Source of the DNA: Cytophagaceae bacterium
GTDB lineage: Bacteria; Bacteroidota; Bacteroidia; Cytophagales; Spirosomataceae
Length of the DNA stretch: 64,000 nt
Assembly (NCBI GenBank): GCA_005791165.1
Contig: SXXW01000040.1
Location: 1 to 64,000 of the forward strand
Reading direction: 5' to 3'
Every line of letters starts with the position of its first letter. The first letter of the stretch is position 1. Below the pieces are notes generated by a model, which worked only from the letters and a program-made list of their open reading frames with translations, made no database searches and had not been told where the DNA came from. The position numbers and the translations under genes are program-made. Positions 1-64,000 of this stretch are shown here, piece after piece.

Positions 1-70
1 CAGAGGTCAAAAGAATTCAATAAATAACATAGTTTGCTACCACTTCTGCTACCTCTCCCGTAAAATAAAA

Positions 71-95
71 GAAACCACTCGCCCTGAGTGGTTTC
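71..95 (-). terminator. Intrinsic terminator behind tRNA tail
   Basis: A perfect 10-bp stem (GAAACCACTC / GAGTGGTTTC) with a 5-base loop. Read on the minus strand it is followed by a T-rich stretch (the complement of 61-70). It lies directly after the tRNA-like 3' end at 96-110, as terminators often do behind Bacteroidota tRNA genes. The stem is seen directly; its link to a tRNA is inferred. Confidence 0.7.
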
Positions 96-110
96 TGGTA
101 GTCCGTACGG
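96..110 (-). tRNA. tRNA 3'-end fragment (Glu-like), body absent
   Basis: The minus strand reads CCGTACGGACTACCA. This fits the last T-stem bases, a seven-base acceptor strand (ACGGACT), discriminator A and an encoded CCA. The acceptor strand resembles Bacteroidota tRNA-Glu, recalled from family knowledge. No anticodon arm, D arm or 5' half follows; the sequence runs straight into the left inverted repeat. It is therefore a tail only, either a remnant of a disrupted tRNA or the duplicated 3' end left by integration at a tRNA. The terminator at 71-95 supports the tRNA reading. Confidence 0.5.
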
Positions 111-243
111 TTTAAGGAAACCCTACCCTATCGTATCTAAAACATCTCAAAACCAAACCAGATTAATCTATTTGTATTTTTTGATTTTTGAAACACATTT
201 AAATCGGATGAAATAGAGTGGTGTTGCTCGCTTATTTGCTGCT
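106..243 (-). repeat. Left imperfect inverted repeat of the sulfur island
   Basis: The reverse complement of 181-243 matches 9788-9850 at 58 of 63 positions by hand alignment. Weaker similarity continues out to 106 (left) and 9914 (right), ending in TACGGTTTAAG-type sequence on both outer sides. The outer end touches the tRNA tail at 96-110. The inner end lies about 110 bases before the broken cytochrome gene. No transposase or other reading frame is visible in it. It may be the terminal repeat of an old mobile element or a dispersed repeat that mediated rearrangement. Confidence 0.75.
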
Positions 244-349
244 CGTTTTTAAATATGATTTGTTTTATTTAAAATGAAATTATTACTAAATTGGTGTCAG
301 CGAGAAACACTCCCTAAGAAATAACCTCTATCGGTCCACTTTTTGCTGA

Positions 350-613
350 CGATTTACATACAACATGCCACTAGGTGCAAATTACGCTAAACCTCAATTA
401 ACAGACGAAGAAGCATGGGATTTGGCAGCTTATGTAAATTCGATGTCTCGCCCTAGTAAGGATTTAAGTAAGGATTGGCCAGATATCGCGGGCAAGCCTT
501 TCGATCATCCATTTGGTCCTTTTGCGGATCCATTTACAGAAGATCAACATAAATATGGACCTTATAAGCCTATAAAAGAGTGGATTGCTAAACACAAGAA
601 TTCAAAAAAATAA
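350..613 (+). pseudogene. C-terminal fragment of a c-type (TsdA-like) cytochrome
   Basis: About 87 codons remain open after a TGA at 347-349. They encode the C-terminal end of a diheme-type cytochrome c: NMPLG, then LTDEEAWDLAAYVNSMSRP, and a tail with QHKYGPYKP. This resembles thiosulfate-dehydrogenase (TsdA)-like or Sox-linked cytochromes. NMPLG would supply the distal Met ligand. No CxxCH heme site is left, so the fragment cannot bind heme as it stands. The missing 5' part ends between this frame and the left inverted repeat (243), suggesting that the event that placed the repeat truncated the gene. It lies 4 bases upstream of soxB and was probably once in its operon. An internal ATG at 365 could be used, but a functional product is unlikely. 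Confidence 0.7.
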
Positions 614-617
614 ACGA

Positions 618-2291
618 ATGAACTCAAGAAGAAAATTTTTACAAGGTGGAATTCTGACAAGTGTAGCAGCTTTAACGCCTTCTACCTTACAGGCTAAAAG
701 TATTGAAAATAATGCGCCAACGTCTAAATCAATGGTTGGCTCGGGTCAAATTACCATTTTACAAACCACGGATGTGCACTGCCAATTGCATGCACATGAT
801 GAATTGTTTTGGGAAAATAATGAGTTGACCTTTCGTCAGGCAGGCGGCTATCCACACATGGCGACTGCATTAAAGAAATTAAAGGAGAAAAATCCAGGAA
901 ATACAATCACTTTAGATACTGGTGATATGTTTCAAGGAAGTATGTTGTCTGTAAAAACGACAGGTCAGGCATTCGTTCCCTTGCTAAATGCTATGGATTA
1001 CGACCTTTATTTGCCTGGCAACTGGGAAGTGGTTTATTATAAGAAAAACATGCAGAAATTGTTGGGAGGTTTATTAGCTCCCAAAATTTGTGCGAATATG
1101 TTCCATGATCTTGGCAATGGGAAAAAAGGTGAACTTATCTTTCAGCCTTATCAAATCATGCACCGCCTAGGGGTAAAAATTGGTTTTTTAGGCTATACGG
1201 ATCCATTGGTTCCTTTGCGTCAATCGCCTTTATATTCAAAAGGTATTATTTATACTAAGCCAGAGGATAATCTTAAAGAATATGTGACTTTATTGCGCGA
1301 ACAAGAACAATGTGACTTTGTCATTATTTTATCACATCTAGGCCTATCTCAACAAATCGCATTGGGAAATAATCCTGATTGCCAAGGTGTTGACTACATT
1401 TTCGGAGCAGATACGCATGAGCGAGTTCGTAAGCCGATTCAAGCGGAGTATACGAAAATTGTAGAGCCAGGAGCGTTTGGCTCTTTCATCGGTAAACTTG
1501 ATATTCATGTGAAAGACGGCAAGGCTATGGGGTCCTCCTATGAATTAGTGGAGGTTGACCCTATGAAATATCCTGCTGATCCGGCCATAAAGAACTTAGT
1601 TCAAGACTTAGAGAAACCATTTAAATAAGAAATTAATAAGGTTTTAGGGTACAGTACTGTTCCACTTTACAGGAATTTTGTTGTAGAAAACACGATTGAT
1701 ACGATGATTGTAGATGCGCTAAAATGGAAAGTAAATGCAGATGTTGTTTTATCCAATGGATTTCGTTTTTGCCCACCCCGTGTACCTGGGAAGGATGGGA
1801 AAGTGGCCATTACAGAAGGTTATTTGTATGATATGCTGCCGGTAGATTCCACGATTCGAACGGCAAAAGCCACGGGCCAACAAATCATGAATTGGTTAGA
1901 AAAGGAATTGCAGAATGTTTTTGCACAGGATGCATCCCTGCGTTTTGGCGGTTGGTTTATACGTTTCAAGGGCATGCAAGTGGAGTTCAAAGCATTTGAG
2001 CGAGCAGGGCATCGTGTTCAAAAAGTGATTATCGGTGATGGTCCTTTAGAGCTAGAGAAATCTTACGTGCTTTGTGCATGCGAGCGTGATGGAGATCCAG
2101 AGGATATGCTTTGTCGAATGAAAGGCGTAAAGGAGGCTAAGAATACGGCTTATACGCTTCATAGCATGATGAAAGAATATTTAGCTAAATTCTCTCCCGT
2201 AACGCCTACCTTGCGTCATGATGCTAAGATTTTAGATGGTCCACAGACTTTGTTAAGTCAGGTGACTGGTGTGGATTATACGTTTAGGTAA
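618..2291 (+). pseudogene. soxB: SoxB thiosulfohydrolase gene interrupted by an in-frame stop
   Basis: SoxB is the periplasmic dimanganese hydrolase that releases sulfate from SoxY-bound thiosulfonate in thiosulfate oxidation. The ATG at 618 gives a twin-arginine signal (NSRRKFLQGG). Metallophosphatase motifs follow in order: TTDVHCQLH, LDTGDMFQGS, GNWE, ILSHLG and GADTHE. A TAA at 1626-1628 (codon 337) then breaks the frame. The same frame is open again immediately afterwards (EINKVLGYSTVPLYRN...) through to 2291, covering the C-terminal nucleotidase domain. Without the stop the protein would be about 557 aa, the normal SoxB length. There is no frameshift and no insertion, so a single nonsense change or a sequencing error is the simplest reading. 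No soxAXYZCD lies nearby, so a classical Sox pathway is not supported here. Confidence 0.88.
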
Positions 2292-2311
2292 TGGAGAATT
2301 AGGGGGGTAAT

Positions 2312-2343
2312 AAAAAGACGCTGTCATTAGTCAGCGTCTTTTT
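2312..2343. terminator. Bidirectional terminator between soxB and dps
   Basis: A 12-bp stem (AAAAAGACGCTG / CAGCGTCTTTTT) encloses an 8-base loop, with A's on the left and T's on the right. It can terminate both the rightward soxB transcript and the leftward dps transcript, which converge here. Confidence 0.85.
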
Positions 2344-2350
2344 TGTTCAT

Positions 2351-2824
2351 TCACGTAGTTAAAAATGCAGAGTACATCCAGACTAGTTTTTCTTGAGCTC
2401 GAATGTAATTACTCATTAGTGCATTTGTCCCTTCATCTTCCGCTGCTAAATGTAAGATTTCCCGTTGGAGTGTAATTGTAATTCTAAATGATTCAAGGAT
2501 ATTTTCCACGGCCTTAATTCCGTCTGAAACTTCTGTACTTTCAGTAATAAGAGAAGTTTGTTTGTAGGTAGAATAGTTGTGAAGCGGCGTGTTTCCTAAG
2601 GTTAGTATGCGTTCTGCTACTTCATCTATTTTTAAAAGTAAATCAGTATACAATTCCTCGAATTTCAAGTGAAGTTCAAAGAATTTTTGGCCTTTGATGT
2701 TCCAATGGTATCCTCTTGTATTTTGATAGAAAATAGAATAATTCGCTAAAAGAGTATTTAATTTCTCTGCAAGCTCTTTCGATTTAGACTTGTCAAGTCC
2801 AATGGCATTTAGATTTTTCATCAT
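2351..2824 (-). CDS. dps: Dps-family mini-ferritin
   Basis: This is a DNA-binding protein from starved cells (Dps) type mini-ferritin. Such proteins form dodecamers that oxidise Fe(II) with peroxide and store the iron, protecting DNA. The 157 aa length is typical. The inter-subunit ferroxidase residues match the E. coli pattern with a constant offset: His40 (GYHW), His52, Glu56, Asp67 and Glu71 (DEVAER). It lies 88 bases after the YeeE/YedE gene on the same strand, so it may be partly co-transcribed with the sulfur operon or have its own promoter. No GTGAT-N4-ATCAC palindrome is seen in front of it. Its presence beside a peroxiredoxin and persulfide genes suggests a joint oxidative and sulfur stress role (inference). 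Confidence 0.92.
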   Translation of the reverse strand: MMKNLNAIGLDKSKSKELAEKLNTLLANYSIFYQNTRGYHWNIKGQKFFELHLKFEELYTDLLLKIDEVAERILTLGNTPLHNYSTYKQTSLITESTEVSDGIKAVENILESFRITITLQREILHLAAEDEGTNALMSNYIRAQEKLVWMYSAFLTT

Positions 2825-2912
2825 TTTAGTTATTTATTTTCCGTCGCTATTATTTATATATCTTTAAAAACTAAAGAGGGATTCCGACTTAAACTAAAAT
2901 CCTTCTTATTCC

Positions 2913-3422
2913 TTAGTGAGGCAACTGGTCTCTAAACTTACCATAAACCCACGTGCCGGCTGTAGCGCTGAGAATAACGACTAAAACAACTAGGGCACCT
3001 GAACCTACTTGTGCAAAAAGTGGACCAGGACAAGCACCCGTAAGTGCCCACCCTAGACCAAATGTTAGCCCACCCAGGATTTGGCCTTTATTGAATTTTT
3101 TGTCGGTGAACGTAATTTCTTCTCCATGTATCGTTTTAACCTTGAATTTCTTGATTAGAAATACGGATATCGCACCTACAACCACGGCTGTTCCAATAAC
3201 GCCATACATGTGAAAACTTTGAAGGCGGAACATTTCTTGAATTCTGAACCAAGAGATGATTTCAGCTTTGATGAATACGATTCCAAAAATAATACCGACT
3301 AAACTATATTTTAAGTTGTAGTACCAAGGGTGCTTTAATTCGGATTCATTCACACACATAGTGTCTAATGAACGTACTTCGAAATCTGTCGGATTTGTGT
3401 GTTGATTTGTCTTGTTTTCCAT
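2913..3422 (-). CDS. YeeE/YedE-family sulfur transporter, second half (DUF6691-like)
   Basis: A 169 aa membrane protein of the YeeE/YedE (TsuA/PmpB) class, which moves thiosulfate or other reduced sulfur compounds across the inner membrane. About four hydrophobic segments are visible. The family Cys motif GACPGP lies near residue 130 and is thought to relay the sulfur substrate. A polar N-terminal stretch of about 35 residues precedes the first segment. It starts 5 bases after the 187 aa partner gene, so both are translated from one message. Many bacteria carry this transporter as two half-size genes, which is the arrangement here. The substrate is inferred from family and context (sulfide, persulfide or thiosulfate). 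Confidence 0.85.
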   Translation of the reverse strand: MENKTNQHTNPTDFEVRSLDTMCVNESELKHPWYYNLKYSLVGIIFGIVFIKAEIISWFRIQEMFRLQSFHMYGVIGTAVVVGAISVFLIKKFKVKTIHGEEITFTDKKFNKGQILGGLTFGLGWALTGACPGPLFAQVGSGALVVLVVILSATAGTWVYGKFRDQLPH

Positions 3423-3427
3423 GTGAA

Positions 3428-3991
3428 TTATAGGTGTAAGATGAATGGTAAAATGAAATTAGCCATGATGAATCCACCAATCATAAAGCAGATGGTAGCG
3501 ATTAAAGATGGCCACTGTAAGTCGGAAAGTCCCATAATGGCATGACCTGATGTACATCCACCCGCATAACGAGCGCCGAAACCCACTAAAAATCCACCTC
3601 CAATCATCATGACTAGGCCACGGACTGTGAATAAAGATTCAAATGAGAATAATTGTTTAGTTACCATACCTGAGAAATCAGTGATGCCATAACTAGCTAA
3701 TTCTTTTGCTAAATCTGGGTGCACGATAACGTCATCTCCTGATCCTAAGTATAGGGTTGAGATGATGCCGCCCACTAATATTCCGCCAACAAAAAAGAAA
3801 TTCCACGATTCTTTTTTCCAATCGTATTTGAAAAATGGAATGTTGCTAGGTAAACATGCTGCGCACGCATGGCGTAGGTTAGCTGATATGCCAAAGTGTT
3901 TGTTGCCTAGGATTAATAAGGCCGGGACAATAAGTCCAATAATGATTCCAGCCGTATACCAAGGCCAAGGTTGGGTGATCGTTTCCATCAT
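3428..3991 (-). CDS. YeeE/YedE-family sulfur transporter, first half
   Basis: A 187 aa polytopic membrane protein of the YeeE/YedE family. The signature GARYAGGCTSGHAIMG around residues 138-153 carries the conserved Cys of thiosulfate transporter TsuA and PmpA-like proteins. About five hydrophobic segments are seen. A Cys pair (CAACLP) in the first loop is an additional feature. It lies 52 bases downstream of the small DUF6132-like gene and 5 bases upstream of its 169 aa partner. Together with the persulfide dioxygenase, rhodanese and TSUP genes it forms a leftward sulfur operon reading from 7082 to 2913. Confidence 0.87.
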   Translation of the reverse strand: MMETITQPWPWYTAGIIIGLIVPALLILGNKHFGISANLRHACAACLPSNIPFFKYDWKKESWNFFFVGGILVGGIISTLYLGSGDDVIVHPDLAKELASYGITDFSGMVTKQLFSFESLFTVRGLVMMIGGGFLVGFGARYAGGCTSGHAIMGLSDLQWPSLIATICFMIGGFIMANFILPFILHL

Positions 3992-4043
3992 AGTAAGTTA
4001 ATTTAGTCGATAGTCTATTTCTAAAATTAATTCAATTTATAAT

Positions 4044-4265
4044 TTATATTTCTTTTTGCTCTGGTTTTAGCTTACGCCATTGTGAAATTGTACCTAGTAT
4101 GAAATAGCCTAAAACAGCGAAATAAACAATGCTATTTAGTGGCTTACTCGTAATCGGACAGGTTCCTGATACGCATCCAATATCTCTCCAATAGAAATAT
4201 CCGCCAATTCCACCGAATATTCCTCCTAAGATTTGCCAACCATTATTTCGAATGAAATTCTTCAT
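4044..4265 (-). CDS. Small DUF6132-like membrane protein
   Basis: About 73 aa, with two hydrophobic segments and a Cys-containing loop (IGCVSGTCPITSKP) between them. This pattern fits the DUF6132 family found in Bacteroidota sulfur and metal clusters. I chose the ATG at 4265 (MKNFIRNNGW) because family members begin there; an upstream ATG at 4280 would only add MMMWN. It overlaps the end of the preceding DUF2892 gene by 23 bases. The function is unknown. The conserved cysteines and the position between rhodanese and YeeE/YedE genes suggest a helper for sulfur transfer across the membrane (inference). Confidence 0.72.
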   Translation of the reverse strand: MKNFIRNNGWQILGGIFGGIGGYFYWRDIGCVSGTCPITSKPLNSIVYFAVLGYFILGTISQWRKLKPEQKEI

Positions 4266-4491
4266 ATTCCACATCATCATTTTCTTTTATTGTTGATTTA
4301 TGTACGGGGACTCCACATCCTTGAGTACCGCATCCTGCGTTCAATAGTGCCATTCCTACCAGCACTAACCCAAGTATACCCATGAGTATGTCATGACCTC
4401 GATAAGCTTCGATCAAGGCATATCCTCCTAAAACGAGACGAATGATACGCATAACGTTCCAATTCTGTGTCAGTGTTGTGAACATGTTCAT
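4243..4491 (-). CDS. Small DUF2892-like (YgaP-type) membrane protein
   Basis: An 82 aa protein with two predicted transmembrane helices, followed by LNAGCGTQGCGVP and an acidic cytoplasmic tail (KENDDVEYEEF). This resembles DUF2892 proteins and the membrane half of the rhodanese YgaP, where it is joined or adjacent to a rhodanese domain. Here a stand-alone rhodanese gene lies 46 bases upstream in the same operon, so the pair may act as a split YgaP. An ATG at 4485 is an alternative start. The closely spaced cysteines could accept or relay sulfane sulfur (inference). Confidence 0.72.
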   Translation of the reverse strand: MNMFTTLTQNWNVMRIIRLVLGGYALIEAYRGHDILMGILGLVLVGMALLNAGCGTQGCGVPVHKSTIKENDDVEYEEFHSK

Positions 4492-4537
4492 ATTTGTTAA
4501 AAGCCCAGGTCATGCCTGCGCTCATTAAAGGTGTTTG

Positions 4538-4810
4538 TTAATCTTGGAAAATAAGCATTTCATGTAATCCACCCCCGTTAAATACCTCGGTTAATCCTGC
4601 TTGTTTTAACAAGTTCATCGCCATACCTGAACGATTTCCGCTACGGCAATAAACCACGATCGGTCCTTGCATTGCCTTGAACTTATCTAGCCGAAGCGGA
4701 ATTATACCTAATGGTATATTTATGGCACCTTCATAGTGGCCGCTTGCAAATTCTCCTGTTTCACGTACGTCAACAACCGTAGTTGCTGGATTTGCTAATA
4801 ACTTTTCCAT
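4538..4810 (-). CDS. Single-domain rhodanese
   Basis: A cytoplasmic rhodanese of about 90 aa, a class that transfers sulfane sulfur through a cysteine persulfide. The active-site loop is CRSGNRS, preceded by the strand IVVY. DVRETGEFASGHYEGAINIPLG is the conserved N-terminal part. I chose the ATG at 4810, two bases after the stop of the upstream persulfide dioxygenase gene. An in-frame ATG at 4834 would add eight residues and overlap that gene by 22 bases. It probably passes sulfur to or from the dioxygenase fusion encoded just upstream. Confidence 0.9.
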   Translation of the reverse strand: MEKLLANPATTVVDVRETGEFASGHYEGAINIPLGIIPLRLDKFKAMQGPIVVYCRSGNRSGMAMNLLKQAGLTEVFNGGGLHEMLIFQD

Positions 4811-4812
4811 GA

Positions 4813-6231
4813 TTATAAGAGGGTTGAAGGACAAACATAATCTGATACTTGAAACTTGCCTGATTCTTTGATCGCTTTGAAACCACCATTGATGTCAATT
4901 AAGTTATCATATCCACGAGCTCTTAACGTAGAGTTGAAAATCATGGAACGATAACCTCCTGCGCAGTGTACGAAGTAAGTTTTGTTTTTATTGATTTTCA
5001 ACATGCTTTCATTGATGAAATCCAACGGCGCATTTTCTACATCAATTACGTGCTCAGATAAGTATTCTGAATTTTTTCGTACGTCGATGATTTCACCTTC
5101 ACCCGCTGAGACACGCTTAAATGCTTCTGCTGGTTCGATTGATTCGATTTGGTCAAATTCTTTACCTGAAGCTTTCCATGAAGCAAATCCTCCTTTTAGG
5201 TAACCGATCGTAAAGTCGTAACCTACACGAGCTAAACGGGTGATTACTTCTTCTTCACGACCTTCATCTGTTACTAATAAGATTTCTTGCTTGATATCAG
5301 GAATCATGGCACCTACCCAAGGAGCAAAAGATCCATCAATTCCGATGTTAATTGAATTAGGCACAAATCCAGCTGCGAACGTCTGAGGATCACGTGTATC
5401 TAAGACTAGAGCACTAGTTTCGTTCGCTGCTGCCTCAAAACCCTCTGGACTTAAGGCATGTTGGCCACGCTCCAATACTTTGTCAATCGAATCATATCCT
5501 TGGATATTCATCAAAACGTTCAATGGGAAATAAGCCGGGGGAGCTACTAACCCTGTCAAAACCTCTTTTGTAAATGCTTCTTTTGTTAATGCCGGGTTTA
5601 GCGCATAGTTCGTTTTCTTTTGGTTACCCAATGTATCCGTCGTCTCTTTGCTCATATTTTTTCCACAAGCTGAACCAGCTCCGTGGGCAGGATATACGAT
5701 AATATCATCTGCTAAAGGCATGATTTTATTGCGAAGAGAATCATATAAATGACCCGCTAAAATTTCCTCTGTCAAGTCAGCTTTTACTTTTTGAGCTAAA
5801 TCTGGACGTCCTACATCGCCGATGAATAAAGTATCACCTGAGAATAAGCTTGTTTCTTTTCCATGTTCGTCAATCAAAAGGAAACAAGTTGATTCCATCG
5901 TGTGACCTGGTGTATGAATCACCCGGATGGTAGCGTTTCCTAAGGGGAATACTTGACCGTCAGTAGCTGTGATACATTCAAATTCGCAAGCTGCATTGGG
6001 TCCGTAAACGATTGGAGCACCTGTTTTCGCTGATAAATCGATGTGACCAGAAACGAAGTCGGCATGGAAGTGAGTTTCAAATACATACTTTATTTTTGCC
6101 CCATTACGCTTTGCTTTTTCGATGTATGGTTGCACTTCGCGAAGTGGATCGATAATCGCTGCTTCACCATTGTTCTCGATGTAATAAGCACCTTGTGCTA
6201 AGCATCCTGTGTAAATTTGTTCTACTTTCAT
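4813..6231 (-). CDS. Persulfide dioxygenase-rhodanese fusion (Blh/ETHE1-like)
   Basis: A 472 aa fusion. Residues 1 to about 240 form a metallo-beta-lactamase fold of the ETHE1/persulfide dioxygenase type (HFHADFVSGH with His54, His56, Asp58, His63; later HTPGHT and SGDTLFIGDVGRPD). This domain oxidises glutathione or low-molecular-weight persulfide to sulfite with one non-heme iron. Two rhodanese domains follow. The first (about 260-360) lacks the Cys (LLVTDEGREEE) and is probably structural. The second has an intact loop, CAGGYRS, around Cys423. I chose the ATG at 6231, where the fold begins; the upstream in-frame extension is not conserved-looking. It lies 29 bases after the TSUP permease, which could export the sulfite formed. 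Confidence 0.92.
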   Translation of the reverse strand: MKVEQIYTGCLAQGAYYIENNGEAAIIDPLREVQPYIEKAKRNGAKIKYVFETHFHADFVSGHIDLSAKTGAPIVYGPNAACEFECITATDGQVFPLGNATIRVIHTPGHTMESTCFLLIDEHGKETSLFSGDTLFIGDVGRPDLAQKVKADLTEEILAGHLYDSLRNKIMPLADDIIVYPAHGAGSACGKNMSKETTDTLGNQKKTNYALNPALTKEAFTKEVLTGLVAPPAYFPLNVLMNIQGYDSIDKVLERGQHALSPEGFEAAANETSALVLDTRDPQTFAAGFVPNSINIGIDGSFAPWVGAMIPDIKQEILLVTDEGREEEVITRLARVGYDFTIGYLKGGFASWKASGKEFDQIESIEPAEAFKRVSAGEGEIIDVRKNSEYLSEHVIDVENAPLDFINESMLKINKNKTYFVHCAGGYRSMIFNSTLRARGYDNLIDINGGFKAIKESGKFQVSDYVCPSTLL

Positions 6232-6260
6232 TTTATTAATTTTATGCTGTGAATGTTTTT

Positions 6261-7082
6261 TTATTTTAATGGGAAGGCTAATTGTTGGATCAGGATATAC
6301 ATACCCATCACCAAAACAAACCATCCAAAACCTACTTTTAATTTATTTCCGTCTACTTTTTTACTGATGACATCGCCTAAGAAAATCCCAACGATGGCAA
6401 GCCCTGTTACGATTAACAATAAGTTCCAGTCGATTTCTTGATGTCCTAAGTCACCTGTAAATCCAATTAATGATTTAGCCGCAATAATTAACAAGGAGGT
6501 GCCTACAGCCTGTTTCATCGATAATTTTGAAAGCATCACTAAAGCTGGGATGATTAAGAAACCACCACCGGCACCAACTAATCCAGTTAAAGTTCCTACC
6601 ACTGCTCCTTCTATTAGGATCATTGGGTAATTGAATACTTGTTTTTCCTCAACATAGGTTCCTGATTTCTCTTTTTCGCATTGCTCGCATTTACCACGAA
6701 TCATGGATATAGAAGCTGCTACCATCAAAATCGCAAACAAAACCATCATTAAAACAGATTTAGTGACAACAAAATCACCCAAGGTAAATACTTCAGATGG
6801 GATTAAGGGAACGATGAATTTACGCGTGGCATATACAGCTGCAATCGATGGTATGCCAAAAATGACTGCTGTTTTTACGTTGATTAAGCCTTGCTTGTAT
6901 TTAGGAAATGCTCCTACTAGTGAACTAGCTCCTACTACAAAAAGAGAGTAAGCTGTTGCTAGTATGGGATCAACTCCAAATAAGTAGACCAATACAGGCA
7001 CTGTTAAAATGGATCCCCCACCACCAATCAGTCCTAGTGAGACCCCAATTAGTAAAGAAGCAAAATAGCCAATTATTTCCAT
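6261..7082 (-). CDS. TSUP-family sulfite exporter (TauE/SafE-like)
   Basis: A 273 aa inner-membrane protein of the TSUP (TauE/SafE/YfcA) family, which exports sulfite or other C1-C2 sulfur anions. Two repeated halves are visible, each opening with a family glycine motif: GLIGGGGSILTVPVL near residue 18 and GLVGAGGGFLIIPAL near residue 166. A cysteine-bearing cytoplasmic loop (GKCEQCEKEK) joins the halves. It is the first gene of the leftward sulfur operon. The Crp/Fnr-like promoter at 7109-7152 begins 26 bases upstream of its start. Export of the sulfite made by the adjacent dioxygenase is the natural role (inference). Confidence 0.9.
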   Translation of the reverse strand: MEIIGYFASLLIGVSLGLIGGGGSILTVPVLVYLFGVDPILATAYSLFVVGASSLVGAFPKYKQGLINVKTAVIFGIPSIAAVYATRKFIVPLIPSEVFTLGDFVVTKSVLMMVLFAILMVAASISMIRGKCEQCEKEKSGTYVEEKQVFNYPMILIEGAVVGTLTGLVGAGGGFLIIPALVMLSKLSMKQAVGTSLLIIAAKSLIGFTGDLGHQEIDWNLLLIVTGLAIVGIFLGDVISKKVDGNKLKVGFGWFVLVMGMYILIQQLAFPLK

Positions 7083-7108
7083 GCGTTTATTTGTTGTTTT
7101 TGATAATG

Positions 7109-7152
7109 CAAATGTCTGGTGTTTTCAGAAGTTAATTCGTGATATTTATCAC
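7109..7152 (-). promoter_or_regulatory. Crp/Fnr-like activated promoter of the TSUP operon
   Basis: Palindrome GTGATATTTATCAC (7139-7152; arms GTGATA/TATCAC), then exactly 26 bases, then a -7-like element GACATTTG (minus strand, 7109-7116). The start codon follows after 26 bases. The geometry is the same as at 8608-8651 and 9438-9481. GTGA-N6-TCAC is the consensus of the Crp/Fnr family, and a centre about 33 bases upstream of the TTTG fits a class II activator overlapping the -33 region. The regulator itself is not in the window. Confidence 0.72.
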
Positions 7153-7173
7153 AAGCTAATTTTTTTATTTGAC

Positions 7174-8580
7174 CTAAAAATGGAAGTTTAAAATCAAGTT
7201 ATAATTACTCAAATTCACCTTATTAATAATATATTTCTCGTTTTCATAGGTTTCCCCTTGATTGGATTTATGGACGTATAAGGCTTGAATTTCTAAACCT
7301 TCTAAGAATCCTTCGAATTCATAATTGATATCCAAGTTAAGTTGGTTATAGCTAGGAAGTCCATATTTATTTAAAGCTACCTGTTTTACGTCTGGTAGTT
7401 TAAATAAACCATAACTCAGAGATGCCTTAACGGGTAAATTGGGTGTGGCATAGCTTACCTTTCCTACGAAAGCCTGCACATCGCCTAAACCCTCATTACG
7501 CTCTCTAGGCATAAAGGTGAAAAAAGGATCTCTTCCCCATTCTCTGGGCATTAAATAACGGCCTTCACCTGTAATTCGAGTATAATTTAGCGAAGTTTTC
7601 CATTGGTTATTCTCCCAGCCAAGTTTTGTACTAAACACACGGGACATTTGTGAGGGGTCAAAATAGGTTTTCGACGGGTCTTCGTTTCCTCCAAAATTGA
7701 CAGCATGTTGTTCTGTATACTGTACCCCTGCGACCCAATTTCCTTTTTTGATATCCCATTGAATTTGTGACGTATTGAAAACATTATCGACATAAACATT
7801 CCAGACTTTAAAGGAATAACCCTTGGGTAAAGAATGCGTATATCCCACTAAATAAATGCCTTTTGATTCGATGTTCTGCGCATAATTGCCTTTCGTTCCA
7901 TCGATATTTATGCCATTTGAATAAATACCCATTGATTCACCAATCCCATACCAATCCACAGTTCCTCTAGGCGAGATTTCGTATAAATACCCGCCTTCTA
8001 GTTTATTTCTTTTGCCTATATAGATTTCGCCATATAAACCACCTACTTCTGTGGGGCGCATACGTCCATCTTGTAGATTAATGAAGGGCGTATTAATTAA
8101 TTGTTTACCTGCTATTACATGTGATTTGCCAAAGTTGTATTTTAAATATAACTCTTCTAATCGATCTAAATCGTGCTTATTTGCTGGATTTTTTATGTCG
8201 AAGAGGGAAAGTTCATAGCGATTAACTGCTTTAGTAAATGGATCGACTTTCGTCATATCTGACGAACCCAGGTTATAAATAAAATAACCACCTACACCCA
8301 TTTGAAATCCTTTGTAAGCGGCAGTTTCGTAAAATAATCCACCTCCGGCCGCATTTGCATAAGCATCAGTAAGTCGATCTTGATTTTCCGTTGCCATGAA
8401 AAAGTAACGTAGGTTTCCGTGTACTTTTCCATGTTTGAAAGCAAAAAGGAGAGAAGTAGAGTCCTCAGCCATACTTTTTTCCCCTTTCCAAAGATGGGGA
8501 GCAACATGTATCTCTTGGTGTTGGGCAAGTGTAATGGAGGGGATTAAAAGACTGATAAAGACTAGAAAACGAATTTGCAT
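7174..8580 (-). CDS. Outer-membrane porin (OprD-like beta-barrel)
   Basis: A 468 aa protein with a signal peptide (cleavage after SITLAQ, about residue 19), followed by alternating amphipathic strands throughout and a C-terminal aromatic residue (NLILNFHF). This is typical of a 16-18-strand outer-membrane channel. Motifs such as LDRLEELYLKYNFGKSHVIAGKQ and NTPFINLQDGRMRPTEVGG resemble OprD-family porins of Bacteroidota. It has its own promoter of the same design as the sulfur operon and the peroxiredoxin, so it probably admits a sulfur compound or anion used by this regulon (inference). It ends 91 bases before the TSUP start, and no clear terminator is seen between them. Confidence 0.78.
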   Translation of the reverse strand: MQIRFLVFISLLIPSITLAQHQEIHVAPHLWKGEKSMAEDSTSLLFAFKHGKVHGNLRYFFMATENQDRLTDAYANAAGGGLFYETAAYKGFQMGVGGYFIYNLGSSDMTKVDPFTKAVNRYELSLFDIKNPANKHDLDRLEELYLKYNFGKSHVIAGKQLINTPFINLQDGRMRPTEVGGLYGEIYIGKRNKLEGGYLYEISPRGTVDWYGIGESMGIYSNGINIDGTKGNYAQNIESKGIYLVGYTHSLPKGYSFKVWNVYVDNVFNTSQIQWDIKKGNWVAGVQYTEQHAVNFGGNEDPSKTYFDPSQMSRVFSTKLGWENNQWKTSLNYTRITGEGRYLMPREWGRDPFFTFMPRERNEGLGDVQAFVGKVSYATPNLPVKASLSYGLFKLPDVKQVALNKYGLPSYNQLNLDINYEFEGFLEGLEIQALYVHKSNQGETYENEKYIINKVNLSNYNLILNFHF

Positions 8581-8607
8581 AAGACAGATTTATTTGATTA
8601 ACAGCTG

Positions 8608-8651
8608 CAAAATTCCGCTTAATTTACCGCTCTTTATGTGATTAATATCAC
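8608..8651 (-). promoter_or_regulatory. Crp/Fnr-like activated promoter of the porin gene
   Basis: Palindrome GTGATTAATATCAC (8638-8651; arms GTGAT/ATCAC), 26 bases, then GAATTTTG (minus strand, 8608-8615) as the -7 element. The start codon lies 27 bases further on. It is the second of three promoters in this island with identical spacing. Confidence 0.72.
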
Positions 8652-8722
8652 AAGTTCTTTAAACGATGATTTTGATATAGCCCTTCTTCGCTAATTTCTT
8701 CACTAACTAATTAGAAAAAGAA

Positions 8723-8753
8723 AAAGCCGCTATTTAGTTTTAATAGCGGCTTT
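8723..8753 (-). terminator. Terminator of the peroxiredoxin gene
   Basis: A 12-bp stem (AAAGCCGCTATT / AATAGCGGCTTT) with a 7-base loop, five bases past the peroxiredoxin stop. On the minus strand it runs into a T-rich tract. It separates the peroxiredoxin transcript from the porin promoter. Confidence 0.85.
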
Positions 8754-8758
8754 CTTTT

Positions 8759-9412
8759 TTAGATGGTTTTCTTCGCCAAATAAAAATCGATTTTTTCACA
8801 TGTCGTATCTGCGATACGTGCATCCATTTCAGCCAAGGTTTTTGGTGGAGGAATAATCACCTTTTCACCTGGTTTCCAATTTAAAGGCATAGCTACTTTG
8901 TGTTTATCAGTGAATTGTAGAGCTTGAAGAGCACGGACAATTTCATCCATATTACGCCCTACGTTTAACGGATAGTACATGATGAGACGAATTTTCTTAG
9001 ACGGATCAATGAAGAATACGGCACGAACCGCTGCCGTTTCACTTTCATTGGGCTGTAGCATGCCGTATAATTTTGATACGTGCATGTCTATATCGGCGAT
9101 GATCGGGAATTGAAAATACACCCCTGTTTTTTCACGAACGTTATTTACCCAGGCTAGATGTGAGTGAATGCTGTCAATGCTCAAGCCCAAAAGTTCCGTA
9201 TTCATTGCCGTGAACTCATCATGTCTTTCGGCAAATCCACTCATCTCCGTGGTACATACTGGAGTGAAGTCGGCCGGATGCGAAAACATCACAATCCATT
9301 TGTCTTTTGCGAAGTCTGAAAATTTCATTTTACCTGTTGTCGTTACTGCGGTAAAGTCAGGTGCCATATCCCCAATCCGAGGCATTGCATACATTTGTTC
9401 AGTAGTTTCCAT
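8759..9412 (-). CDS. 1-Cys peroxiredoxin (Prx6 class)
   Basis: A 217 aa cytoplasmic peroxidase that reduces hydrogen peroxide and organic peroxides; some members also act on persulfides. The peroxidatic cysteine is in HPADFTPVCTTE (about Cys53). The C-terminal half has the Prx6 arm (NVGRNMDEIVRALQALQ and MPLNWKPGEKVIIPPP). No resolving cysteine of the 2-Cys type is evident. It is transcribed alone, between the Crp/Fnr-like promoter at 9438-9481 and the terminator at 8723-8753. Sharing that promoter design with the persulfide operon ties it to sulfur stress. Confidence 0.93.
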   Translation of the reverse strand: METTEQMYAMPRIGDMAPDFTAVTTTGKMKFSDFAKDKWIVMFSHPADFTPVCTTEMSGFAERHDEFTAMNTELLGLSIDSIHSHLAWVNNVREKTGVYFQFPIIADIDMHVSKLYGMLQPNESETAAVRAVFFIDPSKKIRLIMYYPLNVGRNMDEIVRALQALQFTDKHKVAMPLNWKPGEKVIIPPPKTLAEMDARIADTTCEKIDFYLAKKTI

Positions 9413-9437
9413 GATCTTTTTGTTTATTAGTACACAG

Positions 9438-9481
9438 CAAACTTAATGAGCTAATGAGTCTTAATTCGTGATAATTATCAC
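9438..9481 (-). promoter_or_regulatory. Crp/Fnr-like activated promoter of the peroxiredoxin gene
   Basis: A fully symmetric palindrome GTGATAATTATCAC (9468-9481), 26 bases, then a perfect Bacteroidota -7 element TAAGTTTG (TANNTTTG; minus strand, 9438-9445). The start codon is 25 bases downstream. It is the best of the three copies and shares the bases CGAATTAA after the palindrome with the TSUP promoter. Confidence 0.78.
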
Positions 9482-10281
9482 TTCTGCACAAAGCCTGTCC
9501 TTTTTTTATAGGTATGTGGTACATGAATATACTTATTTAAAAGAATAATCTTCATGTTTTGTGTTTACATGGGTTAGCTTGTTTAATTCCTTAAAATTAT
9601 CTGAATGCAGCCATTGTGGGCGTACTTTTGTTTCTCTTATAGATTTTCAGAGATGTAATTAAGTCCTTCTTGTAAAATTACAAGAGGTTAAACCCCTCAA
9701 TTTTCTGTGTTCGTTGTCAAACTAAAATGGTATTTTGAAAAGGAGTTTAAATAGTATTTTTTAAAAAACAATTCACTAAAATAACAAAGCAGCAAATAAG
9801 TGAGCAACACCACTCAATTTCATCTGATTTTAGTGTGTTTCAAAAATCAATTAATATTCAAACTGGTTTTGATTTGAGACGTTTAATATAAGTTAAGGTT
9901 TTTCTTAAACGGTAAATTAAAAGATACCAAAAACTTGATTGGTTTTTTGATTTTATCGAAGCCTATCGCTTTATCTTTAAAATCTTTTCATTTCTCTTTT
10001 TTTTCGTCGTTAAGCTCTAAAAACTGATTATCACCAGTTAATGTCTATTGGTCTTGAATGCACCGTTCATATAAAATAACTTTTGGAATATTTCACTAGA
10101 AATGGAGTTCATGAATTATGAATACACATTGTAATGGCTGGGTCTACGATTGGGATCTTCTTATTGGTGAACGAGTAAAACATTAAGTATGGGAATGAGT
10201 TTAAATGGCTGAATCTTTTTGTTTATTAATCGCTAGATTTGAATCTTATATAAGACATTACAGTACAATTTATTGAAAATC
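9482..10281. other. 800-base gene-free stretch at the right island boundary
   Basis: No intact gene is seen. Cysteine-pair codons occur in two different frames (CSHCGRTF around 9606 and FCVRCQ around 9703), which may be the decayed remains of a small zinc-ribbon protein. The right inverted repeat occupies 9788-9914. The rest is AT-rich sequence without recognisable RNA, and its last part should hold the promoter of the following glycosyltransferase genes. Confidence 0.5.
9788..9914 (+). repeat. Right imperfect inverted repeat of the sulfur island
   Basis: Its first 63 bases (9788-9850) match the reverse complement of 181-243 at 58 positions. Similarity then weakens but is still traceable to about 9914 (TTCTTAAACGGTA facing TACGGTTTAAGG at the left). 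The strongly conserved part faces the island interior on both sides. It carries no reading frame. Confidence 0.75.
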
Positions 10282-10935
10282 ATGCCTAAGAATATAAAAA
10301 TATCGGTGTTAATGGCGGTATTTAATACGGAATTTCATTTCATTAAAAGAGCCATTGATTCTGTTTTAGAGCAGGATTTTCAGGATTTTGAACTCATAAT
10401 CATAGATGACGGAAGCAAGGGCAACGACCGAAAATCACTGTTGGAATACGTGGAGAAGCACGAAGACAAAATCGTCTACATTCGTCACAGTAATCGGGGC
10501 CAAGCAAAATCCATTAATCGTGGTGTGTTGATCAGTGTCGGTGAATTTATCACCATTTTAGACAGCGATGATGAATACAAACCGTTTCACCTAAGTTCTT
10601 GCCTTCAGGAAATGGAGGATGTAGATCTGATTTGTTCCACCACGGAGACTGTGGTGAATTCATTAGATGATTATTATGTTCCAGATAAAAATGACTTAAG
10701 TAAGCCCATTCATTTGGACGATGCTGTTCTTTTTGGGACTTTGTTCGGTCATCAGAAGGTATTCAAAAGTATTGATTTTGAGGGGGGATTTGCCGCTGAT
10801 TCAGCTTTTTATGAACGCGCTCAAATTCAGTTTAGAGCGAAGAAGGTATTCCAAAAATCCTATATATATTACCGCAATAATCCGAATAGTACCTGCGCTG
10901 TTTTGAAGAAGGAACTATCGTCAAACCCCATTTAA
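10282..10935 (+). CDS. Family 2 glycosyltransferase
   Basis: A 217 aa GT-A-fold glycosyltransferase transferring a sugar from a nucleotide donor. The N-terminal ISVLMAVFNTE, the donor-binding IIIDDGS and the metal-binding TILDSDDEY (DxD-type) are all present. The protein is short for GT2 and ends soon after the acceptor region. I prefer the ATG at 10282 over a TTG at 10273. Its stop overlaps the next gene's start by one base (TAATG), so the two are translationally coupled. It probably takes part in surface polysaccharide or protein glycosylation; the acceptor is unknown. Confidence 0.87.
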   Translation: MPKNIKISVLMAVFNTEFHFIKRAIDSVLEQDFQDFELIIIDDGSKGNDRKSLLEYVEKHEDKIVYIRHSNRGQAKSINRGVLISVGEFITILDSDDEYKPFHLSSCLQEMEDVDLICSTTETVVNSLDDYYVPDKNDLSKPIHLDDAVLFGTLFGHQKVFKSIDFEGGFAADSAFYERAQIQFRAKKVFQKSYIYYRNNPNSTCAVLKKELSSNPI

Positions 10936-11681
10936 TGGCGTCTAAGCACCAACTTATTCTCGCCTGCCACATCACAGGAGTTTATGATGTCAATCGGAAT
11001 ACGACTTTACAGGACGATGCCTATGAATTAGTGCAAGGATGGGCGGAATCAGTGGCTAAGGCTAATCTAAAAGGCATTATTTTTCACAATAATTTTTCTG
11101 ACGAAACGTGTGCGCGATTTGAAAATACACATATTTCATTCGAGCGCATCGAGTATAATCCCGAATTTAATCCAAATGTGTATCGCTATTTCATCTACCG
11201 TGATTTTTTAGCGAAATCGCTTGATCCTATTCAAGGTGTTTTTGTGACGGATATCTTGGATGTTACCTTGGCCCAAAATCCGTTTAATGATCCTTTGTAT
11301 CAAGATAACCCAAAGACTCTTTTTTGCGGGGACGAACCTACATTATTAGCCAATGAATGGATGCTCGCGCATGCGACTCACCTGCGAGAGCAAATGGCAG
11401 ATTACCAATCGTATGAGGAACAGTTTGCGAAAGAAACACTACTGAACTGTGGAATCATAGGCGGATCATTTCCAGTCTTTTTCGCCTTCCTTCGGCAATT
11501 ATGCGAAATACATGAAACGTATAATCGTGCCAATAAAACTGCTTATACGGGTGATATGGGTGCTTTTAATTATTTGGCGCGAACTCGATTTAATGAAAAT
11601 CTACGCCATGGCTTTCCTGTTAATACGGTATTTAAGGCGTACGAAAACGACCGTATGGATTGTTGGTTTAGACATAAATAA
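10935..11681 (+). CDS. Putative nucleotide-sugar glycosyltransferase
   Basis: A 248 aa soluble protein without signal peptide. FVTDILDVTLAQNPF, near residues 107-121, looks like the acidic metal-binding centre of a GT-A enzyme (cf. GT8/GT77-like proteins). The C-terminal NCGIIGGS, GDMGAFNYL and HGFPVNTVF also resemble nucleotide-diphospho-sugar transferases. It overlaps the GT2 gene by one base. No specific sugar can be assigned. It is followed by 161 AT-rich bases before the FAD oxidoreductase. Confidence 0.6.
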   Translation: MASKHQLILACHITGVYDVNRNTTLQDDAYELVQGWAESVAKANLKGIIFHNNFSDETCARFENTHISFERIEYNPEFNPNVYRYFIYRDFLAKSLDPIQGVFVTDILDVTLAQNPFNDPLYQDNPKTLFCGDEPTLLANEWMLAHATHLREQMADYQSYEEQFAKETLLNCGIIGGSFPVFFAFLRQLCEIHETYNRANKTAYTGDMGAFNYLARTRFNENLRHGFPVNTVFKAYENDRMDCWFRHK

Positions 11682-11842
11682 CCACAATTGATTTCCCATT
11701 TATTTTATTGACTTTGAAGTCTTTAAAAATATGAATTTTCATTTTTAGTTTTGGGAGCATTATGATTGTGAAGAATTTTCTTTATTTTTTCAAGATTTCA
11801 TTTTCCTTTGTATAAAAATCTTTCGATTAAATTCATTCAAAT

Positions 11843-13567
11843 ATGCTTTACTATAAATCGGTTTTAATTTTTAAAAATGCTTTCGCTTTTGGGCTTATTT
11901 ACCTGGCTATTTTATGTCCATTGAATACATCTGCTCAAATGATGCAATCGTATGATGTGGTAATTTATGGTGGTACTTCCGCCGGTGTTTCTGCGGCCAT
12001 TCAATCGTCTCGAATGGGTAAAAAAGTAATTTTAATTGAACCTTCAAATCGATTAGGTGGATTGACTACTGGAGGATTAGGCAAAACGGATATTGGGAAT
12101 AAACAAGCGATTGGGGGTATTTCCCGTGAGTTTTATCAAAATGTTAAAAAATATTATTTGAAGCCTGAAAATTGGATTTGGGAAAAAAGAGAGGCCTATC
12201 GGGGCGTTGGTTACAATACTTTTGACGAGGATGCAATGTGGGCTTTTGAGCCTTCTGCTGCCTTAAAAATTTATTTTGACATGTTAGAAAAAGAACCTAA
12301 CATTCAAATTGTTTATCATCAGCGATTAAACCGAAAATCAGGTGTAAAGCAGGAAAATAAGGTCATTCAATCTATTCAGATGGAAACAGGTCAGATTTAC
12401 CAAGGCAAAATGTTCATGGATTGTTCCTATGAGGGGGATTTGATGGCCGCTTCTGGTGTTAGCTATACGGTAGGTCGGGAATCTAATAGTCAATATGGCG
12501 AATCTTTAAATGGAGTTCAGGCGAATAACGTTAGTTTGACGCTACATAAGAAAGCATCCATGAATTCAATTCATCATAATTTTATCGATGGTGTGAGTCC
12601 CTACCTTATAAAGGGTAATCCCAAAAGTGGATTATTGCCATTTGTTCGTGCAGATAAACCTGGGATGGACGGTCAAGCTGATCATAAAATCCAAGCGTAT
12701 TGCTACCGCATGACTTTGACCAATCATCCTGAAAATCGCATTCTTTTTAAAAAACCATTGGGCTATAAGGAGTTAGATTATGAGTTATTATTTCGCAATT
12801 ATGAAGCCGCCAAAGGGGACATTCGTAAAATGTATGATTATGGCGATCCTTTAGTGCCTTGGATAAATTCTGAAATGCCAAACCGAAAAACAGATACCAA
12901 TAATCAAAAGGGCTTTTCAACGGATTTCGTTGGTCAAAATTACCAATATCCTGAAGCGAGTTATGAAGATCGGATTAAAATTGCGGCATTGCATCGAAAG
13001 TACCAACAAGGCCTTATGTGGACTTTGGCTTATCATCCGAGAATTCCTAAGCAAGTCCGTGATGTGGTTTCCCAATGGGGAATGTGCAAAGACGAATTTG
13101 CTGCAGATGGCGGTTGGTCTGACCAGTTATATATCCGAGAAGCCAGAAGAATGGTTAGTGATTATGTGATGACCCAACGAAATTGCGAAGCTTTGACTGT
13201 TGCCCAAGATGTCATTGGTCTTGGAGCATATCAAATGGACTCTCATCCTATTCAAAGGTATGTCGATTTAAATGGATATGTCAAAAACGAAGGCAATGTA
13301 GAAGCGCATGTCGATGCACCTTTTCCAATTAGCTATAAATCCATTATCCCTAAAAAGTCAGAAGTAACCAATTTATTTATACCCGTATGTCTTTCATCCT
13401 CACATATCGCGTATGGTTCGATTAGAATGGAGCCCGTTTTTATGGTTTTAGGCCAATCTGCAGCAATAGCAGCTAGCATTGCCATCGATAAAAATGTACA
13501 AACACACGAAGTGCCTTACCCAGAATTACGTGCAGCATTAATCAGAAATCATCAAATATTGGAATAG
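11843..13567 (+). CDS. Secreted FAD-dependent oxidoreductase
   Basis: A 574 aa protein of the FAD_oxidored family (PF12831-type). A signal peptide of about 31 residues (ending NTSAQ) targets it out of the cytoplasm. The dinucleotide-binding motif VVIYGGTSAGVSAAIQSSRMGK and the following LIEPSNRLGGLTTGGLG are intact, as is FMDCSYEGDLMAASG. Family members are common in Bacteroidota and Planctomycetota beside sugar-degrading enzymes, but substrates are mostly unknown. It converges, with 21 bases between stops, on the very large PmoA/cytochrome gene, suggesting related oxidative carbohydrate chemistry (inference). Confidence 0.85.
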   Translation: MLYYKSVLIFKNAFAFGLIYLAILCPLNTSAQMMQSYDVVIYGGTSAGVSAAIQSSRMGKKVILIEPSNRLGGLTTGGLGKTDIGNKQAIGGISREFYQNVKKYYLKPENWIWEKREAYRGVGYNTFDEDAMWAFEPSAALKIYFDMLEKEPNIQIVYHQRLNRKSGVKQENKVIQSIQMETGQIYQGKMFMDCSYEGDLMAASGVSYTVGRESNSQYGESLNGVQANNVSLTLHKKASMNSIHHNFIDGVSPYLIKGNPKSGLLPFVRADKPGMDGQADHKIQAYCYRMTLTNHPENRILFKKPLGYKELDYELLFRNYEAAKGDIRKMYDYGDPLVPWINSEMPNRKTDTNNQKGFSTDFVGQNYQYPEASYEDRIKIAALHRKYQQGLMWTLAYHPRIPKQVRDVVSQWGMCKDEFAADGGWSDQLYIREARRMVSDYVMTQRNCEALTVAQDVIGLGAYQMDSHPIQRYVDLNGYVKNEGNVEAHVDAPFPISYKSIIPKKSEVTNLFIPVCLSSSHIAYGSIRMEPVFMVLGQSAAIAASIAIDKNVQTHEVPYPELRAALIRNHQILE

Positions 13568-13588
13568 TTATTTATCAAACCTTGAATT

Positions 13589-16500
13589 TTACTTTTTCAT
13601 CGTTTGCATGTATTTCACTAAATCCAATACTTCATTTTCTTGAATGGTTTCTAAAATACCCACGGGCATCAACGAAGTAGGCATCACTTCCCGTGATTGA
13701 ATTTCCGACTTATTAATTTTTGATACATCCTTTCCTACAATGCGCATGCTCACTTGTCGGTCGTTTTCAGCAATCACATTACCCGAATACGTGCGGCCAT
13801 CTCGCGTCGTGATGACAACTAATTTATAGTCGTCTTGAATTTCTCCAGATGGGTTTAGGACGTTGAATAAAAAGTAATCCAAATTAGCCCGGTTAGAGCC
13901 GGTCAATTCAGGACCTATATTTCCGCCGTTTCCATACATTTTATGGCATGAACCACAACTTTTTTGAAACACGATTTCTCCTTTGGTTGCATTCGCCTCT
14001 AAAATAGCGGCCGGTGTGAGGATGTTGCGATACTTAATGTAAGCCTTTTCTAAGGACTGTTCCTGCTCGATCGGGCCCCAATATTCTATAAATCCACTAC
14101 CCACCACGCGCAACAACTGGCGTGCCGTATAAGCCGGAATATCAGATTTTGGAATCGTTTGATTTTTAAGGGCTTGCGTAAGTTGCCAACCGTATTTTGG
14201 TCTAGAAGAAAGCGTTTCGATCGCCCTACGTTTCTCAACCAATGATAAGGTTTTATAATTGTTAACTAGTAAAGCCCCTAAATTATCCTCGTTGAAATTC
14301 GCAATCGCTGAAATTACATCCATTCTCAATGGGATTTGGTTGAATAGGTTAGGTAATTCGTTTTTCAATTCAACTCTCTTGGCCGCTGCTAAATAGTTTA
14401 ATGCCTCTTTCCGCTGGGGGATAGACGAATTTTTGTTTTTCAAAAGAGCTAGGTTGTTTTGAGTGGCATCCGTTTCTCCAAAGCGCTGGGAGATGATTGA
14501 GGCCAATTTAGCTACTTCTCCTTTTCTTAGCTTAAGTTTTTTAGATACTGCATTCCAGTTTTTGGGTGCTTTTAAATCAATTCGCTCATCTAAACCGTCC
14601 CTCATTCCTTCTAGAATTGGAACGATGTTTTGCGTATTTTTTTCAAGGTAAGTCACTAATAAGGCATGTTCATTCGCATCCATTAATCTTCGTGCGATGT
14701 AATTTGTAATCAAATTGATCTTAGCATTTTTTAATAGTTCCAAACCTGCTTTTGGGTTAGCCTTAACCAAAGGTTCAAGCCCAAACCAAATCATTTTTGG
14801 TACGTTATGGTCTTCTGAGTCTTCTTTGTGTTGGGCTAACTCAGACGCAATTTTCCAAGCTGATTGTTCATTCATGCGTTGCAAAGCTGAGGCTAAATAC
14901 AATCTGACCACGGGTGATTTATCCTCTTTGGCCATTTTGATAAACTCAGCCATGGCCTTTTCTGAAGGGTTTTTATCTTCACACAAAAGCTGAATGGCCC
15001 AAGACCGAATGTACTCATCTGAATCTAAGAGTAGGCTTTCTAATTGGCCTGCAGCAAAATTATGCGTCACATGCAGCGACCATAAAGCCCTTAAACGATA
15101 ATCGGTATTTGAATTATTTTTTAACATGTTTTGCAACTCGTCGATGGCTTGTTGGCCTATCCTCCCTTTCCCCGCTCTATTTTGCAAAATTACTCGGGCT
15201 CTTCGTGCGTGCCAATCACTACTATTCGTCTGAAAAGCAACTAGTTTCAGGTCAGAAAAAGTATTTAAATCATCAAATCTTCCGGCCCAATTTTCAGCCA
15301 AATTATCCGTGGGCATCACTCGGTAAATCCGACCAGTCTCTCCGTTTAAAACTTCTTTTCCACAGATATCTGCGTCATGCCAATCCAACACATAGAGTCC
15401 ACCGTCAGGACCCACTTCTATACTGAAGCCAACCCACTGTGCATTGTTGGCCAGTAATAATTCCTCCCCATGTTTGGCCACAAAGCCTGAACCGGATTTT
15501 ACCAAAACGTCGGATAAAATAGCATGCTCATGGATGTTGGCCATAAAGATTCTTCCTTTTTGTTCAGCGGGAAAAGCATCCGATTGGTATACGCGGGCAC
15601 CTCCGTGGGCGGAACGGTGGGTATGATCTGCAACGGTTCGAATATCACTGTACAAATAAGGATTAAAATGCTGGCCTCCTTGGCGATGATATACACCTCC
15701 AGGAACGACATGCCACATGTGAGGGATGACGCAGGCTGAAATAAAAATCTGCCCTTTTGCATCAAAATCGATTCCCCAAGGATTACTAAACCCATGGGCA
15801 ACCACCTCGAAAATATCTTTCGTGGGATGATATCTCCATACTCCGCCATTGATATCTACACCTTCCCCTTTTAAAACATCCTCAGGAAAAGGATCATTTT
15901 GTTTATAAATTTTTCCTTTCCCTTCTGGTTTTCGGACCTTAGAAGGGGTCGCAAAACCTTGCAAGCCATAAAGCCAGCCATCAGGACCCCAATGTAAACT
16001 ATTTAATGTTTCATGCCGATCGCGAATTCCCCAACCCGTTAGTTTAACTTGAATATCTGCCATGTCCGCCACATCATCATGGTTTTTGTCTGGCACAAAA
16101 AGTAAATTGGGTGGTGCACCTAAGTAAAGTCCATCGAAACCCACAGCAATAGCGGAGGGAAATGCGATTCCTTCTAGAAACACTTTTTTTGAATCTGCGA
16201 TTCCGTCATGGTTGGTATCTTCTATGATTAATATTCGGCTGTTTCCAGCTTTAGAAAAACCATATCCACGCGACTCATAATCTCGGTTTTCCGCGACCCA
16301 AAGTCGGCCTTTATCATCCCAACAAAATGCCATGGGTTGTGTGATCCTAGGTTCAGCGGCCCAAGCGTTTACCTTAAAACCGGGTTTTAAAGTCATCGCA
16401 GCCGTAGCTTCAGCCGGGTTTAAAAACTTGGCATCCCGACCTTCTTGTTGGGCTACGCCCCAAAGAGCCGTGGAACCGCCACCTACGTTGAACGACATGT

Positions 16501-17419
16501 CTTGTCCACTGTAGCTAGCCCATAACTTATTGATTTCTGTTTCAGTTAGATTTCCGGTATAGACAAGGATTTCATGTTTGATCGTTTCGATCTTCCCTTT
16601 TTTGATTTCCCAATTTCCTTTTCTGGCCCGGGCCACTCCGATGCCCAATTGGTTGTCGACCCGCCAATGCTGAGGGAATCCATTGTTTTCTGGATGGTCG
16701 AAAACGGCTATGTGCGCTCGGTCTTGTCGGCCTTCAATTTTAATTCCGACATCGACCCAATTGGATCGTTGGCCTTCTGCTTTTTCATTTTTTTGCCTAG
16801 CTCCATTGTTTACTTCGCCTTCGATGCCTTCTTTCCATGGCATACGAACAAATAATCCACCGTAATCATACATGCCGATGGTGACATCCGTTTTTGCCTC
16901 ACCGGTCCAAATTAATTTGAGCAAATACTTTCCGTTTTCCTCACGCATAGACCAAGTTTGCGTTTCGGTTAATACGGCATTTCCTTTCTCGTCTAATAAA
17001 TCATAAACGGTTTCCCATTTTACTTCATTGCCGCTGTTTTTAATGACGCTGGCTTTGGATTTGCGCCAATAATCACCTTCTGGATGGTGGAAATAATCGC
17101 GGCCATTCACCCTTGTATAGCCCCAATAGATACCGGTTTGGTGCTTGTGATGTCCTGGACTATATTCTGTTAATACACCATTGCCGTCCGGCGCCACGAT
17201 GGGATGGAGGAATGGACGGAAATTATCTTTGGCTACTTGAGTGAGGATGGGAGATTTTCCATTCTTACGGAAAATAGAAATACTACTTGTTTTAGCATCT
17301 TGCGTGATGAATAAGCTAGTAATTTTTATGGGACTGGATTTTGTTTTATTGCTTTGAGCAAGCAATAGCTGGGTTGATGATGCCAAAAATAAAAGGCAAA
17401 ATAGGAAGTTTTTTTTCAT
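13589..17419 (-). CDS. PmoA-like / PVC-type heme protein fusion with C-terminal cytochrome c
   Basis: A 1276 aa secreted multidomain protein. The ATG at 17419 gives a clean signal peptide (MKKNFLFCLLFLASS...LLAQ). Residues from about 30 to 330 match a DUF6807/PmoA-like domain (LTEYSPGHHKHQTGIYWG, DHPENNGFPQHWRVD). Next is a six-bladed-propeller dehydrogenase-like domain of the PVC-type heme-binding family (KPGFKVNAWAAEPRITQPMAF, LWVAENRDYESRG, DTNHDGIAD). Helical HEAT-type repeats follow. A final cytochrome c domain carries CGSCH and a distal Met region (MPTSLMPVG). It probably oxidises sugars or related compounds in the periplasm or at the surface and passes electrons to its own heme. The substrate is unknown. 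Confidence 0.88.
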   Translation of the reverse strand: MKKNFLFCLLFLASSTQLLLAQSNKTKSSPIKITSLFITQDAKTSSISIFRKNGKSPILTQVAKDNFRPFLHPIVAPDGNGVLTEYSPGHHKHQTGIYWGYTRVNGRDYFHHPEGDYWRKSKASVIKNSGNEVKWETVYDLLDEKGNAVLTETQTWSMREENGKYLLKLIWTGEAKTDVTIGMYDYGGLFVRMPWKEGIEGEVNNGARQKNEKAEGQRSNWVDVGIKIEGRQDRAHIAVFDHPENNGFPQHWRVDNQLGIGVARARKGNWEIKKGKIETIKHEILVYTGNLTETEINKLWASYSGQDMSFNVGGGSTALWGVAQQEGRDAKFLNPAEATAAMTLKPGFKVNAWAAEPRITQPMAFCWDDKGRLWVAENRDYESRGYGFSKAGNSRILIIEDTNHDGIADSKKVFLEGIAFPSAIAVGFDGLYLGAPPNLLFVPDKNHDDVADMADIQVKLTGWGIRDRHETLNSLHWGPDGWLYGLQGFATPSKVRKPEGKGKIYKQNDPFPEDVLKGEGVDINGGVWRYHPTKDIFEVVAHGFSNPWGIDFDAKGQIFISACVIPHMWHVVPGGVYHRQGGQHFNPYLYSDIRTVADHTHRSAHGGARVYQSDAFPAEQKGRIFMANIHEHAILSDVLVKSGSGFVAKHGEELLLANNAQWVGFSIEVGPDGGLYVLDWHDADICGKEVLNGETGRIYRVMPTDNLAENWAGRFDDLNTFSDLKLVAFQTNSSDWHARRARVILQNRAGKGRIGQQAIDELQNMLKNNSNTDYRLRALWSLHVTHNFAAGQLESLLLDSDEYIRSWAIQLLCEDKNPSEKAMAEFIKMAKEDKSPVVRLYLASALQRMNEQSAWKIASELAQHKEDSEDHNVPKMIWFGLEPLVKANPKAGLELLKNAKINLITNYIARRLMDANEHALLVTYLEKNTQNIVPILEGMRDGLDERIDLKAPKNWNAVSKKLKLRKGEVAKLASIISQRFGETDATQNNLALLKNKNSSIPQRKEALNYLAAAKRVELKNELPNLFNQIPLRMDVISAIANFNEDNLGALLVNNYKTLSLVEKRRAIETLSSRPKYGWQLTQALKNQTIPKSDIPAYTARQLLRVVGSGFIEYWGPIEQEQSLEKAYIKYRNILTPAAILEANATKGEIVFQKSCGSCHKMYGNGGNIGPELTGSNRANLDYFLFNVLNPSGEIQDDYKLVVITTRDGRTYSGNVIAENDRQVSMRIVGKDVSKINKSEIQSREVMPTSLMPVGILETIQENEVLDLVKYMQTMKK

Positions 17420-17614
17420 AAGTCTTATAGGTCGTATTAGAGAGAGAAGCCTTAAGTTTCCTTGGTTCTCATTCGAATTTAGCAATAATTTGATTTAAAA
17501 TAATACGTTTACCATAAATTATAGTCCAATTTGATATTGAATTAATTTGTATGGATTTAATTAAAATTAAACATATTTTAGTTTAAATTTTTTTAATATT
17601 TTGATGTTGAAATA

Positions 17615-17712
17615 TAATTTTGAATTAATCTATAGAAATATAATTTTCTTAAAGATTTTAGAACACAACAGAATTTTAGAAAGCTCATTTTTGATAAGAA
17701 TGAGCTTTTTTA
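17615..17712 (+). ncRNA. Candidate small RNA with promoter element and terminator
   Basis: TAATTTTG at 17615-17622 matches the Bacteroidota -7 element. About 60 bases later an intrinsic terminator follows: stem AAAGCTCATT / AATGAGCTTT (17680-17689 and 17699-17708) and a T run. No gene lies between them, and the terminator does not belong to any rightward gene nearby. A clear -33 box was not found, so this is only a possibility. Confidence 0.3.
17680..17712 (+). terminator. Orphan intrinsic terminator
   Basis: A 10-bp stem with a 9-base loop followed by TTTTTT. No rightward coding sequence precedes it within the gene-free region. It could end the candidate small RNA starting near 17630 or stop antisense transcription. 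Confidence 0.65.
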
Positions 17713-17843
17713 TTTTAACGACTGTTAAATATTGGTGTTTTAAGTTTTGTAAAATGTTGGCTTTAAACGATCATATTTATAAAGTCTAAAACGTATATTT
17801 TCCACAGATCAATTAAATGATAAAAGCATATTCCCTTTTTTTT

Positions 17844-17893
17844 ATGTCCTTTAGCTTTACTAACTTCTCAAAAGTTAGTAAAGCTTAGGACAT
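17844..17893. repeat. Long near-perfect hairpin
   Basis: The left arm 17844-17866 and right arm 17872-17893 pair over 22 bp with a single bulge around a 5-base loop. The arms contain ATGTCCT...AGCTTTACTAACTT and its complement. There is no T run of terminator type on either side. It is far longer than the other hairpins in the window and is not explained by a neighbouring gene. Confidence 0.7.
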
Positions 17894-17994
17894 AGCGTAT
17901 TTTTGATATCGATTGAGGAGAATAATCGCGTATGAAATTGAGTTAAATGTGGATGTCGTATTTGAAGATCAATTCATTATTTACTAACTATTGG

Positions 17995-18441
17995 TCATTG
18001 GCAATTTACCTTAATAAATGAATCTGCTTCAGCATAAGAGCGTTTTTTAGCCTCAGCAAGCGCTGTGCAAGCTTGATCTTTTTTTCCTGACGCAATTAAG
18101 GCCATGGCTTTGAAAAAGTAGGATTTACCTGCCGTATTTTGGGGAAGCGAATTAGCCTTGTCGAAATATTGGATAGATGTTTCAAAGTTCTTATTGGTGT
18201 AATAGCAAATACCGATATTTTCAAAATGTGTATAATTATTGGGTTCTTCTTGGCTTGCCTGTAAAAAAAACTTAGCTGCTGCTGCGTATCGACCTTTTTG
18301 AAAGGCTAATGAACCTTGGGCCGCGTAATTGTTCATGTTTCCTGTAGCTGCTGCAGTTCCCATGATGGTATTTTTGGCATCGGAAATGATGACAGAATCC
18401 TGGGGGAATTTTCTCATCGCGAAACCTAGAATATTGATCAT
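17995..18441 (-). CDS. TPR fragment, probably the severed C-terminus of the upstream ligase
   Basis: 148 aa from the ATG at 18441, with tetratricopeptide-like helices (YAAQGSLAFQKGRYAAAAKFF, NYTHFENIGICYYTNKNFETSIQYFDKA). The same frame is open further upstream with protein-like sequence (LYNRYRPGGLAYSQYVLG) that continues the helical region of the preceding O-antigen-ligase-like gene. One added base in the A tract at 18538-18543 would fuse the two frames. It is therefore best read as the 3' part of a frameshifted gene. An independent product from 18441 cannot be excluded. Confidence 0.72.
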   Translation of the reverse strand: MINILGFAMRKFPQDSVIISDAKNTIMGTAAATGNMNNYAAQGSLAFQKGRYAAAAKFFLQASQEEPNNYTHFENIGICYYTNKNFETSIQYFDKANSLPQNTAGKSYFFKAMALIASGKKDQACTALAEAKKRSYAEADSFIKVNCQ

Positions 18442-18497
18442 CCTTTTGTCTGAGGCGCCTTTAATTTCATATAGGCCTAAAACATACTGTGAATACG

Positions 18498-20315
18498 CTA
18501 ATCCACCAGGTCGATACCGATTATATAGGTTAAATACTTTTTTATTTCAAGCGTATCTCGTTTTTTTGTGGCCGCAAAAATTGCATTTTTATAATAGCTG
18601 CTAGATCTGGGCCAATGGTAAAAAGCATTAAAAGCAAAAAGTGAAACACTGTCTAAATTCTTTTTATCAGCATAAATCGCTGTCCTGATGAAATCATTGT
18701 AATGTAAATAGGGATTATCTTGATCACTTTCTTTCAATAACTTTAAAGCGACATCGTATTTTTTATCTCTAAATTCATAGCGGGCAATAAGTGCTTTAAT
18801 GGGTTGGGTTGAAGTAGATAAATTCGGAATTGCGGGAAAGGCATTTTCTACTTCTTCCAATGCCATTTTGGGTTCGATGTCAATTTCCCCCATGACAAAT
18901 TTTTGAACTTTGAGGGATTTGAATACTTGGTTATTGATAAAGATTGACCCGCCGATGAACATGAAACCGATGACAGTATAAAGGAGTGCTGAATGATTGA
19001 CAGTGATTTTTTTGCTTACATTGGGTAATAAATAAGTTGGCGCAAATAACAATCCCATCGTAAGTGTCAACATCGTTTGCATCGAGGTTCTTTCCGTGGG
19101 AAAATTAAGAAATGCATCCACGAAATAGCAGGTTAGTGCCATGAAAGATATGGTTGCAAACAATCGAAATTCTTTGGCGTCCTCCTTTATCCAAAGCCTC
19201 AAAGTAAATAAAAATGCCAAGATAAATAATCCTAAGTAAGCCAATCCACCCATGATTCCTAAATCCGCTGCGGCCTCGATAAAGTCGTTGTGCGCATGAT
19301 AGGGTACGAATAAGTCATTGGTATATTCTTTTTCGTAAGGGATAGAGGCCAGTTTCCAATTGCCGTATCCATCACCTATGAAAGGGTGTTTGGATGTATA
19401 ATCTAAGCCTGCTTTCCAAAGTCTCAAACGGCTTTCTTCCTTCGTATTGGCCGTAATGTCATCGATTCTTTTATTGACAGTTCCGTAGCCTCCTTGTACT
19501 TCTTGAGATTTAACGGCATTTTCTAAGACTAAATTAGCAGAAAAGAATGCGATCGATATAGGGATGATGAAGTAGGCGAGGGGACAAGCGATTTTAGGCC
19601 AAGCTGATTTTATTTTAAAGTAAATTGTGCTAGCGGCAAATATGAGAAGGATTAATAACAGCCCCACAAAAGTAGACCTAGTATTTAAGATAAATAAGGC
19701 AAAGCTTCCAAAAAATAGAATAAATACACCCACCACGCGCATTAAAAATGTAGATCGTAAAATAACAAAAAGGGTAAAAGGGAATTTGATTAATAAACTG
19801 GCAGCCATCACGTTCTTGTTGCCATTATTGCCAATGAGGCTTAAAATATTTTGATCTAAGAGCATCGTTTTTGAATTCTTAGTAAAGCCTGAAATCACAG
19901 CGATGCTATCATAAAATAAAACGAGACTAATCAATATTGAAATGGGCAGGTAATAAGATTTGATATCTTTTTTATACAGAAGAATCGCAAAATTAGTGTA
20001 GATAAAAAAGGTGCTGGCTAGCCTCGCTAAGCAAACAATGGCTTCCGTTGGGTTGATGGCATAGCTAACAGAAATGATGGCCCAAATAAAATAAAAGGAA
20101 TAAAGAAGGGAGAATTTTTGGCTGAAAACCGCTTTTATTGCTTCATGATACTGATTTCTTTGAAAGAAAATATATCCTAAAACAATGGCATGAATAACAC
20201 TTGTATATAACCACTGGGCACCCATCACATCGGCTCCACCAAAATCAGGGATAAAATGTACGATTAGGTATAAGAATAATATGATTAATAGAGAAAAATT
20301 AGGTAGGATTTTCAT
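18498..20315 (-). CDS. O-antigen ligase/polymerase-like membrane protein (WaaL/Wzy type), 3' end frameshifted
   Basis: 605 aa with about ten to twelve transmembrane helices in the first 440 residues. The large periplasmic loop carries the family pattern SRLRLWKAGLDYTSKHPFIGDGYGNW and PYHAHNDFIEAAADLGIMGG. This is the Wzy_C/O-antigen-ligase signature (Arg and His residues in the loop), and such proteins polymerise or ligate lipid-linked glycans in the inner membrane. Helical repeats start after about residue 500, but the frame closes at 18498, just after AAAAAAG (plus strand T6 at 18538-18543). The missing TPR tail is in another frame at 17995-18441. The truncated form may still be active, since the catalytic loop is intact. 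Confidence 0.85.
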   Translation of the reverse strand: MKILPNFSLLIILFLYLIVHFIPDFGGADVMGAQWLYTSVIHAIVLGYIFFQRNQYHEAIKAVFSQKFSLLYSFYFIWAIISVSYAINPTEAIVCLARLASTFFIYTNFAILLYKKDIKSYYLPISILISLVLFYDSIAVISGFTKNSKTMLLDQNILSLIGNNGNKNVMAASLLIKFPFTLFVILRSTFLMRVVGVFILFFGSFALFILNTRSTFVGLLLILLIFAASTIYFKIKSAWPKIACPLAYFIIPISIAFFSANLVLENAVKSQEVQGGYGTVNKRIDDITANTKEESRLRLWKAGLDYTSKHPFIGDGYGNWKLASIPYEKEYTNDLFVPYHAHNDFIEAAADLGIMGGLAYLGLFILAFLFTLRLWIKEDAKEFRLFATISFMALTCYFVDAFLNFPTERTSMQTMLTLTMGLLFAPTYLLPNVSKKITVNHSALLYTVIGFMFIGGSIFINNQVFKSLKVQKFVMGEIDIEPKMALEEVENAFPAIPNLSTSTQPIKALIARYEFRDKKYDVALKLLKESDQDNPYLHYNDFIRTAIYADKKNLDSVSLFAFNAFYHWPRSSSYYKNAIFAATKKRDTLEIKKYLTYIIGIDLVD

Positions 20316-20542
20316 TCGACGGTAAATGTTAATTTTCTCTTTAGGTTTAATAAATTAGATTAGAAATAAATTGATTTAATTAGATTCAATTTCGAAATTA
20401 CTGATAATATTTAGTTTTTTGATTTTGCAATGATGCATTTAGATTTAGTAAGCCTCATCATTGGTTGTATTTAAATTCAGAATTTTTGTTTAGTTTTTGT
20501 GGTTTAAATATTCTTGTAGGTTTAAATTATTGATATAGTTAT

Positions 20543-21391
20543 ATGAAAGTTTTTTTTCTCTTTTTGTTTGTCATTTGTTGTGAAAACCTTTGTGGTCAGA
20601 ATAAGCATTTGTTAAATCAATTGGTTAAAAATAAGCATTTAATTGCCCTTTGGGACTTTAAAGAAGCTAAAGGGGAAAAGAGAAAATCATTGTTGGGCCC
20701 CTATGAACTATCCGAAATGGATGGGCAAATTGAGCGAGTGGATGAGGGGCCACTGTCTGGATATTCTGCCAAATTTGGCCATGGAGCTTATTTGTCTTTA
20801 CCTAACAATCAAACAGGATTCTTGAATATTTATGGTATGGGCCAAGGAGTGACTGTGGCTGCTTGGGTTAAATGGACGGGAGAGACTACTGGATTTGTTG
20901 GTGGTATGTGGAATGAATATTTAGATGGCGGCAAGCGCCAATATGGTTTATTTGTTTCATTGCCACATTACAACGGTAAAAATCAAGTCTGTGGACATAT
21001 ATCGTATACCGGTAAGCCTACGCCTCCTTTCCCATATTCGAGTGATTATTCCGCGAGTAAACAAGAAGTTAAGGCGAATGAATGGACATTTGTCGCGTTT
21101 ACTTATGATGGTCGATATATTCGCTCTTATGTTAATGGGCAATTTCAGTCGAGGGAAAAGGAATTAATTTTAAATACAAAGGGCTTCGATGGGTATCCTG
21201 ATGGCTTAATTCAATCTAAAAACCCCTATTATTTTCCAGATGGAATAGGCAATAATGGGTCGGATTTTACGGTAGGTGCGGTGCTTTTAAAAAGAGGGAT
21301 GGGTAACTTCTTTAAAGGGCAAATTGGAGGCCTAGCCGTTTTTAACCATGCTTTAAGCCCCAAAGAACTAAATAAATTAGCAAAAAAATAA
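20543..21391 (+). CDS. Secreted LamG (concanavalin A-like) domain protein
   Basis: 282 aa with a signal peptide (MKVFFLFLFVICCENLCGQ). The mature part is a single LamG/laminin-G-like jelly roll: VTVAAWVKWTGE, WTFVAFTYDGRYIRSYVNGQ and GQIGGLAVFNHALSPKELNKL are the usual strands. Such domains bind or present glycans and often accompany polysaccharide-active proteins in Bacteroidota. There is no catalytic motif and no T9SS tail. It lies between the O-antigen-ligase-like gene (divergent) and a membrane protein, so a role in cell-surface sugars is plausible. Confidence 0.83.
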   Translation: MKVFFLFLFVICCENLCGQNKHLLNQLVKNKHLIALWDFKEAKGEKRKSLLGPYELSEMDGQIERVDEGPLSGYSAKFGHGAYLSLPNNQTGFLNIYGMGQGVTVAAWVKWTGETTGFVGGMWNEYLDGGKRQYGLFVSLPHYNGKNQVCGHISYTGKPTPPFPYSSDYSASKQEVKANEWTFVAFTYDGRYIRSYVNGQFQSREKELILNTKGFDGYPDGLIQSKNPYYFPDGIGNNGSDFTVGAVLLKRGMGNFFKGQIGGLAVFNHALSPKELNKLAKK

Positions 21392-21399
21392 ATACGCCT

Positions 21400-21479
21400 A
21401 TTACCTCTAATACCTCTTTCCTGTTCTTATTACCTCATACCTCTTACCTAATACATCTTACCTAATACCTCTTACCTCA
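21400..21479 (+). repeat. Degenerate short tandem repeat, TACCT-rich
   Basis: About 80 bases are made almost wholly of TTACCT/AATACCTC units: TTACCTAATACATC, TTACCTAATACCTC and similar, with a period of roughly 7 and 14 bases. It follows the LamG stop directly and is strikingly pyrimidine-rich on this strand. There is no terminator hairpin. The function is unknown; it may be slippage-prone filler. Confidence 0.65.
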
Positions 21480-21582
21480 AATAATTCTTTTTGCAAAACA
21501 ATTTTAAGAATTGTAATTTTAATTTTATTACTGTCAGTTTAGTGAATTGCAAGGGCGGGGCAAAATCAATAATATTTGTCCC

Positions 21583-23364
21583 ATGAGGCTAGAAAAGTAT
21601 CCGCATTTTTATTTTTTCTTATCCCTGATTCCAATCTTTTCCTTCTTTTTTATTCAAAATAAGTATATTGTCAATGCTGCGTATTCAGATGATTGGAATG
21701 CCATTAATGGTTTAGTCATTCGGTATTTTTCAGCGGGGGATTCTTTTTTTGATAAACTATCTCTCATCATTAGTCAAAATAATGAGCATCGAGAAGGCTA
21801 TTTATCCATTATTGCCATCGCACAATTTTGGATTTTCGGGAATATAAATTATAAGTTGTTTGATTTACTTGGTTCATTATCAATCTTAGGTACATTTTTT
21901 ATTTTTTACGGGTACCTTTTAAAATTCAAAAAGCCTCGTTGGATTATTTTACCTATTTCCTTCATTCTTTTCAACTTCCTCTACTATCAAAATTCTTTTT
22001 GGTCCATCTGTGCGCTTCAGAATAACACCATATTATTTTTTGTGTTAACTACATTTTATTTTTTAATGGATCTGAATTCAAAGCTTAAATTCGTTTTAGC
22101 ATTGTTTTTTGCGATTTTAGCCACGTTTACCAGTGGGAATGGAATGCTTGTATTCATAGCTGCAATTCCAATGTTCAAGGGTTCCAACGCTAGATTTATA
22201 TCGATTTGGGCCATTACTTTTTTACTCATCATATTACTTTATTATCAAGGATATGTCCATCCATTACATAGAGGTGAAATATTGGATAATGTATTTTTAT
22301 TTTGGCCCATAACTAAAACTTTTTTTGTCTATTTAGGCTCATCCTTATCCGTTTTAAATTTTCAGTCCATGGATGTTTTAATTACATCTAGTTTTTGCTT
22401 AGGCCTTATTTTAACAGCTTTACTTATTAAATTCTTAATTGATCATTTTAAATCCATAATAAGTGTTAAGTCTAATTTTGATTTTATTATTTCAGGCTTA
22501 TTATTCATTTTATTGACCATGTTGGTCTATTCAATAGGGAGGGCAAATGATCGTGTCGAATTAGTTTTTGAAAGCCGATATGCCATTACTATGTCGATAG
22601 GTTTATGCTTAATCACTCTATTATTATATGATAAACTACCTGGAAATCGAGTGTTTAAGCATAGTTTATTATTTATGTCAATCTTTTTTTGTTCGCTTTC
22701 TTACACCAGTAAATTGTTAGATAGTGTCAACTTCAATAATGTAGTTGCAGCTAATTTTATTAAACACAATTTACAGCATCGAGAACATTTTTTTTACAAG
22801 ACTAATGAAGGTAAAAAAGTTGATTTGACCCATCCAATTATCTTAAACGATTATTTATTGCCCAAACCGATGGTCTCCTTATCGACCACAGTGATGGGCA
22901 GTATGACTTATTTAAATGAGGTGATTGATATTTCATTTTCATATCATTATGTCAAATTAGACCCTGAATTAGAAGCTATTTCTCAATTGATCCAAGGTAA
23001 TTTTCACACACCTCTGCCAAAAGAAAAAAATTATATATCTGACTTTAACATTGTTACTAAGAATAAGGTCATCTTTTATCAAAATAAAAAAGCTAAATCT
23101 GTCATTACAAAGGGCTCTGATGGGTATTATATGGTCCTCCAAAATGAATCAAAACAATATTGGGTATTTAATATGTTTTGGGAAAACAGTGATTTTGAAA
23201 ACCAGTTATCCAATTTTGGGGGTATTTGCGTTAAAAATTTAAGTGGCAATATTCCGTTTAAATATTTCCCAGATGATATTTATACCCTTCGAATCATCAA
23301 TATTTCAGGCGCTAAAAAAGAAGTATTAGGAGAGCTAACCGATGTAAAATTGTTGGGAATATAA
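21583..23364 (+). CDS. Multi-pass membrane protein of unknown function
   Basis: 593 aa from the ATG at 21583 (a TTG at 21547 is less likely). There are about ten to eleven hydrophobic helices up to residue 390, then a soluble C-terminal domain of about 200 residues. An N-terminal AYSDDWNA after the first helix resembles the acidic DD motif of GT-C lipid-linked glycosyltransferases, and the layout fits that superfamily. I do not recognise a named family. The neighbours (LamG, alginate-export porin, O-antigen-ligase-like gene) support a polysaccharide role. Confidence 0.7.
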   Translation: MRLEKYPHFYFFLSLIPIFSFFFIQNKYIVNAAYSDDWNAINGLVIRYFSAGDSFFDKLSLIISQNNEHREGYLSIIAIAQFWIFGNINYKLFDLLGSLSILGTFFIFYGYLLKFKKPRWIILPISFILFNFLYYQNSFWSICALQNNTILFFVLTTFYFLMDLNSKLKFVLALFFAILATFTSGNGMLVFIAAIPMFKGSNARFISIWAITFLLIILLYYQGYVHPLHRGEILDNVFLFWPITKTFFVYLGSSLSVLNFQSMDVLITSSFCLGLILTALLIKFLIDHFKSIISVKSNFDFIISGLLFILLTMLVYSIGRANDRVELVFESRYAITMSIGLCLITLLLYDKLPGNRVFKHSLLFMSIFFCSLSYTSKLLDSVNFNNVVAANFIKHNLQHREHFFYKTNEGKKVDLTHPIILNDYLLPKPMVSLSTTVMGSMTYLNEVIDISFSYHYVKLDPELEAISQLIQGNFHTPLPKEKNYISDFNIVTKNKVIFYQNKKAKSVITKGSDGYYMVLQNESKQYWVFNMFWENSDFENQLSNFGGICVKNLSGNIPFKYFPDDIYTLRIINISGAKKEVLGELTDVKLLGI

Positions 23365-23497
23365 AAATATGACAAAATTAATGGACTTGTCCTTGCAAAT
23401 CCAATCCTTTATTTGTTCTAAATCACTCTTTTTCGTCGCTAAATAGTACAAATCACCTAAAAAAACCTTTGTTTTGTAATTGATTTAATCCGATTAA

Positions 23498-24880
23498 ATG
23501 TCTTCTTTTCGCTTGTCGAAGTTATTTATCATTACCCTACTTGGAATTTTTCTTCGATACAATAGCCATGCTCAAACCATTGCTAAATTAAGATTCGATG
23601 ACGATTTTTCATATTTGAAAGCCGATTCTCTTAAATCAACTTGGAAAGAAAAAATTAAAAATGTGTCATTAGGTACTGATTTCCAATTGAGCCTCGGTGG
23701 AGAATGGAGAGAGCAATATCAGTCCTATGAACATGTGAATTTTGGTGAAGTACCTTCCGATTTTATAACGGATAGCCCGCACCAACTCATGCATCGAATC
23801 ATGTTTCATGCGAATTTGGTCTATAAAAACACCTTTCGTCTTTTTACCCAATTGAATAACACGGCCCGATTTTTAAACCCTAATCCAATCAACTCTCAAA
23901 TTGACGAAAATGTATTGTCCACACATCAAATATTTTTAGATTATAAGTTTAAAAATCATTGGATATTTCGTGTGGGCCAACAAGAACTTGCCTATGGCTC
24001 AGAACGTTTTGTGGCCTCAAGAGAAGGCCCAAATACGCGGCTTACTTTTCAAGGTGCAACACTAAAATATGTAAGTCCACGAAATAAATTAGATATTTTT
24101 ACCTCCAAACCCATGAAAATGAATACCGGTGTTTTTGATGATGTAACTGCTTCAGAATCACTATATGGTTTTTATTACATGCATAGCTTCCCAAAATCTA
24201 GATTTAATGTAGATTTGTTTTATTTTAACTCAGAGAGTAATTTGAGGCAATTCATGTTTAAAAAAGGAAATGAAAACCGCCATACATTCGGTACGCGCTT
24301 GTATAGTTCTTTAGGTCCCTGGAATTATGATGTGGAATTAGCCAAACAAGTAGGTGCTTTTGACCAATTATCTATTTCATCTTATATGGCCGTTTGGGAC
24401 TTTAGCATAAGCCCTAAAAAGTATTTTTATCTTGGATTTAGTGGAAATTATGTTCCTGGGGATAAATCAAATTCAGATTCAGAACTAAATACGTTTAATA
24501 CGTTGTATGCCAAACCTCCTTTTGGTCAAACCGTTGCCCTGAATATTACGAATACGATAAACCTTAGTCCGTATGTCCGTTATCAGCATACCAATAAATG
24601 GTTGGTTACATTACGCAGCTCATTTGTAACCCGAGAGAGTTTAGCCGATGGAATATTTACCCCTAATATGATGCCATTAAGGCCTATTTTAGGCAAAAAC
24701 AAGGATAGTAATGCTCGGCGAGTAGGGAATATTTTTGCTTTAGATGTAAATTATTTCCCAACTAAAAATGTTAGCTTACAATTTGAGTTAGGTTATTGTG
24801 AGGCAGGTGATTACATGAGCGACACAGGAAATGGTCGAGATGTTATGTATTTTGCGCTCAAAAATGCATTTAAATTTTAG
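23498..24880 (+). CDS. Alginate-export-family outer-membrane porin
   Basis: 460 aa with a signal peptide (ending NSHAQ, about residue 26) and beta-strand pattern throughout, closing with FALKNAFKF. The region SLGGEWREQYQSYEHVNFG...FLDYKFKNHWIFRVGQQELAYGSERFVASREGPNTRLTFQGA is characteristic of the alginate_export family (AlgE-like; PF13372). The channel may pass an anionic saccharide or uronate. It is followed after 3 bases by a zinc dehydrogenase, so uptake and oxidation of a sugar acid or polyol are likely linked. Confidence 0.85.
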   Translation: MSSFRLSKLFIITLLGIFLRYNSHAQTIAKLRFDDDFSYLKADSLKSTWKEKIKNVSLGTDFQLSLGGEWREQYQSYEHVNFGEVPSDFITDSPHQLMHRIMFHANLVYKNTFRLFTQLNNTARFLNPNPINSQIDENVLSTHQIFLDYKFKNHWIFRVGQQELAYGSERFVASREGPNTRLTFQGATLKYVSPRNKLDIFTSKPMKMNTGVFDDVTASESLYGFYYMHSFPKSRFNVDLFYFNSESNLRQFMFKKGNENRHTFGTRLYSSLGPWNYDVELAKQVGAFDQLSISSYMAVWDFSISPKKYFYLGFSGNYVPGDKSNSDSELNTFNTLYAKPPFGQTVALNITNTINLSPYVRYQHTNKWLVTLRSSFVTRESLADGIFTPNMMPLRPILGKNKDSNARRVGNIFALDVNYFPTKNVSLQFELGYCEAGDYMSDTGNGRDVMYFALKNAFKF

Positions 24881-24883
24881 CCA

Positions 24884-25897
24884 ATGAGAATTTTAACATG
24901 TCTAAAACCCGGGGATTTTGCCTATTCAAATGGTCCCATACCTGAAATCAAAAAAGGTTTTGCTTTAATAAAGGTCCAACGCATTGGAATTTGTGGGACT
25001 GATTTGCACGCTTTTGAAGGGACACAGCCATTTTTTAATTACCCACGTGTTCTTGGGCATGAACTAGCGGGCGAAATCGTAGAGATTGAAACCCATGCAG
25101 ATTATCGAATAGGTGACCAAGTCAGTATTATCCCATATTTCTCTTGCGGGACATGTTTTGCATGTACCCAAGGAAAGACTAATTGTTGCTCAACTTTAAA
25201 CGTTTTTGGAGTTCATAGTGATGGAGGAATGGCAGAGTTTATTTTAATCCCTATTGATTCATTATTTAAAGATACCTCCTTAAATCTTGACGCATTGGCT
25301 CTTTTGGAACCCTTGGCTATCGGTGCTCATGGAATTAAACGAGCCCAAATCAAGCCAAATGAATTTGTTTTAATTGTAGGTGCTGGTCCCATTGGCTTGG
25401 GAGCTGCCGCCATGGCTTCATTGGCCGGTGCCCAAGTTATTATCCAAGATGTCAATCAAAATCGGCTCAATTTCGCCAAAGAAAAACTGCATATTCCCTT
25501 TAGCATTAACCCAAACCAAGAGGATGCCTTAATCGCTTTAAAGGAAATAACGCATGGTGATATGCCTCGAGTAGTCATCGATGCCACGGGTTATAAAAAA
25601 GCCATCGAGCAATCATTTCAATATATTTCTCACGGAGGTACCTATGTGTTGGTCGGATTACAATTAGATGAAATTTCATTTTCACACCCAGAATTTCACA
25701 AGCGAGAAGCTACCCTGATGAGCAGTCGGAACGCCACGCGCGAAGATTTCCAATGGGTGGCAGATTCTATAGGCCAACAAAAATTAGATCCAACTCTATT
25801 TATATCACATCGAATTGCTTTTGACGATGTGGTAACCCAATTTCCAGATTTAATCAATCCTTCTTTGGGTGTTATAAAAGCGATGGTAAGCTTTTAA
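24884..25897 (+). CDS. Zinc-dependent medium-chain alcohol dehydrogenase
   Basis: 337 aa MDR-family NAD(P)-dependent dehydrogenase. Catalytic zinc ligands are in GICGTDLHAFEG (Cys38) and GHELAGEI (His-Glu). A structural zinc lobe with Cys residues is present (SCGTCFACTQGKTNCC). The coenzyme motif is VGAGPIGLGAAAMA, with an acidic residue after the second strand (IIQDVNQ), favouring NAD. It resembles L-gulonate/galactitol/sorbitol-type dehydrogenases. It starts 3 bases after the alginate-export porin stop and is surely in its operon. The exact substrate is unknown. Confidence 0.88.
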   Translation: MRILTCLKPGDFAYSNGPIPEIKKGFALIKVQRIGICGTDLHAFEGTQPFFNYPRVLGHELAGEIVEIETHADYRIGDQVSIIPYFSCGTCFACTQGKTNCCSTLNVFGVHSDGGMAEFILIPIDSLFKDTSLNLDALALLEPLAIGAHGIKRAQIKPNEFVLIVGAGPIGLGAAAMASLAGAQVIIQDVNQNRLNFAKEKLHIPFSINPNQEDALIALKEITHGDMPRVVIDATGYKKAIEQSFQYISHGGTYVLVGLQLDEISFSHPEFHKREATLMSSRNATREDFQWVADSIGQQKLDPTLFISHRIAFDDVVTQFPDLINPSLGVIKAMVSF

Positions 25898-25907
25898 TAA
25901 TGTAAAA

Positions 25908-26621
25908 TTAGAACTGAAAGTTTAGACCTACATTCCAATTAAATTTTGATTTGGGTTCTGTATGTAATGGATGAACGGTTTGGAAACTTAGATTAAAGGG
26001 TGTTTTTTTTAAATACAATGTTGAAATTTGGGATGTAAAATATCCGGTAAATGGAGCTGTATTGTCAATCACAAATAGACTAGGCCTAATGCCTAATCGT
26101 ATATTTTCTCCATTCCATAGGTCACTAATTTGTCCTACTAAAATGACAAATAAACCGTTTTTTATTCCTACTTCATCTAAGGATTGAGATTTCCAATACA
26201 TCAAATTCACCCCACGCATGCTGGTGAAATGATAACCCAAATTGAATTCAAAAGCTTGATATCTTTGCAGTTGGTATTCTTCCTTCGTCAAAGCAGGATT
26301 GTTTTTTTTGAAAAATAATGAAAAGTTATTTCCTAAGGTAAAATCCCATTTTTTTTGTTGAATGATTTGGTACCTAACCCAGGTATTGATAGACCATGGT
26401 TTTGCTTCTAAATCAAAATTAAACTCAGGATGGAATGCTAATCTGCCTTTTTGTAAATATAAGGTGGTTAATAGAGCGGGTTTTCCCAGTGAAAAAGCAG
26501 GTACTGGTGAAATGGCATTGTTGGTCAATTGGATATTGCCACGAATACTTATGGGTGTTTTTAAGGAATCTGGTTTATTACTTAAAATCCATGTATTCAG
26601 AAGTAAAAATAATAATTTCAA
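25908..26621 (-). CDS. Hypothetical outer-membrane beta-barrel protein
   Basis: 237 aa with a short hydrophobic N-terminus (MKLLFLLLNTWILS). Repeated amphipathic strands follow (WSINTWVRYQIIQQKKWDFTLGNN, AFEFNLGYHFTSMRGVNLMYW), ending in NWNVGLNFQF. A C-terminal aromatic residue is typical of outer-membrane barrels. I do not recognise a family. It converges with the dehydrogenase (10 bases between stops) and is divergent from the phosphoesterase gene. The signal peptide is weak, so a slightly different start is possible. Confidence 0.65.
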   Translation of the reverse strand: MKLLFLLLNTWILSNKPDSLKTPISIRGNIQLTNNAISPVPAFSLGKPALLTTLYLQKGRLAFHPEFNFDLEAKPWSINTWVRYQIIQQKKWDFTLGNNFSLFFKKNNPALTKEEYQLQRYQAFEFNLGYHFTSMRGVNLMYWKSQSLDEVGIKNGLFVILVGQISDLWNGENIRLGIRPSLFVIDNTAPFTGYFTSQISTLYLKKTPFNLSFQTVHPLHTEPKSKFNWNVGLNFQF

Positions 26622-26744
26622 GAGGAAGTAATTTATTTGAGTTTCTAAAGGTAAGAATAATTCATATTATGAAACCTTTAAATCCTGAATTCGCTTTCGT
26701 AATTCCGAATATTGTCAATAACTTGGTCAAAATTTAAATTATTT

Positions 26745-29420
26745 ATGAAGCAAATTTTAGTTCTGTTTTTCCTTTTTTCTACTTCTCATTTAATTCAAGC
26801 TCAAAAAATCCTAGAAGTACCTGGATTTAATCAATTTGCTAAAATTGACACAGCTGGAATTTCTGTTTTACCTAGCGGCCGCTATGTGAAACCTGCTGGA
26901 AAAACGGTTAGAATTACAAATGATCCCTATGGCATGGCGATTAGTCAAGATGGAAAATGGGCGATAACCTTGCATAATGGAGCTTTTACTCGGATCGATT
27001 TACGAACTAACCAAGCGATTCGCTTTCCGAAATTTGGTACTCTCGGTAAGCTTTCCCCTCATGGAAAGAGTTCCTTTTTAGGTGTCGTTTTTTCAATGGA
27101 TAGCCAAAAAGTGTATTTAAGTGGGGGAGATGCCGGTACTGTGCTTGAAGTCGATGTGCAATCGGCGAAAGTCTTAAGGACTTTTAGTTTAGATGGTCTC
27201 GTTTCAGGAGTCAAATATGAAGATAGTTTTACCTCTGATTTGACGATTTCACCTACACAAAATGAATTGCTTGTCCTGGACCGAGCTAATTTTCGCTTGG
27301 TTCGCATCCATTTAACGGACGGAAAATTATTACATAGCATCCCTACGGGTAGGTTACCTTTTGGGGTTACTTTAAGTTTAGATCAAAAATATGCTTTTGT
27401 AGCTAATGTGGGTATGTATTCATATCCTTTAGTGGAGGGCACCAACCTGCTAAATTTAAAATCCCAGTACATACCCTTTCATCCTTATGGAAATGATACC
27501 AAAGAATCGCGTGAAGGAACTGTTATTGACGGAAAAAAGATTCCTGGTTTAGGTGATCCTAGATCCGATGAGGCGATGAGTGTATTCCAAATTGACCTAC
27601 AGACAAATAAAATTGTCAAAAAATATAAGCCCGGATTCCAATTGGGCGAAATGGTGGAAGAAATGGAAGTAGTTGGCGGTTCTAGTCCTAATTCCCTCGC
27701 TGTAGGTTCCAAATTCGCCTATGTAAGTAATGCAACGAATGATAACATTGCGGTTTTGGACTTTAAAACGCAAAAAATTAAAAGTCATATTCCGATTCAA
27801 CTTTCGCCGTTATTGGACAAAAGAAGGGGTTATTTGCCTTTTGGTCTATGTCTTTCCAAAGATGAAAAAACCCTGTATGTTACTTGCTTAGGTTTGAATG
27901 CGGTAGCGGTAATCGACGTAATATCGATGAAAACTAAAGGTTTCATTCCCACCGGCTGGGGCCCTACGCGGGTGTTACTATCTACGGATGAAAAATCTAT
28001 GTATATAAGCTCCAGTAGGGGATATGGCGCTGGACCTAATGGAGGAAAAGGATTTGTAAGACCTGTTCAAGGAGCGTACGTTGGCGATATTCAATTGGGC
28101 ACATTCCAACAATTAAAAACTCCCAATGCAGCCGAACTAGCCAAATACACGCAGGAGGTTTTGTCTTATACTTTTGTTGAGAAATCGATGGCTAATCGGG
28201 GCAATAAGACCTTCAATATTCAAGGAAACCCTAATTCCCCAATCAAACACATTGTTTATATAACGAAGGAAAATCGTACCTATGATGAGATTTTTGGCCA
28301 ATTTAAAGGGGCCAATGGCGATTCTACGATTGCGCGTTATGGGTTAGGAAGGACCGTAATAGATACAGCGCATGTATTTGAAAATGTGAATGTGATGCCG
28401 AATCATCATTTGATTTCAAAAGCATTTTCAATGAGCGATAATTTTTATTGCGATAGTGATGCCTCCATTCATGGCCATCATTGGATGATGGGTGTCATTC
28501 CCAATGAGTGGGTAGAAACTAATTCTAGTGTTTCAAAATCTGCAAAAATATTTTCTAATGCGCCAGGTAGACGTTTTCCTGGTTCAACGGGAAGTATGGA
28601 TCCTGAAGATTTTGCTGAGGTTGGTGGAATTTGGGAGGCCTTAGAAAGAAAAAATGTTTCGTTTTATAATTTTGGAGAGGCCAATGAGACGGGACATGTA
28701 CGAGAAGATTGGTTTGATACCTTAACCGGAGCAGGACATGTCGTGATGGTTCCGATGCAAAAAGCTTTGTATAATCGTACGAGTCATAATTATGCGGGAT
28801 TTAATACAAGTATTCCGGACCAATTTAGGGTGGCCCAATTTGAAGAAGAATTTACCAAAATGTGGTTAACAGGGAAGGAGAAAATGCCTTCTTTAGTGAC
28901 GATCCAACTGCCCAATGATCATGGGACGGATCCAAGCGCGGTTGATGGTTTTCCATTCAATGAATCATACATGGCTGATAATGATTTAGCTTTGGGCCGT
29001 ATGCTTCAGTTTTTATCGCATACTCCTTATTGGAAAAATATGTTAGTCATCGTGACAGAGGACGATCCTCAGGGAGGGGTGGACCATATTGACGCTCACA
29101 GGAGTGTGTTGATGTTAGCTGGACCATATGTTAAACGCGATTATGTGTCGCATACACATGCCAATTTTGGATCTATTTTACGCGTTATTTATACTTTATT
29201 GGGTATTCCTCCTGTAAATCATTATGATCAAACCGCTAGTATTTTAGATGATTTCTTTACAGAAAAGCCTAATTTCAAGCCATATCAATTTGTTTTTCCT
29301 GACAAAAGAATTTTTGATGCAGATAAAACGATGATTAAATATAATCGGACGATTGACTGGCGTAAGATTAAGAAAACGGTTGAGATGGATGATGTGGACG
29401 ATGCAAGAAAAAACTTTTAA
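26745..29420 (+). CDS. Beta-propeller/phosphoesterase fusion protein
   Basis: 891 aa from the ATG at 26745, which opens a signal peptide (MKQILVLFFLFSTSHLIQAQ). Residues of about 40 to 430 are YVTN-type propeller blades (DPYGMAISQDGKWAITLHNG, NSLAVGSKFAYVSNATNDNIAVLD, YLPFGLCLSKDEKTLYVTC). From about 500 a phosphoesterase domain (PF04185, phospholipase C/acid phosphatase type) follows: KHIVYITKENRTYDEIFGQ, MPNHHLISKAFSMSDNFYCDSD, IVTEDDPQGGVDHIDAHRS. It is periplasmic or secreted and probably hydrolyses phosphate esters. It is followed by yceI after 97 bases. Confidence 0.88.
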   Translation: MKQILVLFFLFSTSHLIQAQKILEVPGFNQFAKIDTAGISVLPSGRYVKPAGKTVRITNDPYGMAISQDGKWAITLHNGAFTRIDLRTNQAIRFPKFGTLGKLSPHGKSSFLGVVFSMDSQKVYLSGGDAGTVLEVDVQSAKVLRTFSLDGLVSGVKYEDSFTSDLTISPTQNELLVLDRANFRLVRIHLTDGKLLHSIPTGRLPFGVTLSLDQKYAFVANVGMYSYPLVEGTNLLNLKSQYIPFHPYGNDTKESREGTVIDGKKIPGLGDPRSDEAMSVFQIDLQTNKIVKKYKPGFQLGEMVEEMEVVGGSSPNSLAVGSKFAYVSNATNDNIAVLDFKTQKIKSHIPIQLSPLLDKRRGYLPFGLCLSKDEKTLYVTCLGLNAVAVIDVISMKTKGFIPTGWGPTRVLLSTDEKSMYISSSRGYGAGPNGGKGFVRPVQGAYVGDIQLGTFQQLKTPNAAELAKYTQEVLSYTFVEKSMANRGNKTFNIQGNPNSPIKHIVYITKENRTYDEIFGQFKGANGDSTIARYGLGRTVIDTAHVFENVNVMPNHHLISKAFSMSDNFYCDSDASIHGHHWMMGVIPNEWVETNSSVSKSAKIFSNAPGRRFPGSTGSMDPEDFAEVGGIWEALERKNVSFYNFGEANETGHVREDWFDTLTGAGHVVMVPMQKALYNRTSHNYAGFNTSIPDQFRVAQFEEEFTKMWLTGKEKMPSLVTIQLPNDHGTDPSAVDGFPFNESYMADNDLALGRMLQFLSHTPYWKNMLVIVTEDDPQGGVDHIDAHRSVLMLAGPYVKRDYVSHTHANFGSILRVIYTLLGIPPVNHYDQTASILDDFFTEKPNFKPYQFVFPDKRIFDADKTMIKYNRTIDWRKIKKTVEMDDVDDARKNF

Positions 29421-29479
29421 ATTTGGACTTTAATTTTTTGATTTATAGTTTAATTGAAATTTTTAAATAATTTTTAATG

Positions 29480-29487
29480 TAATTTTG
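29480..29487 (+). promoter_or_regulatory. -7 promoter element of yceI
   Basis: TAATTTTG matches the Bacteroidota -7 consensus TANNTTTG and lies 30 bases before the yceI ATG. A TTG at 29454 could serve as the -33 element, but its spacing of 23 bases is a little long. Confidence 0.45.
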
Positions 29488-29517
29488 ACAAATTTTAAAT
29501 TTTAATCCCTTACCAAA

Positions 29518-30081
29518 ATGAAAAATGTTTTAATGATTGTCGGCCTTATGGCTTTAGGTTTTACAGCTACTGCACAAAAATGGAGTGTTGATAAAGCTCA
29601 CTCTAAAGTAGGTTTTAGTGTTGTTCACTTAATGCTTTCTGATGTTGAAGGTTCATTTAAAATCTCTGATGCTTCTTTAACTGCTACTAAAGATGATTTT
29701 TCAGACGCGCAATTTGAGTTGACTGCTGATGTTAATTCAGTATTTACAGAACAAGAACGCCGTGATACTCACTTGAAGAGCCCTGATTTCTTTGACGCAG
29801 CTAAATTTTCTACTATCTCTTTCAAGAGTAATTCATTCAAGAAAGTGGCTGATCGCAAGTATAAGTTGACAGGCGAATTAACCATGCACGGTGTAACTAA
29901 ATTAGTGACTTTGGATGGTACTTTAAATGGTGTGTCTACTAACAAAGCAGGTAAAAAAATTGCTGGATTTAAGTTTACTGGAACTTTGAATCGTACAGCT
30001 TTCGGTGTTGGTTCTATGCCAGCAGCTGTAGTAGGAGAGGAAATTGAATTAAAAGCGAACGGAGAATTTGTTCAAAATTAA
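29518..30081 (+). CDS. YceI-family periplasmic lipid-binding protein
   Basis: 187 aa with a signal peptide (MKNVLMIVGLMALGFTATAQ). The mature part is a lipocalin-like barrel of the YceI family: WSVDKAHSKVGFSVVHLMLSDVEGSFK, HLKSPDFFDAAKFSTISFKS, and GELTMHGVTKLVTL near the end. YceI proteins bind isoprenoid or amphiphilic ligands and are often stress- or base-induced. It stands alone between a promoter element at 29480 and a terminator at 30101. Confidence 0.93.
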   Translation: MKNVLMIVGLMALGFTATAQKWSVDKAHSKVGFSVVHLMLSDVEGSFKISDASLTATKDDFSDAQFELTADVNSVFTEQERRDTHLKSPDFFDAAKFSTISFKSNSFKKVADRKYKLTGELTMHGVTKLVTLDGTLNGVSTNKAGKKIAGFKFTGTLNRTAFGVGSMPAAVVGEEIELKANGEFVQN

Positions 30082-30100
30082 TTTTATTGATTTGTAATGG

Positions 30101-30125
30101 AAAGGCGACCCAATGGGCCGCCTTT
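30101..30125. terminator. Bidirectional terminator, yceI / sodium symporter
   Basis: Stem AAAGGCG / CGCCTTT with an additional inner CCC/GGG pairing around AAT, then a T run on the right and a T-rich tract on the minus-strand side. It sits between two convergent genes. Confidence 0.8.
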
Positions 30126-30127
30126 TT

Positions 30128-31570
30128 TTATGCCATTTTTTTCTCACGGATGAGCCATAGCAAAAGGAAACAAATGCTCCCATTCAATATCAGCTTAGCA
30201 AAGCCAAATCCTCCAAATAAGGATTGAGATTGTGTTTCTAAAATAAAAGTTATCACAGGTGAGCCCACACAAACGATAGGTACTAGTTTATCGCGAACTT
30301 GTAATTTGGTAAATAAACCAAACGAAAATAAACCTAATAAAGGTCCATATGTATAGCCAGCAAGGTTGAATACTGCTGCAATCAATTCTTGGTTATTGAA
30401 CACATGAAATAATCCAATCACCACAAAAAACAAAAGTGAAAATCCCAAGTGGACACGGTGTTTGATCTTTATTCTTTTTTCCTCTTTGAACTTTTCTATA
30501 CTTAAAAAATCAATACAGAAAGAGGTGGTCAAAGCCGTAAGCGCAGAATCGGAACTCGCGTAAGATGCGGCTATAATTCCCAATAAAAATGTCACGGCGG
30601 CCAGGGTTCCAAATTGGCCTCCCAACGCGAGCATCGGGTATAATTCATCTGTTTTTGCAGGGATAGCTATTTGATTTGCCTGCGCATATATGTACAATAA
30701 AGCTCCTAAGGATAAGAAAAGTATATTGATAAAAAGCAATACCCAATAAAACCAAAACATGTTCTTTTGAGCTTCCCCAATCGACTTACAAGTCAGGTTC
30801 TTCTGCATTAGATCTTGGTCTAAGCCCGTCATGACAATAGCAATGAAAACTCCGGCTAAGAAGTCTTTCCCGAAGAAATGCGGGTTTTTCCAGTCCCATT
30901 CAAACATATGGGAATATTTACTATCTGAAATAGTCTGAATCATATCCCCTAATCCCATGTTCATTTGCTGGCCCACCAAATAAATCGTAATAAACAAGGC
31001 AATCAATAGAAATAGTGTTTGTAAAGTATCGGTCCAAATTATGGTTTGTACCCCTCCACGATGTGTATATAACCAAATAAGTGCGATGGAGATAAAAACG
31101 GTGACGACAAATGGAACGCCAATGGGCGCAAAAATAGCTATTTGGAGTACATTGACAGCTAAGTATAATCGAGCGGCAGACCCGATCGTCCTAGATAATA
31201 AAAAGAACGCCGAGCCTGTTTTATAGGACCAAAAGCCAAATCTTTTTTCAAGGTAGCCATAGATCGATATGAGATTCATTCGATAATATAGCGGCATTAG
31301 AACTAGCGCAATGGTTAAATAGCCTAAGGAATGCCCTAAGATTAATTGGAAATAGGTAAATGAAGTTTTGCCAACGGCCCCCGGAACGGAAATAAAAGTT
31401 AATCCTGAGATAGAAGTACCGATCATACCAAAAGCCACTAACCACCAAGGCGATTGCCTATTGGCCGTAAAAAATGCATTTGTATCGGCACCTTTTGACG
31501 TATAATACGAGATGACCAAAAGTAAAGCAAAATAGATGGCTAGAATTCCACCGGCTAATTGGACAGACAT
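30128..31570 (-). CDS. Sodium:solute symporter (SSS family)
   Basis: 480 aa with about 13 transmembrane helices and the SSS fold (LeuT-type inverted repeats). Family signatures include FFTANRQSPWWLVAFGMIGTSISGLTFISVPG near residues 32-64 and TYRGGVQ-like sequence (HRGGVQTIIWTDTLQTLFLL). A Na+ site region (YASSDSALTALTTSF) lies near residue 335. The substrate cannot be told; family members carry sugars, amino acids, sialic acid or iodide. It is monocistronic and divergent from the clpS operon, with 61 bases between starts. Confidence 0.9.
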   Translation of the reverse strand: MSVQLAGGILAIYFALLLVISYYTSKGADTNAFFTANRQSPWWLVAFGMIGTSISGLTFISVPGAVGKTSFTYFQLILGHSLGYLTIALVLMPLYYRMNLISIYGYLEKRFGFWSYKTGSAFFLLSRTIGSAARLYLAVNVLQIAIFAPIGVPFVVTVFISIALIWLYTHRGGVQTIIWTDTLQTLFLLIALFITIYLVGQQMNMGLGDMIQTISDSKYSHMFEWDWKNPHFFGKDFLAGVFIAIVMTGLDQDLMQKNLTCKSIGEAQKNMFWFYWVLLFINILFLSLGALLYIYAQANQIAIPAKTDELYPMLALGGQFGTLAAVTFLLGIIAASYASSDSALTALTTSFCIDFLSIEKFKEEKRIKIKHRVHLGFSLLFFVVIGLFHVFNNQELIAAVFNLAGYTYGPLLGLFSFGLFTKLQVRDKLVPIVCVGSPVITFILETQSQSLFGGFGFAKLILNGSICFLLLWLIREKKMA

Positions 31571-31631
31571 AGGTGATTAAAAGGATTTTTTTTTAAATTT
31601 GTCTTAGGGCTTTTTTAATTGAATCAAAAAT

Positions 31632-31967
31632 ATGGAATTCTCCGTAGATAACGTTTCTCAATTTCATTTTTCTTTTGGTAATCAAGAGAAATGGCAGGAA
31701 GAAATTTCGGTTCAAGTGGAGGAGGAAGTGGTGTCCGCTCATCAGTTGGTCGTGTATAATGATGAAGTTAATTCCTTTGAATATGTCATACTAACGCTGA
31801 TAGAAGTATGTAATCATTCGGCTGAACAAGCGGAGCAATGTACCTTGATGATTCATTTCAAAGGTAAATGTGGCGTAAAATCAGGAGAATTTGACGAATT
31901 AGTGTCTATGAGAAATGAGATTTGCCGCAGAGGCATTTCCGCAGAAATTGAATCTTTTCAAAACTAA
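31632..31967 (+). CDS. clpS: ClpS-family Clp protease adaptor
   Basis: 111 aa. HQLVVYNDEVNSFEYVILTLIEVCNHSAEQAEQCTLMIHFKGKCGVKSG follows the ClpS core: the N/D pair after the first strand, hydrophobic substrate pocket residues, and the H-x-x-G-K segment. ClpS binds ClpA and delivers N-degron substrates to ClpAP. The N-terminal 35 residues are acidic and variable, as usual. It is followed one base later by recR. Identification rests on pattern and length; the core is more divergent than in proteobacteria. Confidence 0.8.
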   Translation: MEFSVDNVSQFHFSFGNQEKWQEEISVQVEEEVVSAHQLVVYNDEVNSFEYVILTLIEVCNHSAEQAEQCTLMIHFKGKCGVKSGEFDELVSMRNEICRRGISAEIESFQN

Positions 31968-31968
31968 T

Positions 31969-32577
31969 ATGATGCATACTTATCCTTCTCGAATCATTGA
32001 ACAGGCTGTAGAGGAAATTTCTAAACTGCCGGGGATAGGTAAAAAATCAGCTTTAAGATTAGCTTTACATTTGTTGAAACGCCCTGAATCACAATCATTG
32101 CAGTTGGCCCATGCGGTAGTCCAATTACGTACTGAAACGCGCTACTGCCCTAAATGCCACATGATTTCGGATGGTGACCTGTGTGGAATTTGTGCCAGCA
32201 ATAAACGCGATGAATCTATTTTGATGGTGGTGGAAGATTTAAGAGATGTCTTAGCCATCGAAAACACGGGGCAATATACAGGACTTTATCATGTCCTCGG
32301 CGGTATTATTTCTCCTTTATCTGGGATATCTCCCTCGGATTTGACGATTGAATCTTTGGTGGCTCGAGTGGCCTCAGGAGATGTTAAAGAAGTGATTTTA
32401 GGGTTAAGCCCAACGATGGAAGGGGATACAACCGCGTTTTATTTAACAAAAAAATTGGCTGATCATTCCATTAAAATATCGACGATCGCACGTGGTATTC
32501 CGATTGGTGGAGACCTTGAATATACAGATGAAATTACCCTCGGCAGAAGCATAGTAGGCCGCATTGTTTACGAATAG
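31969..32577 (+). CDS. recR: Recombination mediator RecR
   Basis: 202 aa. RecR, with RecF/RecO, loads RecA onto gapped DNA. It has the helix-hairpin-helix (LPGIGKKSALRLALHLL), the four-cysteine zinc finger (CPKCHMISDGDLCGIC) and the Toprim domain (MVVEDLRDVLAIENTGQY...GLSPTMEGDTTAFYL). I chose the ATG at 31969, one base after the clpS stop; the longer frame from 31915 runs inside clpS and is not conserved. ATG 31972 is equally possible. Confidence 0.95.
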   Translation: MMHTYPSRIIEQAVEEISKLPGIGKKSALRLALHLLKRPESQSLQLAHAVVQLRTETRYCPKCHMISDGDLCGICASNKRDESILMVVEDLRDVLAIENTGQYTGLYHVLGGIISPLSGISPSDLTIESLVARVASGDVKEVILGLSPTMEGDTTAFYLTKKLADHSIKISTIARGIPIGGDLEYTDEITLGRSIVGRIVYE

Positions 32578-32592
32578 TATAAAATATAAAAA

Positions 32593-33303
32593 ATGAAACG
32601 CATTAAATTTTTGCAAAGTTCACTCGCTTTTTTAGGCGGTGGTTTTTTACTTTCAAGTTTCAAAATGAAAGATGTTCAGGGAGTTTTTATTGAAAATGCG
32701 CCCTTTGCATTGCCATCGCTTCCTTATTCTTTTGAGGCTTTAGAACCTCATATAGATAGAATGACGATGGAAATTCATCATGATCGCCATCACAAAGCCT
32801 ATGTGGACAATTTAAATAAGGCGGTAATTGGTTCTCCTGCTGCTTCCCTTTCTTTGGAAGAATTGTTGGGCCAGATCAGTAAGCAACCTGCTGTCATTAG
32901 AAATAACGGAGGAGGACATTGGAATCACAGTTTTTTCTGGCAATTATTAAGCCCTGCAAAGGGATTGCAAGCTAGTGCTTCTTTATTAGCACAAATCAAT
33001 AAAGATTTTGGCAGTCTTGAAAACTTGAAAGTTGAGTTCAATAAAGCCGCTACCACTCGCTTCGGGTCTGGCTGGGCCTGGTTATTATGGAGTAATGGTA
33101 AATTAGTTATTTCGTCGACGGCCAACCAAGACAATCCGTTGATGGATGTTGCCGAAGTGAAAGGAACCCCAATTTTAGCTTTAGACGTATGGGAACATGC
33201 TTATTACTTGAAATATCAAAATAAGCGTGCCGATTATATCACTGCATTTTGGAACGTAGTCAATTGGGATTTTGTATCCCAACAATTTGATAAATTAAAA
33301 TAA
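32593..33303 (+). CDS. sod: Exported Fe/Mn superoxide dismutase
   Basis: 236 aa. The N-terminal 25 residues ([22 protein letters not shown]) form a signal peptide, so this SOD acts in the periplasm. Metal ligands are visible: His in [13 protein letters not shown], His in [11 protein letters not shown], and Asp/His in [13 protein letters not shown]. The family trait GSGWAWLLW is also present. It converts superoxide to peroxide and oxygen. Most Fe/Mn SODs are cytoplasmic, so the leader is notable. It is co-transcribed with recR and the downstream oxygenase (gaps of 15 and 4 bases). Confidence 0.93.
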
Positions 33304-33307
33304 TAAT

Positions 33308-34276
33308 ATGCTTTTAGACGAAATCCCATCCTTAGATTTAGCTGATTTTAGGTCAACTGATCCCGCTCAAAAGGCCAATTTTGTGCAGGATTTAGGCAAT
33401 GCATTTAATACCATTGGCTTTGTGGCGATTAAGGGCCATGGTTTGTCGGAACCTTTTACAAACTCACTTTACCATCAAGTCGAGACTTTTTTTAAATCTT
33501 CAGATGAGGTAAAAAAGCCTTATGAAATTCCTGGAATTTCGGGCCAACGAGGGTACGTGGGAAAGGGGAAGGAGACCGCTAAAGGCTTTAATGTACCAGA
33601 TTTAAAGGAATTTTACCATGTGGGTCAGCCTTTTAAAGAGGATGGTGATTCAGTTTGGGATGAATATCCTTCCAATGTGTTTCCAAACGAATTTCCTGAA
33701 TTTGAAAAATATACGGTTGAAGCTTTTCAAACTTTAGAATCCGCTGGAAAATCGTTGCTACAGGCTATTGCGCTCTATTTAGAATTGCCTGAGGATTATT
33801 TTGAGCCAAGAGTGGTCAATGGAAATTCTATTTTAAGAGCCATTCATTATTTCCCCATTGAAAATCCAGATTCATTGCCTGTTGGCGCTGTTCGAGCAGC
33901 TGCTCATGGAGATATCAACCTGATTACCTTGTTAATGGGGGCTTCTGCTGAAGGGTTAGAAGTTTTGCGCATGGATGGGAAATGGATTGCCATTACAGCC
34001 CTTCCGGACCAATTGGTAGTGAATGTGGGGGATATGTTGGATCGATTAACCAATCATAAACTTAAATCAACGATTCACCGCGTGGTCAATCCACCCCGAG
34101 AAAAGATGGGGACTTCTCGATTCTCCATTCCATTTTTTATGCACCCAAGATCCGAAATGGATTTAACATGCTTAGATTCTTGTGTATCAGATGAATTTCC
34201 AAAATTATATGTGGATATGTCTGCCGGAGAATTCTTAAATGAACGCTTGATCGAATTAGGTCTTAAGACGAAGTAG
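33308..34276 (+). CDS. 2-oxoglutarate/Fe(II) oxygenase, isopenicillin-N-synthase-like
   Basis: 322 aa. N-terminal DIOX_N pattern (IPSLDLADFRSTDPAQ... FNTIGFVAIKGHGL), then the catalytic double-stranded beta-helix with HGD (AAHGDINLITLL), the distal His in STIHRVVNPP, and the 2-oxoglutarate-binding R-x-S (SRFSIPFF). It should hydroxylate or oxidise a small molecule using iron and 2-oxoglutarate. The substrate is unknown. It starts 4 bases after sod and 3 bases before chrA, so it is part of the same operon. Confidence 0.88.
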   Translation: MLLDEIPSLDLADFRSTDPAQKANFVQDLGNAFNTIGFVAIKGHGLSEPFTNSLYHQVETFFKSSDEVKKPYEIPGISGQRGYVGKGKETAKGFNVPDLKEFYHVGQPFKEDGDSVWDEYPSNVFPNEFPEFEKYTVEAFQTLESAGKSLLQAIALYLELPEDYFEPRVVNGNSILRAIHYFPIENPDSLPVGAVRAAAHGDINLITLLMGASAEGLEVLRMDGKWIAITALPDQLVVNVGDMLDRLTNHKLKSTIHRVVNPPREKMGTSRFSIPFFMHPRSEMDLTCLDSCVSDEFPKLYVDMSAGEFLNERLIELGLKTK

Positions 34277-34279
34277 ATC

Positions 34280-35449
34280 ATGAACAAGCCAAAGCATCTA
34301 GCGTTTTTATGGGATGTTTTAATCATGGCTTCAACCTCTTTTGGCGGTCAGCAAGTTCATATGGCGCTTTATTTAGAGCGTTTGGTTAAAAAAAAGCAGT
34401 ATTTATCGGAAGAGGAGCTTTTTGAAATACATGCTTTATGTTCCGTTCTTCCAGGGCCTACTTCTACTCAGGTTTTAACTGCGATTGGTTTAAAGCGGGG
34501 AGGAACTAGTTTAGCCTATTTAACCACGCTGATGTGGATTAGTCCGGCTATATTCATCATGACATTGGCTGCTTTTGGGATGACCTATCTTCAAAATAAA
34601 GCTATTCTAAATTTTGTACTTCCGGTAGGTGTGGGCCTAATTTTACAGTCGGGCTGGGTGATGGCTAAAAAAGTTATCAATGGACCTTTATACGTATTGA
34701 TTTTATTGATAACTATTCTCATTGGCTTATTATTCCCCAATCCTTTTATTTTTCCTTTGGTTATTGTTTTGGGTGGCGTTATTTCGTCCTTTAACTACAA
34801 ATTATTCCCAAGGCAGAATAAGCATAAGATGGTGATTCCTTGGGCTAATTTTCACTTGTATTGGGGCTTTCTCGTCCTTTTAGCCCTCTTAGGTCATTTT
34901 ACAGATTATTTCCCTATCCGCATTTTTGAAAACTTTTACCGAAATGGTAGCTTGGTTTTTGGTGGCGGCCAAGTATTAGCTCCCGTTCTTTTTACCGAAT
35001 TTGTGGAATTTAAACATCTGATTTCTTCGGATGATTTCTTGACCGGAATGGCATTATCACAATCTTTACCAGGTCCTGTTTTTGCGCTAACGTCTTATTT
35101 GGGTGTTTTATTAATGAAAGACTATGGGACGATAGGCCAATTATCTGGCAGTGCCATTGGGGCTTTGGGGGTGTTTTTGCCAGGTACTTTTATGATATTT
35201 TTTGTTTTCCGAATTTGGAGCCAACTCAAACAATACCGATTTATTAGAGCTTCTTTGGCTGGAATTCAGGCTGCTTCAGTGGGCCTAACGGGAGTCGCAG
35301 TTTACGCCTTTGTGAACCCCATTATTATCCAAGGTGATTTTATTGCATTGGGTGTCATTTTAATCACGTTTATTTTATCCCAATCAACGCGTTTCCCCTC
35401 CATCGTCCTTTTTTTGATGGCGCTAATGGCTGGGTTTTTCTTAGGATAA
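34280..35449 (+). CDS. chrA: ChrA-family chromate/anion transporter
   Basis: 389 aa inner-membrane protein made of two homologous halves, each opening with the CHR pattern: [27 protein letters not shown] and LPGPTSTQ in the first, [11 protein letters not shown]...[23 protein letters not shown] in the second. Long-chain ChrA proteins export chromate, although many family members have unknown anion substrates. It is the last gene of the clpS operon. Its end overlaps the convergent rfbA by 9 bases. Confidence 0.88.
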
Positions 35450-36301
35450 AATATTGAGTAAATATTGCCCATATCCACTTTTAACGAGTGGCTTCGCAAT
35501 AGATCGTAATTGGTCTGCGTTGATGTAGCCCATTCGATAAGCAACTTCCTCGATACAACCGATTTTCATTCCTTGTCTTTCTTCAATCACTTGAACAAAT
35601 TGGCCTGCTTGCATTAATGAGGCAAAAGTTCCAGTATCTAGCCAAGCCGTTCCTCTATTTAAGATGCCGACAGATAGTTTTCCGCGTTTTAAGTATTCTT
35701 TATTGACATCTGTAATTTCAAATTCACCTCGAGGGGAGGGAGCGATGTTTTTGGCAATTTCTACTACATCGTTATCATAAAAATAAAGTCCAGGAACCGC
35801 GTAATTCGACTTAGGATTTGTAGGCTTCTCTTCAATAGAGATGACTTTGTTTTCAGAATTAAACTCTACTACACCATATCTTTCTGGGTCATTTACCGAA
35901 TAAGCATAAACAACTCCTCCAATTGGGTCATTGTTGGCCTGCAATAATTTACTTAATCCTGAGCCATAAAAAATATTATCTCCTAATACCAAAGCTACTT
36001 TATCTGTTCCTATGAATTTCTCGCCGATCACAAATGCTTGAGCAAGTCCATTGGGTTCTGGTTGGGCTGCATATTCAAAACGACATCCCAGGTTACTTCC
36101 ATCACCCAATAATTTCTCAAAATTGGGTAAATCATGTGGCGTCGAAATGATCAAAATCTCTTTAATTCCTGCAAGCATCAGAATCGAAAGCGGGTAATAA
36201 ATCATCGGTTTGTCGTAAATAGGCATTAATTGCTTACTTACGGCTAAAGTTAATGGATGAAGTCGAGTGCCGGAACCACCAGCCAAAATGATACCTTTCA
36301 T
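35441..36301 (-). CDS. rfbA: Glucose-1-phosphate thymidylyltransferase
   Basis: 286 aa. It makes dTDP-glucose from dTTP and glucose-1-phosphate, the first step towards dTDP-rhamnose and other deoxysugars. The nucleotidyltransferase motif [26 protein letters not shown] opens the protein, and VLGDNIFYG and EEKPTNPKS are the usual catalytic region. It lies 2 bases after rfbB in a leftward galE-rfbB-rfbA operon. rfbC and rfbD are not in the window. Confidence 0.95.
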
Positions 36302-36303
36302 AA

Positions 36304-37359
36304 TTATCTGCCTTGATACATGTTTGTATAATATTTTTGATAGTCACCTGAAGTGACTTCATTAAGCCATTTTTCGTTGTTCAAATACCAATCTACGGTT
36401 TTTTCTAAACCTTCTGCAAATTGCAGTGAGGGCTGCCAACCCAGCTCTTTCATGATTTTATTTGCATCAATTGCATAGCGTAAATCATGTCCAGCTCGAT
36501 CTGTAACGTAAGTGATTAATTGGGTCGAAGTGCCCGTTGGTCTGCCTAATTTTTCATCCATGATTTTACATAAAAGATGTACTAGATCGATGTTTTTCCA
36601 CTCATTAAATCCACCGATATTATAGGTTTCCCCTATTTTACCCTCATGAAATACGGTGTCAATCGCTCTTGCGTGGTCAATAACATACAGCCAATCCCGC
36701 ACATTTTCGCCTTTTCCATAGACTGGTAAGGGTTTATTGTGCATGATATTATGAATCATTAAAGGGATTAATTTTTCCGGAAAGTGATTGGGCCCGTAGT
36801 TATTGGAACAATTTGTGATGACTGTTGGCAAGCCATACGTCTCATGGAAGGCTCTTACGAAATGATCTGAACTAGCTTTTGAGGCGGAATAAGGCGATCT
36901 AGGATCATATGGAGTGGTTTCAAGAAAAAACTCATCAGGATTATGCAATTCACCATATACCTCGTCGGTGGAGATATGGTAAAATCGTTTTCCTTCATAT
37001 TGGCCATTCCAATGCTTTTTGGCTGCCTGTAAAAGATTAGCTGTACCCAAAACATTCGTTTTTACGAAGGCCAATGGATCTGTAATAGACCTGTCGACAT
37101 GCGATTCCGCCGCCAAATGTAATACTCCGTCAAATTTATATGTGGCAAAGAGTTGGTCTATTTCCTCCGCATCCGTAATATCAGCTTTGATAAAATGGTA
37201 GTTGGCAGCTGTGGCTACATCTTCATTATTAGCCAAATTTCCAGCATACGTAAGTGCATCTAGGTTATAGATTTGATATTCAGGGTATTTATTGACAAAT
37301 AAACGAACGACATGTGAGCCAATAAAACCTGCGCCTCCTGTGATTACAATTTTTTTCAT
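36304..37359 (-). CDS. rfbB: dTDP-glucose 4,6-dehydratase
   Basis: 351 aa extended short-chain dehydrogenase. It converts dTDP-glucose to dTDP-4-keto-6-deoxyglucose with tightly bound [14 protein letters not shown] is the cofactor motif, STDEVYG carries the catalytic Thr-Asp-Glu, and [10 protein letters not shown] is the YxxxK. I chose the ATG at 37359 because the fold begins there; the longer frame from 37395 would overlap galE by 32 bases. The gap to galE is then 4 bases. Confidence 0.95.
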
Positions 37360-37363
37360 ATAC

Positions 37364-38377
37364 TTATAATAAGGCTTTTTGCCAAGCCCATGCATCTTTT
37401 AAGGATTCTTCTAAACTTCTTTTTGACTGCCAACCTAAAATATCTTTTGATTTGCCAATGGCCGCATAAACAGCGGTTATATCGCCAGATCTCCGAGGTT
37501 TCAATTCGTAATTTACTTTCTCTCCTGTGGTCTTTTCAAATGCTTGAATGATTTGTAAAACGGAAGTACCATCACCAGTACCTATGTTGAAAAAATCATA
37601 GTAAGAAGTGGTATCTTTTTGATCTATAAGGTGTTGCAAAGCTTTTACATGTGCCTCTGCTAAGTCGCAAACATGAATATAATCTCTGACCGCTGAACCA
37701 TCTGAGGTGGGGTAATCCGTTCCAAAAACTTGAAGTGGCCCCCTTAATCCAGCAACAGATTGCGTTAAAAAAGGAATTAAATTGGCTGGCGGACCTAGGG
37801 GTAATTCGCCAATTAATGCACTTTTATGAGCACCAATGGGGTTAAAGTAGCGAAGTGAGATGGCTTTCAAATCGTTGGACGCTTGCGTCGTATCTGCAAT
37901 AATTTCTTCACACATCTGTTTGGTATTTCCATAAGGGGAAATAGCTACTTGGACGGGTGACTTTTCAGTGACTGGAAGTTCGGCTGGTTGGCCGTAAACG
38001 GTACAGGAACTTGAAAAAACAAGGTTTTTAATGTTGTGTTCCTGCATTTTTTCTAAGAGCAAAATGGTGGAAGCCACATTGTTTTTATAATATTTTAGAG
38101 GATTTTCTACGGATTCACCGACTGCTTTTGACGCGGCAAAATGAATAACCCCATCTATTTTATATTCTTTAAATACTTGATCGTAGGTTTTCGGATGGTT
38201 AACATCCAAATTAAAATAAACGACGGGCGATTGGCAAATTGTTTCTAAATTCTGAATGACATTAGTGGAAGAGTTAGAGAAATTGTCTACGATAATTGGG
38301 TTAAACCCATTTTCTTTTAAGACAACATAGGTATGAGAACCTATAAATCCTGCGCCTCCAGTAATTAAAATATTCAT
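37364..38377 (-). CDS. galE: UDP-glucose 4-epimerase
   Basis: 337 aa extended SDR interconverting UDP-glucose and UDP-galactose. [19 protein letters not shown] binds [11 protein letters not shown] and [11 protein letters not shown] (Ser/Tyr/Lys) are catalytic, and [18 protein letters not shown] is family-specific. It is first in the leftward operon with rfbB and rfbA, which together supply sugar nucleotides for surface glycans. It is divergent from the SirB1-like gene across 151 bases that must hold both promoters. Confidence 0.93.
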
Positions 38378-38528
38378 TTGTTTCTTTTCAGATTAAATCA
38401 ATAACAAATTTAGGTCGATTTTCCCCTTTAAAAAAATTATGCGTTAAAACATTTATTGTGAGGTCTTATAGGTTAGCTTTTTTGATTTAAAGCAAATAGT
38501 CTATATTTTTGAATTAATTATTCCAAAA

Positions 38529-39362
38529 ATGACTGAGCCAGCGATTAAAGCGATGATTCAATTGATGGATGACTCCGATAAGGAAGTTGTTCAAATGGTT
38601 GAGGACAAGATTCGAACCTTGGGCCCATCCATTATCCCAATTCTTGAATCTGAGTGGGAAAATCTTAGTTTGAATCCAAATTTACAAGTAAAAATTGAAA
38701 ACTTAATTCATGATTTCCAATTGGAATCCATGAAAAGTAAATTGATGCATTGGAAGCAGAGTGGGGCTATGGATTTATTGGAAGGCATGTGGATCATAGC
38801 TACTTATCGTTTTCCTGATTATTCTTTTGCGGCATTAAAAGAGGAAATGGAGCAGTTGTATTTTGATGTTTGGCCTCAAATCAGAGAGAATTTGCATCCG
38901 ATGGACCAGGTGAAGGTATTGAATGGGGTGATTTTTGACCAATTGAAATTTGGCGCCAACACAAAAAATTTCCATGCGGCTAATAACTCATTTTTAAATG
39001 TTGTGTTAGAGTCCAAAAAAGGAAATCCAATTAGCCTTTGTGTGATTTATATGTGGATAGCTCAGAAGTTGGGCTACCCGATCTATGGCGTAAACTTGCC
39101 TAATTTGTTTGTATTGACTTATAAACAGAAAGAAATTCAGTTCTACATTAATGTGTTTAATAAAGGTTTGATTTTCAATCGAGTTGATATAGATAATTAT
39201 TTAGCTCAGTTGAACCTAACACCAAATGATATTTATTATAATCCGTGTTCTAATTTAGAAATTATCAGAAGGGTATTGCGCAACTTAATCATGGCCTATG
39301 AGAAGTCGGGCGATGAAGATTATAAGGCTGAATTGACCGATTTAATCGCGTCTCTTGACTAG
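38529..39362 (+). CDS. SirB1/transglutaminase-like protein
   Basis: 277 aa. The central region KVLNGVIFDQLKFGANTKNFHAANNSFLNVVLESKKGNPISLCVIYMWIAQKLGYPIYGVNLPNLFVLTY matches the SirB1 (Transglut_core2) family. The catalytic Cys is in PISLCVIY, and the usual downstream His appears replaced (NLFVLTYKQ rather than GHFLVR), so enzymatic activity is doubtful. The N-terminal 60 residues look like a HEAT-type helical repeat. Function is unknown. It converges on the phosphopantetheinyl transferase gene with a 4-base overlap. Confidence 0.85.
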   Translation: MTEPAIKAMIQLMDDSDKEVVQMVEDKIRTLGPSIIPILESEWENLSLNPNLQVKIENLIHDFQLESMKSKLMHWKQSGAMDLLEGMWIIATYRFPDYSFAALKEEMEQLYFDVWPQIRENLHPMDQVKVLNGVIFDQLKFGANTKNFHAANNSFLNVVLESKKGNPISLCVIYMWIAQKLGYPIYGVNLPNLFVLTYKQKEIQFYINVFNKGLIFNRVDIDNYLAQLNLTPNDIYYNPCSNLEIIRRVLRNLIMAYEKSGDEDYKAELTDLIASLD

Positions 39363-39979
39363 TCTTCGATGGCGATTGAGCACGCAAAATCTTGAAAAAC
39401 CTCAGTACTAATCGTTATTTTTTTATCTCTAACGTATATTTTAAAGGGATTGTCAGGAAAAGAAGGTAGTTGGATATCTTGTTGGAATACTAAACCCGGA
39501 ACGCCCATAGCTTTGTAAATAGCCTCTTTACAAGTCCAAGCTTTTGTTAAATCGCTATGTGAATCTTGCCAACGATTCAACTCTTCTGTGGATAAAAATC
39601 GAGGGCCAATTTTTTCAACATTTCTTCCAAAACGCTCAAGGTCTATACCAACTGATTTTTTATGGCTAATGACTGCGGTTACAAATGGAAATGAATGACT
39701 TAAGGAAATGTGATAATCGGATTGATCAAAATAGGGCCTATTTCTGTCATCTTTTTTTAAATCCCATGGTCCCGTAGAAATTTGTTGGCATAAGGTCCAA
39801 AGACAAAATCTAGCGGCTGAGGATTCTAATTTCTTTTGCGAGACAATTTGATGATCCTTGTTTGTGGTCCAATTTTCAGGAAAGGTTTGAAAAAAGGATA
39901 GGTCCTCCGTAATTTCCCAAATCATCCATTGAAAAGAAGTGGAGGATAATAATAATGATTTGGATGAAATTTGAGGCAT
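39359..39979 (-). CDS. 4'-phosphopantetheinyl transferase (Sfp-type)
   Basis: 206 aa, the usual size. It transfers the phosphopantetheine arm of CoA to carrier proteins. The magnesium motif is VGIDLERFGRNVEKIGPRFL, and the catalytic WTCKEAIYKAMG follows. The substrate-side PYFDQSDYHISLSHS is also typical. It may serve the fatty-acid ACP or a secondary-metabolite carrier protein; nothing in the window decides which. Confidence 0.92.
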   Translation of the reverse strand: MPQISSKSLLLSSTSFQWMIWEITEDLSFFQTFPENWTTNKDHQIVSQKKLESSAARFCLWTLCQQISTGPWDLKKDDRNRPYFDQSDYHISLSHSFPFVTAVISHKKSVGIDLERFGRNVEKIGPRFLSTEELNRWQDSHSDLTKAWTCKEAIYKAMGVPGLVFQQDIQLPSFPDNPFKIYVRDKKITISTEVFQDFACSIAIED

Positions 39980-40057
39980 GGATGAATGTATTTGCTTGTA
40001 AAATTATCATTTTTGTAATTAATTATTTTTTTAAATTTTACTCATTAAGTCAAAATC

Positions 40058-40954
40058 TTGGAAATACAAAGAATTGACACTTTTTCAGGGCATAAAGCCC
40101 CCATTTATTCCTTAGAAGAGGGGAGGGAACCTCATTTTATTTATTCGGCGGGTTCGGATGGATGGGTGGTCGAGTGGAATTTGCAGAAGCCTGATGTGGG
40201 GAAGGTTTTGGCACATATAGAGGGCTCCGTTTATTGTTTGAAATTGGATAGGTCAACGAATATTTTTTGGGTTGGGCAAAATTTTGAGGGAATTCATGGG
40301 GTTCAAGTCAATGACCAGAGTCGAGTATTTTCTATTGCCATGCCTAAGAAGGCTATTTTTGATATTTGTTTTTGGGATAATCAAGTATGGGTCGCACATG
40401 ATCATGGCTTGATATCGGTGGTTGATAGGGAGAGCCAGCAAATCATCAAGCACATTAAATCGGGTGATAAAAGTGCTCGAAAGTTTTGTTTAATGGGCCA
40501 AGAAAGAATAGCCATCGGATTTAGTGATGGGTTTATTCGTGTTTTCAACAAGAATTTTGAAATGGAATTTGCGTGGCTTGCCCACGAACTATCCGTGTTT
40601 TCAATGATTTATGAGGATTCTATTCATTCTTTGCTTTCTGTTAGCCGCGATGCTAAGATAAAGCGTTGGTTATTAGATGGTGAAAATACGCGTTTGGTAC
40701 AAGAAGTCCCAGCTCATATATATGCCATTCACGATGTAGTTGTGAGCCCAGATCAACAATTTTTTGCGAGTGCGAGTATGGATAAAACGATTAAGATTTG
40801 GCGCGCGAATGATTTAACCTTGTTAAAGGTGATTGACGCCCCGAGGTATGGCTCCCATAAAAACTCGGTAAATAAATTACTATGGTCAGCATACCAAGAT
40901 TATCTGGTTTCAGCTTCGGACGATAAAAATATTTCTATTTGGAAAATACATTAA
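40058..40954 (+). CDS. WD40-repeat protein
   Basis: 298 aa cytoplasmic beta-propeller with about six or seven WD40 blades (FSGHKAPIYSLE, SAGSDGWVVEWNL, SASMDKTIKIWRA, SASDDKNISIWKIH). The start must be the TTG at 40058, because the first blade begins four residues later and no ATG precedes it in frame. It is probably a protein-interaction scaffold; no catalytic domain is present. DivIVA-domain and folB genes follow on the same strand (gaps of 25 and 5 bases). Confidence 0.85.
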   Translation: MEIQRIDTFSGHKAPIYSLEEGREPHFIYSAGSDGWVVEWNLQKPDVGKVLAHIEGSVYCLKLDRSTNIFWVGQNFEGIHGVQVNDQSRVFSIAMPKKAIFDICFWDNQVWVAHDHGLISVVDRESQQIIKHIKSGDKSARKFCLMGQERIAIGFSDGFIRVFNKNFEMEFAWLAHELSVFSMIYEDSIHSLLSVSRDAKIKRWLLDGENTRLVQEVPAHIYAIHDVVVSPDQQFFASASMDKTIKIWRANDLTLLKVIDAPRYGSHKNSVNKLLWSAYQDYLVSASDDKNISIWKIH

Positions 40955-40979
40955 AGATTTTATTTATTTTAGCAGTTAT

Positions 40980-41786
40980 ATGAGTGATAAAAAGCAAATT
41001 CCAGACGTAGCGTTTTCAAAATCATTTCGTGGATATGATGTATCTGAGGTAAATGAATATGTGCAAAATGTGAATGCTTATGAGGTTTCTGTTCAGCATA
41101 CGATTGAAAAATTGGAGTCCAAAGTAGGCGATTTAGAAACCGAAATCACCCGCTTACGAGAGTTGGAATCCTCTTTGTTCCGTGCCATGAAAATGGCTGA
41201 GGAAGCACAGGAGAATTGGAAAGTTAAGATGGCGAAAGAGGCTGAGGAGCAAAAAATAAGTGCCCAAAAACTGGCCAAAAAATTCATTGAAGATGCCACA
41301 AAAGAGGCTGAAAAAATTAAATTTTTGGCGGAGTCTGAAAAGAAGCAATTGCTGATGGGTGCTTCTCAGGAATTAAAAGAGCAGGAGCGAGGATTAAAAA
41401 CATTAAAAGAGGCTCAGCGTGAAATAGGAAGGCAATTATCGTCATTGGCGAATTTGACCTTAGACCAATTAAGTTCATGGGAAGGTTTGAAAAATGAAGA
41501 AACTGAAATTACACCCGTTAAGCAGCTTGAAAAAGGTATTGTCAAAAAAACGAGTTCTGTTAAAAAGGCGAATAGAATCACCAATGTCAAGAAGAAGGTT
41601 GATTTGCCCCAAAACAGTCAACTAAAACCCGGTGTAAAAAAGAATGACAATGCAAAAAAGAAATTGGCCAATGCTGATTTGTCATCTGAAAATGGGGGAG
41701 ACGACGGTTTACCTACTTTGAATAAAGTATTAGCTGCTTATGCTAAATCGACCGGTCCCAAAGGTAAAATCGGGGGAATAAATTAA
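40980..41786 (+). CDS. DivIVA-domain coiled-coil protein
   Basis: 268 aa. The N-terminus (IPDVAFSKSFRGYDVSEVNEYVQNV) is the DivIVA membrane-curvature domain pattern. A long coiled coil follows from about residue 35 to 165, rich in Glu, Lys and Ala, then a basic, Lys-rich, probably disordered tail. DivIVA proteins organise poles and division sites, mainly in Gram-positives; Bacteroidota versions are less studied. The ATG at 40980 is 25 bases after the WD40 gene. Confidence 0.83.
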   Translation: MSDKKQIPDVAFSKSFRGYDVSEVNEYVQNVNAYEVSVQHTIEKLESKVGDLETEITRLRELESSLFRAMKMAEEAQENWKVKMAKEAEEQKISAQKLAKKFIEDATKEAEKIKFLAESEKKQLLMGASQELKEQERGLKTLKEAQREIGRQLSSLANLTLDQLSSWEGLKNEETEITPVKQLEKGIVKKTSSVKKANRITNVKKKVDLPQNSQLKPGVKKNDNAKKKLANADLSSENGGDDGLPTLNKVLAAYAKSTGPKGKIGGIN

Positions 41787-41791
41787 TCTAG

Positions 41792-42154
41792 ATGCGGACT
41801 TGGCAGATTAAAATAGAAAACGTAAAATTCTTTTCGTTCCATGGATTATTTCCAGAGGAACGTGTATTAGGGAATGAATTTATACTATCCGTTTCTGTGG
41901 ATCGAATTTCAAATGAAAGTTTTTCAGAAAATCTTAAGCAATCCCTTGATTATGGCGTTTTGTACTCAATTTGTTCTGAAGTTATGTTAAAGCCTGTTGA
42001 TTTGTTAGAAACCATTTGTGAACAAATCGTAGAAAAAATTCATTTAATTTGTCCCGATTATCAATTGATTGAAATTAGTGTGACTAAAGACCACCCGCCT
42101 TTAGGTCAAATTTCGGGCCAATCTACCGTTAAATTAAGCGTATCTAAAGATTAG
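41792..42154 (+). CDS. folB: Dihydroneopterin aldolase
   Basis: 120 aa, the normal FolB length. It cleaves dihydroneopterin to 6-hydroxymethyl-dihydropterin in folate synthesis. Characteristic sequence: IKIENVKFFSFHGLFPEERVLGNEFILSVSV, LDYGVLYSICSEV and LLETICEQIVEKI. It starts 5 bases after the DivIVA-domain gene. The other folate gene here, folC, lies far to the right. Confidence 0.92.
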   Translation: MRTWQIKIENVKFFSFHGLFPEERVLGNEFILSVSVDRISNESFSENLKQSLDYGVLYSICSEVMLKPVDLLETICEQIVEKIHLICPDYQLIEISVTKDHPPLGQISGQSTVKLSVSKD

Positions 42155-42175
42155 TTTAATTGAATGATTATAATG

Positions 42176-42183
42176 TAAATTTG
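42176..42183 (+). promoter_or_regulatory. -7 promoter element of the LacI-family gene
   Basis: TAAATTTG fits the TANNTTTG consensus and lies 16 bases before the ATG at 42200, so the leader would be very short. No good -33 element with 19-21-base spacing was found. Confidence 0.35.
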
Positions 42184-42199
42184 CATAAATTTTCATCAC

Positions 42200-43222
42200 A
42201 TGCGTCATCAGGTAACCATCAAAGACATTGCTAAGCGACTGAACATTTCAGTGGCGACAGTTTCTAGGGCTTTGAGGGATTTACCAGATATTCACCCCGA
42301 CACAAAAAAAATGGTGGTTGATTTAGCTGAGGAGTTAGATTACCAACCCAATGTTATTGCCACTAGTTTAGTCAAAAGTAAGACTAAAACCTTAGGGGTT
42401 ATTGTACCAGACTTGGGCTATTACTTTTTTTCAACCATTTTAAAATCGATTGAGGAAGCGGCCATCGCTGCCGGCTATAGTTTGTTGATTACCCAGACAC
42501 AGGAATCTTATGAACGGGAATTAATAAATATTCAGAATTTATCTAGAGGTCAGGTAGAAGGGATCATCATTTCCTTGTCTAGGGAAACGGTAAATTTGGA
42601 TCATTTGACACGTTTACAACGAAGAGGAATCCCCTTAGTGTTTTTTGATCGAGATAGTGATGAAATTCATGCATCAAAAGTGATGGTTGACAATGAACAA
42701 TCAGCTTATGAGGCGGTTAAACATTTAATTAATACAGGCTGCAAGCGAATTGCTTTCCTTGCTGGACCGAAGAATGTTTCCGTGAGTAATCAAAGAATTT
42801 CAGGCTATTTAAGGGCATTAGCTGAATCAGGTGTCAAGGAAGATTTAAATTTAATTATTCATTCAGATTATGTACAGGATTCAGCGACATTGTGCACTCA
42901 GGAATTGATGAGAGCTAAAAATAAGCCTGATGGAATTTTAGTCGTTTCGGACCGACTAGCCTTAGGAGTTTTGGTGGCCTTACGAGGTTTAAATATTTCT
43001 GTGCCAGAGGAAGTCAAAATAGTTAGTTTTAACAATGAGCCTATTTGTTCTATTGTTTCTCCATCAATTTCCTCAGTTTCACAACCGTTGGAAGAGATCG
43101 GCAGATTGTCAGTCGAGCTATTGTTAGACCAAATAAATCACAAAGGAGAGGATTTGAAACCTAGGGTTGAAGTTCTAAAGACTCAATTAATCGTTCGAGA
43201 TTCGTCTTCTAATAAGAATTAG
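42200..43222 (+). CDS. LacI-family transcriptional regulator
   Basis: 340 aa. The N-terminal helix-turn-helix TIKDIAKRLNISVATVSRALRDLPDIHPDTKK and hinge (NVIATSLVKSKTKTLGVIVPDL) are textbook LacI. The rest is a periplasmic-binding-protein-like effector domain (GTDHVAFLAGPKNV-type: CKRIAFLAGPKNVSVSNQRISGY). It probably binds a sugar and controls a carbohydrate operon that is not obviously adjacent. It converges with the phosphatase gene, overlapping by 14 bases. Confidence 0.93.
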   Translation: MRHQVTIKDIAKRLNISVATVSRALRDLPDIHPDTKKMVVDLAEELDYQPNVIATSLVKSKTKTLGVIVPDLGYYFFSTILKSIEEAAIAAGYSLLITQTQESYERELINIQNLSRGQVEGIIISLSRETVNLDHLTRLQRRGIPLVFFDRDSDEIHASKVMVDNEQSAYEAVKHLINTGCKRIAFLAGPKNVSVSNQRISGYLRALAESGVKEDLNLIIHSDYVQDSATLCTQELMRAKNKPDGILVVSDRLALGVLVALRGLNISVPEEVKIVSFNNEPICSIVSPSISSVSQPLEEIGRLSVELLLDQINHKGEDLKPRVEVLKTQLIVRDSSSNKN

Positions 43223-44960
43223 TCCTTATTTTCATCGATTTTTCTTGGCCATTTTGTTGGTATATCAAAATGTGCAAACCCGGATTTAATTCAGAAATCA
43301 ATTCTTTATTTATCATCCCATTCTGCTTAAATTCCTTCGTTTTACGACCTAATAGATCATAAATAGTTAACGATTCAAAAGGTATATTGATTGACTCTTC
43401 TACGTTCTGAATGGAAAGGGGAGGATTGACTTTGATGTCAAATGATTCTTGGAAGCAATTTTGGGGATCAGATACTTTAAATACGGTATTTTCAGAGGGG
43501 TTAACTTTGATGTTTTTTGTTTTATCACCATTGGACCAGACATATTCGCCGGTCCAGGTGGCAGCTAATTCTAATTTGTCAAAATAATTGATCGTTTGAG
43601 TGCTAGGAGCCTTTAGGTTTAGGTCTTTAAATACGGTGAATTGATCCAACACATTGCCTTCTTCATTGATGAATTTAGCATCCAATCTATTGCCATCTAT
43701 TTCAAAGTAAAAAGACCCTGCTTGTCCAGCAAGGCTATATTCCATGACAGGATGAGTTACTCCATACCTTAACGTACCAGGACCTCCGCCAACGCCATTA
43801 ACTACATAAATAACGCCATTTTTATCAGTATTGCTTGACGAGAAAAGGTAAGGACATGAGTTGGCCGATTTGTCATAACGCCCAGAAGAACTTTGGGGCC
43901 AATGAATTGATTTGTTGAATTCAGAGGATAGGCCATAATGATTTTTCAGGGGTTTACTACGTTCAAAAACATGGCTATGACCGGTGAGGACAAGGTCAAC
44001 GTTGTATTCATCAAATACTTTGGGTAAAATAGCTCTTAAATTAATTAAATCAGGTACCTTATCGGAATCGTAGGTCCCTTTGGTATAGGGGGGATAATGA
44101 AAAAATACGACTTTCCATTTTTGCTTAGTCGCTTTTAAGTCATTTTTCAGCCAGGTTAATTGGTCCGAAGGCCCATCAAAAATACGCTTATTATCTTTTC
44201 CCCAAGCGTAGGAATCAAGGCAAATAAAGTGTGTATTTCCGTAGTCAAATGAATAATATGCTTCAGACCCTGAGGCTAAACCTCCTAATTCTCCCTTTGT
44301 GGGCAATGTAAAACTTTGATAATAAGCCATGTCGGGATGATCCTGATTTTTAGGATATGCATCATAATCGTGGTTTCCAACGCTAGGGAAGAGGGCCGAT
44401 TGTTTGAGCAAAGGGCCATTTTGATAAATTTGAAAGAAATTTTTTTGAAAATCATCATCCGTACCACCTCCATACACATTGTCGCCCACTGTCATAAAGA
44501 GATTCGTGTATTTATTGCCGATAAACTTCTTAAATCCTTCGTAAACATTTTTTTGATAGGGGCCATCAGGATACATATCGCCGATGGACCAAACGCTGAA
44601 TTTTTCCTGGGATCCAATGGCCGGAGCGGTTTTAAAGAAATAGGTTGAATCTCCTGCGAATTGGGTTGCGGTTAATCTGATTCGATAAAAGTATTTGTTG
44701 GACCCTGTCAATGAGTCAATAAAAACTAAATGTTCGGTATTGGTTTGACTTGATTTCTTGATCCGATTAAATGTTTTGCCATCGCTGCTTATTTGTACCT
44801 CACTTAATATGGCTTGGTTGGTTCGATATCGTATTTGGACTGATTTTTCGCCCAGCATTTGAAGGTAAGGTGTCCTGATAATTTGCTGACTATACGCCTG
44901 TAATGAGCCCATAAACAGGCTAAAAATAACAAAAATATAACTAGGCGACTTTAATTTCAA
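43209..44960 (-). CDS. T9SS-secreted purple-acid-type metallophosphoesterase
   Basis: 583 aa. Signal peptide (SYIFVIFSLFMGSLQAYSQ), an N-terminal fibronectin-like domain (RTPYLQMLGEKSVQIRYRTN), then the calcineurin-like phosphatase. Metal ligands lie in SIGDMY, GDNVYGGG, GNHDYDAYP, VFFHYPPYTKGTYD and LTGHSHVFERS. The C-terminal 65 residues (SLTIYDLLGRKTKEFKQNG...GLHILIYQQNGQEKSMKI) form a type A T9SS sorting domain. The enzyme is exported across the outer membrane and releases phosphate from organic esters. Confidence 0.92.
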   Translation of the reverse strand: MKLKSPSYIFVIFSLFMGSLQAYSQQIIRTPYLQMLGEKSVQIRYRTNQAILSEVQISSDGKTFNRIKKSSQTNTEHLVFIDSLTGSNKYFYRIRLTATQFAGDSTYFFKTAPAIGSQEKFSVWSIGDMYPDGPYQKNVYEGFKKFIGNKYTNLFMTVGDNVYGGGTDDDFQKNFFQIYQNGPLLKQSALFPSVGNHDYDAYPKNQDHPDMAYYQSFTLPTKGELGGLASGSEAYYSFDYGNTHFICLDSYAWGKDNKRIFDGPSDQLTWLKNDLKATKQKWKVVFFHYPPYTKGTYDSDKVPDLINLRAILPKVFDEYNVDLVLTGHSHVFERSKPLKNHYGLSSEFNKSIHWPQSSSGRYDKSANSCPYLFSSSNTDKNGVIYVVNGVGGGPGTLRYGVTHPVMEYSLAGQAGSFYFEIDGNRLDAKFINEEGNVLDQFTVFKDLNLKAPSTQTINYFDKLELAATWTGEYVWSNGDKTKNIKVNPSENTVFKVSDPQNCFQESFDIKVNPPLSIQNVEESINIPFESLTIYDLLGRKTKEFKQNGMINKELISELNPGLHILIYQQNGQEKSMKIRTNSY

Positions 44961-45054
44961 AACGATTTTTTATAAGCATTTTTGATAACTCCTTCAAAGC
45001 TATGGAATTGATTTTTTTCTACCTAAAAAAACGCATAATTTGATGAATTTTTTC

Positions 45055-45085
45055 TTGGAAAAATTGTTAGAATTTATGATATTTG
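45055..45085 (+). promoter_or_regulatory. Candidate gyrA promoter
   Basis: TTG at 45055-45057, a spacer of 20 bases and GATATTTG at 45078-45085 (one mismatch to TANNTTTG). It lies 79 bases before the gyrA start. This is pattern-based only. Confidence 0.4.
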
Positions 45086-45164
45086 TAACTATTGGAAAAT
45101 CCAATTAAAATCTAGAAAATCGATTTTATCATGTTGGATTGTTCATTGAATCAAACCATTATTT

Positions 45165-47783
45165 ATGTCATTAAATTCTAATATTATCCCTATCAACATC
45201 GAAGATGAAATGAGGGGAGCGTACATCGATTACTCGATGTCGGTAATTGTTTCTCGTGCTTTGCCGGATGTGCGTGATGGTCTTAAGCCAGTGCACCGTA
45301 GAGTACTTTATGGAATGGAGGAGTTGGGTGTTAATTACAATAAATCCTACAAAAAATCAGCTCGTATTGTTGGGGAAGTATTAGGAAAGTATCACCCACA
45401 TGGGGATTCTTCTGTATATGATACCATGGTGCGTATGGCTCAGGATTGGTCTTTGCGATATCCTTTGGTGGATGGACAGGGTAACTTTGGATCGGTTGAC
45501 GGAGATTCTCCAGCAGCGATGCGTTATACTGAGGCACGTTTAAAGCGAATTGCGGATGAGATGCTTTCTGATTTAAATAAGGAGACGGTCGATTTTCAGC
45601 CCAATTTTGATGATAGTTTAGAGGAGCCAACGGTCTTGCCTGCTAAGATTCCTAATTTACTGCTGAATGGAACTTCGGGTATTGCGGTGGGTATGGCCAC
45701 GAATATGGCGCCTCATAATTTAACGGAAGTAGTGGATGGTATTGCGGCTTATATTGATAATCGTGATATTACGATTCCGGAGTTGATGCAATACATTAAG
45801 GCTCCAGATTTTCCAACAGGAGGGACTATATATGGTGTTCAGGGAGTAAAAAATGCATTTGAGACGGGTAGGGGCAGAATTGTTGTGAGGGGAAATGCAA
45901 CTTTTGATACGTCCAAAACAGGTAAGGAGCAGATCATTGTATCTGAGATTCCTTATATGGTCAATAAGGCTAATTTAATTAAGCAGTGCGCTGACTTGGT
46001 GAATGACAAGCGTATCGATGGGATTTCGGAGATACGAGATGAGTCAGATCGTCAAGGAATGCGTATTGTTTTTGATTTGAAGAGGGATGCGGTGGCTAAT
46101 GTAGTTTTAAATAACTTATATAAGCACTCGGCACTTCAATCTTCTTTTAGTGTTAACAATGTAGCCTTAGTAAAAGGAAGACCTATGATGTTAAATCTTA
46201 AGGATTTAATTCATCATTTTGTTGAGTATAGGAATGAGGTGATTATTCGCCGTACGCGGTATGACTTACGTGAAGCTAGAAAGCGCGCACACGTTTTAGA
46301 AGGCTTTATCATTGCTTTGGATAATTTAGATGCGGTTATTAAGTTGATTCGTGAGTCTAAGGATCCTTCAGCGGCGCAAGAAGGCTTAATGTCAAAATTC
46401 AATTTATCTGAAATTCAATCGAAGGCTATTCTTGAAATGCGTTTACAACGCTTAACTGGAATGGAGCGTGAGAAAATCATGAATGAATTTGCTGAAATCA
46501 TGAAATTGATTGATGATTTGGAGGATATTTTGGCTAAGCCAGAGCGTCAACTGCAAATCATTAAGGATGAATTGACCGACATGAAAACTCGTTATGGCGA
46601 TGAGCGTAGAACGCAAATCAATATGACAGATGAAGAATTCTCTGTGGAAGATATGATTGCCGATGATGAGATGTTGATCACAGTGTCTGCTCAAGGCTAT
46701 ATTAAGCGTACGGCCATTACTGAATATCGTTCGCAAACAAGGGGTGGAGTAGGTTCACGTGCGGTAGCGACTAAAGATGATGATTATACAGAACATTTGT
46801 TCTCGGCAACGATGCATAATTGGTTATTGTTTTTCACGGAGCGTGGAAAATGTTTCTGGTTACGTGTATATGCGGTGCCAGAAGGTTCAAAAGTTTCTAA
46901 GGGCAGACCGATTCAAAATATGATGAATATTGAGAATGGAGATTCGATACGGGCTGTCATTAACGTTACGTCCATTACAGATCCTGATTACATCGACAAT
47001 AATTTCATTGTGATGTGTACGCAAGATGGAACAATTAAGAAAACTTCGCTTGAAGCTTATTCAAGACCTCGTCAAAATGGAATTAATGCCATCACGATAA
47101 GGGAAGGTGACCGTTTATTAGATGTGGCGTTAACAAATGGGAATAATCAAATCGTTATAGCGACTAATACAGGTCGTTCGGTACGTTTTGAGGAAACTCG
47201 GGTTAGACCTATGGGCCGTACGGCTGCGGGTGTTAAGGGGATATGGATTGATGAAAAAATACCAACTGAAAAGGTTATTGGTATGGTTTGTGTGTCTGAT
47301 CCTGCGGTCCAACAACTATTAGTTGTTTCGGAGAAAGGTTATGGTAAGCGTTCAGAAGTGGATGATTATCGATTGACCAATAGGGGAGGAAAGGGTGTGA
47401 AAGCGCTTAATATCACCGAAAAAACCGGTGCATTGGTAGCCATAAAAGAAGTAGACGACAATGATGATTTGATGATCATTACTAAAGCAGGTATTTTAAT
47501 TCGTTCTTCAGTCGCAGAACTTCGTGTCATGGGTAGAAATACACAAGGAGTTAAGTTGATTCGTTTGAAAAGTGAGTCTGATGAGATTTCGTCCGTAACC
47601 AAAATTGAAAAAGAACCAGAGCCAGAAGAGGTGGAGGTTTTAGAAGGGGATGCAGTATCAGTAGGAGTGGAGGTGATTTCTGAAGGAGCTGAGTCGACAG
47701 AAGGAAATGCTGATGCGTCAACAGAAGATAGCGATGGCGAATCTGCTAATGGTGATAAAGTAGATGATTTAACAGAAGAGTAA
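45165..47783 (+). CDS. gyrA: DNA gyrase subunit A
   Basis: 872 aa. GyrA carries the DNA-breaking tyrosine (AMRYTEARL, Tyr121), the Greek-key C-terminal beta-pinwheel and a GyrA-box-like motif near [12 protein letters not shown]. With GyrB it introduces negative supercoils. The quinolone-resistance region reads [11 protein letters not shown], with Ser82 and Asp86 at the positions of E. coli Ser83 and Asp87, the susceptible state. The last 55 residues are strongly acidic and repeat-poor ([13 protein letters not shown]...DDLTEE). A terminator follows at 47794. Confidence 0.97.
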
Positions 47784-47793
47784 ATTTTTATCG

Positions 47794-47822
47794 GCCCGAA
47801 ATTTATTTCGGGCTATTTTTTT
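47794..47822 (+). terminator. gyrA terminator
   Basis: An 8-bp stem (GCCCGAAA / TTTCGGGC) with a TTTA loop, followed by a run of T's, 11 bases after the gyrA stop. Confidence 0.88.
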
Positions 47823-47838
47823 AATATAAACAAAAACA

Positions 47839-49281
47839 ATGAAAAAATTAGTTTTAACCCTGTTTACTGTGGCTATGGCTGCAGGCTCGACTTTCGCCCA
47901 GGTGGATAAGGCTTTGGTCGAAGCGCAAAAGAAAGCCATTTTTGATGCTGTTAAAAAGACAGACGAAGCGGTAAAGAAAACTCCAACTAAACCCAAACCA
48001 TGGTTAGAGAGGGCGGTAGCTTATTTGGATTTGGCGTCATTTCCGGATTCAACGGTAGCATTAAAGGATGCAGATGCTGCATTTAAGGCTTTAGAATACA
48101 TTGCTGAGGCGGTTAAATTGGATACCAAAGATGGTAAAAAAGGTAGCACTGCTAAGGATGCTGAGGCTTTATTAACAGGTCGTGAAAAGGCTTATGGGGC
48201 CTTAATGAATATGGGTGTTATTAAATATCAAGGGAAGAATTATGCAGGTTCTTATAAATACATGAGCAAAGCAGCGGAAATTTCTCCTAATGATACAACT
48301 TCTGCGATGTACACAGGAGTTGTGGCTCAGTTGTGTCAAAAAGACGCGGAAGCTAAGGTAGCTTATGAGCATTATTTGAAAATAGGTGGAAAAGATATGG
48401 CGATCATGTATGGTTTATCACAAATCTATAAAGTAGCCAAAGAAGAAGATAAATCGTTAGCTATCATAGACCAAGCGATGGTTATTTATCCAAATAATAA
48501 GGATTTGAAGAATGAAAAATTCAATATGTTGATTTCTTTTAACCGAATTGACCAAGCGATTACTCAGTTGAAAGCAACCCTAGACAAGGACCCAAAAGAT
48601 GCCATGTCATGGTTGAATTTAGGATTATTGTTTGAGAATAAGGTTTCTGGTGTTAATGATGAAGCACGTAAAATTCAAGAAAAAACGTTTAAGGTAAATG
48701 ATGCTAAGCGTAAAGTAGCTGCCCAAAAAGACCAAGTGGACTTGTTTTCAGATGAATTAAAGCGTACAAAAGCTAAATTGAAAACAACTCCTCCAGCCAA
48801 ACAAGGTCCAATTAAAGCCCAAGTTACTAAGTTGGAATCTACGTTAGTTGAATATAACACGGCTTTAAATGATCTTAAGGCTGATTTAACGAAGGCTGAA
48901 TCGGAAGTAGGGGATTTGGCTGCTAATAACGCTAAATTAGCTGAATTGAATGCTAAAATTGCAGAGTATCGGAAAGATCTACCAATGTATTATTCAAAGG
49001 CATTAGAGGCTGATGAAAATTATTATGATGCCTTATACCAATTAGGTGCATATTATTACAATGAAGGGGTAGAAATCAAGAAGAAAGTCGATAATATGGA
49101 TATGGATACGTATAAAAAAGAAGGGAAGGCGATTGAAGCTTCCGTTTCTGCTAAATACGAACAAGCATTGCCATATTTTGAGAAGGCTTATAAAAATAAA
49201 AAGGAAGTTGATTTAAAAGAGGTTTTGAAGCAGATTTATAAAGCTTTGAAGCTTGATGCTAAATTAGCTGAGTTAAATTAA
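47839..49281 (+). CDS. Exported TPR protein with coiled-coil insert
   Basis: 480 aa with a signal peptide (MKKLVLTLFTVAMAAGSTFAQ). TPR-type helices occupy about residues 50-270 (ALMNMGVIKYQGKNYAGSYKYMSKAAEISPNDTT, IDQAMVIYPNNKDLKNEKF) and 375-480. A coiled coil of about 100 residues (KVAAQKDQVDLFSDELKRTKAKLK...) sits between them. It is probably a periplasmic scaffold; there is no catalytic motif. It lies between the gyrA terminator and its own terminator at 49303, so it is monocistronic. Confidence 0.85.
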   Translation: MKKLVLTLFTVAMAAGSTFAQVDKALVEAQKKAIFDAVKKTDEAVKKTPTKPKPWLERAVAYLDLASFPDSTVALKDADAAFKALEYIAEAVKLDTKDGKKGSTAKDAEALLTGREKAYGALMNMGVIKYQGKNYAGSYKYMSKAAEISPNDTTSAMYTGVVAQLCQKDAEAKVAYEHYLKIGGKDMAIMYGLSQIYKVAKEEDKSLAIIDQAMVIYPNNKDLKNEKFNMLISFNRIDQAITQLKATLDKDPKDAMSWLNLGLLFENKVSGVNDEARKIQEKTFKVNDAKRKVAAQKDQVDLFSDELKRTKAKLKTTPPAKQGPIKAQVTKLESTLVEYNTALNDLKADLTKAESEVGDLAANNAKLAELNAKIAEYRKDLPMYYSKALEADENYYDALYQLGAYYYNEGVEIKKKVDNMDMDTYKKEGKAIEASVSAKYEQALPYFEKAYKNKKEVDLKEVLKQIYKALKLDAKLAELN

Positions 49282-49302
49282 TAAGCTCATTTTGTTATTA
49301 TT

Positions 49303-49330
49303 AAAAGGCCGACATGATTGTCGGCCTTTT
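49303..49330. terminator. Strong terminator after the TPR gene
   Basis: A 12-bp stem (AAAAGGCCGACA / TGTCGGCCTTTT) with a TGAT loop, then T's. It has A's on the left, so it can act in either direction, though the leftward histidine kinase gene ends more than 200 bases away. Confidence 0.88.
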
Positions 49331-49565
49331 TTGGTTTTATGTTATGCTTGAAATTATATATGAGATATGATTCTAACCTCATAGGGTATATTCAAATATC
49401 TTACTTAACATAATATAAATTATAGAACAAAAATTATATATTTAAATATGATGTCAAATTAGGCATGAATAAGCATATTATGGTCTATTATGAGTTTACT
49501 TTAGTTAATCTATAGTGTAATTTACTTCTTAATACATTGAGTGATTTCAATGTATGATTATTTTA

Positions 49566-50936
49566 CTAAGAAGCGATGGGAAATTTTACGGTAAATTCAG
49601 TCCAGCCATTTTGTTCTGATTGTACGGAAATGGATCCTAGGTGTAAGTTGACAATCCGTTCTACTAAAGAAAGCCCAATGCCATATCCTTTAGAAGCTGC
49701 TGTATTTTCAGCTCTGAAAAATGGTTGAAATATATAGGGAATATCTGCTTCTGGAATGCCTTTTCCTTCATTTTTTATTTTGATTTCAATGTTTTCGTCT
49801 ACGATTTGAAGGCTTACATATACCTGTTTATTTATACTAAATTTGCAGCCATTTTCAATCAAGTTTTTTAGCGCTGTAAGAACTAATTTTTCGTCTCCTT
49901 TTATATGTAATAATTCTTCATTATCGGGCATGAATTGAGTGTCGATCATTACTTTATATGCAGCATTTAACTTTTGAGTTAAGCTTCGGGTTTCCCACAT
50001 TATTTCATCTATTCTAAGAATTGAAAAACTAGCTTGATAATCTGATATGCTTATTTTATTGAGTTCCAATAGGCTTTCCGTAATGGCAGCAAGGTCTTGT
50101 GTATCTTCTAATACAGAGGCGATTGTTTGCTTATAATCTTCAATTTTTCGTTCATTTAGAAGGCTAACTTCTAATTGGGATGAAATTTTCGTTAATGGGT
50201 TTTTCAACTCATGTGATACGTTAGCGATAAAGGTTTTTTGCAGTTTGAATGCATTTTCAATTCGCTCTAATAAGCGATTAATTGTGGTCACCATCTTCCC
50301 TATTTCATCTTCAGAATCTGCTGTATTTAGCCTTTGTTCCAACCTTTTAGGAGATAATTGGTCTACCTGCTTGATTACTTCTGAAATAGGCTTAATGGCC
50401 CTTCCTGCAAAAAACCAACCTGATATGACTACGATAAAGACGAATAATAAGAAAAGGGCAATTAAAATGTTTTTTAAATCTTTGGCATTTTCTGCTGAGT
50501 ATTGGTCTTCAGCGCCTGCAAAAACTACTATTTGGCCTTCTGGAGTCACAAAAACAGTACCAAGTACTTCTAATTCATCTACTTCAAAACGGACTTCTTT
50601 CTTTTTAAAGACTTCCTTCACTCGTTCCACATTTATGTGAAAATTGATCGTATCATTCGACCGATAAATTCGTTCGTTGCAGGTATCGTAGGCCATGATG
50701 TTTTCCTTATATAGAATATCCCGATTGGCCCGATTGATTATACGAAAAAGTTTGGAGTCTACTTGGTTTACGTTCACTAACAATTCTGCCGCTGTGTTGG
50801 CTTTTTGACGCAGTCGGCTGTAAAATTTATCTTTGTAATTCTGTTGAGAAAATACATAAATAATGAAATAAGATACGAATAAGATCGCCGAAACTAGATA
50901 AGTAAATTGATAAGTTAGTCGGGACCGTATCTGCAT
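49566..50936 (-). CDS. Sensor histidine kinase
   Basis: 456 aa membrane kinase. Two transmembrane helices (about 10-30 and 158-178) flank a periplasmic sensor domain. Then come HAMP (RAIKPISEVIKQVDQLSPKRLEQRL), the phospho-accepting H-box (NVSHELKNPLTKI), and the N, G1 and G2 ATP-binding boxes (NLIENGCKFS, IKNEGKGIPEADI, GYGIGLSLVERI). It starts 3 bases after the response regulator stop, so the two form a cognate pair. The signal is unknown. Confidence 0.93.
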   Translation of the reverse strand: MQIRSRLTYQFTYLVSAILFVSYFIIYVFSQQNYKDKFYSRLRQKANTAAELLVNVNQVDSKLFRIINRANRDILYKENIMAYDTCNERIYRSNDTINFHINVERVKEVFKKKEVRFEVDELEVLGTVFVTPEGQIVVFAGAEDQYSAENAKDLKNILIALFLLFVFIVVISGWFFAGRAIKPISEVIKQVDQLSPKRLEQRLNTADSEDEIGKMVTTINRLLERIENAFKLQKTFIANVSHELKNPLTKISSQLEVSLLNERKIEDYKQTIASVLEDTQDLAAITESLLELNKISISDYQASFSILRIDEIMWETRSLTQKLNAAYKVMIDTQFMPDNEELLHIKGDEKLVLTALKNLIENGCKFSINKQVYVSLQIVDENIEIKIKNEGKGIPEADIPYIFQPFFRAENTAASKGYGIGLSLVERIVNLHLGSISVQSEQNGWTEFTVKFPIAS

Positions 50937-50939
50937 CTT

Positions 50940-51620
50940 TTATTCTTGTCGTAAAATATAACCCATACCAAATTGTGTATGTATCAATTTACTAGAAAAC
51001 CCTTTGTCGACTTTTTTACGTAAATAATTAACATATACTTCGATTAAATTTGAACTATTTTCATCTTCTACTTCCCAAATATTTTCAGCAATTTCAGCCT
51101 TTGAAATCACCTTTTCTTGATTTCTTAGGAAGTATTCCAAAAGCTGAAATTCCTTGGAAGTCAAATTAATCATTTGGCCAGCACGACTCACTAATGAACT
51201 GTTTAAGTCCATTTCTAGATCAGCAAATTTTAAAATCTGCGCTTCTAATATCGTTTGATTAGACCTCTTAATTAACGCTTTTACTCTGGCTAAAAATTCC
51301 TTAAAATCAAAGGGTTTAGGTAAATAATCGTCCGCACCGGCTTCAAAACCATTTAATTTATCATCCGTCGTGCTTAAGGCCGTTAACATCAAAATGGGCG
51401 TTTGTATTCCTAGACTCCTAAGTTCTCTACATAATTCTAATCCATTAATCCCTGGTATTATAATGTCCGAAACAATGAGTTGGTATGTGTGTGCCAGCGC
51501 TAATTGTTTGCCCATATGACCATCATAGGCTATGGAAACATCATAATTATTTTCTTCCAACCCTTGTTTTAAGGATTGAACAGTCTTTGGCTCGTCTTCA
51601 ATCAATAAAATTTTGATCAT
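50940..51620 (-). CDS. OmpR-family response regulator
   Basis: 226 aa. Receiver domain with acidic pocket LIEDEP, phospho-acceptor Asp52 (VSDIIIPG), Thr/Lys switch (MLTALS, LPKPFD). The C-terminal winged helix (LTSKEFQLLEYFLRNQEKVISKAEIAENIWE...VYVNYLRKKVD) binds DNA. Its start overlaps the stop of the upstream NTP-PPase gene by 4 bases (ATGA), and the kinase follows directly. This resembles CusR/RprY-type systems, but the regulon cannot be told from here. Confidence 0.94.
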   Translation of the reverse strand: MIKILLIEDEPKTVQSLKQGLEENNYDVSIAYDGHMGKQLALAHTYQLIVSDIIIPGINGLELCRELRSLGIQTPILMLTALSTTDDKLNGFEAGADDYLPKPFDFKEFLARVKALIKRSNQTILEAQILKFADLEMDLNSSLVSRAGQMINLTSKEFQLLEYFLRNQEKVISKAEIAENIWEVEDENSSNLIEVYVNYLRKKVDKGFSSKLIHTQFGMGYILRQE

Positions 51621-52084
51621 TTTAAAATGGATACTAAATCTGCTGGAGAATAATTAATTGATTTTAAAACTTTATTGTCTGCCTTTCTGAAAACTTTCCA
51701 AACTCCATTTTCTTCTTTTATTTCAGCTGCTGTCCCATCTTTATCCTGGTAAAATTTAACAGTATATTCTGCTTCCTCTAAACTTTGACATGCCTTAGAC
51801 ATGTTAGATCGCTGAACTTCATTAAATAAGTCTACAAACTTTTCTCCCAATCCAAATTCTAGAACCGCCCCCGATAATACATATTGTAAGTCACACAACG
51901 CATCCGCAATTTCAACCAGGTCATTAGCCGCGATAGCTTCTTTTAATTCATCTAATTCCTCTGCCAACAAACTTACCCTTAATCCACAACGTTCAGGTGA
52001 AGGAATAGTAGGTTCTGCTAATATGGGTGCTCCAAATGTCTGATGGAATTGAGCTACTTGGTTTAATGAGTCTAATTTTTGCAT
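51617..52084 (-). CDS. MazG-like all-alpha NTP pyrophosphohydrolase
   Basis: 155 aa. The metal-binding motifs of the all-alpha NTP-PPase superfamily are clear: EELDELKEAI (E-E-x2-E) followed by EIADALCDLQYV (E-x2-D). Length and pattern are closest to phosphoribosyl-ATP pyrophosphohydrolase-like, or MazG-like, house-cleaning enzymes. The C-terminal 45 residues (YTVKFYQDKDGTAAEIKEENGVWKVFRKADNKV) are an added domain. It is the first gene of an operon with a two-component system, an unusual partner. Confidence 0.82.
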   Translation of the reverse strand: MQKLDSLNQVAQFHQTFGAPILAEPTIPSPERCGLRVSLLAEELDELKEAIAANDLVEIADALCDLQYVLSGAVLEFGLGEKFVDLFNEVQRSNMSKACQSLEEAEYTVKFYQDKDGTAAEIKEENGVWKVFRKADNKVLKSINYSPADLVSILK

Positions 52085-52433
52085 ATGATGATTACGTATA
52101 TATTTTAAAATTAATCAATATTAAGCCAAAGTCAAAAAATACAGTCAGTGCTTCATTTTGTAATTATTTGTTAGAGGATTAGCCAATTAATTTGTAATCC
52201 AAAGCCTATGATTGATTCATTTGTTAACATATTAGCTACTTATCCACAATTTCCTGTGGATAAGTAGGGTTCATCCTGTGGATAAGATTATTTTAACGAA
52301 CTAAAAGTCTTTTTCAAAATACAATTGTGCACAAGTGTGGATATCTTGTGGATAAGTGCAACTCAATGGATTATGAAATGGATCGAAATTTGATCAATAG
52401 AATTCCCTGAAATTGAATTCATTTTTAAAAAAA
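52085..52433. other. 349-base gene-free stretch: candidate replication origin (oriC)
   Basis: DnaA boxes occur at 52240-52248 (TTATCCACA), 52255-52263, 52277-52285 and 52347-52355 (each TGTGGATAA), and 52336-52344 (TGTGGATAT, one mismatch). A weak box-like TGTGCACAA lies at 52326. Four exact boxes and one near-exact box in 116 bases is far above chance. AT-rich sequence on both sides could serve as the unwinding element. dnaA is not adjacent, which is common in Bacteroidota. Alternatively it could be a DnaA titration or regulatory cluster. Confidence 0.65.
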
Positions 52434-52940
52434 CTAATCAGAGGGTTTACTTTCTGTAAATGTACCATCTGAATAAAATATAATGACACGATCAATTTTC
52501 TTTTGAAGAGACCTAATGGAGGTGTGTACATTTTCAGAACCAGAATTACCCCCAGTATTGGGTGTTAAATTACTTTCTTTTACTGACCGCCTGAGATTTG
52601 ATCGTACAATAGTAGACTCAGGCAAATTATTTTTAACGGATTCTGAAGCGGTATCATTTGGAGCATCAAATAAATTATTCAATGGCAAAGTTTCCTGACT
52701 CGAAGGAGTGGGTAATTTTGTGCTCGTAACTATTAACGTTCGATCTTCAAATAATAAGTCTTCTGCGCTGACCTCTGGGAACGCGGTCAATATTTTTTGT
52801 ACAACGTCTAAGCTTGGTTTATTTCTACCAGATAAAATATGGGATATACTACTACGAGGAATTCCTAATACATCCGCAAACTGAGAAGAACTCATTTGCT
52901 TTTTTTTAATTAACAATTCGATTTTATCGCTTAGATTCAT
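52434..52940 (-). CDS. XRE-family helix-turn-helix protein
   Basis: 168 aa. Residues 1-65 are a Cro/CI-type HTH (DKIELLIKKKQMSSSQFADVLGIPRSSISHILSGRNKPSLDVVQKIL). The rest is low-complexity and polar (Ser, Asn, Thr), ending with a short helix (SIRSLQKKIDRVIIFYSDGTFTESKPSD) that looks like a conserved tail in Bacteroidota XRE regulators. It probably represses or activates nearby genes. It lies next to the DnaA-box cluster, with its stop about 80 bases from the last box. Confidence 0.87.
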   Translation of the reverse strand: MNLSDKIELLIKKKQMSSSQFADVLGIPRSSISHILSGRNKPSLDVVQKILTAFPEVSAEDLLFEDRTLIVTSTKLPTPSSQETLPLNNLFDAPNDTASESVKNNLPESTIVRSNLRRSVKESNLTPNTGGNSGSENVHTSIRSLQKKIDRVIIFYSDGTFTESKPSD

Positions 52941-53022
52941 TAGATATACTTTTGTAAATAACAGGTAACAAAAGTAAATTCTAAGTAATTGAAATGCAAC
53001 AAAAAATCAAGATATATTTTAT

Positions 53023-53865
53023 TTACAAAAGTGATATACAGTCGTGATGAATTGCAATTTGTTTACTTTTGTATAATCCACCAACAGCCTTCTTGAAATC
53101 TTTTTTAGACATACCTAATTGATCATAAATTAGTTCGGCTGGGCTTTTGTCATGTAGCATGAGCACTCCATTGTTTTCTTTCAAGGCATCCAAAACCCTG
53201 GTAATTTGATTATCAACTCGAACATGTCCCATAGGTTCTAACCTTAAATCCAATTTACCATCGGCCCTTATGTTAGAAATGTATACAGGTGTCAATTCGC
53301 CCATGTTTAGTTTTGTAAACACTTGGTTTTTAAAAAGCAATCCGATTACACAATTGTTAACTAAGCATTTGATACCCAAATCTGTGTATTCAAATGGAAT
53401 CACTTCTATTTTGTCGCCAATTGTAAACATACTTTCTGCATCAACAACCGGTAGAAATTTCTCTACACGTGCGGAAGCAACGATACGATCCGTTTGTGCG
53501 TCAAGGTATATGTAGACTAGATATGATCTGCCCACGGTCATTTTTTGAAACTGCTGGCTAAATGGAACAAATAAATGTTTCGCTAATCCCCATTCTAAAA
53601 ATACACCTAATGGAGTAACTGAATGTACTTCTAAATAAGCAAATTGGTTGATTGTCGCAAAAGGCTTTAGCGTAGTTGCAATGATCCGGTCTTCAGAATC
53701 TCGATAGATAAATACCTCTAAAATGTCATCTATTTGGTATGTTTCGGGCACATACTGCAATGGAAGCAATATTTCGTCTTCATATCCATCTAGGTAAAGC
53801 CCGAAAGGAACTTCTTTAATTATACGCAGGCGATTGTATTCGCCAATTTTCAATTCATTTTCCAT
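53023..53865 (-). CDS. CvfB/YitL-like S1 RNA-binding protein
   Basis: 280 aa cytoplasmic protein with three S1-like OB folds (KIGEYNRLRIIKEVPFGLYLD, AYLEVHSVTPLGVFLEWGLAKHLFVPFSQQ, IEVIPFEYTDLGIKCLVNN) and a C-terminal winged helix (NNGVLMLHDKSPAELIYDQLGMSKKDFKKAVGGLYKSKQI). This is the CvfB architecture, known from a Staphylococcus virulence regulator. Its RNA targets are unknown. It starts 7 bases left of the dapD terminator. Confidence 0.9.
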   Translation of the reverse strand: MENELKIGEYNRLRIIKEVPFGLYLDGYEDEILLPLQYVPETYQIDDILEVFIYRDSEDRIIATTLKPFATINQFAYLEVHSVTPLGVFLEWGLAKHLFVPFSQQFQKMTVGRSYLVYIYLDAQTDRIVASARVEKFLPVVDAESMFTIGDKIEVIPFEYTDLGIKCLVNNCVIGLLFKNQVFTKLNMGELTPVYISNIRADGKLDLRLEPMGHVRVDNQITRVLDALKENNGVLMLHDKSPAELIYDQLGMSKKDFKKAVGGLYKSKQIAIHHDCISLL

Positions 53866-53871
53866 AAAAAA

Positions 53872-53892
53872 ACCCGGCTTATAAGACCGGGT
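53872..53892 (-). terminator. dapD terminator
   Basis: Stem ACCCGG / CCGGGT with a 9-base loop. On the minus strand it is followed by a run of seven T's. It lies between the dapD stop and the cvfB-like start, so the two leftward genes are separate transcripts. Confidence 0.78.
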
Positions 53893-53916
53893 GTAAAGGT
53901 AATCATTGATTTTGGA

Positions 53917-54735
53917 TTAGACTACGACATTATTTTCACGTAATGCTTGATTCAATGATGTTTTCAAATCCGTACTCTCTTTTCTTTTGCCTATAATTAA
54001 TGCACAAGGAACCCCGTATGTACCTGATGGGAATGTTTTTTGAATACTACCAGGAATAACCACTGAGTTTTCAGGTACAAATCCAATATACTCAACGGGC
54101 TCCGGACCTGAAACATCGATGATTTTTGAAGAGCCCGTTATGGTTACTCCTGCGCCCAAGACTGCTTTTTTACCTATATGCGCTCCTTCAACTACAATAC
54201 AACGGGATCCAATAAATGCCCCGTCCTCAATAATAACTGGAGAAGCTTGAGGTGGTTCTAAAACTCCACCTATGCCAACGCCACCACTTAAATGGACATT
54301 TTTACCTATTTGAGCACAACTTCCAACCGTTGCCCAAGTATCCACCATGGTTCCCTCGTCCACAAATGCCCCAATATTGACATATGAAGGCATCAAAATA
54401 GTGCCTTTAGCTAAATATGCACCATAACGAGCGACAGCCGGAGGAACAATTCTAACCCCTAATTCCTTATAATTAGACTTTAAACGCATTTTATCATGGT
54501 ATTCGAATATTCCAACTTCACTTACTTCCATCTGGCGAATAGGGAAATACATGACAATAGCCTTTTTTACCCATTCATTTACTTGCCATGTTCCATCCTC
54601 CTTAGGTGCGGCTGTTCTAAGCTGACCCTTATCCACCAAATCCACCACATCTTCTATAGCTTTAACCGTTTCTGCGTTTTTTCTTAACTCAGGATTGTCC
54701 CAAGATTCTAAAATAATTTTTTCTAACGTATTCAT
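53917..54735 (-). CDS. dapD: 2,3,4,5-tetrahydropyridine-2,6-dicarboxylate N-succinyltransferase
   Basis: 272 aa. DapD catalyses the succinylation step of lysine/diaminopimelate synthesis. The C-terminal half is a left-handed hexapeptide helix (GTMVDTWATVGSCAQIGKNVHLSGGVGIGGVLEPPQASPVIIEDGAFIGSRC). The N-terminal part (ILESWDNPELRKN, LDKGQLRTA-like VDKGQLRTAAP) is family-specific. I chose the ATG at 54735; the preceding in-frame ATG at 54750 adds MHKIY only. Confidence 0.95.
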   Translation of the reverse strand: MNTLEKIILESWDNPELRKNAETVKAIEDVVDLVDKGQLRTAAPKEDGTWQVNEWVKKAIVMYFPIRQMEVSEVGIFEYHDKMRLKSNYKELGVRIVPPAVARYGAYLAKGTILMPSYVNIGAFVDEGTMVDTWATVGSCAQIGKNVHLSGGVGIGGVLEPPQASPVIIEDGAFIGSRCIVVEGAHIGKKAVLGAGVTITGSSKIIDVSGPEPVEYIGFVPENSVVIPGSIQKTFPSGTYGVPCALIIGKRKESTDLKTSLNQALRENNVVV

Positions 54736-54967
54736 ATAAATCTTATGCAATTATTGAAAGACAAAGAACGGGTAAAATGATGAAATTCTCAATGGAATTA
54801 AAAAATAAAAGATCGCTTATAGAGCCTTTGTATCGATTTTAATACCAAAATCAAGACTAAATTTAGCTTAAACTTTAATATACCAACTAATTGATTTTCA
54901 ATAACTTACGTAATCAAACGAAATATTATTTTGTGAATTAAGAGCCTTGAATTTAGCTAAATTGACA

Positions 54968-54984
54968 AGTGACATTCTGTCACT
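54968..54984. promoter_or_regulatory. Candidate operator palindrome upstream of gapA/dapD
   Basis: AGTGACA-TTC-TGTCACT: a perfect 7-bp inverted repeat with a 3-base centre. It lies in the shared upstream region of dapD (leftward) and gapA (rightward). No T run follows, so it is not a terminator. The cognate regulator is unknown. Confidence 0.4.
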
Positions 54985-55177
54985 CCCCTACCCCATCTGA
55001 CGATTGAAGTATTTTGATATACAAATATAGCAAATTTGTTTGAATAAAAAACGTATCCATGATTTATTTTCAATAAATACACTAATTAGCATTTTAGGTA
55101 AATAATAATAATGCGATTTACATTTGTAAGAATCTTAATTTAAATCGTTTAAATAGCCTTAATGGCATTTTAAAAAC

Positions 55178-55208
55178 TTGTTATAGTTATATTTATTTTA
55201 TAATTTTG
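55178..55208 (+). promoter_or_regulatory. gapA promoter
   Basis: TTG at 55178-55180, a 20-base spacer and TAATTTTG at 55201-55208, a perfect match to the Bacteroidota -33/-7 pattern. The ATG follows 32 bases later. Confidence 0.65.
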
Positions 55209-55216
55209 ATTTTTAA

Positions 55217-56233
<1,017 letters not shown>

Positions 56234-56256
56234 GAAATCAAATAATGATATAATCG

Positions 56257-56280
56257 AGAGGCCTAAGAAATTAGGCCTCT
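56257..56280. terminator. Bidirectional terminator gapA / trmB
   Basis: A 10-bp stem (AGAGGCCTAA / TTAGGCCTCT) with a GAAA loop and T's to the right. Its right arm includes the trmB stop codon (TTA at 56271-56273), so the six-gene leftward operon ends inside the hairpin. Confidence 0.87.
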
Positions 56281-56936
56281 TTTTTATTTATAGCTCGTAG
56301 GTAATTGATTGGAAAACCCTTTTCGTAGAAAATTTTCTCAAACCTTGTTTTGATTCCAAAATGATCCTTATTCCATTTTGATTCATATAAGTCATTTGTG
56401 CAAGCGATGATTTCAAATTTATTCGCTGGTAAACTGTCCATGGAATAATCAAAAAACGGAGCGGAATCAGTTTTGAGGTGGAGAATTCCATTAGGCTTTA
56501 ATACCTTTTTATACTTATTTAAAAAATGGGGATGCGTTAACCTTTTTTTCTCGTCTCGATCTTTTGGTCTTGGATCAGGGAATGTAAGCCAAATTTCATC
56601 TACTTCATTTTCTTCAAAAAAATCATCGATGAATTGCATCATGATTCTTAAATATGCCACATTATGAAGGTTTTCTCGTTGGGCTAATAAACCAGCGGCA
56701 GCTAGTCGATCTCCTTTGATGTCCACGCCAATAAAATTCTTATCAGTAAATATTTTAGCTAAACCATTGGTATATTCACCCCTTCCACATCCTAACTCCA
56801 AGACAACCGGGTTGCCATTTAAAAATTGCTTAGAATTCCATTGTCCTTTTTGCTGGCCAAAATCTGGTTTAGTATGCTGAACAACATTATTTAATGCCTC
56901 AGCCCACTCATATTTTATATTCTTATTTCTGCCCAC
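56271..56936 (-). CDS. trmB: tRNA (guanine-N7-)-methyltransferase
   Basis: 221 aa. TrmB methylates G46 in tRNA variable loops using SAM. VLELGCGRGEYTNGLA is the SAM motif, and WLTFPDPRPKDRDEKKRLTHPHFL is the family signature. Its first base overlaps the last base of folC. It is the last gene of the operon starting beyond 64000. Confidence 0.95.
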   Translation of the reverse strand: MGRNKNIKYEWAEALNNVVQHTKPDFGQQKGQWNSKQFLNGNPVVLELGCGRGEYTNGLAKIFTDKNFIGVDIKGDRLAAAGLLAQRENLHNVAYLRIMMQFIDDFFEENEVDEIWLTFPDPRPKDRDEKKRLTHPHFLNKYKKVLKPNGILHLKTDSAPFFDYSMDSLPANKFEIIACTNDLYESKWNKDHFGIKTRFEKIFYEKGFPINYLRAINKKEA

Positions 56937-58228
56937 TAATTTATTTCGTCTATTTCTGCTATTAAATAGGTACTTCCGGTGACCAAAATTAAATCATCTT
57001 GTTTCATTTTATTTTTGACAAATGCTATAGCTTCATTCACATCCTCGATGACAGTTCCCATTAAACCATTTTTTTGAGCAATTGATAATAAATTGGAAGC
57101 TTTTAACGATCTAGGATTATGTGATTCACTAAAAATATAATCTGCATTTTTGGGCAATATTTGTAAAACTAAATCTAGATCTTTGTCGGCCACCATGCCT
57201 AATATGATCCATAATTTACCGATTAATTCGCTTTTTATCTGATCCATTAATAAGCGAATGCCACTTTCATTATGTGCTGTATCTGCGACTATTTTAGGAT
57301 CATTGCTAATCATTTCAAATCGGCCTTTTAATTGGGTATTTATTCGACTATTTTTTATTCCCAACTCAATCTTCGCCTTATTAAAATTGATAATCCCAAT
57401 AGCGTCTAATTGGCTGCACCAAGCCAAAACACCCATTATATTATTGATTTGATAGGTTCCTACGTAAGGGCTATATAATTTAAAATCGCCAAAATGTGTA
57501 CTTTCTAAATCCAATTCTAAAGTCTGATCCCTGGAAACCTTTTTTAAACGAATATCTTCATTGGCAAATTGAATAACAGAGTGATTTTCATTCGCCTTCC
57601 CTATAAAAATATCTGAAATTTCTGGTTGAAATTCACTGATGGTCACAGGTGTCCTTTGCTTAATTATCCCTGCTTTTTCGTTGGCAATTTCTCTTAATGA
57701 ATTTCCTAAAATATCTTGGTGATCATACCCAATATTCGTAATTAAACATCCTAAAGGCGTAATGATGTTGGTGGAATCTAGTCTTCCCCCCAATCCTGTT
57801 TCGATGATGGCCCAGTCCACTTGTTGTTCTTTAAAATAACAAAATGCCATGGCGACCGTCCATTCAAAAAAGGATGGACTAACCTCCTTAATGATATTTT
57901 TTTTATCACTGACAAAGGTGCTAACCCATTCTTTTGAAACTTCTTTCCCATTAATTTTAATTCTCTCAGTAAATGATTTTAAATGTGGTGAGGTATATAA
58001 ACCTACCTTGAATCCATGCTCTTGTAAAATCGAAGCAATGAAATGAGATGAACTACCCTTTCCATTAGTTCCCGCTATATGCAAGGATTTAAATGAATGA
58101 TGGGGATTGTCTAATTGTGCACATAATGAGGCTATGTTATCTAAACCTGGTTTATATGCTTTTTTGCCTTCCCTATGAAATACAGGTAGGGAATTATATA
58201 AAAAATGGATTACCTCTTCATAGGTCAT
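56936..58228 (-). CDS. folC: Folylpolyglutamate/dihydrofolate synthase
   Basis: 430 aa Mur-ligase-like enzyme adding glutamate to dihydropteroate or folate. ATP-binding GTNGKGSSSHFIASIL, the ETGLGGRLDSTN motif and GYDHQDILGNSLREIANEKAGIIK are all present, as is the C-terminal DTAHNE. It sits 18 bases after the TonB-like gene and overlaps trmB by one base. Confidence 0.94.
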   Translation of the reverse strand: MTYEEVIHFLYNSLPVFHREGKKAYKPGLDNIASLCAQLDNPHHSFKSLHIAGTNGKGSSSHFIASILQEHGFKVGLYTSPHLKSFTERIKINGKEVSKEWVSTFVSDKKNIIKEVSPSFFEWTVAMAFCYFKEQQVDWAIIETGLGGRLDSTNIITPLGCLITNIGYDHQDILGNSLREIANEKAGIIKQRTPVTISEFQPEISDIFIGKANENHSVIQFANEDIRLKKVSRDQTLELDLESTHFGDFKLYSPYVGTYQINNIMGVLAWCSQLDAIGIINFNKAKIELGIKNSRINTQLKGRFEMISNDPKIVADTAHNESGIRLLMDQIKSELIGKLWIILGMVADKDLDLVLQILPKNADYIFSESHNPRSLKASNLLSIAQKNGLMGTVIEDVNEAIAFVKNKMKQDDLILVTGSTYLIAEIDEIN

Positions 58229-58246
58229 CTCTTAGGCCTATAAGAA

Positions 58247-59023
58247 TTAATTGGTTGGAACTATTCGAATCGTTTTTAAGCCACTAGCTCCTTCCCTTTT
58301 GCCTTCATCTTTGGGCTGAAACTTAGCTCCTTTTATTGCTTTCTTGTATTTTTCAGCAAGTGATAATTTTACATTGGTTTTTTCAATTCGAATTTCGGTC
58401 ACAAGGCCTTTTTCATTCACACGAATAAAGAAGGTTATTTCACCTGTTTCATTTCCATTGTCAATCGAGCTGATGACTGAAGTAGGGAAAGTCCAGTTTT
58501 GAGCAATTGGCTTATCACCAGCTCCTGATCCACTGCCTCCCGATCCACTGCCATTTCCTGATCCAGTTCCTCCTCCAGATCCCCCTTTACCTAAACCTGT
58601 ACCTGTACCAGATCCTGAAGATGTTGATTTAGACGTTCTTTTGCCTAGTGTAAGATTTAAATCGACCAAAGGTTCTTCAGGAACAACTTCTTTGGGTGAC
58701 GGCACAACCGTCGCCTTTACAGTAACCGGACTTTCTACATTGCTTGTAATTGGTGGAACGGTATTTTGTTGGACCACATCGGTCTCAGATTGAATAATTT
58801 CTTTCTTTTCTTCTAATTTAGGACTTGGAGCCTCTTGCTCAAAAGATATTTCTCCCTTAGATCCCTCAGGTTCAAGCAAAACCGGCGCATTTGGATTTTC
58901 ATTCCAAATTTTGACTGACCAAATAAGTAAAAAAAGCAAACCATTGAATATGATGGTAACAATCAACGCTTTAACCTGATTTTTACGTTCTAATTCTCTT
59001 TGTGCTTGATAACTAACATTCAT
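58247..59023 (-). CDS. TonB-like energy transducer with Gly/Ser-rich linker
   Basis: 258 aa. One N-terminal helix (KALIVTIIFNGLLFLLIWSVKIW, about 18-40) anchors it. A Pro/Glu-rich region follows, then about 40 residues of nearly pure Gly/Ser/Thr (GSGTGTGLGKGGSGGGTGSG...). A C-terminal domain resembles TonB_C (GEITFFIRVNEKGLVTEIRIEKTN). It probably spans the periplasm to an outer-membrane partner. The gene is 1 base after the HU/SPOR gene. Confidence 0.8.
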   Translation of the reverse strand: MNVSYQAQRELERKNQVKALIVTIIFNGLLFLLIWSVKIWNENPNAPVLLEPEGSKGEISFEQEAPSPKLEEKKEIIQSETDVVQQNTVPPITSNVESPVTVKATVVPSPKEVVPEEPLVDLNLTLGKRTSKSTSSGSGTGTGLGKGGSGGGTGSGNGSGSGGSGSGAGDKPIAQNWTFPTSVISSIDNGNETGEITFFIRVNEKGLVTEIRIEKTNVKLSLAEKYKKAIKGAKFQPKDEGKREGASGLKTIRIVPTN

Positions 59024-59024
59024 A

Positions 59025-60053
59025 TTAATCTTTTTTAAACACCCAAATGTCTATTTTTTTATCTTTTTTCAAGTGAGCAGCTTCTATATATGCCAAATCC
59101 ATATTTTTTGCGCTTCCCAAACTAATCCTGTAATAGGTTTCATTTTCTAACTTAGGTAAAATAACCGCATTCTGAAAACCCTTCTGAATTAGTTCAGATT
59201 TACCTAATTCAGCTTTCTCTAAGGTTTTAAAGCTGGCCGCAACCAAGAATATATGCTCTGAAACTTCAATATCTTTTAAATTGACTGTTGGTTTTAACGC
59301 CACATTTTCTGATTTAACCTCTTCTAAATCAACTGAATTAATTGATTTAGGTTTTGAAATGGCATTTTTCGTAGGTGTGATTTTTTCTTGCTTGGTTTCT
59401 TTTTTAATTCGTATCGTCAAAGGTGAAAAAGAACTGTTTACAAATTTCGAATTTGGTTCGGTTAAAATATAAGCCCCCATTCCGCCAACGATAAACGCTA
59501 AAAGTATATAGGCATAAAATTTCGAGGTGATTTTTCTAGGCTGTTGCACTTCCTCAACCTCCTCTTTTGTCTGCATCGGAAGATCTTCGAGTGATTTTTC
59601 GACCGGGGCCTCTACTAAAACAGGTTTTTTCCTAGCTCCTGTCGACACTGAATAAAGACCAAATTGGTCTAAATCATAATTAAACGTCTGATTAGGTTCG
59701 AAAATTATTTTAGATTCCTCCGTTAATGAGAATGTTCCTAAATTTCCGAAGGCCAATGGCTGATTATTTTTTAAACCATCCTTCATTTCTTTCCCAAACG
59801 CAGCCACTGATTCAAATGCCTTTTTTTGAGAAATAACATTTTGCTTAACAATATACATCGCTAATATCCCATCATCTGATTTTAACCGTTCATTAAAAGC
59901 AATGGATTTCTTTCTTGGATAAATAATGGCCTCTTTCTCGTCAAATTTAAAATCCTGTACATTGATCACAAATCCCCCAAAATTAGGTATAATCACACAA
60001 TCATGCTCTAAAAGCAAGGATTCAATCGCCGATATAAAATCAATATTTTGCAT
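59025..60053 (-). CDS. HU-CCDC81/SPOR-domain membrane protein
   Basis: 342 aa. Residues 1-130 match the bacterial CCDC81-HU tandem (ESLLLEHDCVIIPNFGGFVINVQDFKFDEKEAIIYPRKKSIAFNERL). A single transmembrane helix lies near 178-197. The periplasmic C-terminal domain (FLVAASFKTLEKAELGKSELIQKGF...YYRISLGSA) is SPOR-like and would bind denuded peptidoglycan at division sites. This is a Bacteroidota-specific architecture. It lies 2 bases after the barrel gene. Confidence 0.88.
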   Translation of the reverse strand: MQNIDFISAIESLLLEHDCVIIPNFGGFVINVQDFKFDEKEAIIYPRKKSIAFNERLKSDDGILAMYIVKQNVISQKKAFESVAAFGKEMKDGLKNNQPLAFGNLGTFSLTEESKIIFEPNQTFNYDLDQFGLYSVSTGARKKPVLVEAPVEKSLEDLPMQTKEEVEEVQQPRKITSKFYAYILLAFIVGGMGAYILTEPNSKFVNSSFSPLTIRIKKETKQEKITPTKNAISKPKSINSVDLEEVKSENVALKPTVNLKDIEVSEHIFLVAASFKTLEKAELGKSELIQKGFQNAVILPKLENETYYRISLGSAKNMDLAYIEAAHLKKDKKIDIWVFKKD

Positions 60054-60055
60054 AA

Positions 60056-61762
60056 CTAAAATGAATAGGCTACTCCCACTGTGTAATTTAAGCTTTGTTG
60101 AGGATAAAATAAATAGCGTTCATAACTTTTTCCTAAAATATTATTGGCACTGACCGAAGCATTGAATTTTTTAGTGATTAAATAATTCACTTTCAAGTTA
60201 AGGTCCACAATATCAGGCATCTTAACCGACAGCCCATTTCTTGGATTAAAACCATATAAACCACCCAAATAAAATACATCTGGCGAAACAATGATTTTAT
60301 CTTTAAATGTAATGGAGTTAGTAAAAGATAAATTCATCGCTGGTTTATGAAATGGCTTTTCTAGCGAGCCTAAATTTTCATAGGTATTGAAATCATATTT
60401 TAAGATGGATAATATCTTATCAAAAATTTGATAATTAATTTGACCCGATAAATTGACCACCTGGACTTTTTTGTCACCTCCTGCATAGGCCACATCAAAA
60501 CGTGAAGAATCAGCTTTTGTCGCAATAAAAAATCCTAAATTACTATATTCTGAATACCCGAATTTGATTTCAAAATCAAAATTACGCTCATTAGAACCCT
60601 TAATACCCCCATAAATATTACTCGACTGTACGGTGTTTTTTAGCGAGATATTATTGGCCATCCAGTTGTTTTCAGATACAAATTGATTCATCGAATTAAA
60701 ATAAGTATCAGCACCAAAGCCCGCAAAAATATGAACAAAATCTGTTGGCTTGACGTCTAATTTTACCACAGGAAATAGTCTCGTTTGATTTATAGACAAG
60801 TTTTTATCCTTTTCGTTCGATATATTAATTCCAGCATTTACTGATACACGATTATTTTTATAATTAAAACTAGGACGAATCCTATATAATTCACGTCGAT
60901 TATTCGTAGTACTCGTGGTTATTTCAGATAAAACCATATCTCCGTTCAAATAGGCGGAAATTTGATCTGTTACATGTAATACTGACTGGATTTTGCTTCC
61001 CCATATCCACTCTCTGTTCTCAAAACTAGTCGACAAGTAATTCAATCCAGAAGTAGCCGAATAATCGTATTTGGCATCTTTTTGCGCATTTCCTATACTA
61101 CCCGTGTAATGGAATTTATTGTAGACAATATTTAAATCATTTAAATTACCGGTGAATTTCTTCTCATCTCTTCCGTAAAAATTGGCTTCTGTTCTTTTAA
61201 AGCCAATGGAACCGTCCAATAAATAATTACCAGTGAATGTTTTACTATAGAGTTTAACCTCATTTTCATTTCGTGCTGAAAACGCTGTACCCACAGGCCC
61301 TCTTCTATTTGCATCATGATTAATGTAAATGCCTTGATATTGATTCTCTTTGGGAGATAATCCAAAATGTCCATTGATTAACGTATGGCCGTAATTACCC
61401 GCTCCCACCTTAATCATATTTTTAAACTTGGGTCCATAAGACGAAACTAATTCATCCCCCTCTCTTGGACCTATAATTGATGTTGTTAAAATAGCCGGAC
61501 TTTTTACCTCCCATTTTCTTTCAACAAAATCATACTTCATTTTTCTGCCTTTATTGGTATTTTCAACTTCTTCTAAGGCTTCAAAATTCCTAGAAATTTC
61601 AGGTTTGAGTTCAATTTTACGCTCTTTTTCTAAAATTATATCATCATTCTGAATATTGCCCTCTTTTTTTTGTTGGCCATACACGATCGATTGCATACCT
61701 AGTAGTATGAACAATAAGCCGATGAATAATGTGGTCTTTTTGAGTTGGATTGTCATATTCAT
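60056..61762 (-). CDS. Outer-membrane beta-barrel, TonB-dependent-receptor-like
   Basis: 568 aa with a signal peptide (TTLFIGLLFILLGMQSIVYGQ). The body is made of repeated amphipathic strands, and the end (SANNILGKSYERYLFYPQQSLNYTVGVAYSF) is typical of TonB-dependent receptor barrels. The plug domain is missing or very short, and the length is below that of full receptors (usually above 650 aa), so it may be a non-transport barrel. It overlaps the TPR gene by one base (TAATG). Confidence 0.78.
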   Translation of the reverse strand: MNMTIQLKKTTLFIGLLFILLGMQSIVYGQQKKEGNIQNDDIILEKERKIELKPEISRNFEALEEVENTNKGRKMKYDFVERKWEVKSPAILTTSIIGPREGDELVSSYGPKFKNMIKVGAGNYGHTLINGHFGLSPKENQYQGIYINHDANRRGPVGTAFSARNENEVKLYSKTFTGNYLLDGSIGFKRTEANFYGRDEKKFTGNLNDLNIVYNKFHYTGSIGNAQKDAKYDYSATSGLNYLSTSFENREWIWGSKIQSVLHVTDQISAYLNGDMVLSEITTSTTNNRRELYRIRPSFNYKNNRVSVNAGINISNEKDKNLSINQTRLFPVVKLDVKPTDFVHIFAGFGADTYFNSMNQFVSENNWMANNISLKNTVQSSNIYGGIKGSNERNFDFEIKFGYSEYSNLGFFIATKADSSRFDVAYAGGDKKVQVVNLSGQINYQIFDKILSILKYDFNTYENLGSLEKPFHKPAMNLSFTNSITFKDKIIVSPDVFYLGGLYGFNPRNGLSVKMPDIVDLNLKVNYLITKKFNASVSANNILGKSYERYLFYPQQSLNYTVGVAYSF

Positions 61763-64000
61763 TACTTAATGGGTAGACTTTTTAATTTGTTTTTGGCTAA
61801 TTCGATGACCGATGTATCACTTGAATTATCGATGACCGATTTTAAAATGGCCTTAGCCTGTGGTAAATTCTTTAAGGAAACAAAGTTCTCTGCTAATAGA
61901 ATATATGATTTACCAATCACCGCGTCTGACGCTTCTGCAAATTCGTTCTTGAACTTAGTGGTAATCATATCGTTTGACTCCTTAAACTTGCCTTCTCCAC
62001 TTAATAATAAGGCTAATTCATATTGCGCTTCCGCTCCTATTTCATTTTTATCTAAGCTAATTACTTTAGCTAACCATTGTCTTTTAGAAGCAATCTGGGT
62101 TGAATCACTGCTAAACATATCGGCTAATGAGCGGGTCAACTTAGCTTTTTCTTCATTTGTGATATTGCTTAATGGCTCTAATTCATTTAATAAGGTAGCA
62201 ATGGAATCCAGATTTTTAGCTTCATACGTAATAGCAATGATTTTATTCATGGCCATGGTTTGTTGGTCTACCTCGGTATTTTTCGACTTAAACAATCGGT
62301 AAAAATGAATGGACTCTGAATATTTCTTTTGTCCAAATGATAATTCAGCAGCTCTCAATATCACTTTATTGACCTGTGGATGCTCATTTTGATCCATCAC
62401 TTTTTGATAATATTGAATAGCTGTTAATGTATCATTTATTTGGTCTGCTGCATCTGCTATTAGGTAATTTGCCTCTACAATATTTTCATTTGTGGGATAC
62501 TTGGCAATAAAATCTTTCAATGAGCCAATGGCTTTGTCAAATTTCTTTCCTTCATAAATGGCTCTCGCAGCTCCATATTTTAAATCAATGGCATCGTTTT
62601 CAGACTCTGATTTGTTGGTACTTTGATACGTGTCTAAAACTTGCCCAAATTCCTCTGGTTTACCTACTTTAATTAAGTTTTCTTGTAGGCCAACTAAAGC
62701 ATCTTTAGCGATTTTTTCTGTCGTAAATTCATTGACAATTCTTTTGTAATCTTGAATAGCCAAATCGAATTTATCGGTATTCGTGTAGGATTGAGCCCTT
62801 TTGAAGATAGCTTGAGCTAAAAATTCGCTCGCTTTTGTGGCAGAAATTATTTCCGAGAATCCAAGTATGGCTTCTGGATATTTTGCCGCATTAAACAAAA
62901 TCAAATTCTCTTGATAAAATGCTTCATCTGCAAATTTAGAATCGGGGAAACTAAGTCTTACTTGTTTCATCGCTGCCCTGGCCTCATTACCGCGATTTAA
63001 ATAAATAAGCGTCATACTCTTTTGAAACAAGGCATAATCTTTTTCTGTTTTTGCGATATCAGCGGCTTGGCTATAATAATTTAAGGCATCTTCATATTTC
63101 CTTGAAACCAAATAGGTATCAGCAAGCCTCAACAAAATGGTTGGATTATTTTTAGCATTTGGCGTCAACTTTAAACGATCTACATATGTCTTAAATAAGG
63201 TATTTGCTTTGCTAAATTCCTTTGTGTTGAAATATGCAAACGCTAAACCAATTCTAATCTTCTGTACAAATTCCTCCGATTTATTAGAGCTTGACATTAA
63301 AGGCGTATAAATTTGAATGGCTTCTTCAAACTTCTTTTGCACAGATAATGCTTCCGCTTTCCCTAATAAAGCCTTTAGTTTTATTTCTTCTTTTTCAGCG
63401 ACTAAAATAGCCTCGTCGAAAAATTTTATTGCGGGTTCAAATTGGTTGTCATTATAAGACCTAACTCCTAAATTATACGATAAGGTCTGATAGGCTAAGT
63501 TGAGCTTAGGTGACCTATTGCTAATTCCTTTTAAATAATTAACCGCCACTTCTAAATTATCAGAATTGATAAATGCATCAGCTACTAATTCGATGGCTTC
63601 CTCCGCATACTTGCTTTTCGGAAATTTAGCATTGAAGGCTTGTATCTCATTGATCGTTTCGGACCCCTTTCCTAAATCCAATAATACTTTTGCATAATTA
63701 AAATAGGCATCTTCTTGAATCGCTGGATTGAATGATAAACTTCTAGCTACCTGGAACGCATCTAAAGTAGCCACTAAATTTCCAGCGCTTAGTTGGGCTA
63801 AGGCCGTAGTAAATGCAGCATATTGGCCTAAGGAATCCTTTTTGGCCACTAATTCTTTTAAAGTAACCGTGGCCTCATTGTATTTTTTCGTTTTAAATAA
63901 AGAAAATCCATATCGATATTGAGATAATGGACTGAACTTTGAACCCGTCATTTTGCCAAACGCCTCATAACTTTTAATCGATTTATCGAATTGATTTAAC
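61762..64000 (-). CDS. Large TPR protein (5' end beyond window)
   Basis: At least 746 codons, still open at the right edge. The frame upstream of the internal ATG at 63951 continues with LNQFDKSIKSYEAFGKMTG, so the true start lies outside the window. It consists of about fifteen or more TPR-like helix pairs (SQYRYGFSLFKTKKYNEATVTLKEL, NLAYQTLSYNLGVRSYNDNQFEPAIKFFDEAI, ALNYYSQAADIAKTEKDYALFQKSM). No catalytic domain is visible. It is the first visible gene of the six-gene operon ending at trmB. It probably scaffolds an envelope complex with the barrel, TonB-like and SPOR proteins (inference). Confidence 0.88.
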   Translation of the reverse strand, partial: LNQFDKSIKSYEAFGKMTGSKFSPLSQYRYGFSLFKTKKYNEATVTLKELVAKKDSLGQYAAFTTALAQLSAGNLVATLDAFQVARSLSFNPAIQEDAYFNYAKVLLDLGKGSETINEIQAFNAKFPKSKYAEEAIELVADAFINSDNLEVAVNYLKGISNRSPKLNLAYQTLSYNLGVRSYNDNQFEPAIKFFDEAILVAEKEEIKLKALLGKAEALSVQKKFEEAIQIYTPLMSSSNKSEEFVQKIRIGLAFAYFNTKEFSKANTLFKTYVDRLKLTPNAKNNPTILLRLADTYLVSRKYEDALNYYSQAADIAKTEKDYALFQKSMTLIYLNRGNEARAAMKQVRLSFPDSKFADEAFYQENLILFNAAKYPEAILGFSEIISATKASEFLAQAIFKRAQSYTNTDKFDLAIQDYKRIVNEFTTEKIAKDALVGLQENLIKVGKPEEFGQVLDTYQSTNKSESENDAIDLKYGAARAIYEGKKFDKAIGSLKDFIAKYPTNENIVEANYLIADAADQINDTLTAIQYYQKVMDQNEHPQVNKVILRAAELSFGQKKYSESIHFYRLFKSKNTEVDQQTMAMNKIIAITYEAKNLDSIATLLNELEPLSNITNEEKAKLTRSLADMFSSDSTQIASKRQWLAKVISLDKNEIGAEAQYELALLLSGEGKFKESNDMITTKFKNEFAEASDAVIGKSYILLAENFVSLKNLPQAKAILKSVIDNSSDTSVIELAKNKLKSLPIK

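Follow-up and report, generated by a model that had tools for sequence, protein, structure and literature searches.

Three promoters with a GTGAT-N4-ATCAC palindrome at a fixed distance from TTTG probably belong to a sulfur regulon under a Crp/Fnr-type regulator in a Cytophagaceae bacterium

We examined three promoters within a 64,000-nucleotide stretch of contig SXXW01000040.1 (the whole of this stretch is called the window) and conclude that they are probably class II promoters of one regulon for sulfide and persulfide disposal, activated by a Crp/Fnr protein encoded on another contig of the same genome, C4. In the proposed mechanism this 211-aa protein, presumably as a dimer, would bind GTGAT-N4-ATCAC centred at -41.5 and, seated beside a sigma-A promoter, would help RNA polymerase to start. 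The predicted regulon would comprise an SQR-like reductase, the persulfide dioxygenase with rhodaneses, a SoxA/TsdA-like cytochrome c, the peroxiredoxin, the TSUP and YeeE-type transporters, the porin and an HMA protein. The signal would be reactive sulfur (persulfide or polysulfide), sensed through Cys75 and, in most members, Cys81 as well, and the sensing cysteines would lie in the counterpart of the cyclic-nucleotide site of CRP. Similar gene networks appear in many other Bacteroidia.

Table 1. Genes, boxes and palindromes of the window referred to in the text.
Feature	Position	Strand	Remarks
Peroxiredoxin	8759..9412	(-)	AhpC-TSA, 1-Cys Prx C-terminal domain; NF009668 above its cut-off
Outer-membrane porin-like protein	7174..8580	(-)	OprD/Opr matches below their cut-offs
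TSUP/TauE-SafE permease	6261..7082	(-)	–
Probable persulfide dioxygenase-sulfurtransferase	4813..6231	(-)	Metallo-beta-lactamase fold and two rhodanese stretches
Single-domain rhodanese	4538..4834	(-)	–
Small protein labelled DUF2892 (YgaP-like membrane)	4243..4491	(-)	Label from place; without own Pfam match
YeeE/YedE-type half-transporter A	3428..3991	(-)	Our label; weak TsuA match below cut-off
YeeE/YedE-type half-transporter B	2913..3422	(-)	DUF6691 / Sulf_transp
-7 box, peroxiredoxin promoter	9438..9445	(-)	TAAGTTTG; fits consensus TAnnTTTG
-7-like box, porin promoter	8608..8615	(-)	GAATTTTG
-7-like box, TSUP operon	7109..7116	(-)	GACATTTG; found again in relatives
Operator palindrome, peroxiredoxin promoter	9468..9481	(-)	GTGATAATTATCAC
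Operator palindrome, porin promoter	8638..8651	(-)	GTGATATTAATCAC; porin promoters of relatives also support it
Operator palindrome, TSUP operon	7139..7152	(-)	GTGATAAATATCAC

The 44-base element (GTGAT-N4-ATCAC, 26 bases, TTTG) is present three times in the window, at 7109-7152, 8608-8651 and 9438-9481, in full agreement with the original prediction, and the gap between palindrome and TTTG is exactly 26 bases in each copy. Because the genes are encoded on the minus strand, the palindrome forms the high-coordinate end of each element and CAAA (the minus-strand TTTG) the low end. The distance from the -7 box to the start codon, predicted to be 25–27 bases, was measured as 26 for TSUP, 27 for the porin and 25 for the peroxiredoxin. 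The bare 14-mer GTGAT-N4-ATCAC was seen 3 times in the window against 0.06 expected; with up to two mismatches it was not enriched there (27 seen, 25.5 expected). The probable dioxygenase-sulfurtransferase behind the TSUP promoter, its start set at MKVEQIY, we take to be CstB-like, and sulfite export by the TSUP permease is suggested by the TauE/SafE family name.

Throughout the genome assembly (2.57 Mb, 84% complete) the element without mismatch was confined to the three window promoters, with no scatter over unrelated genes or coding regions. The exact 14-mer occurred at 6 places against 1 for the reversed control. Of the three copies outside the window, one lies on contig C4 in the interval shared by the SQR-like gene and a divergently oriented gene for cytochrome c, one on contig C17 5' of an HMA-domain protein gene, and one on contig C41 within what we read as a SusC/TonB-type coding sequence, the last most likely by chance. 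When the search was made for GTGA-N6-TCAC-N25/26-TTTG in this genome and 12 relatives, 56 rows were obtained against 3 for the reversed control. By a hand tally that includes methyltransferase and DUF2202 genes, 44 of them run into a member of the sulfur/redox gene set, in line with the expectation that the motif stands mainly before sulfur or oxidative genes. Of the rest, 3 represent the opposite side of a site of this kind, 2 fall inside the cluster but have no evident target, and 7 were elsewhere.

The exact 14-mer was found 60 times in the 12 relatives (reversed control, 11). It preceded sulfur-cluster, HMA or methyltransferase genes in 24 cases, 21 of which had TTTG at +25/26, and lay in other intergenic DNA in 5, with TTTG at this distance in none; the remaining 31 were within genes, the TTTG count covering the intergenic sites. 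The bare 14-mer is thus less specific than the palindrome joined to the TTTG element. Site targets in relatives comprise TSUP, porin, cytochrome c, SQR, rhodanese and HMA genes, and GTGA-N6-TCAC with TTTG at +26 precedes TSUP at 12 distinct fetched sites of relatives; among the 54 sites tabulated, those in L278-L297 stem from loci fetched for TTTG at +25/26. At 24 distinct sites selected by the palindrome (relatives and own contigs, the window excluded), the bases at exactly +26 were TTTG at 15, TTGY at 6 and TAATATTA at 2, with a single site having none of these. The peroxiredoxin site was seen in two genomes only; in the second, the orthologue (96% identical) is preceded by GTGATAATTGTCAC, 26 bases and TTTG.

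A scan of the phylum gave 40 matching places in 33 of 395 genomes, against one genome for the control, and 7 of the 40 resemble one conserved coding stretch in family f18. In the 17 regions looked at in detail, the genes that follow sites with TTTG at +26 encode a porin, the regulator, SulP-like and YeeE-type transporters, a dioxygenase and a rhodanese, with a methyltransferase gene farther off; the SQR gene of one genome (G304) has the palindrome with TTTG absent from the expected place, and other regions showed genes without a sulfur link, no gene, or a site within a gene.

One Crp/Fnr gene scored above the family cut-off in the own genome, near the palindrome-bearing SQR-like gene of C4; since it is on a contig other than that of the window and the assembly is 84% complete, there may be a second such protein that was not assembled. 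By its matches to PF00027 (cNMP_binding, 36.5 bits) and PF13545 (HTH_Crp_2, 40 bits), both above cut-off, the C4 protein belongs to the Crp/Fnr superfamily. The regulator gene adjoins the porin or TSUP gene in 31 of 34 fetched loci. Across Bacteroidia, sulfur genes were found near 37 of 55 regulator homologues and in 0 of 20 comparison regions, which were hand-picked positions on regulator-bearing contigs rather than random draws; 15 of the 55 regions came from 13 genomes chosen for holding the 44-mer, and the other 40 were hand-picked from 83 matches without considering motifs. Sites were located at, and the regulator gene beside, genes for SQR, persulfide dioxygenase and rhodanese. From this neighbourhood, and from the residue–operator match described below, we propose a Crp/Fnr-type regulator, as was first suggested from the promoters, and the network is probably run by one such protein with only two cysteines. 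The single control circuit originally envisaged for persulfide oxidation, export, channel and peroxiredoxin gains support from site specificity, conservation and regulator neighbourhood, and can be extended.

The two cysteines of the C4 regulator, C75 and C81, are presumably placed near the cAMP-binding site of CRP. C75 was present in 56 of 56 sequences, an invariance that holds among homologues found with the family's own profile, and C81 in 45 of 56. A strict two-cysteine switch is weakened, since C81 is missing in 11 of 55 homologues without relation to sulfur neighbours (30/44 with C81, 7/11 without; Fisher p = 1), and we therefore claim only C75 as invariant. An AlphaFold2 model from alignment A1 was poor (mean pLDDT 65.9, pTM 0.49) and was set aside. 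Persulfide is the signal that we infer; it is possible, though less likely, that the same operator and regulator answer to another one, such as the disulfide or peroxide redox state, nitrosative stress, shortage of oxygen, or a small ligand like thiosulfate or sulfite; the sulfur genes would then be one of its outputs. The peroxiredoxin is a target, as is an OsmC-like protein in two other genomes (OsmC by Pfam for one), single-cysteine members of the regulator family exist, and redox-switched Crp/Fnr proteins are known (CprK, FLP); whereas sulfide, persulfide or thiosulfate genes, or adjoining transporters, make up most of the targets in relatives, and the regulator, with C75 and C81 as its sole cysteines, lacks an N-terminal set for an Fe-S cluster.

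The data support a match between regulator residue 181 and the operator half-site, Glu181 going with GTGA and Val181 with GTAA, over few independent changes. GTGA sites were found in 12 of 32 regions with E181 regulators and GTAA sites in 0/32; conversely, GTAA sites occurred in 7 of 23 regions with V181 regulators, all seven as GTAAC-N4-GTTAC, and GTGA sites in 0/23. For both kinds the distance to TTTG peaks at 26 bases. Within the 40 motif-blind regions the counts were 7/21 (E181) versus 0/19 (V181) for GTGA (p 0.009), and 4/19 (V181) versus 0/21 (E181) for GTAA (p 0.04). These Fisher values are inflated by shared ancestry, because independent changes at residue 181 are few (parsimony gives 5, with 3 or more of them forced); the residue/operator pairs, 2 starred or 3 independent in all, were concordant (sign test p 0.5). 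GTGA sites at +26 occurred in only 12 of the 55 regulator neighbourhoods, and 3 of the 14 sites there lead to genes without a nameable sulfur link.

Genome-wide counts were made with the three genomes having regulators of both types (G014, G214, G441) excluded. The GTAA operator showed a bare excess in 20 V181 genomes (57 sites, reversed control 43; three of these genomes, G024, G459 and G466, have second homologues and may hold another regulator type too) and gave 44 sites against 75 for the control in 28 E181 genomes. GTAAC-N4-GTTAC was present in 10/20 V181 and 7/28 E181 genomes (Fisher p 0.13; Mann-Whitney on counts p 0.04). For GTGA there were 64 sites versus 20 in the control (7 of them in G431) in the E181 genomes, and 16 versus 1 in the V181 genomes. 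A wider reading, which we offer tentatively and rate somewhat short of an even chance, is that Crp/Fnr activators across Bacteroidia have adapted the cyclic-nucleotide pocket to sense reactive sulfur by a thiol, and that changes at a single residue of the recognition helix have, on more than one occasion, moved the operator between GTGA and GTAA, in either direction, while the role in sulfur control and the centre at -41.5 were retained.

For the flavobacterial -7 box, PMC9723704 gives the consensus TAnnTTTG, mapped to -12 to -5. By arithmetic from that published box, the palindrome centre falls at -41.5 in each window element, which is the class II position, so that the spacing fits class II activation as had been proposed. 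The predicted TTTG element stands at all three promoters; the full consensus was found at the peroxiredoxin and not at TSUP or the porin. The 26-base spacer recurred in the window, in the relatives and as a class-wide peak, and near E181 regulators 14 GTGA sites lie at 26 bases and 3 at 27, with no more than one at any other distance between 18 and 35. We infer that the C4 protein binds the palindromes and activates. That it represses, or that a different promoter is used and the spacing comes from something other than class II contact, appears unlikely: the TSUP and porin boxes do deviate from the consensus, whereas the spacing is sharply fixed near E181 regulators, and a repressor site would be free to shift position.

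Control of the sulfur genes by an ordinary cAMP-responsive CRP, as part of catabolite control, is very improbable. The GTGA half-site and R180-E181-R185 are those of E. coli CRP, and the cNMP_binding domain is above cut-off; against this, position 84, which we take to be the counterpart of the CRP phosphate-binding arginine, has no conserved arginine (11 residue types in 56 sequences), the CRP equivalog model gave 38.4 bits against a cut-off of 266, and the sites are few and mostly at sulfur genes. We rejected CRP membership on the first two of these grounds. Chance palindromes in AT-rich intergenic DNA may be dismissed, for although the bare 14-mer does arise by chance, as its 31 copies inside genes of relatives and the 11 of the reversed control indicate, three 44-mers were obtained in 0 of 100 dinucleotide-preserving shuffles of the window (mean 0.00), and site, box and spacing are conserved at orthologous promoters, which refutes this explanation.

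Water, sediment and guts all harbour abundant Bacteroidia, which often encounter sulfide. In the literature searched we found no description of how their sulfide disposal is switched on, or of persulfide sensing on a Crp/Fnr fold, which is a weak claim because the family name "Crp/Fnr" is poorly searchable. With a likely regulator, its operator and targets now named, this can be put to the test in cultivated Aquirufa strains, and the match of Glu/Val181 to GTGA/GTAA offers a natural experiment on the joint change of a regulator and its scattered sites.

The persulfide sensors CstR/YrkD (CsoR family), SqrR/BigR/YgaV (ArsR family) and FisR (a sigma-54 activator) control sulfide-oxidation genes through cysteine thiols and belong to other protein families than the present regulator; the CsoR- and ArsR-type sensors are repressors, in contrast to a Crp/Fnr protein with predicted sites at an activator position. 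No Pfam match to the CsoR/CstR, ArsR/SqrR or FisR folds was found in the regulator, which besides its two Crp/Fnr domains matched FeoC below cut-off. With FNR, HcpR and other Crp/Fnr regulators it has family and operator geometry in common. FNR has N-terminal cysteines for a [4Fe-4S] cluster and the operator TTGAT-N4-ATCAA, and HcpR has heme and TTGAC-type sites; membership in FNR was rejected on the cysteines (C75 and C81 alone) and the GTGAT operator, and TTGA half-sites gave no peak at 26 bases from TTTG in the regulator neighbourhoods. The best solved relative by sequence is PDB 3dv8 (E 1.4e-20), in which both cysteines align; it is distant in sequence and carries no annotation beyond that of a Crp/Fnr-family regulator. 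At class II promoters, E. coli CRP is alike in fold family, GTGA-N6-TCAC operator, R180-E181-R185 and the -41.5 centre, whereas the present regulator has no conserved arginine near what we take to be the cAMP phosphate position, has two cysteines there, and would serve a small sulfur regulon with a Bacteroidetes-type -7 box. Cyanobacterial NtcA shares the Crp family and the site position, and by alignment has Val at the E181 position, like the V181 half of the family studied here; NtcA serves nitrogen control with 2-oxoglutarate, whereas the present regulator is associated with sulfur genes. The NtcA site is given as GTAN8TAC at about -41.5 in PMC3898017.

The three window elements, each consisting of the 14-base palindrome GTGAT-N4-ATCAC, 26 bases and TTTG, were on re-check exactly as the original prediction described them, with one shared geometry. 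Three such 44-base elements were reached in 0 of 100 shuffles, and their number exceeds chance. The genome that contains the window carries no other copy of the full element without mismatch; its bare palindrome occurs at 6 places (1 place for the reversed motif). In a transcription-start map of Flavobacterium psychrophilum the sigma-A box TAnnTTTG lies at −12 to −5 (PMC9723704). TTTG then occupies −8 to −5, and the 26-base gap puts the palindrome at −48 to −35 with its centre at −41.5, the class II position, in agreement with the class II spacing proposed from the sequence.

Coordinates of the features discussed
Feature	Sequence	Positions	Remark
Element, TSUP operon	window	7109-7152	gene on minus strand
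Element, porin	window	8608-8651	gene on minus strand
Element, peroxiredoxin	window	9438-9481	gene on minus strand
TSUP-dioxygenase cluster	window	2351-9412	
SoxB-like gene, whole	window	585-2291	plus strand
SoxB-like gene, first frame	window	585-1628	plus strand
SoxB-like gene, second frame	window	1704-2291	plus strand
HTH_Crp_2 protein (regulator)	C4, contig of the same genome	5915-6550	211 aa
Regulator and DUF2892-like frame beside it, on C4	L009, locus of C4	5288-6550	
Divergent SQR/DUF2202 pair	L280, locus of a relative	6415-7160	
Divergent SQR/DUF2202 pair	L294, locus of a relative	4893-4984	

Twelve relatives contained 60 exact 14-mers (reversed control, 11), which by hand tally fell inside genes (31), before sulfur-cluster, HMA or methyltransferase genes (24) or in other intergenic places (5); among the copies outside genes, TTTG followed at +25/26 in 21/24 of the second class versus 0/5 of the third. 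The nearest relatives (loci L043, L049 and L075; genomes G009 and G010) have, between the gene of the proposed regulator (Table) and its neighbour, a palindrome with one change, GTGATAAAAGTCAC, and TTTG at +26, and the core is therefore GTGA-N6-TCAC. When GTGA-N6-TCAC-N25/26-TTTG was searched in the window's own genome and the 12 relatives, 56 rows were obtained versus 3 for the control; 44 lead into the sulfur/redox set, 3 are far sides, 2 are unclear and 7 lie elsewhere. The target genes are the TSUP operon, porin, SoxA/TsdA-like cytochrome c, SQR, two kinds of rhodanese, HMA protein, DUF2202 protein, methyltransferase and peroxiredoxin. In loci L139 (G012) and L179 (G138) the site precedes methyltransferase-like genes, and a related methyltransferase is present in many of the sulfur clusters. 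The original reading of the elements as marks of one sulfur regulon is largely right, and the regulon is well supported by the sequence comparisons; activation by the regulator and its signal are parts that we infer.

At 54 distinct sites upstream of target genes, position +26 was TTTG in 35, TTGY in 6, TAATATTA in 7 (all SQR) and none of these in 6, four of the last belonging, as partner palindromes, to two divergent SQR/DUF2202 pairs; for the 24 sites outside the window that had been selected by the palindrome only, the counts were 15, 6, 2 and 1. The SQR promoters of L009, L122, L282, L286, L291, L295 and L296 carry an identical TAATATTA in place of TTTG at −7, exactly 26 bases from the palindrome. 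In two relatives the SQR and DUF2202 genes diverge, and either one is preceded by a separate palindrome with TTTG at +26 (Table). The F. psychrophilum paper also describes TAnnTTGY as an alternative to the TAnnTTTG box in the same place (PMC9723704). Since such boxes occur at HMA promoters (TTGC at +26 in 4/6; TACATTGC in the window's own genome) and porin promoters (CAATTTGC in 2/5) among the 54 sites, the apparent 25-base spacing at some porins may be due to a box of the TTGY type at +26. On its cytochrome c side the C4 site, with TACTTTTG at 25 bases, does not fit +26.

A close peroxiredoxin orthologue (96% identical) was found only in G011, with GTGATAATTGTCAC and TTTG at +26. Ten other relatives have homologues no more than 48% identical, none of whose places is among the 56 rows, and G009 has none; the peroxiredoxin link is therefore limited to two genomes. 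OsmC-like proteins in L309 (G463) and L316 (G045), with Pfam support for L309 only, have a GTGA site and TTTG at +26, which suggests a wider thiol-stress output.

Only one protein of the genome, on C4, matched HTH_Crp_2 above cut-off; a second, weaker match looks AsnC-type to us. The gene lies 2 kb from the palindrome that separates SQR-like and cytochrome c genes, amid two rhodaneses, a DsrE-like protein and, by our reading, a thioredoxin. The neighbour of the orthologous gene was porin or TSUP in 31/34 loci and a cytochrome c gene in the other 3, and an exact 14-mer lay between regulator and neighbour in 21/34. Judged from these sequences, the identity of this Crp/Fnr protein as the regulator binding the sites is nearly as well supported as the regulon. 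Homologues at E 1e-10 or better were present in 76/119 Bacteroidia genomes. We took 55 regulator regions (40 of the 83 matches in the 119-genome search, and 15 matches from 13 genomes holding the 44-mer); sulfur genes lay within 9.5 kb in 37/55, several regions being shortened by contig ends, with 27 of the 37 among the 40, versus 0/20 comparison regions, each 18 kb long and lying on contigs of these genomes.

In most relatives' loci the regulator stands beside porin or TSUP; the window has peroxiredoxin in that place, and its TSUP-dioxygenase cluster and the regulator are on different contigs. The frame after the C4 regulator resembles, by our reading, a small DUF2892-type protein, where the nearest relatives have TSUP and dioxygenase. 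The window TSUP shares 93-97% identity with copies whose linked regulators are 85-90% identical (L053, L055, L060, L061), but only 83-87% with those whose linked regulators are 98-100% identical. Perhaps the cluster was exchanged or moved, in which case control would be in trans. A SoxB-like phosphoesterase (our label; Metallophos in Pfam) in the window is split into two open frames sharing one reading frame, which could represent an in-frame stop, an error or a broken gene.

The only cysteines of the regulator, C75 and C81, stand just after a G-E pair that we take to be at the CRP phosphate-binding cassette. Among 56 sequences C75 is conserved in 56 and C81 in 45, with no conserved arginine at position 84; both cysteines are present in 3dv8, the best solved relative. 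The regulator would be a candidate thiol sensor for reactive sulfur.

Position 181, presumably the counterpart of E181 in CRP, is Glu in 33/56 and Val in 23/56 sequences. When every palindromic four-base half-site was tried, GTGA came out on top for the Glu group, with 14 sites in 12/32 regions, and GTAA for the Val group, with 7 sites in 7/23 regions. The reverse pairings numbered 0 (Fisher p 0.0006 for GTGA and 0.0012 for GTAA, both inflated by shared ancestry); in the 40 regions picked without regard to motif, GTGA occurred in 7/21 Glu versus 0/19 Val (p 0.009) and GTAA in 4/19 Val versus 0/21 Glu (p 0.04), with the same inflation. By parsimony, residue 181 underwent 5 changes, of which starred branches force at least 3, and the independent residue/operator pairs (2 starred, 3 in all) were every one concordant, too few for significance; the Fisher values are inflated for this reason. 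A genome-wide test of the match gave a weak outcome. Genes next to the 14 Glu-group sites encode a dioxygenase, a rhodanese, YeeE-type and SulP-like transporters, the regulator itself (2), OsmC-like (2) and, by our reading, small YgaP-like (3) proteins, and three others; those next to Val-group sites include YeeE-type, TSUP, HMA-like and YgaP-like, two being without a nameable sulfur link. The Val-group sites read GTAAC-N4-GTTAC in 7/7. GTAA was the half-site expected there, because GTGA sites were found near Val181 regulators in 0/23 regions and because NtcA, with whose Val position 181 aligns, has the operator GTAN8TAC (PMC3898017).
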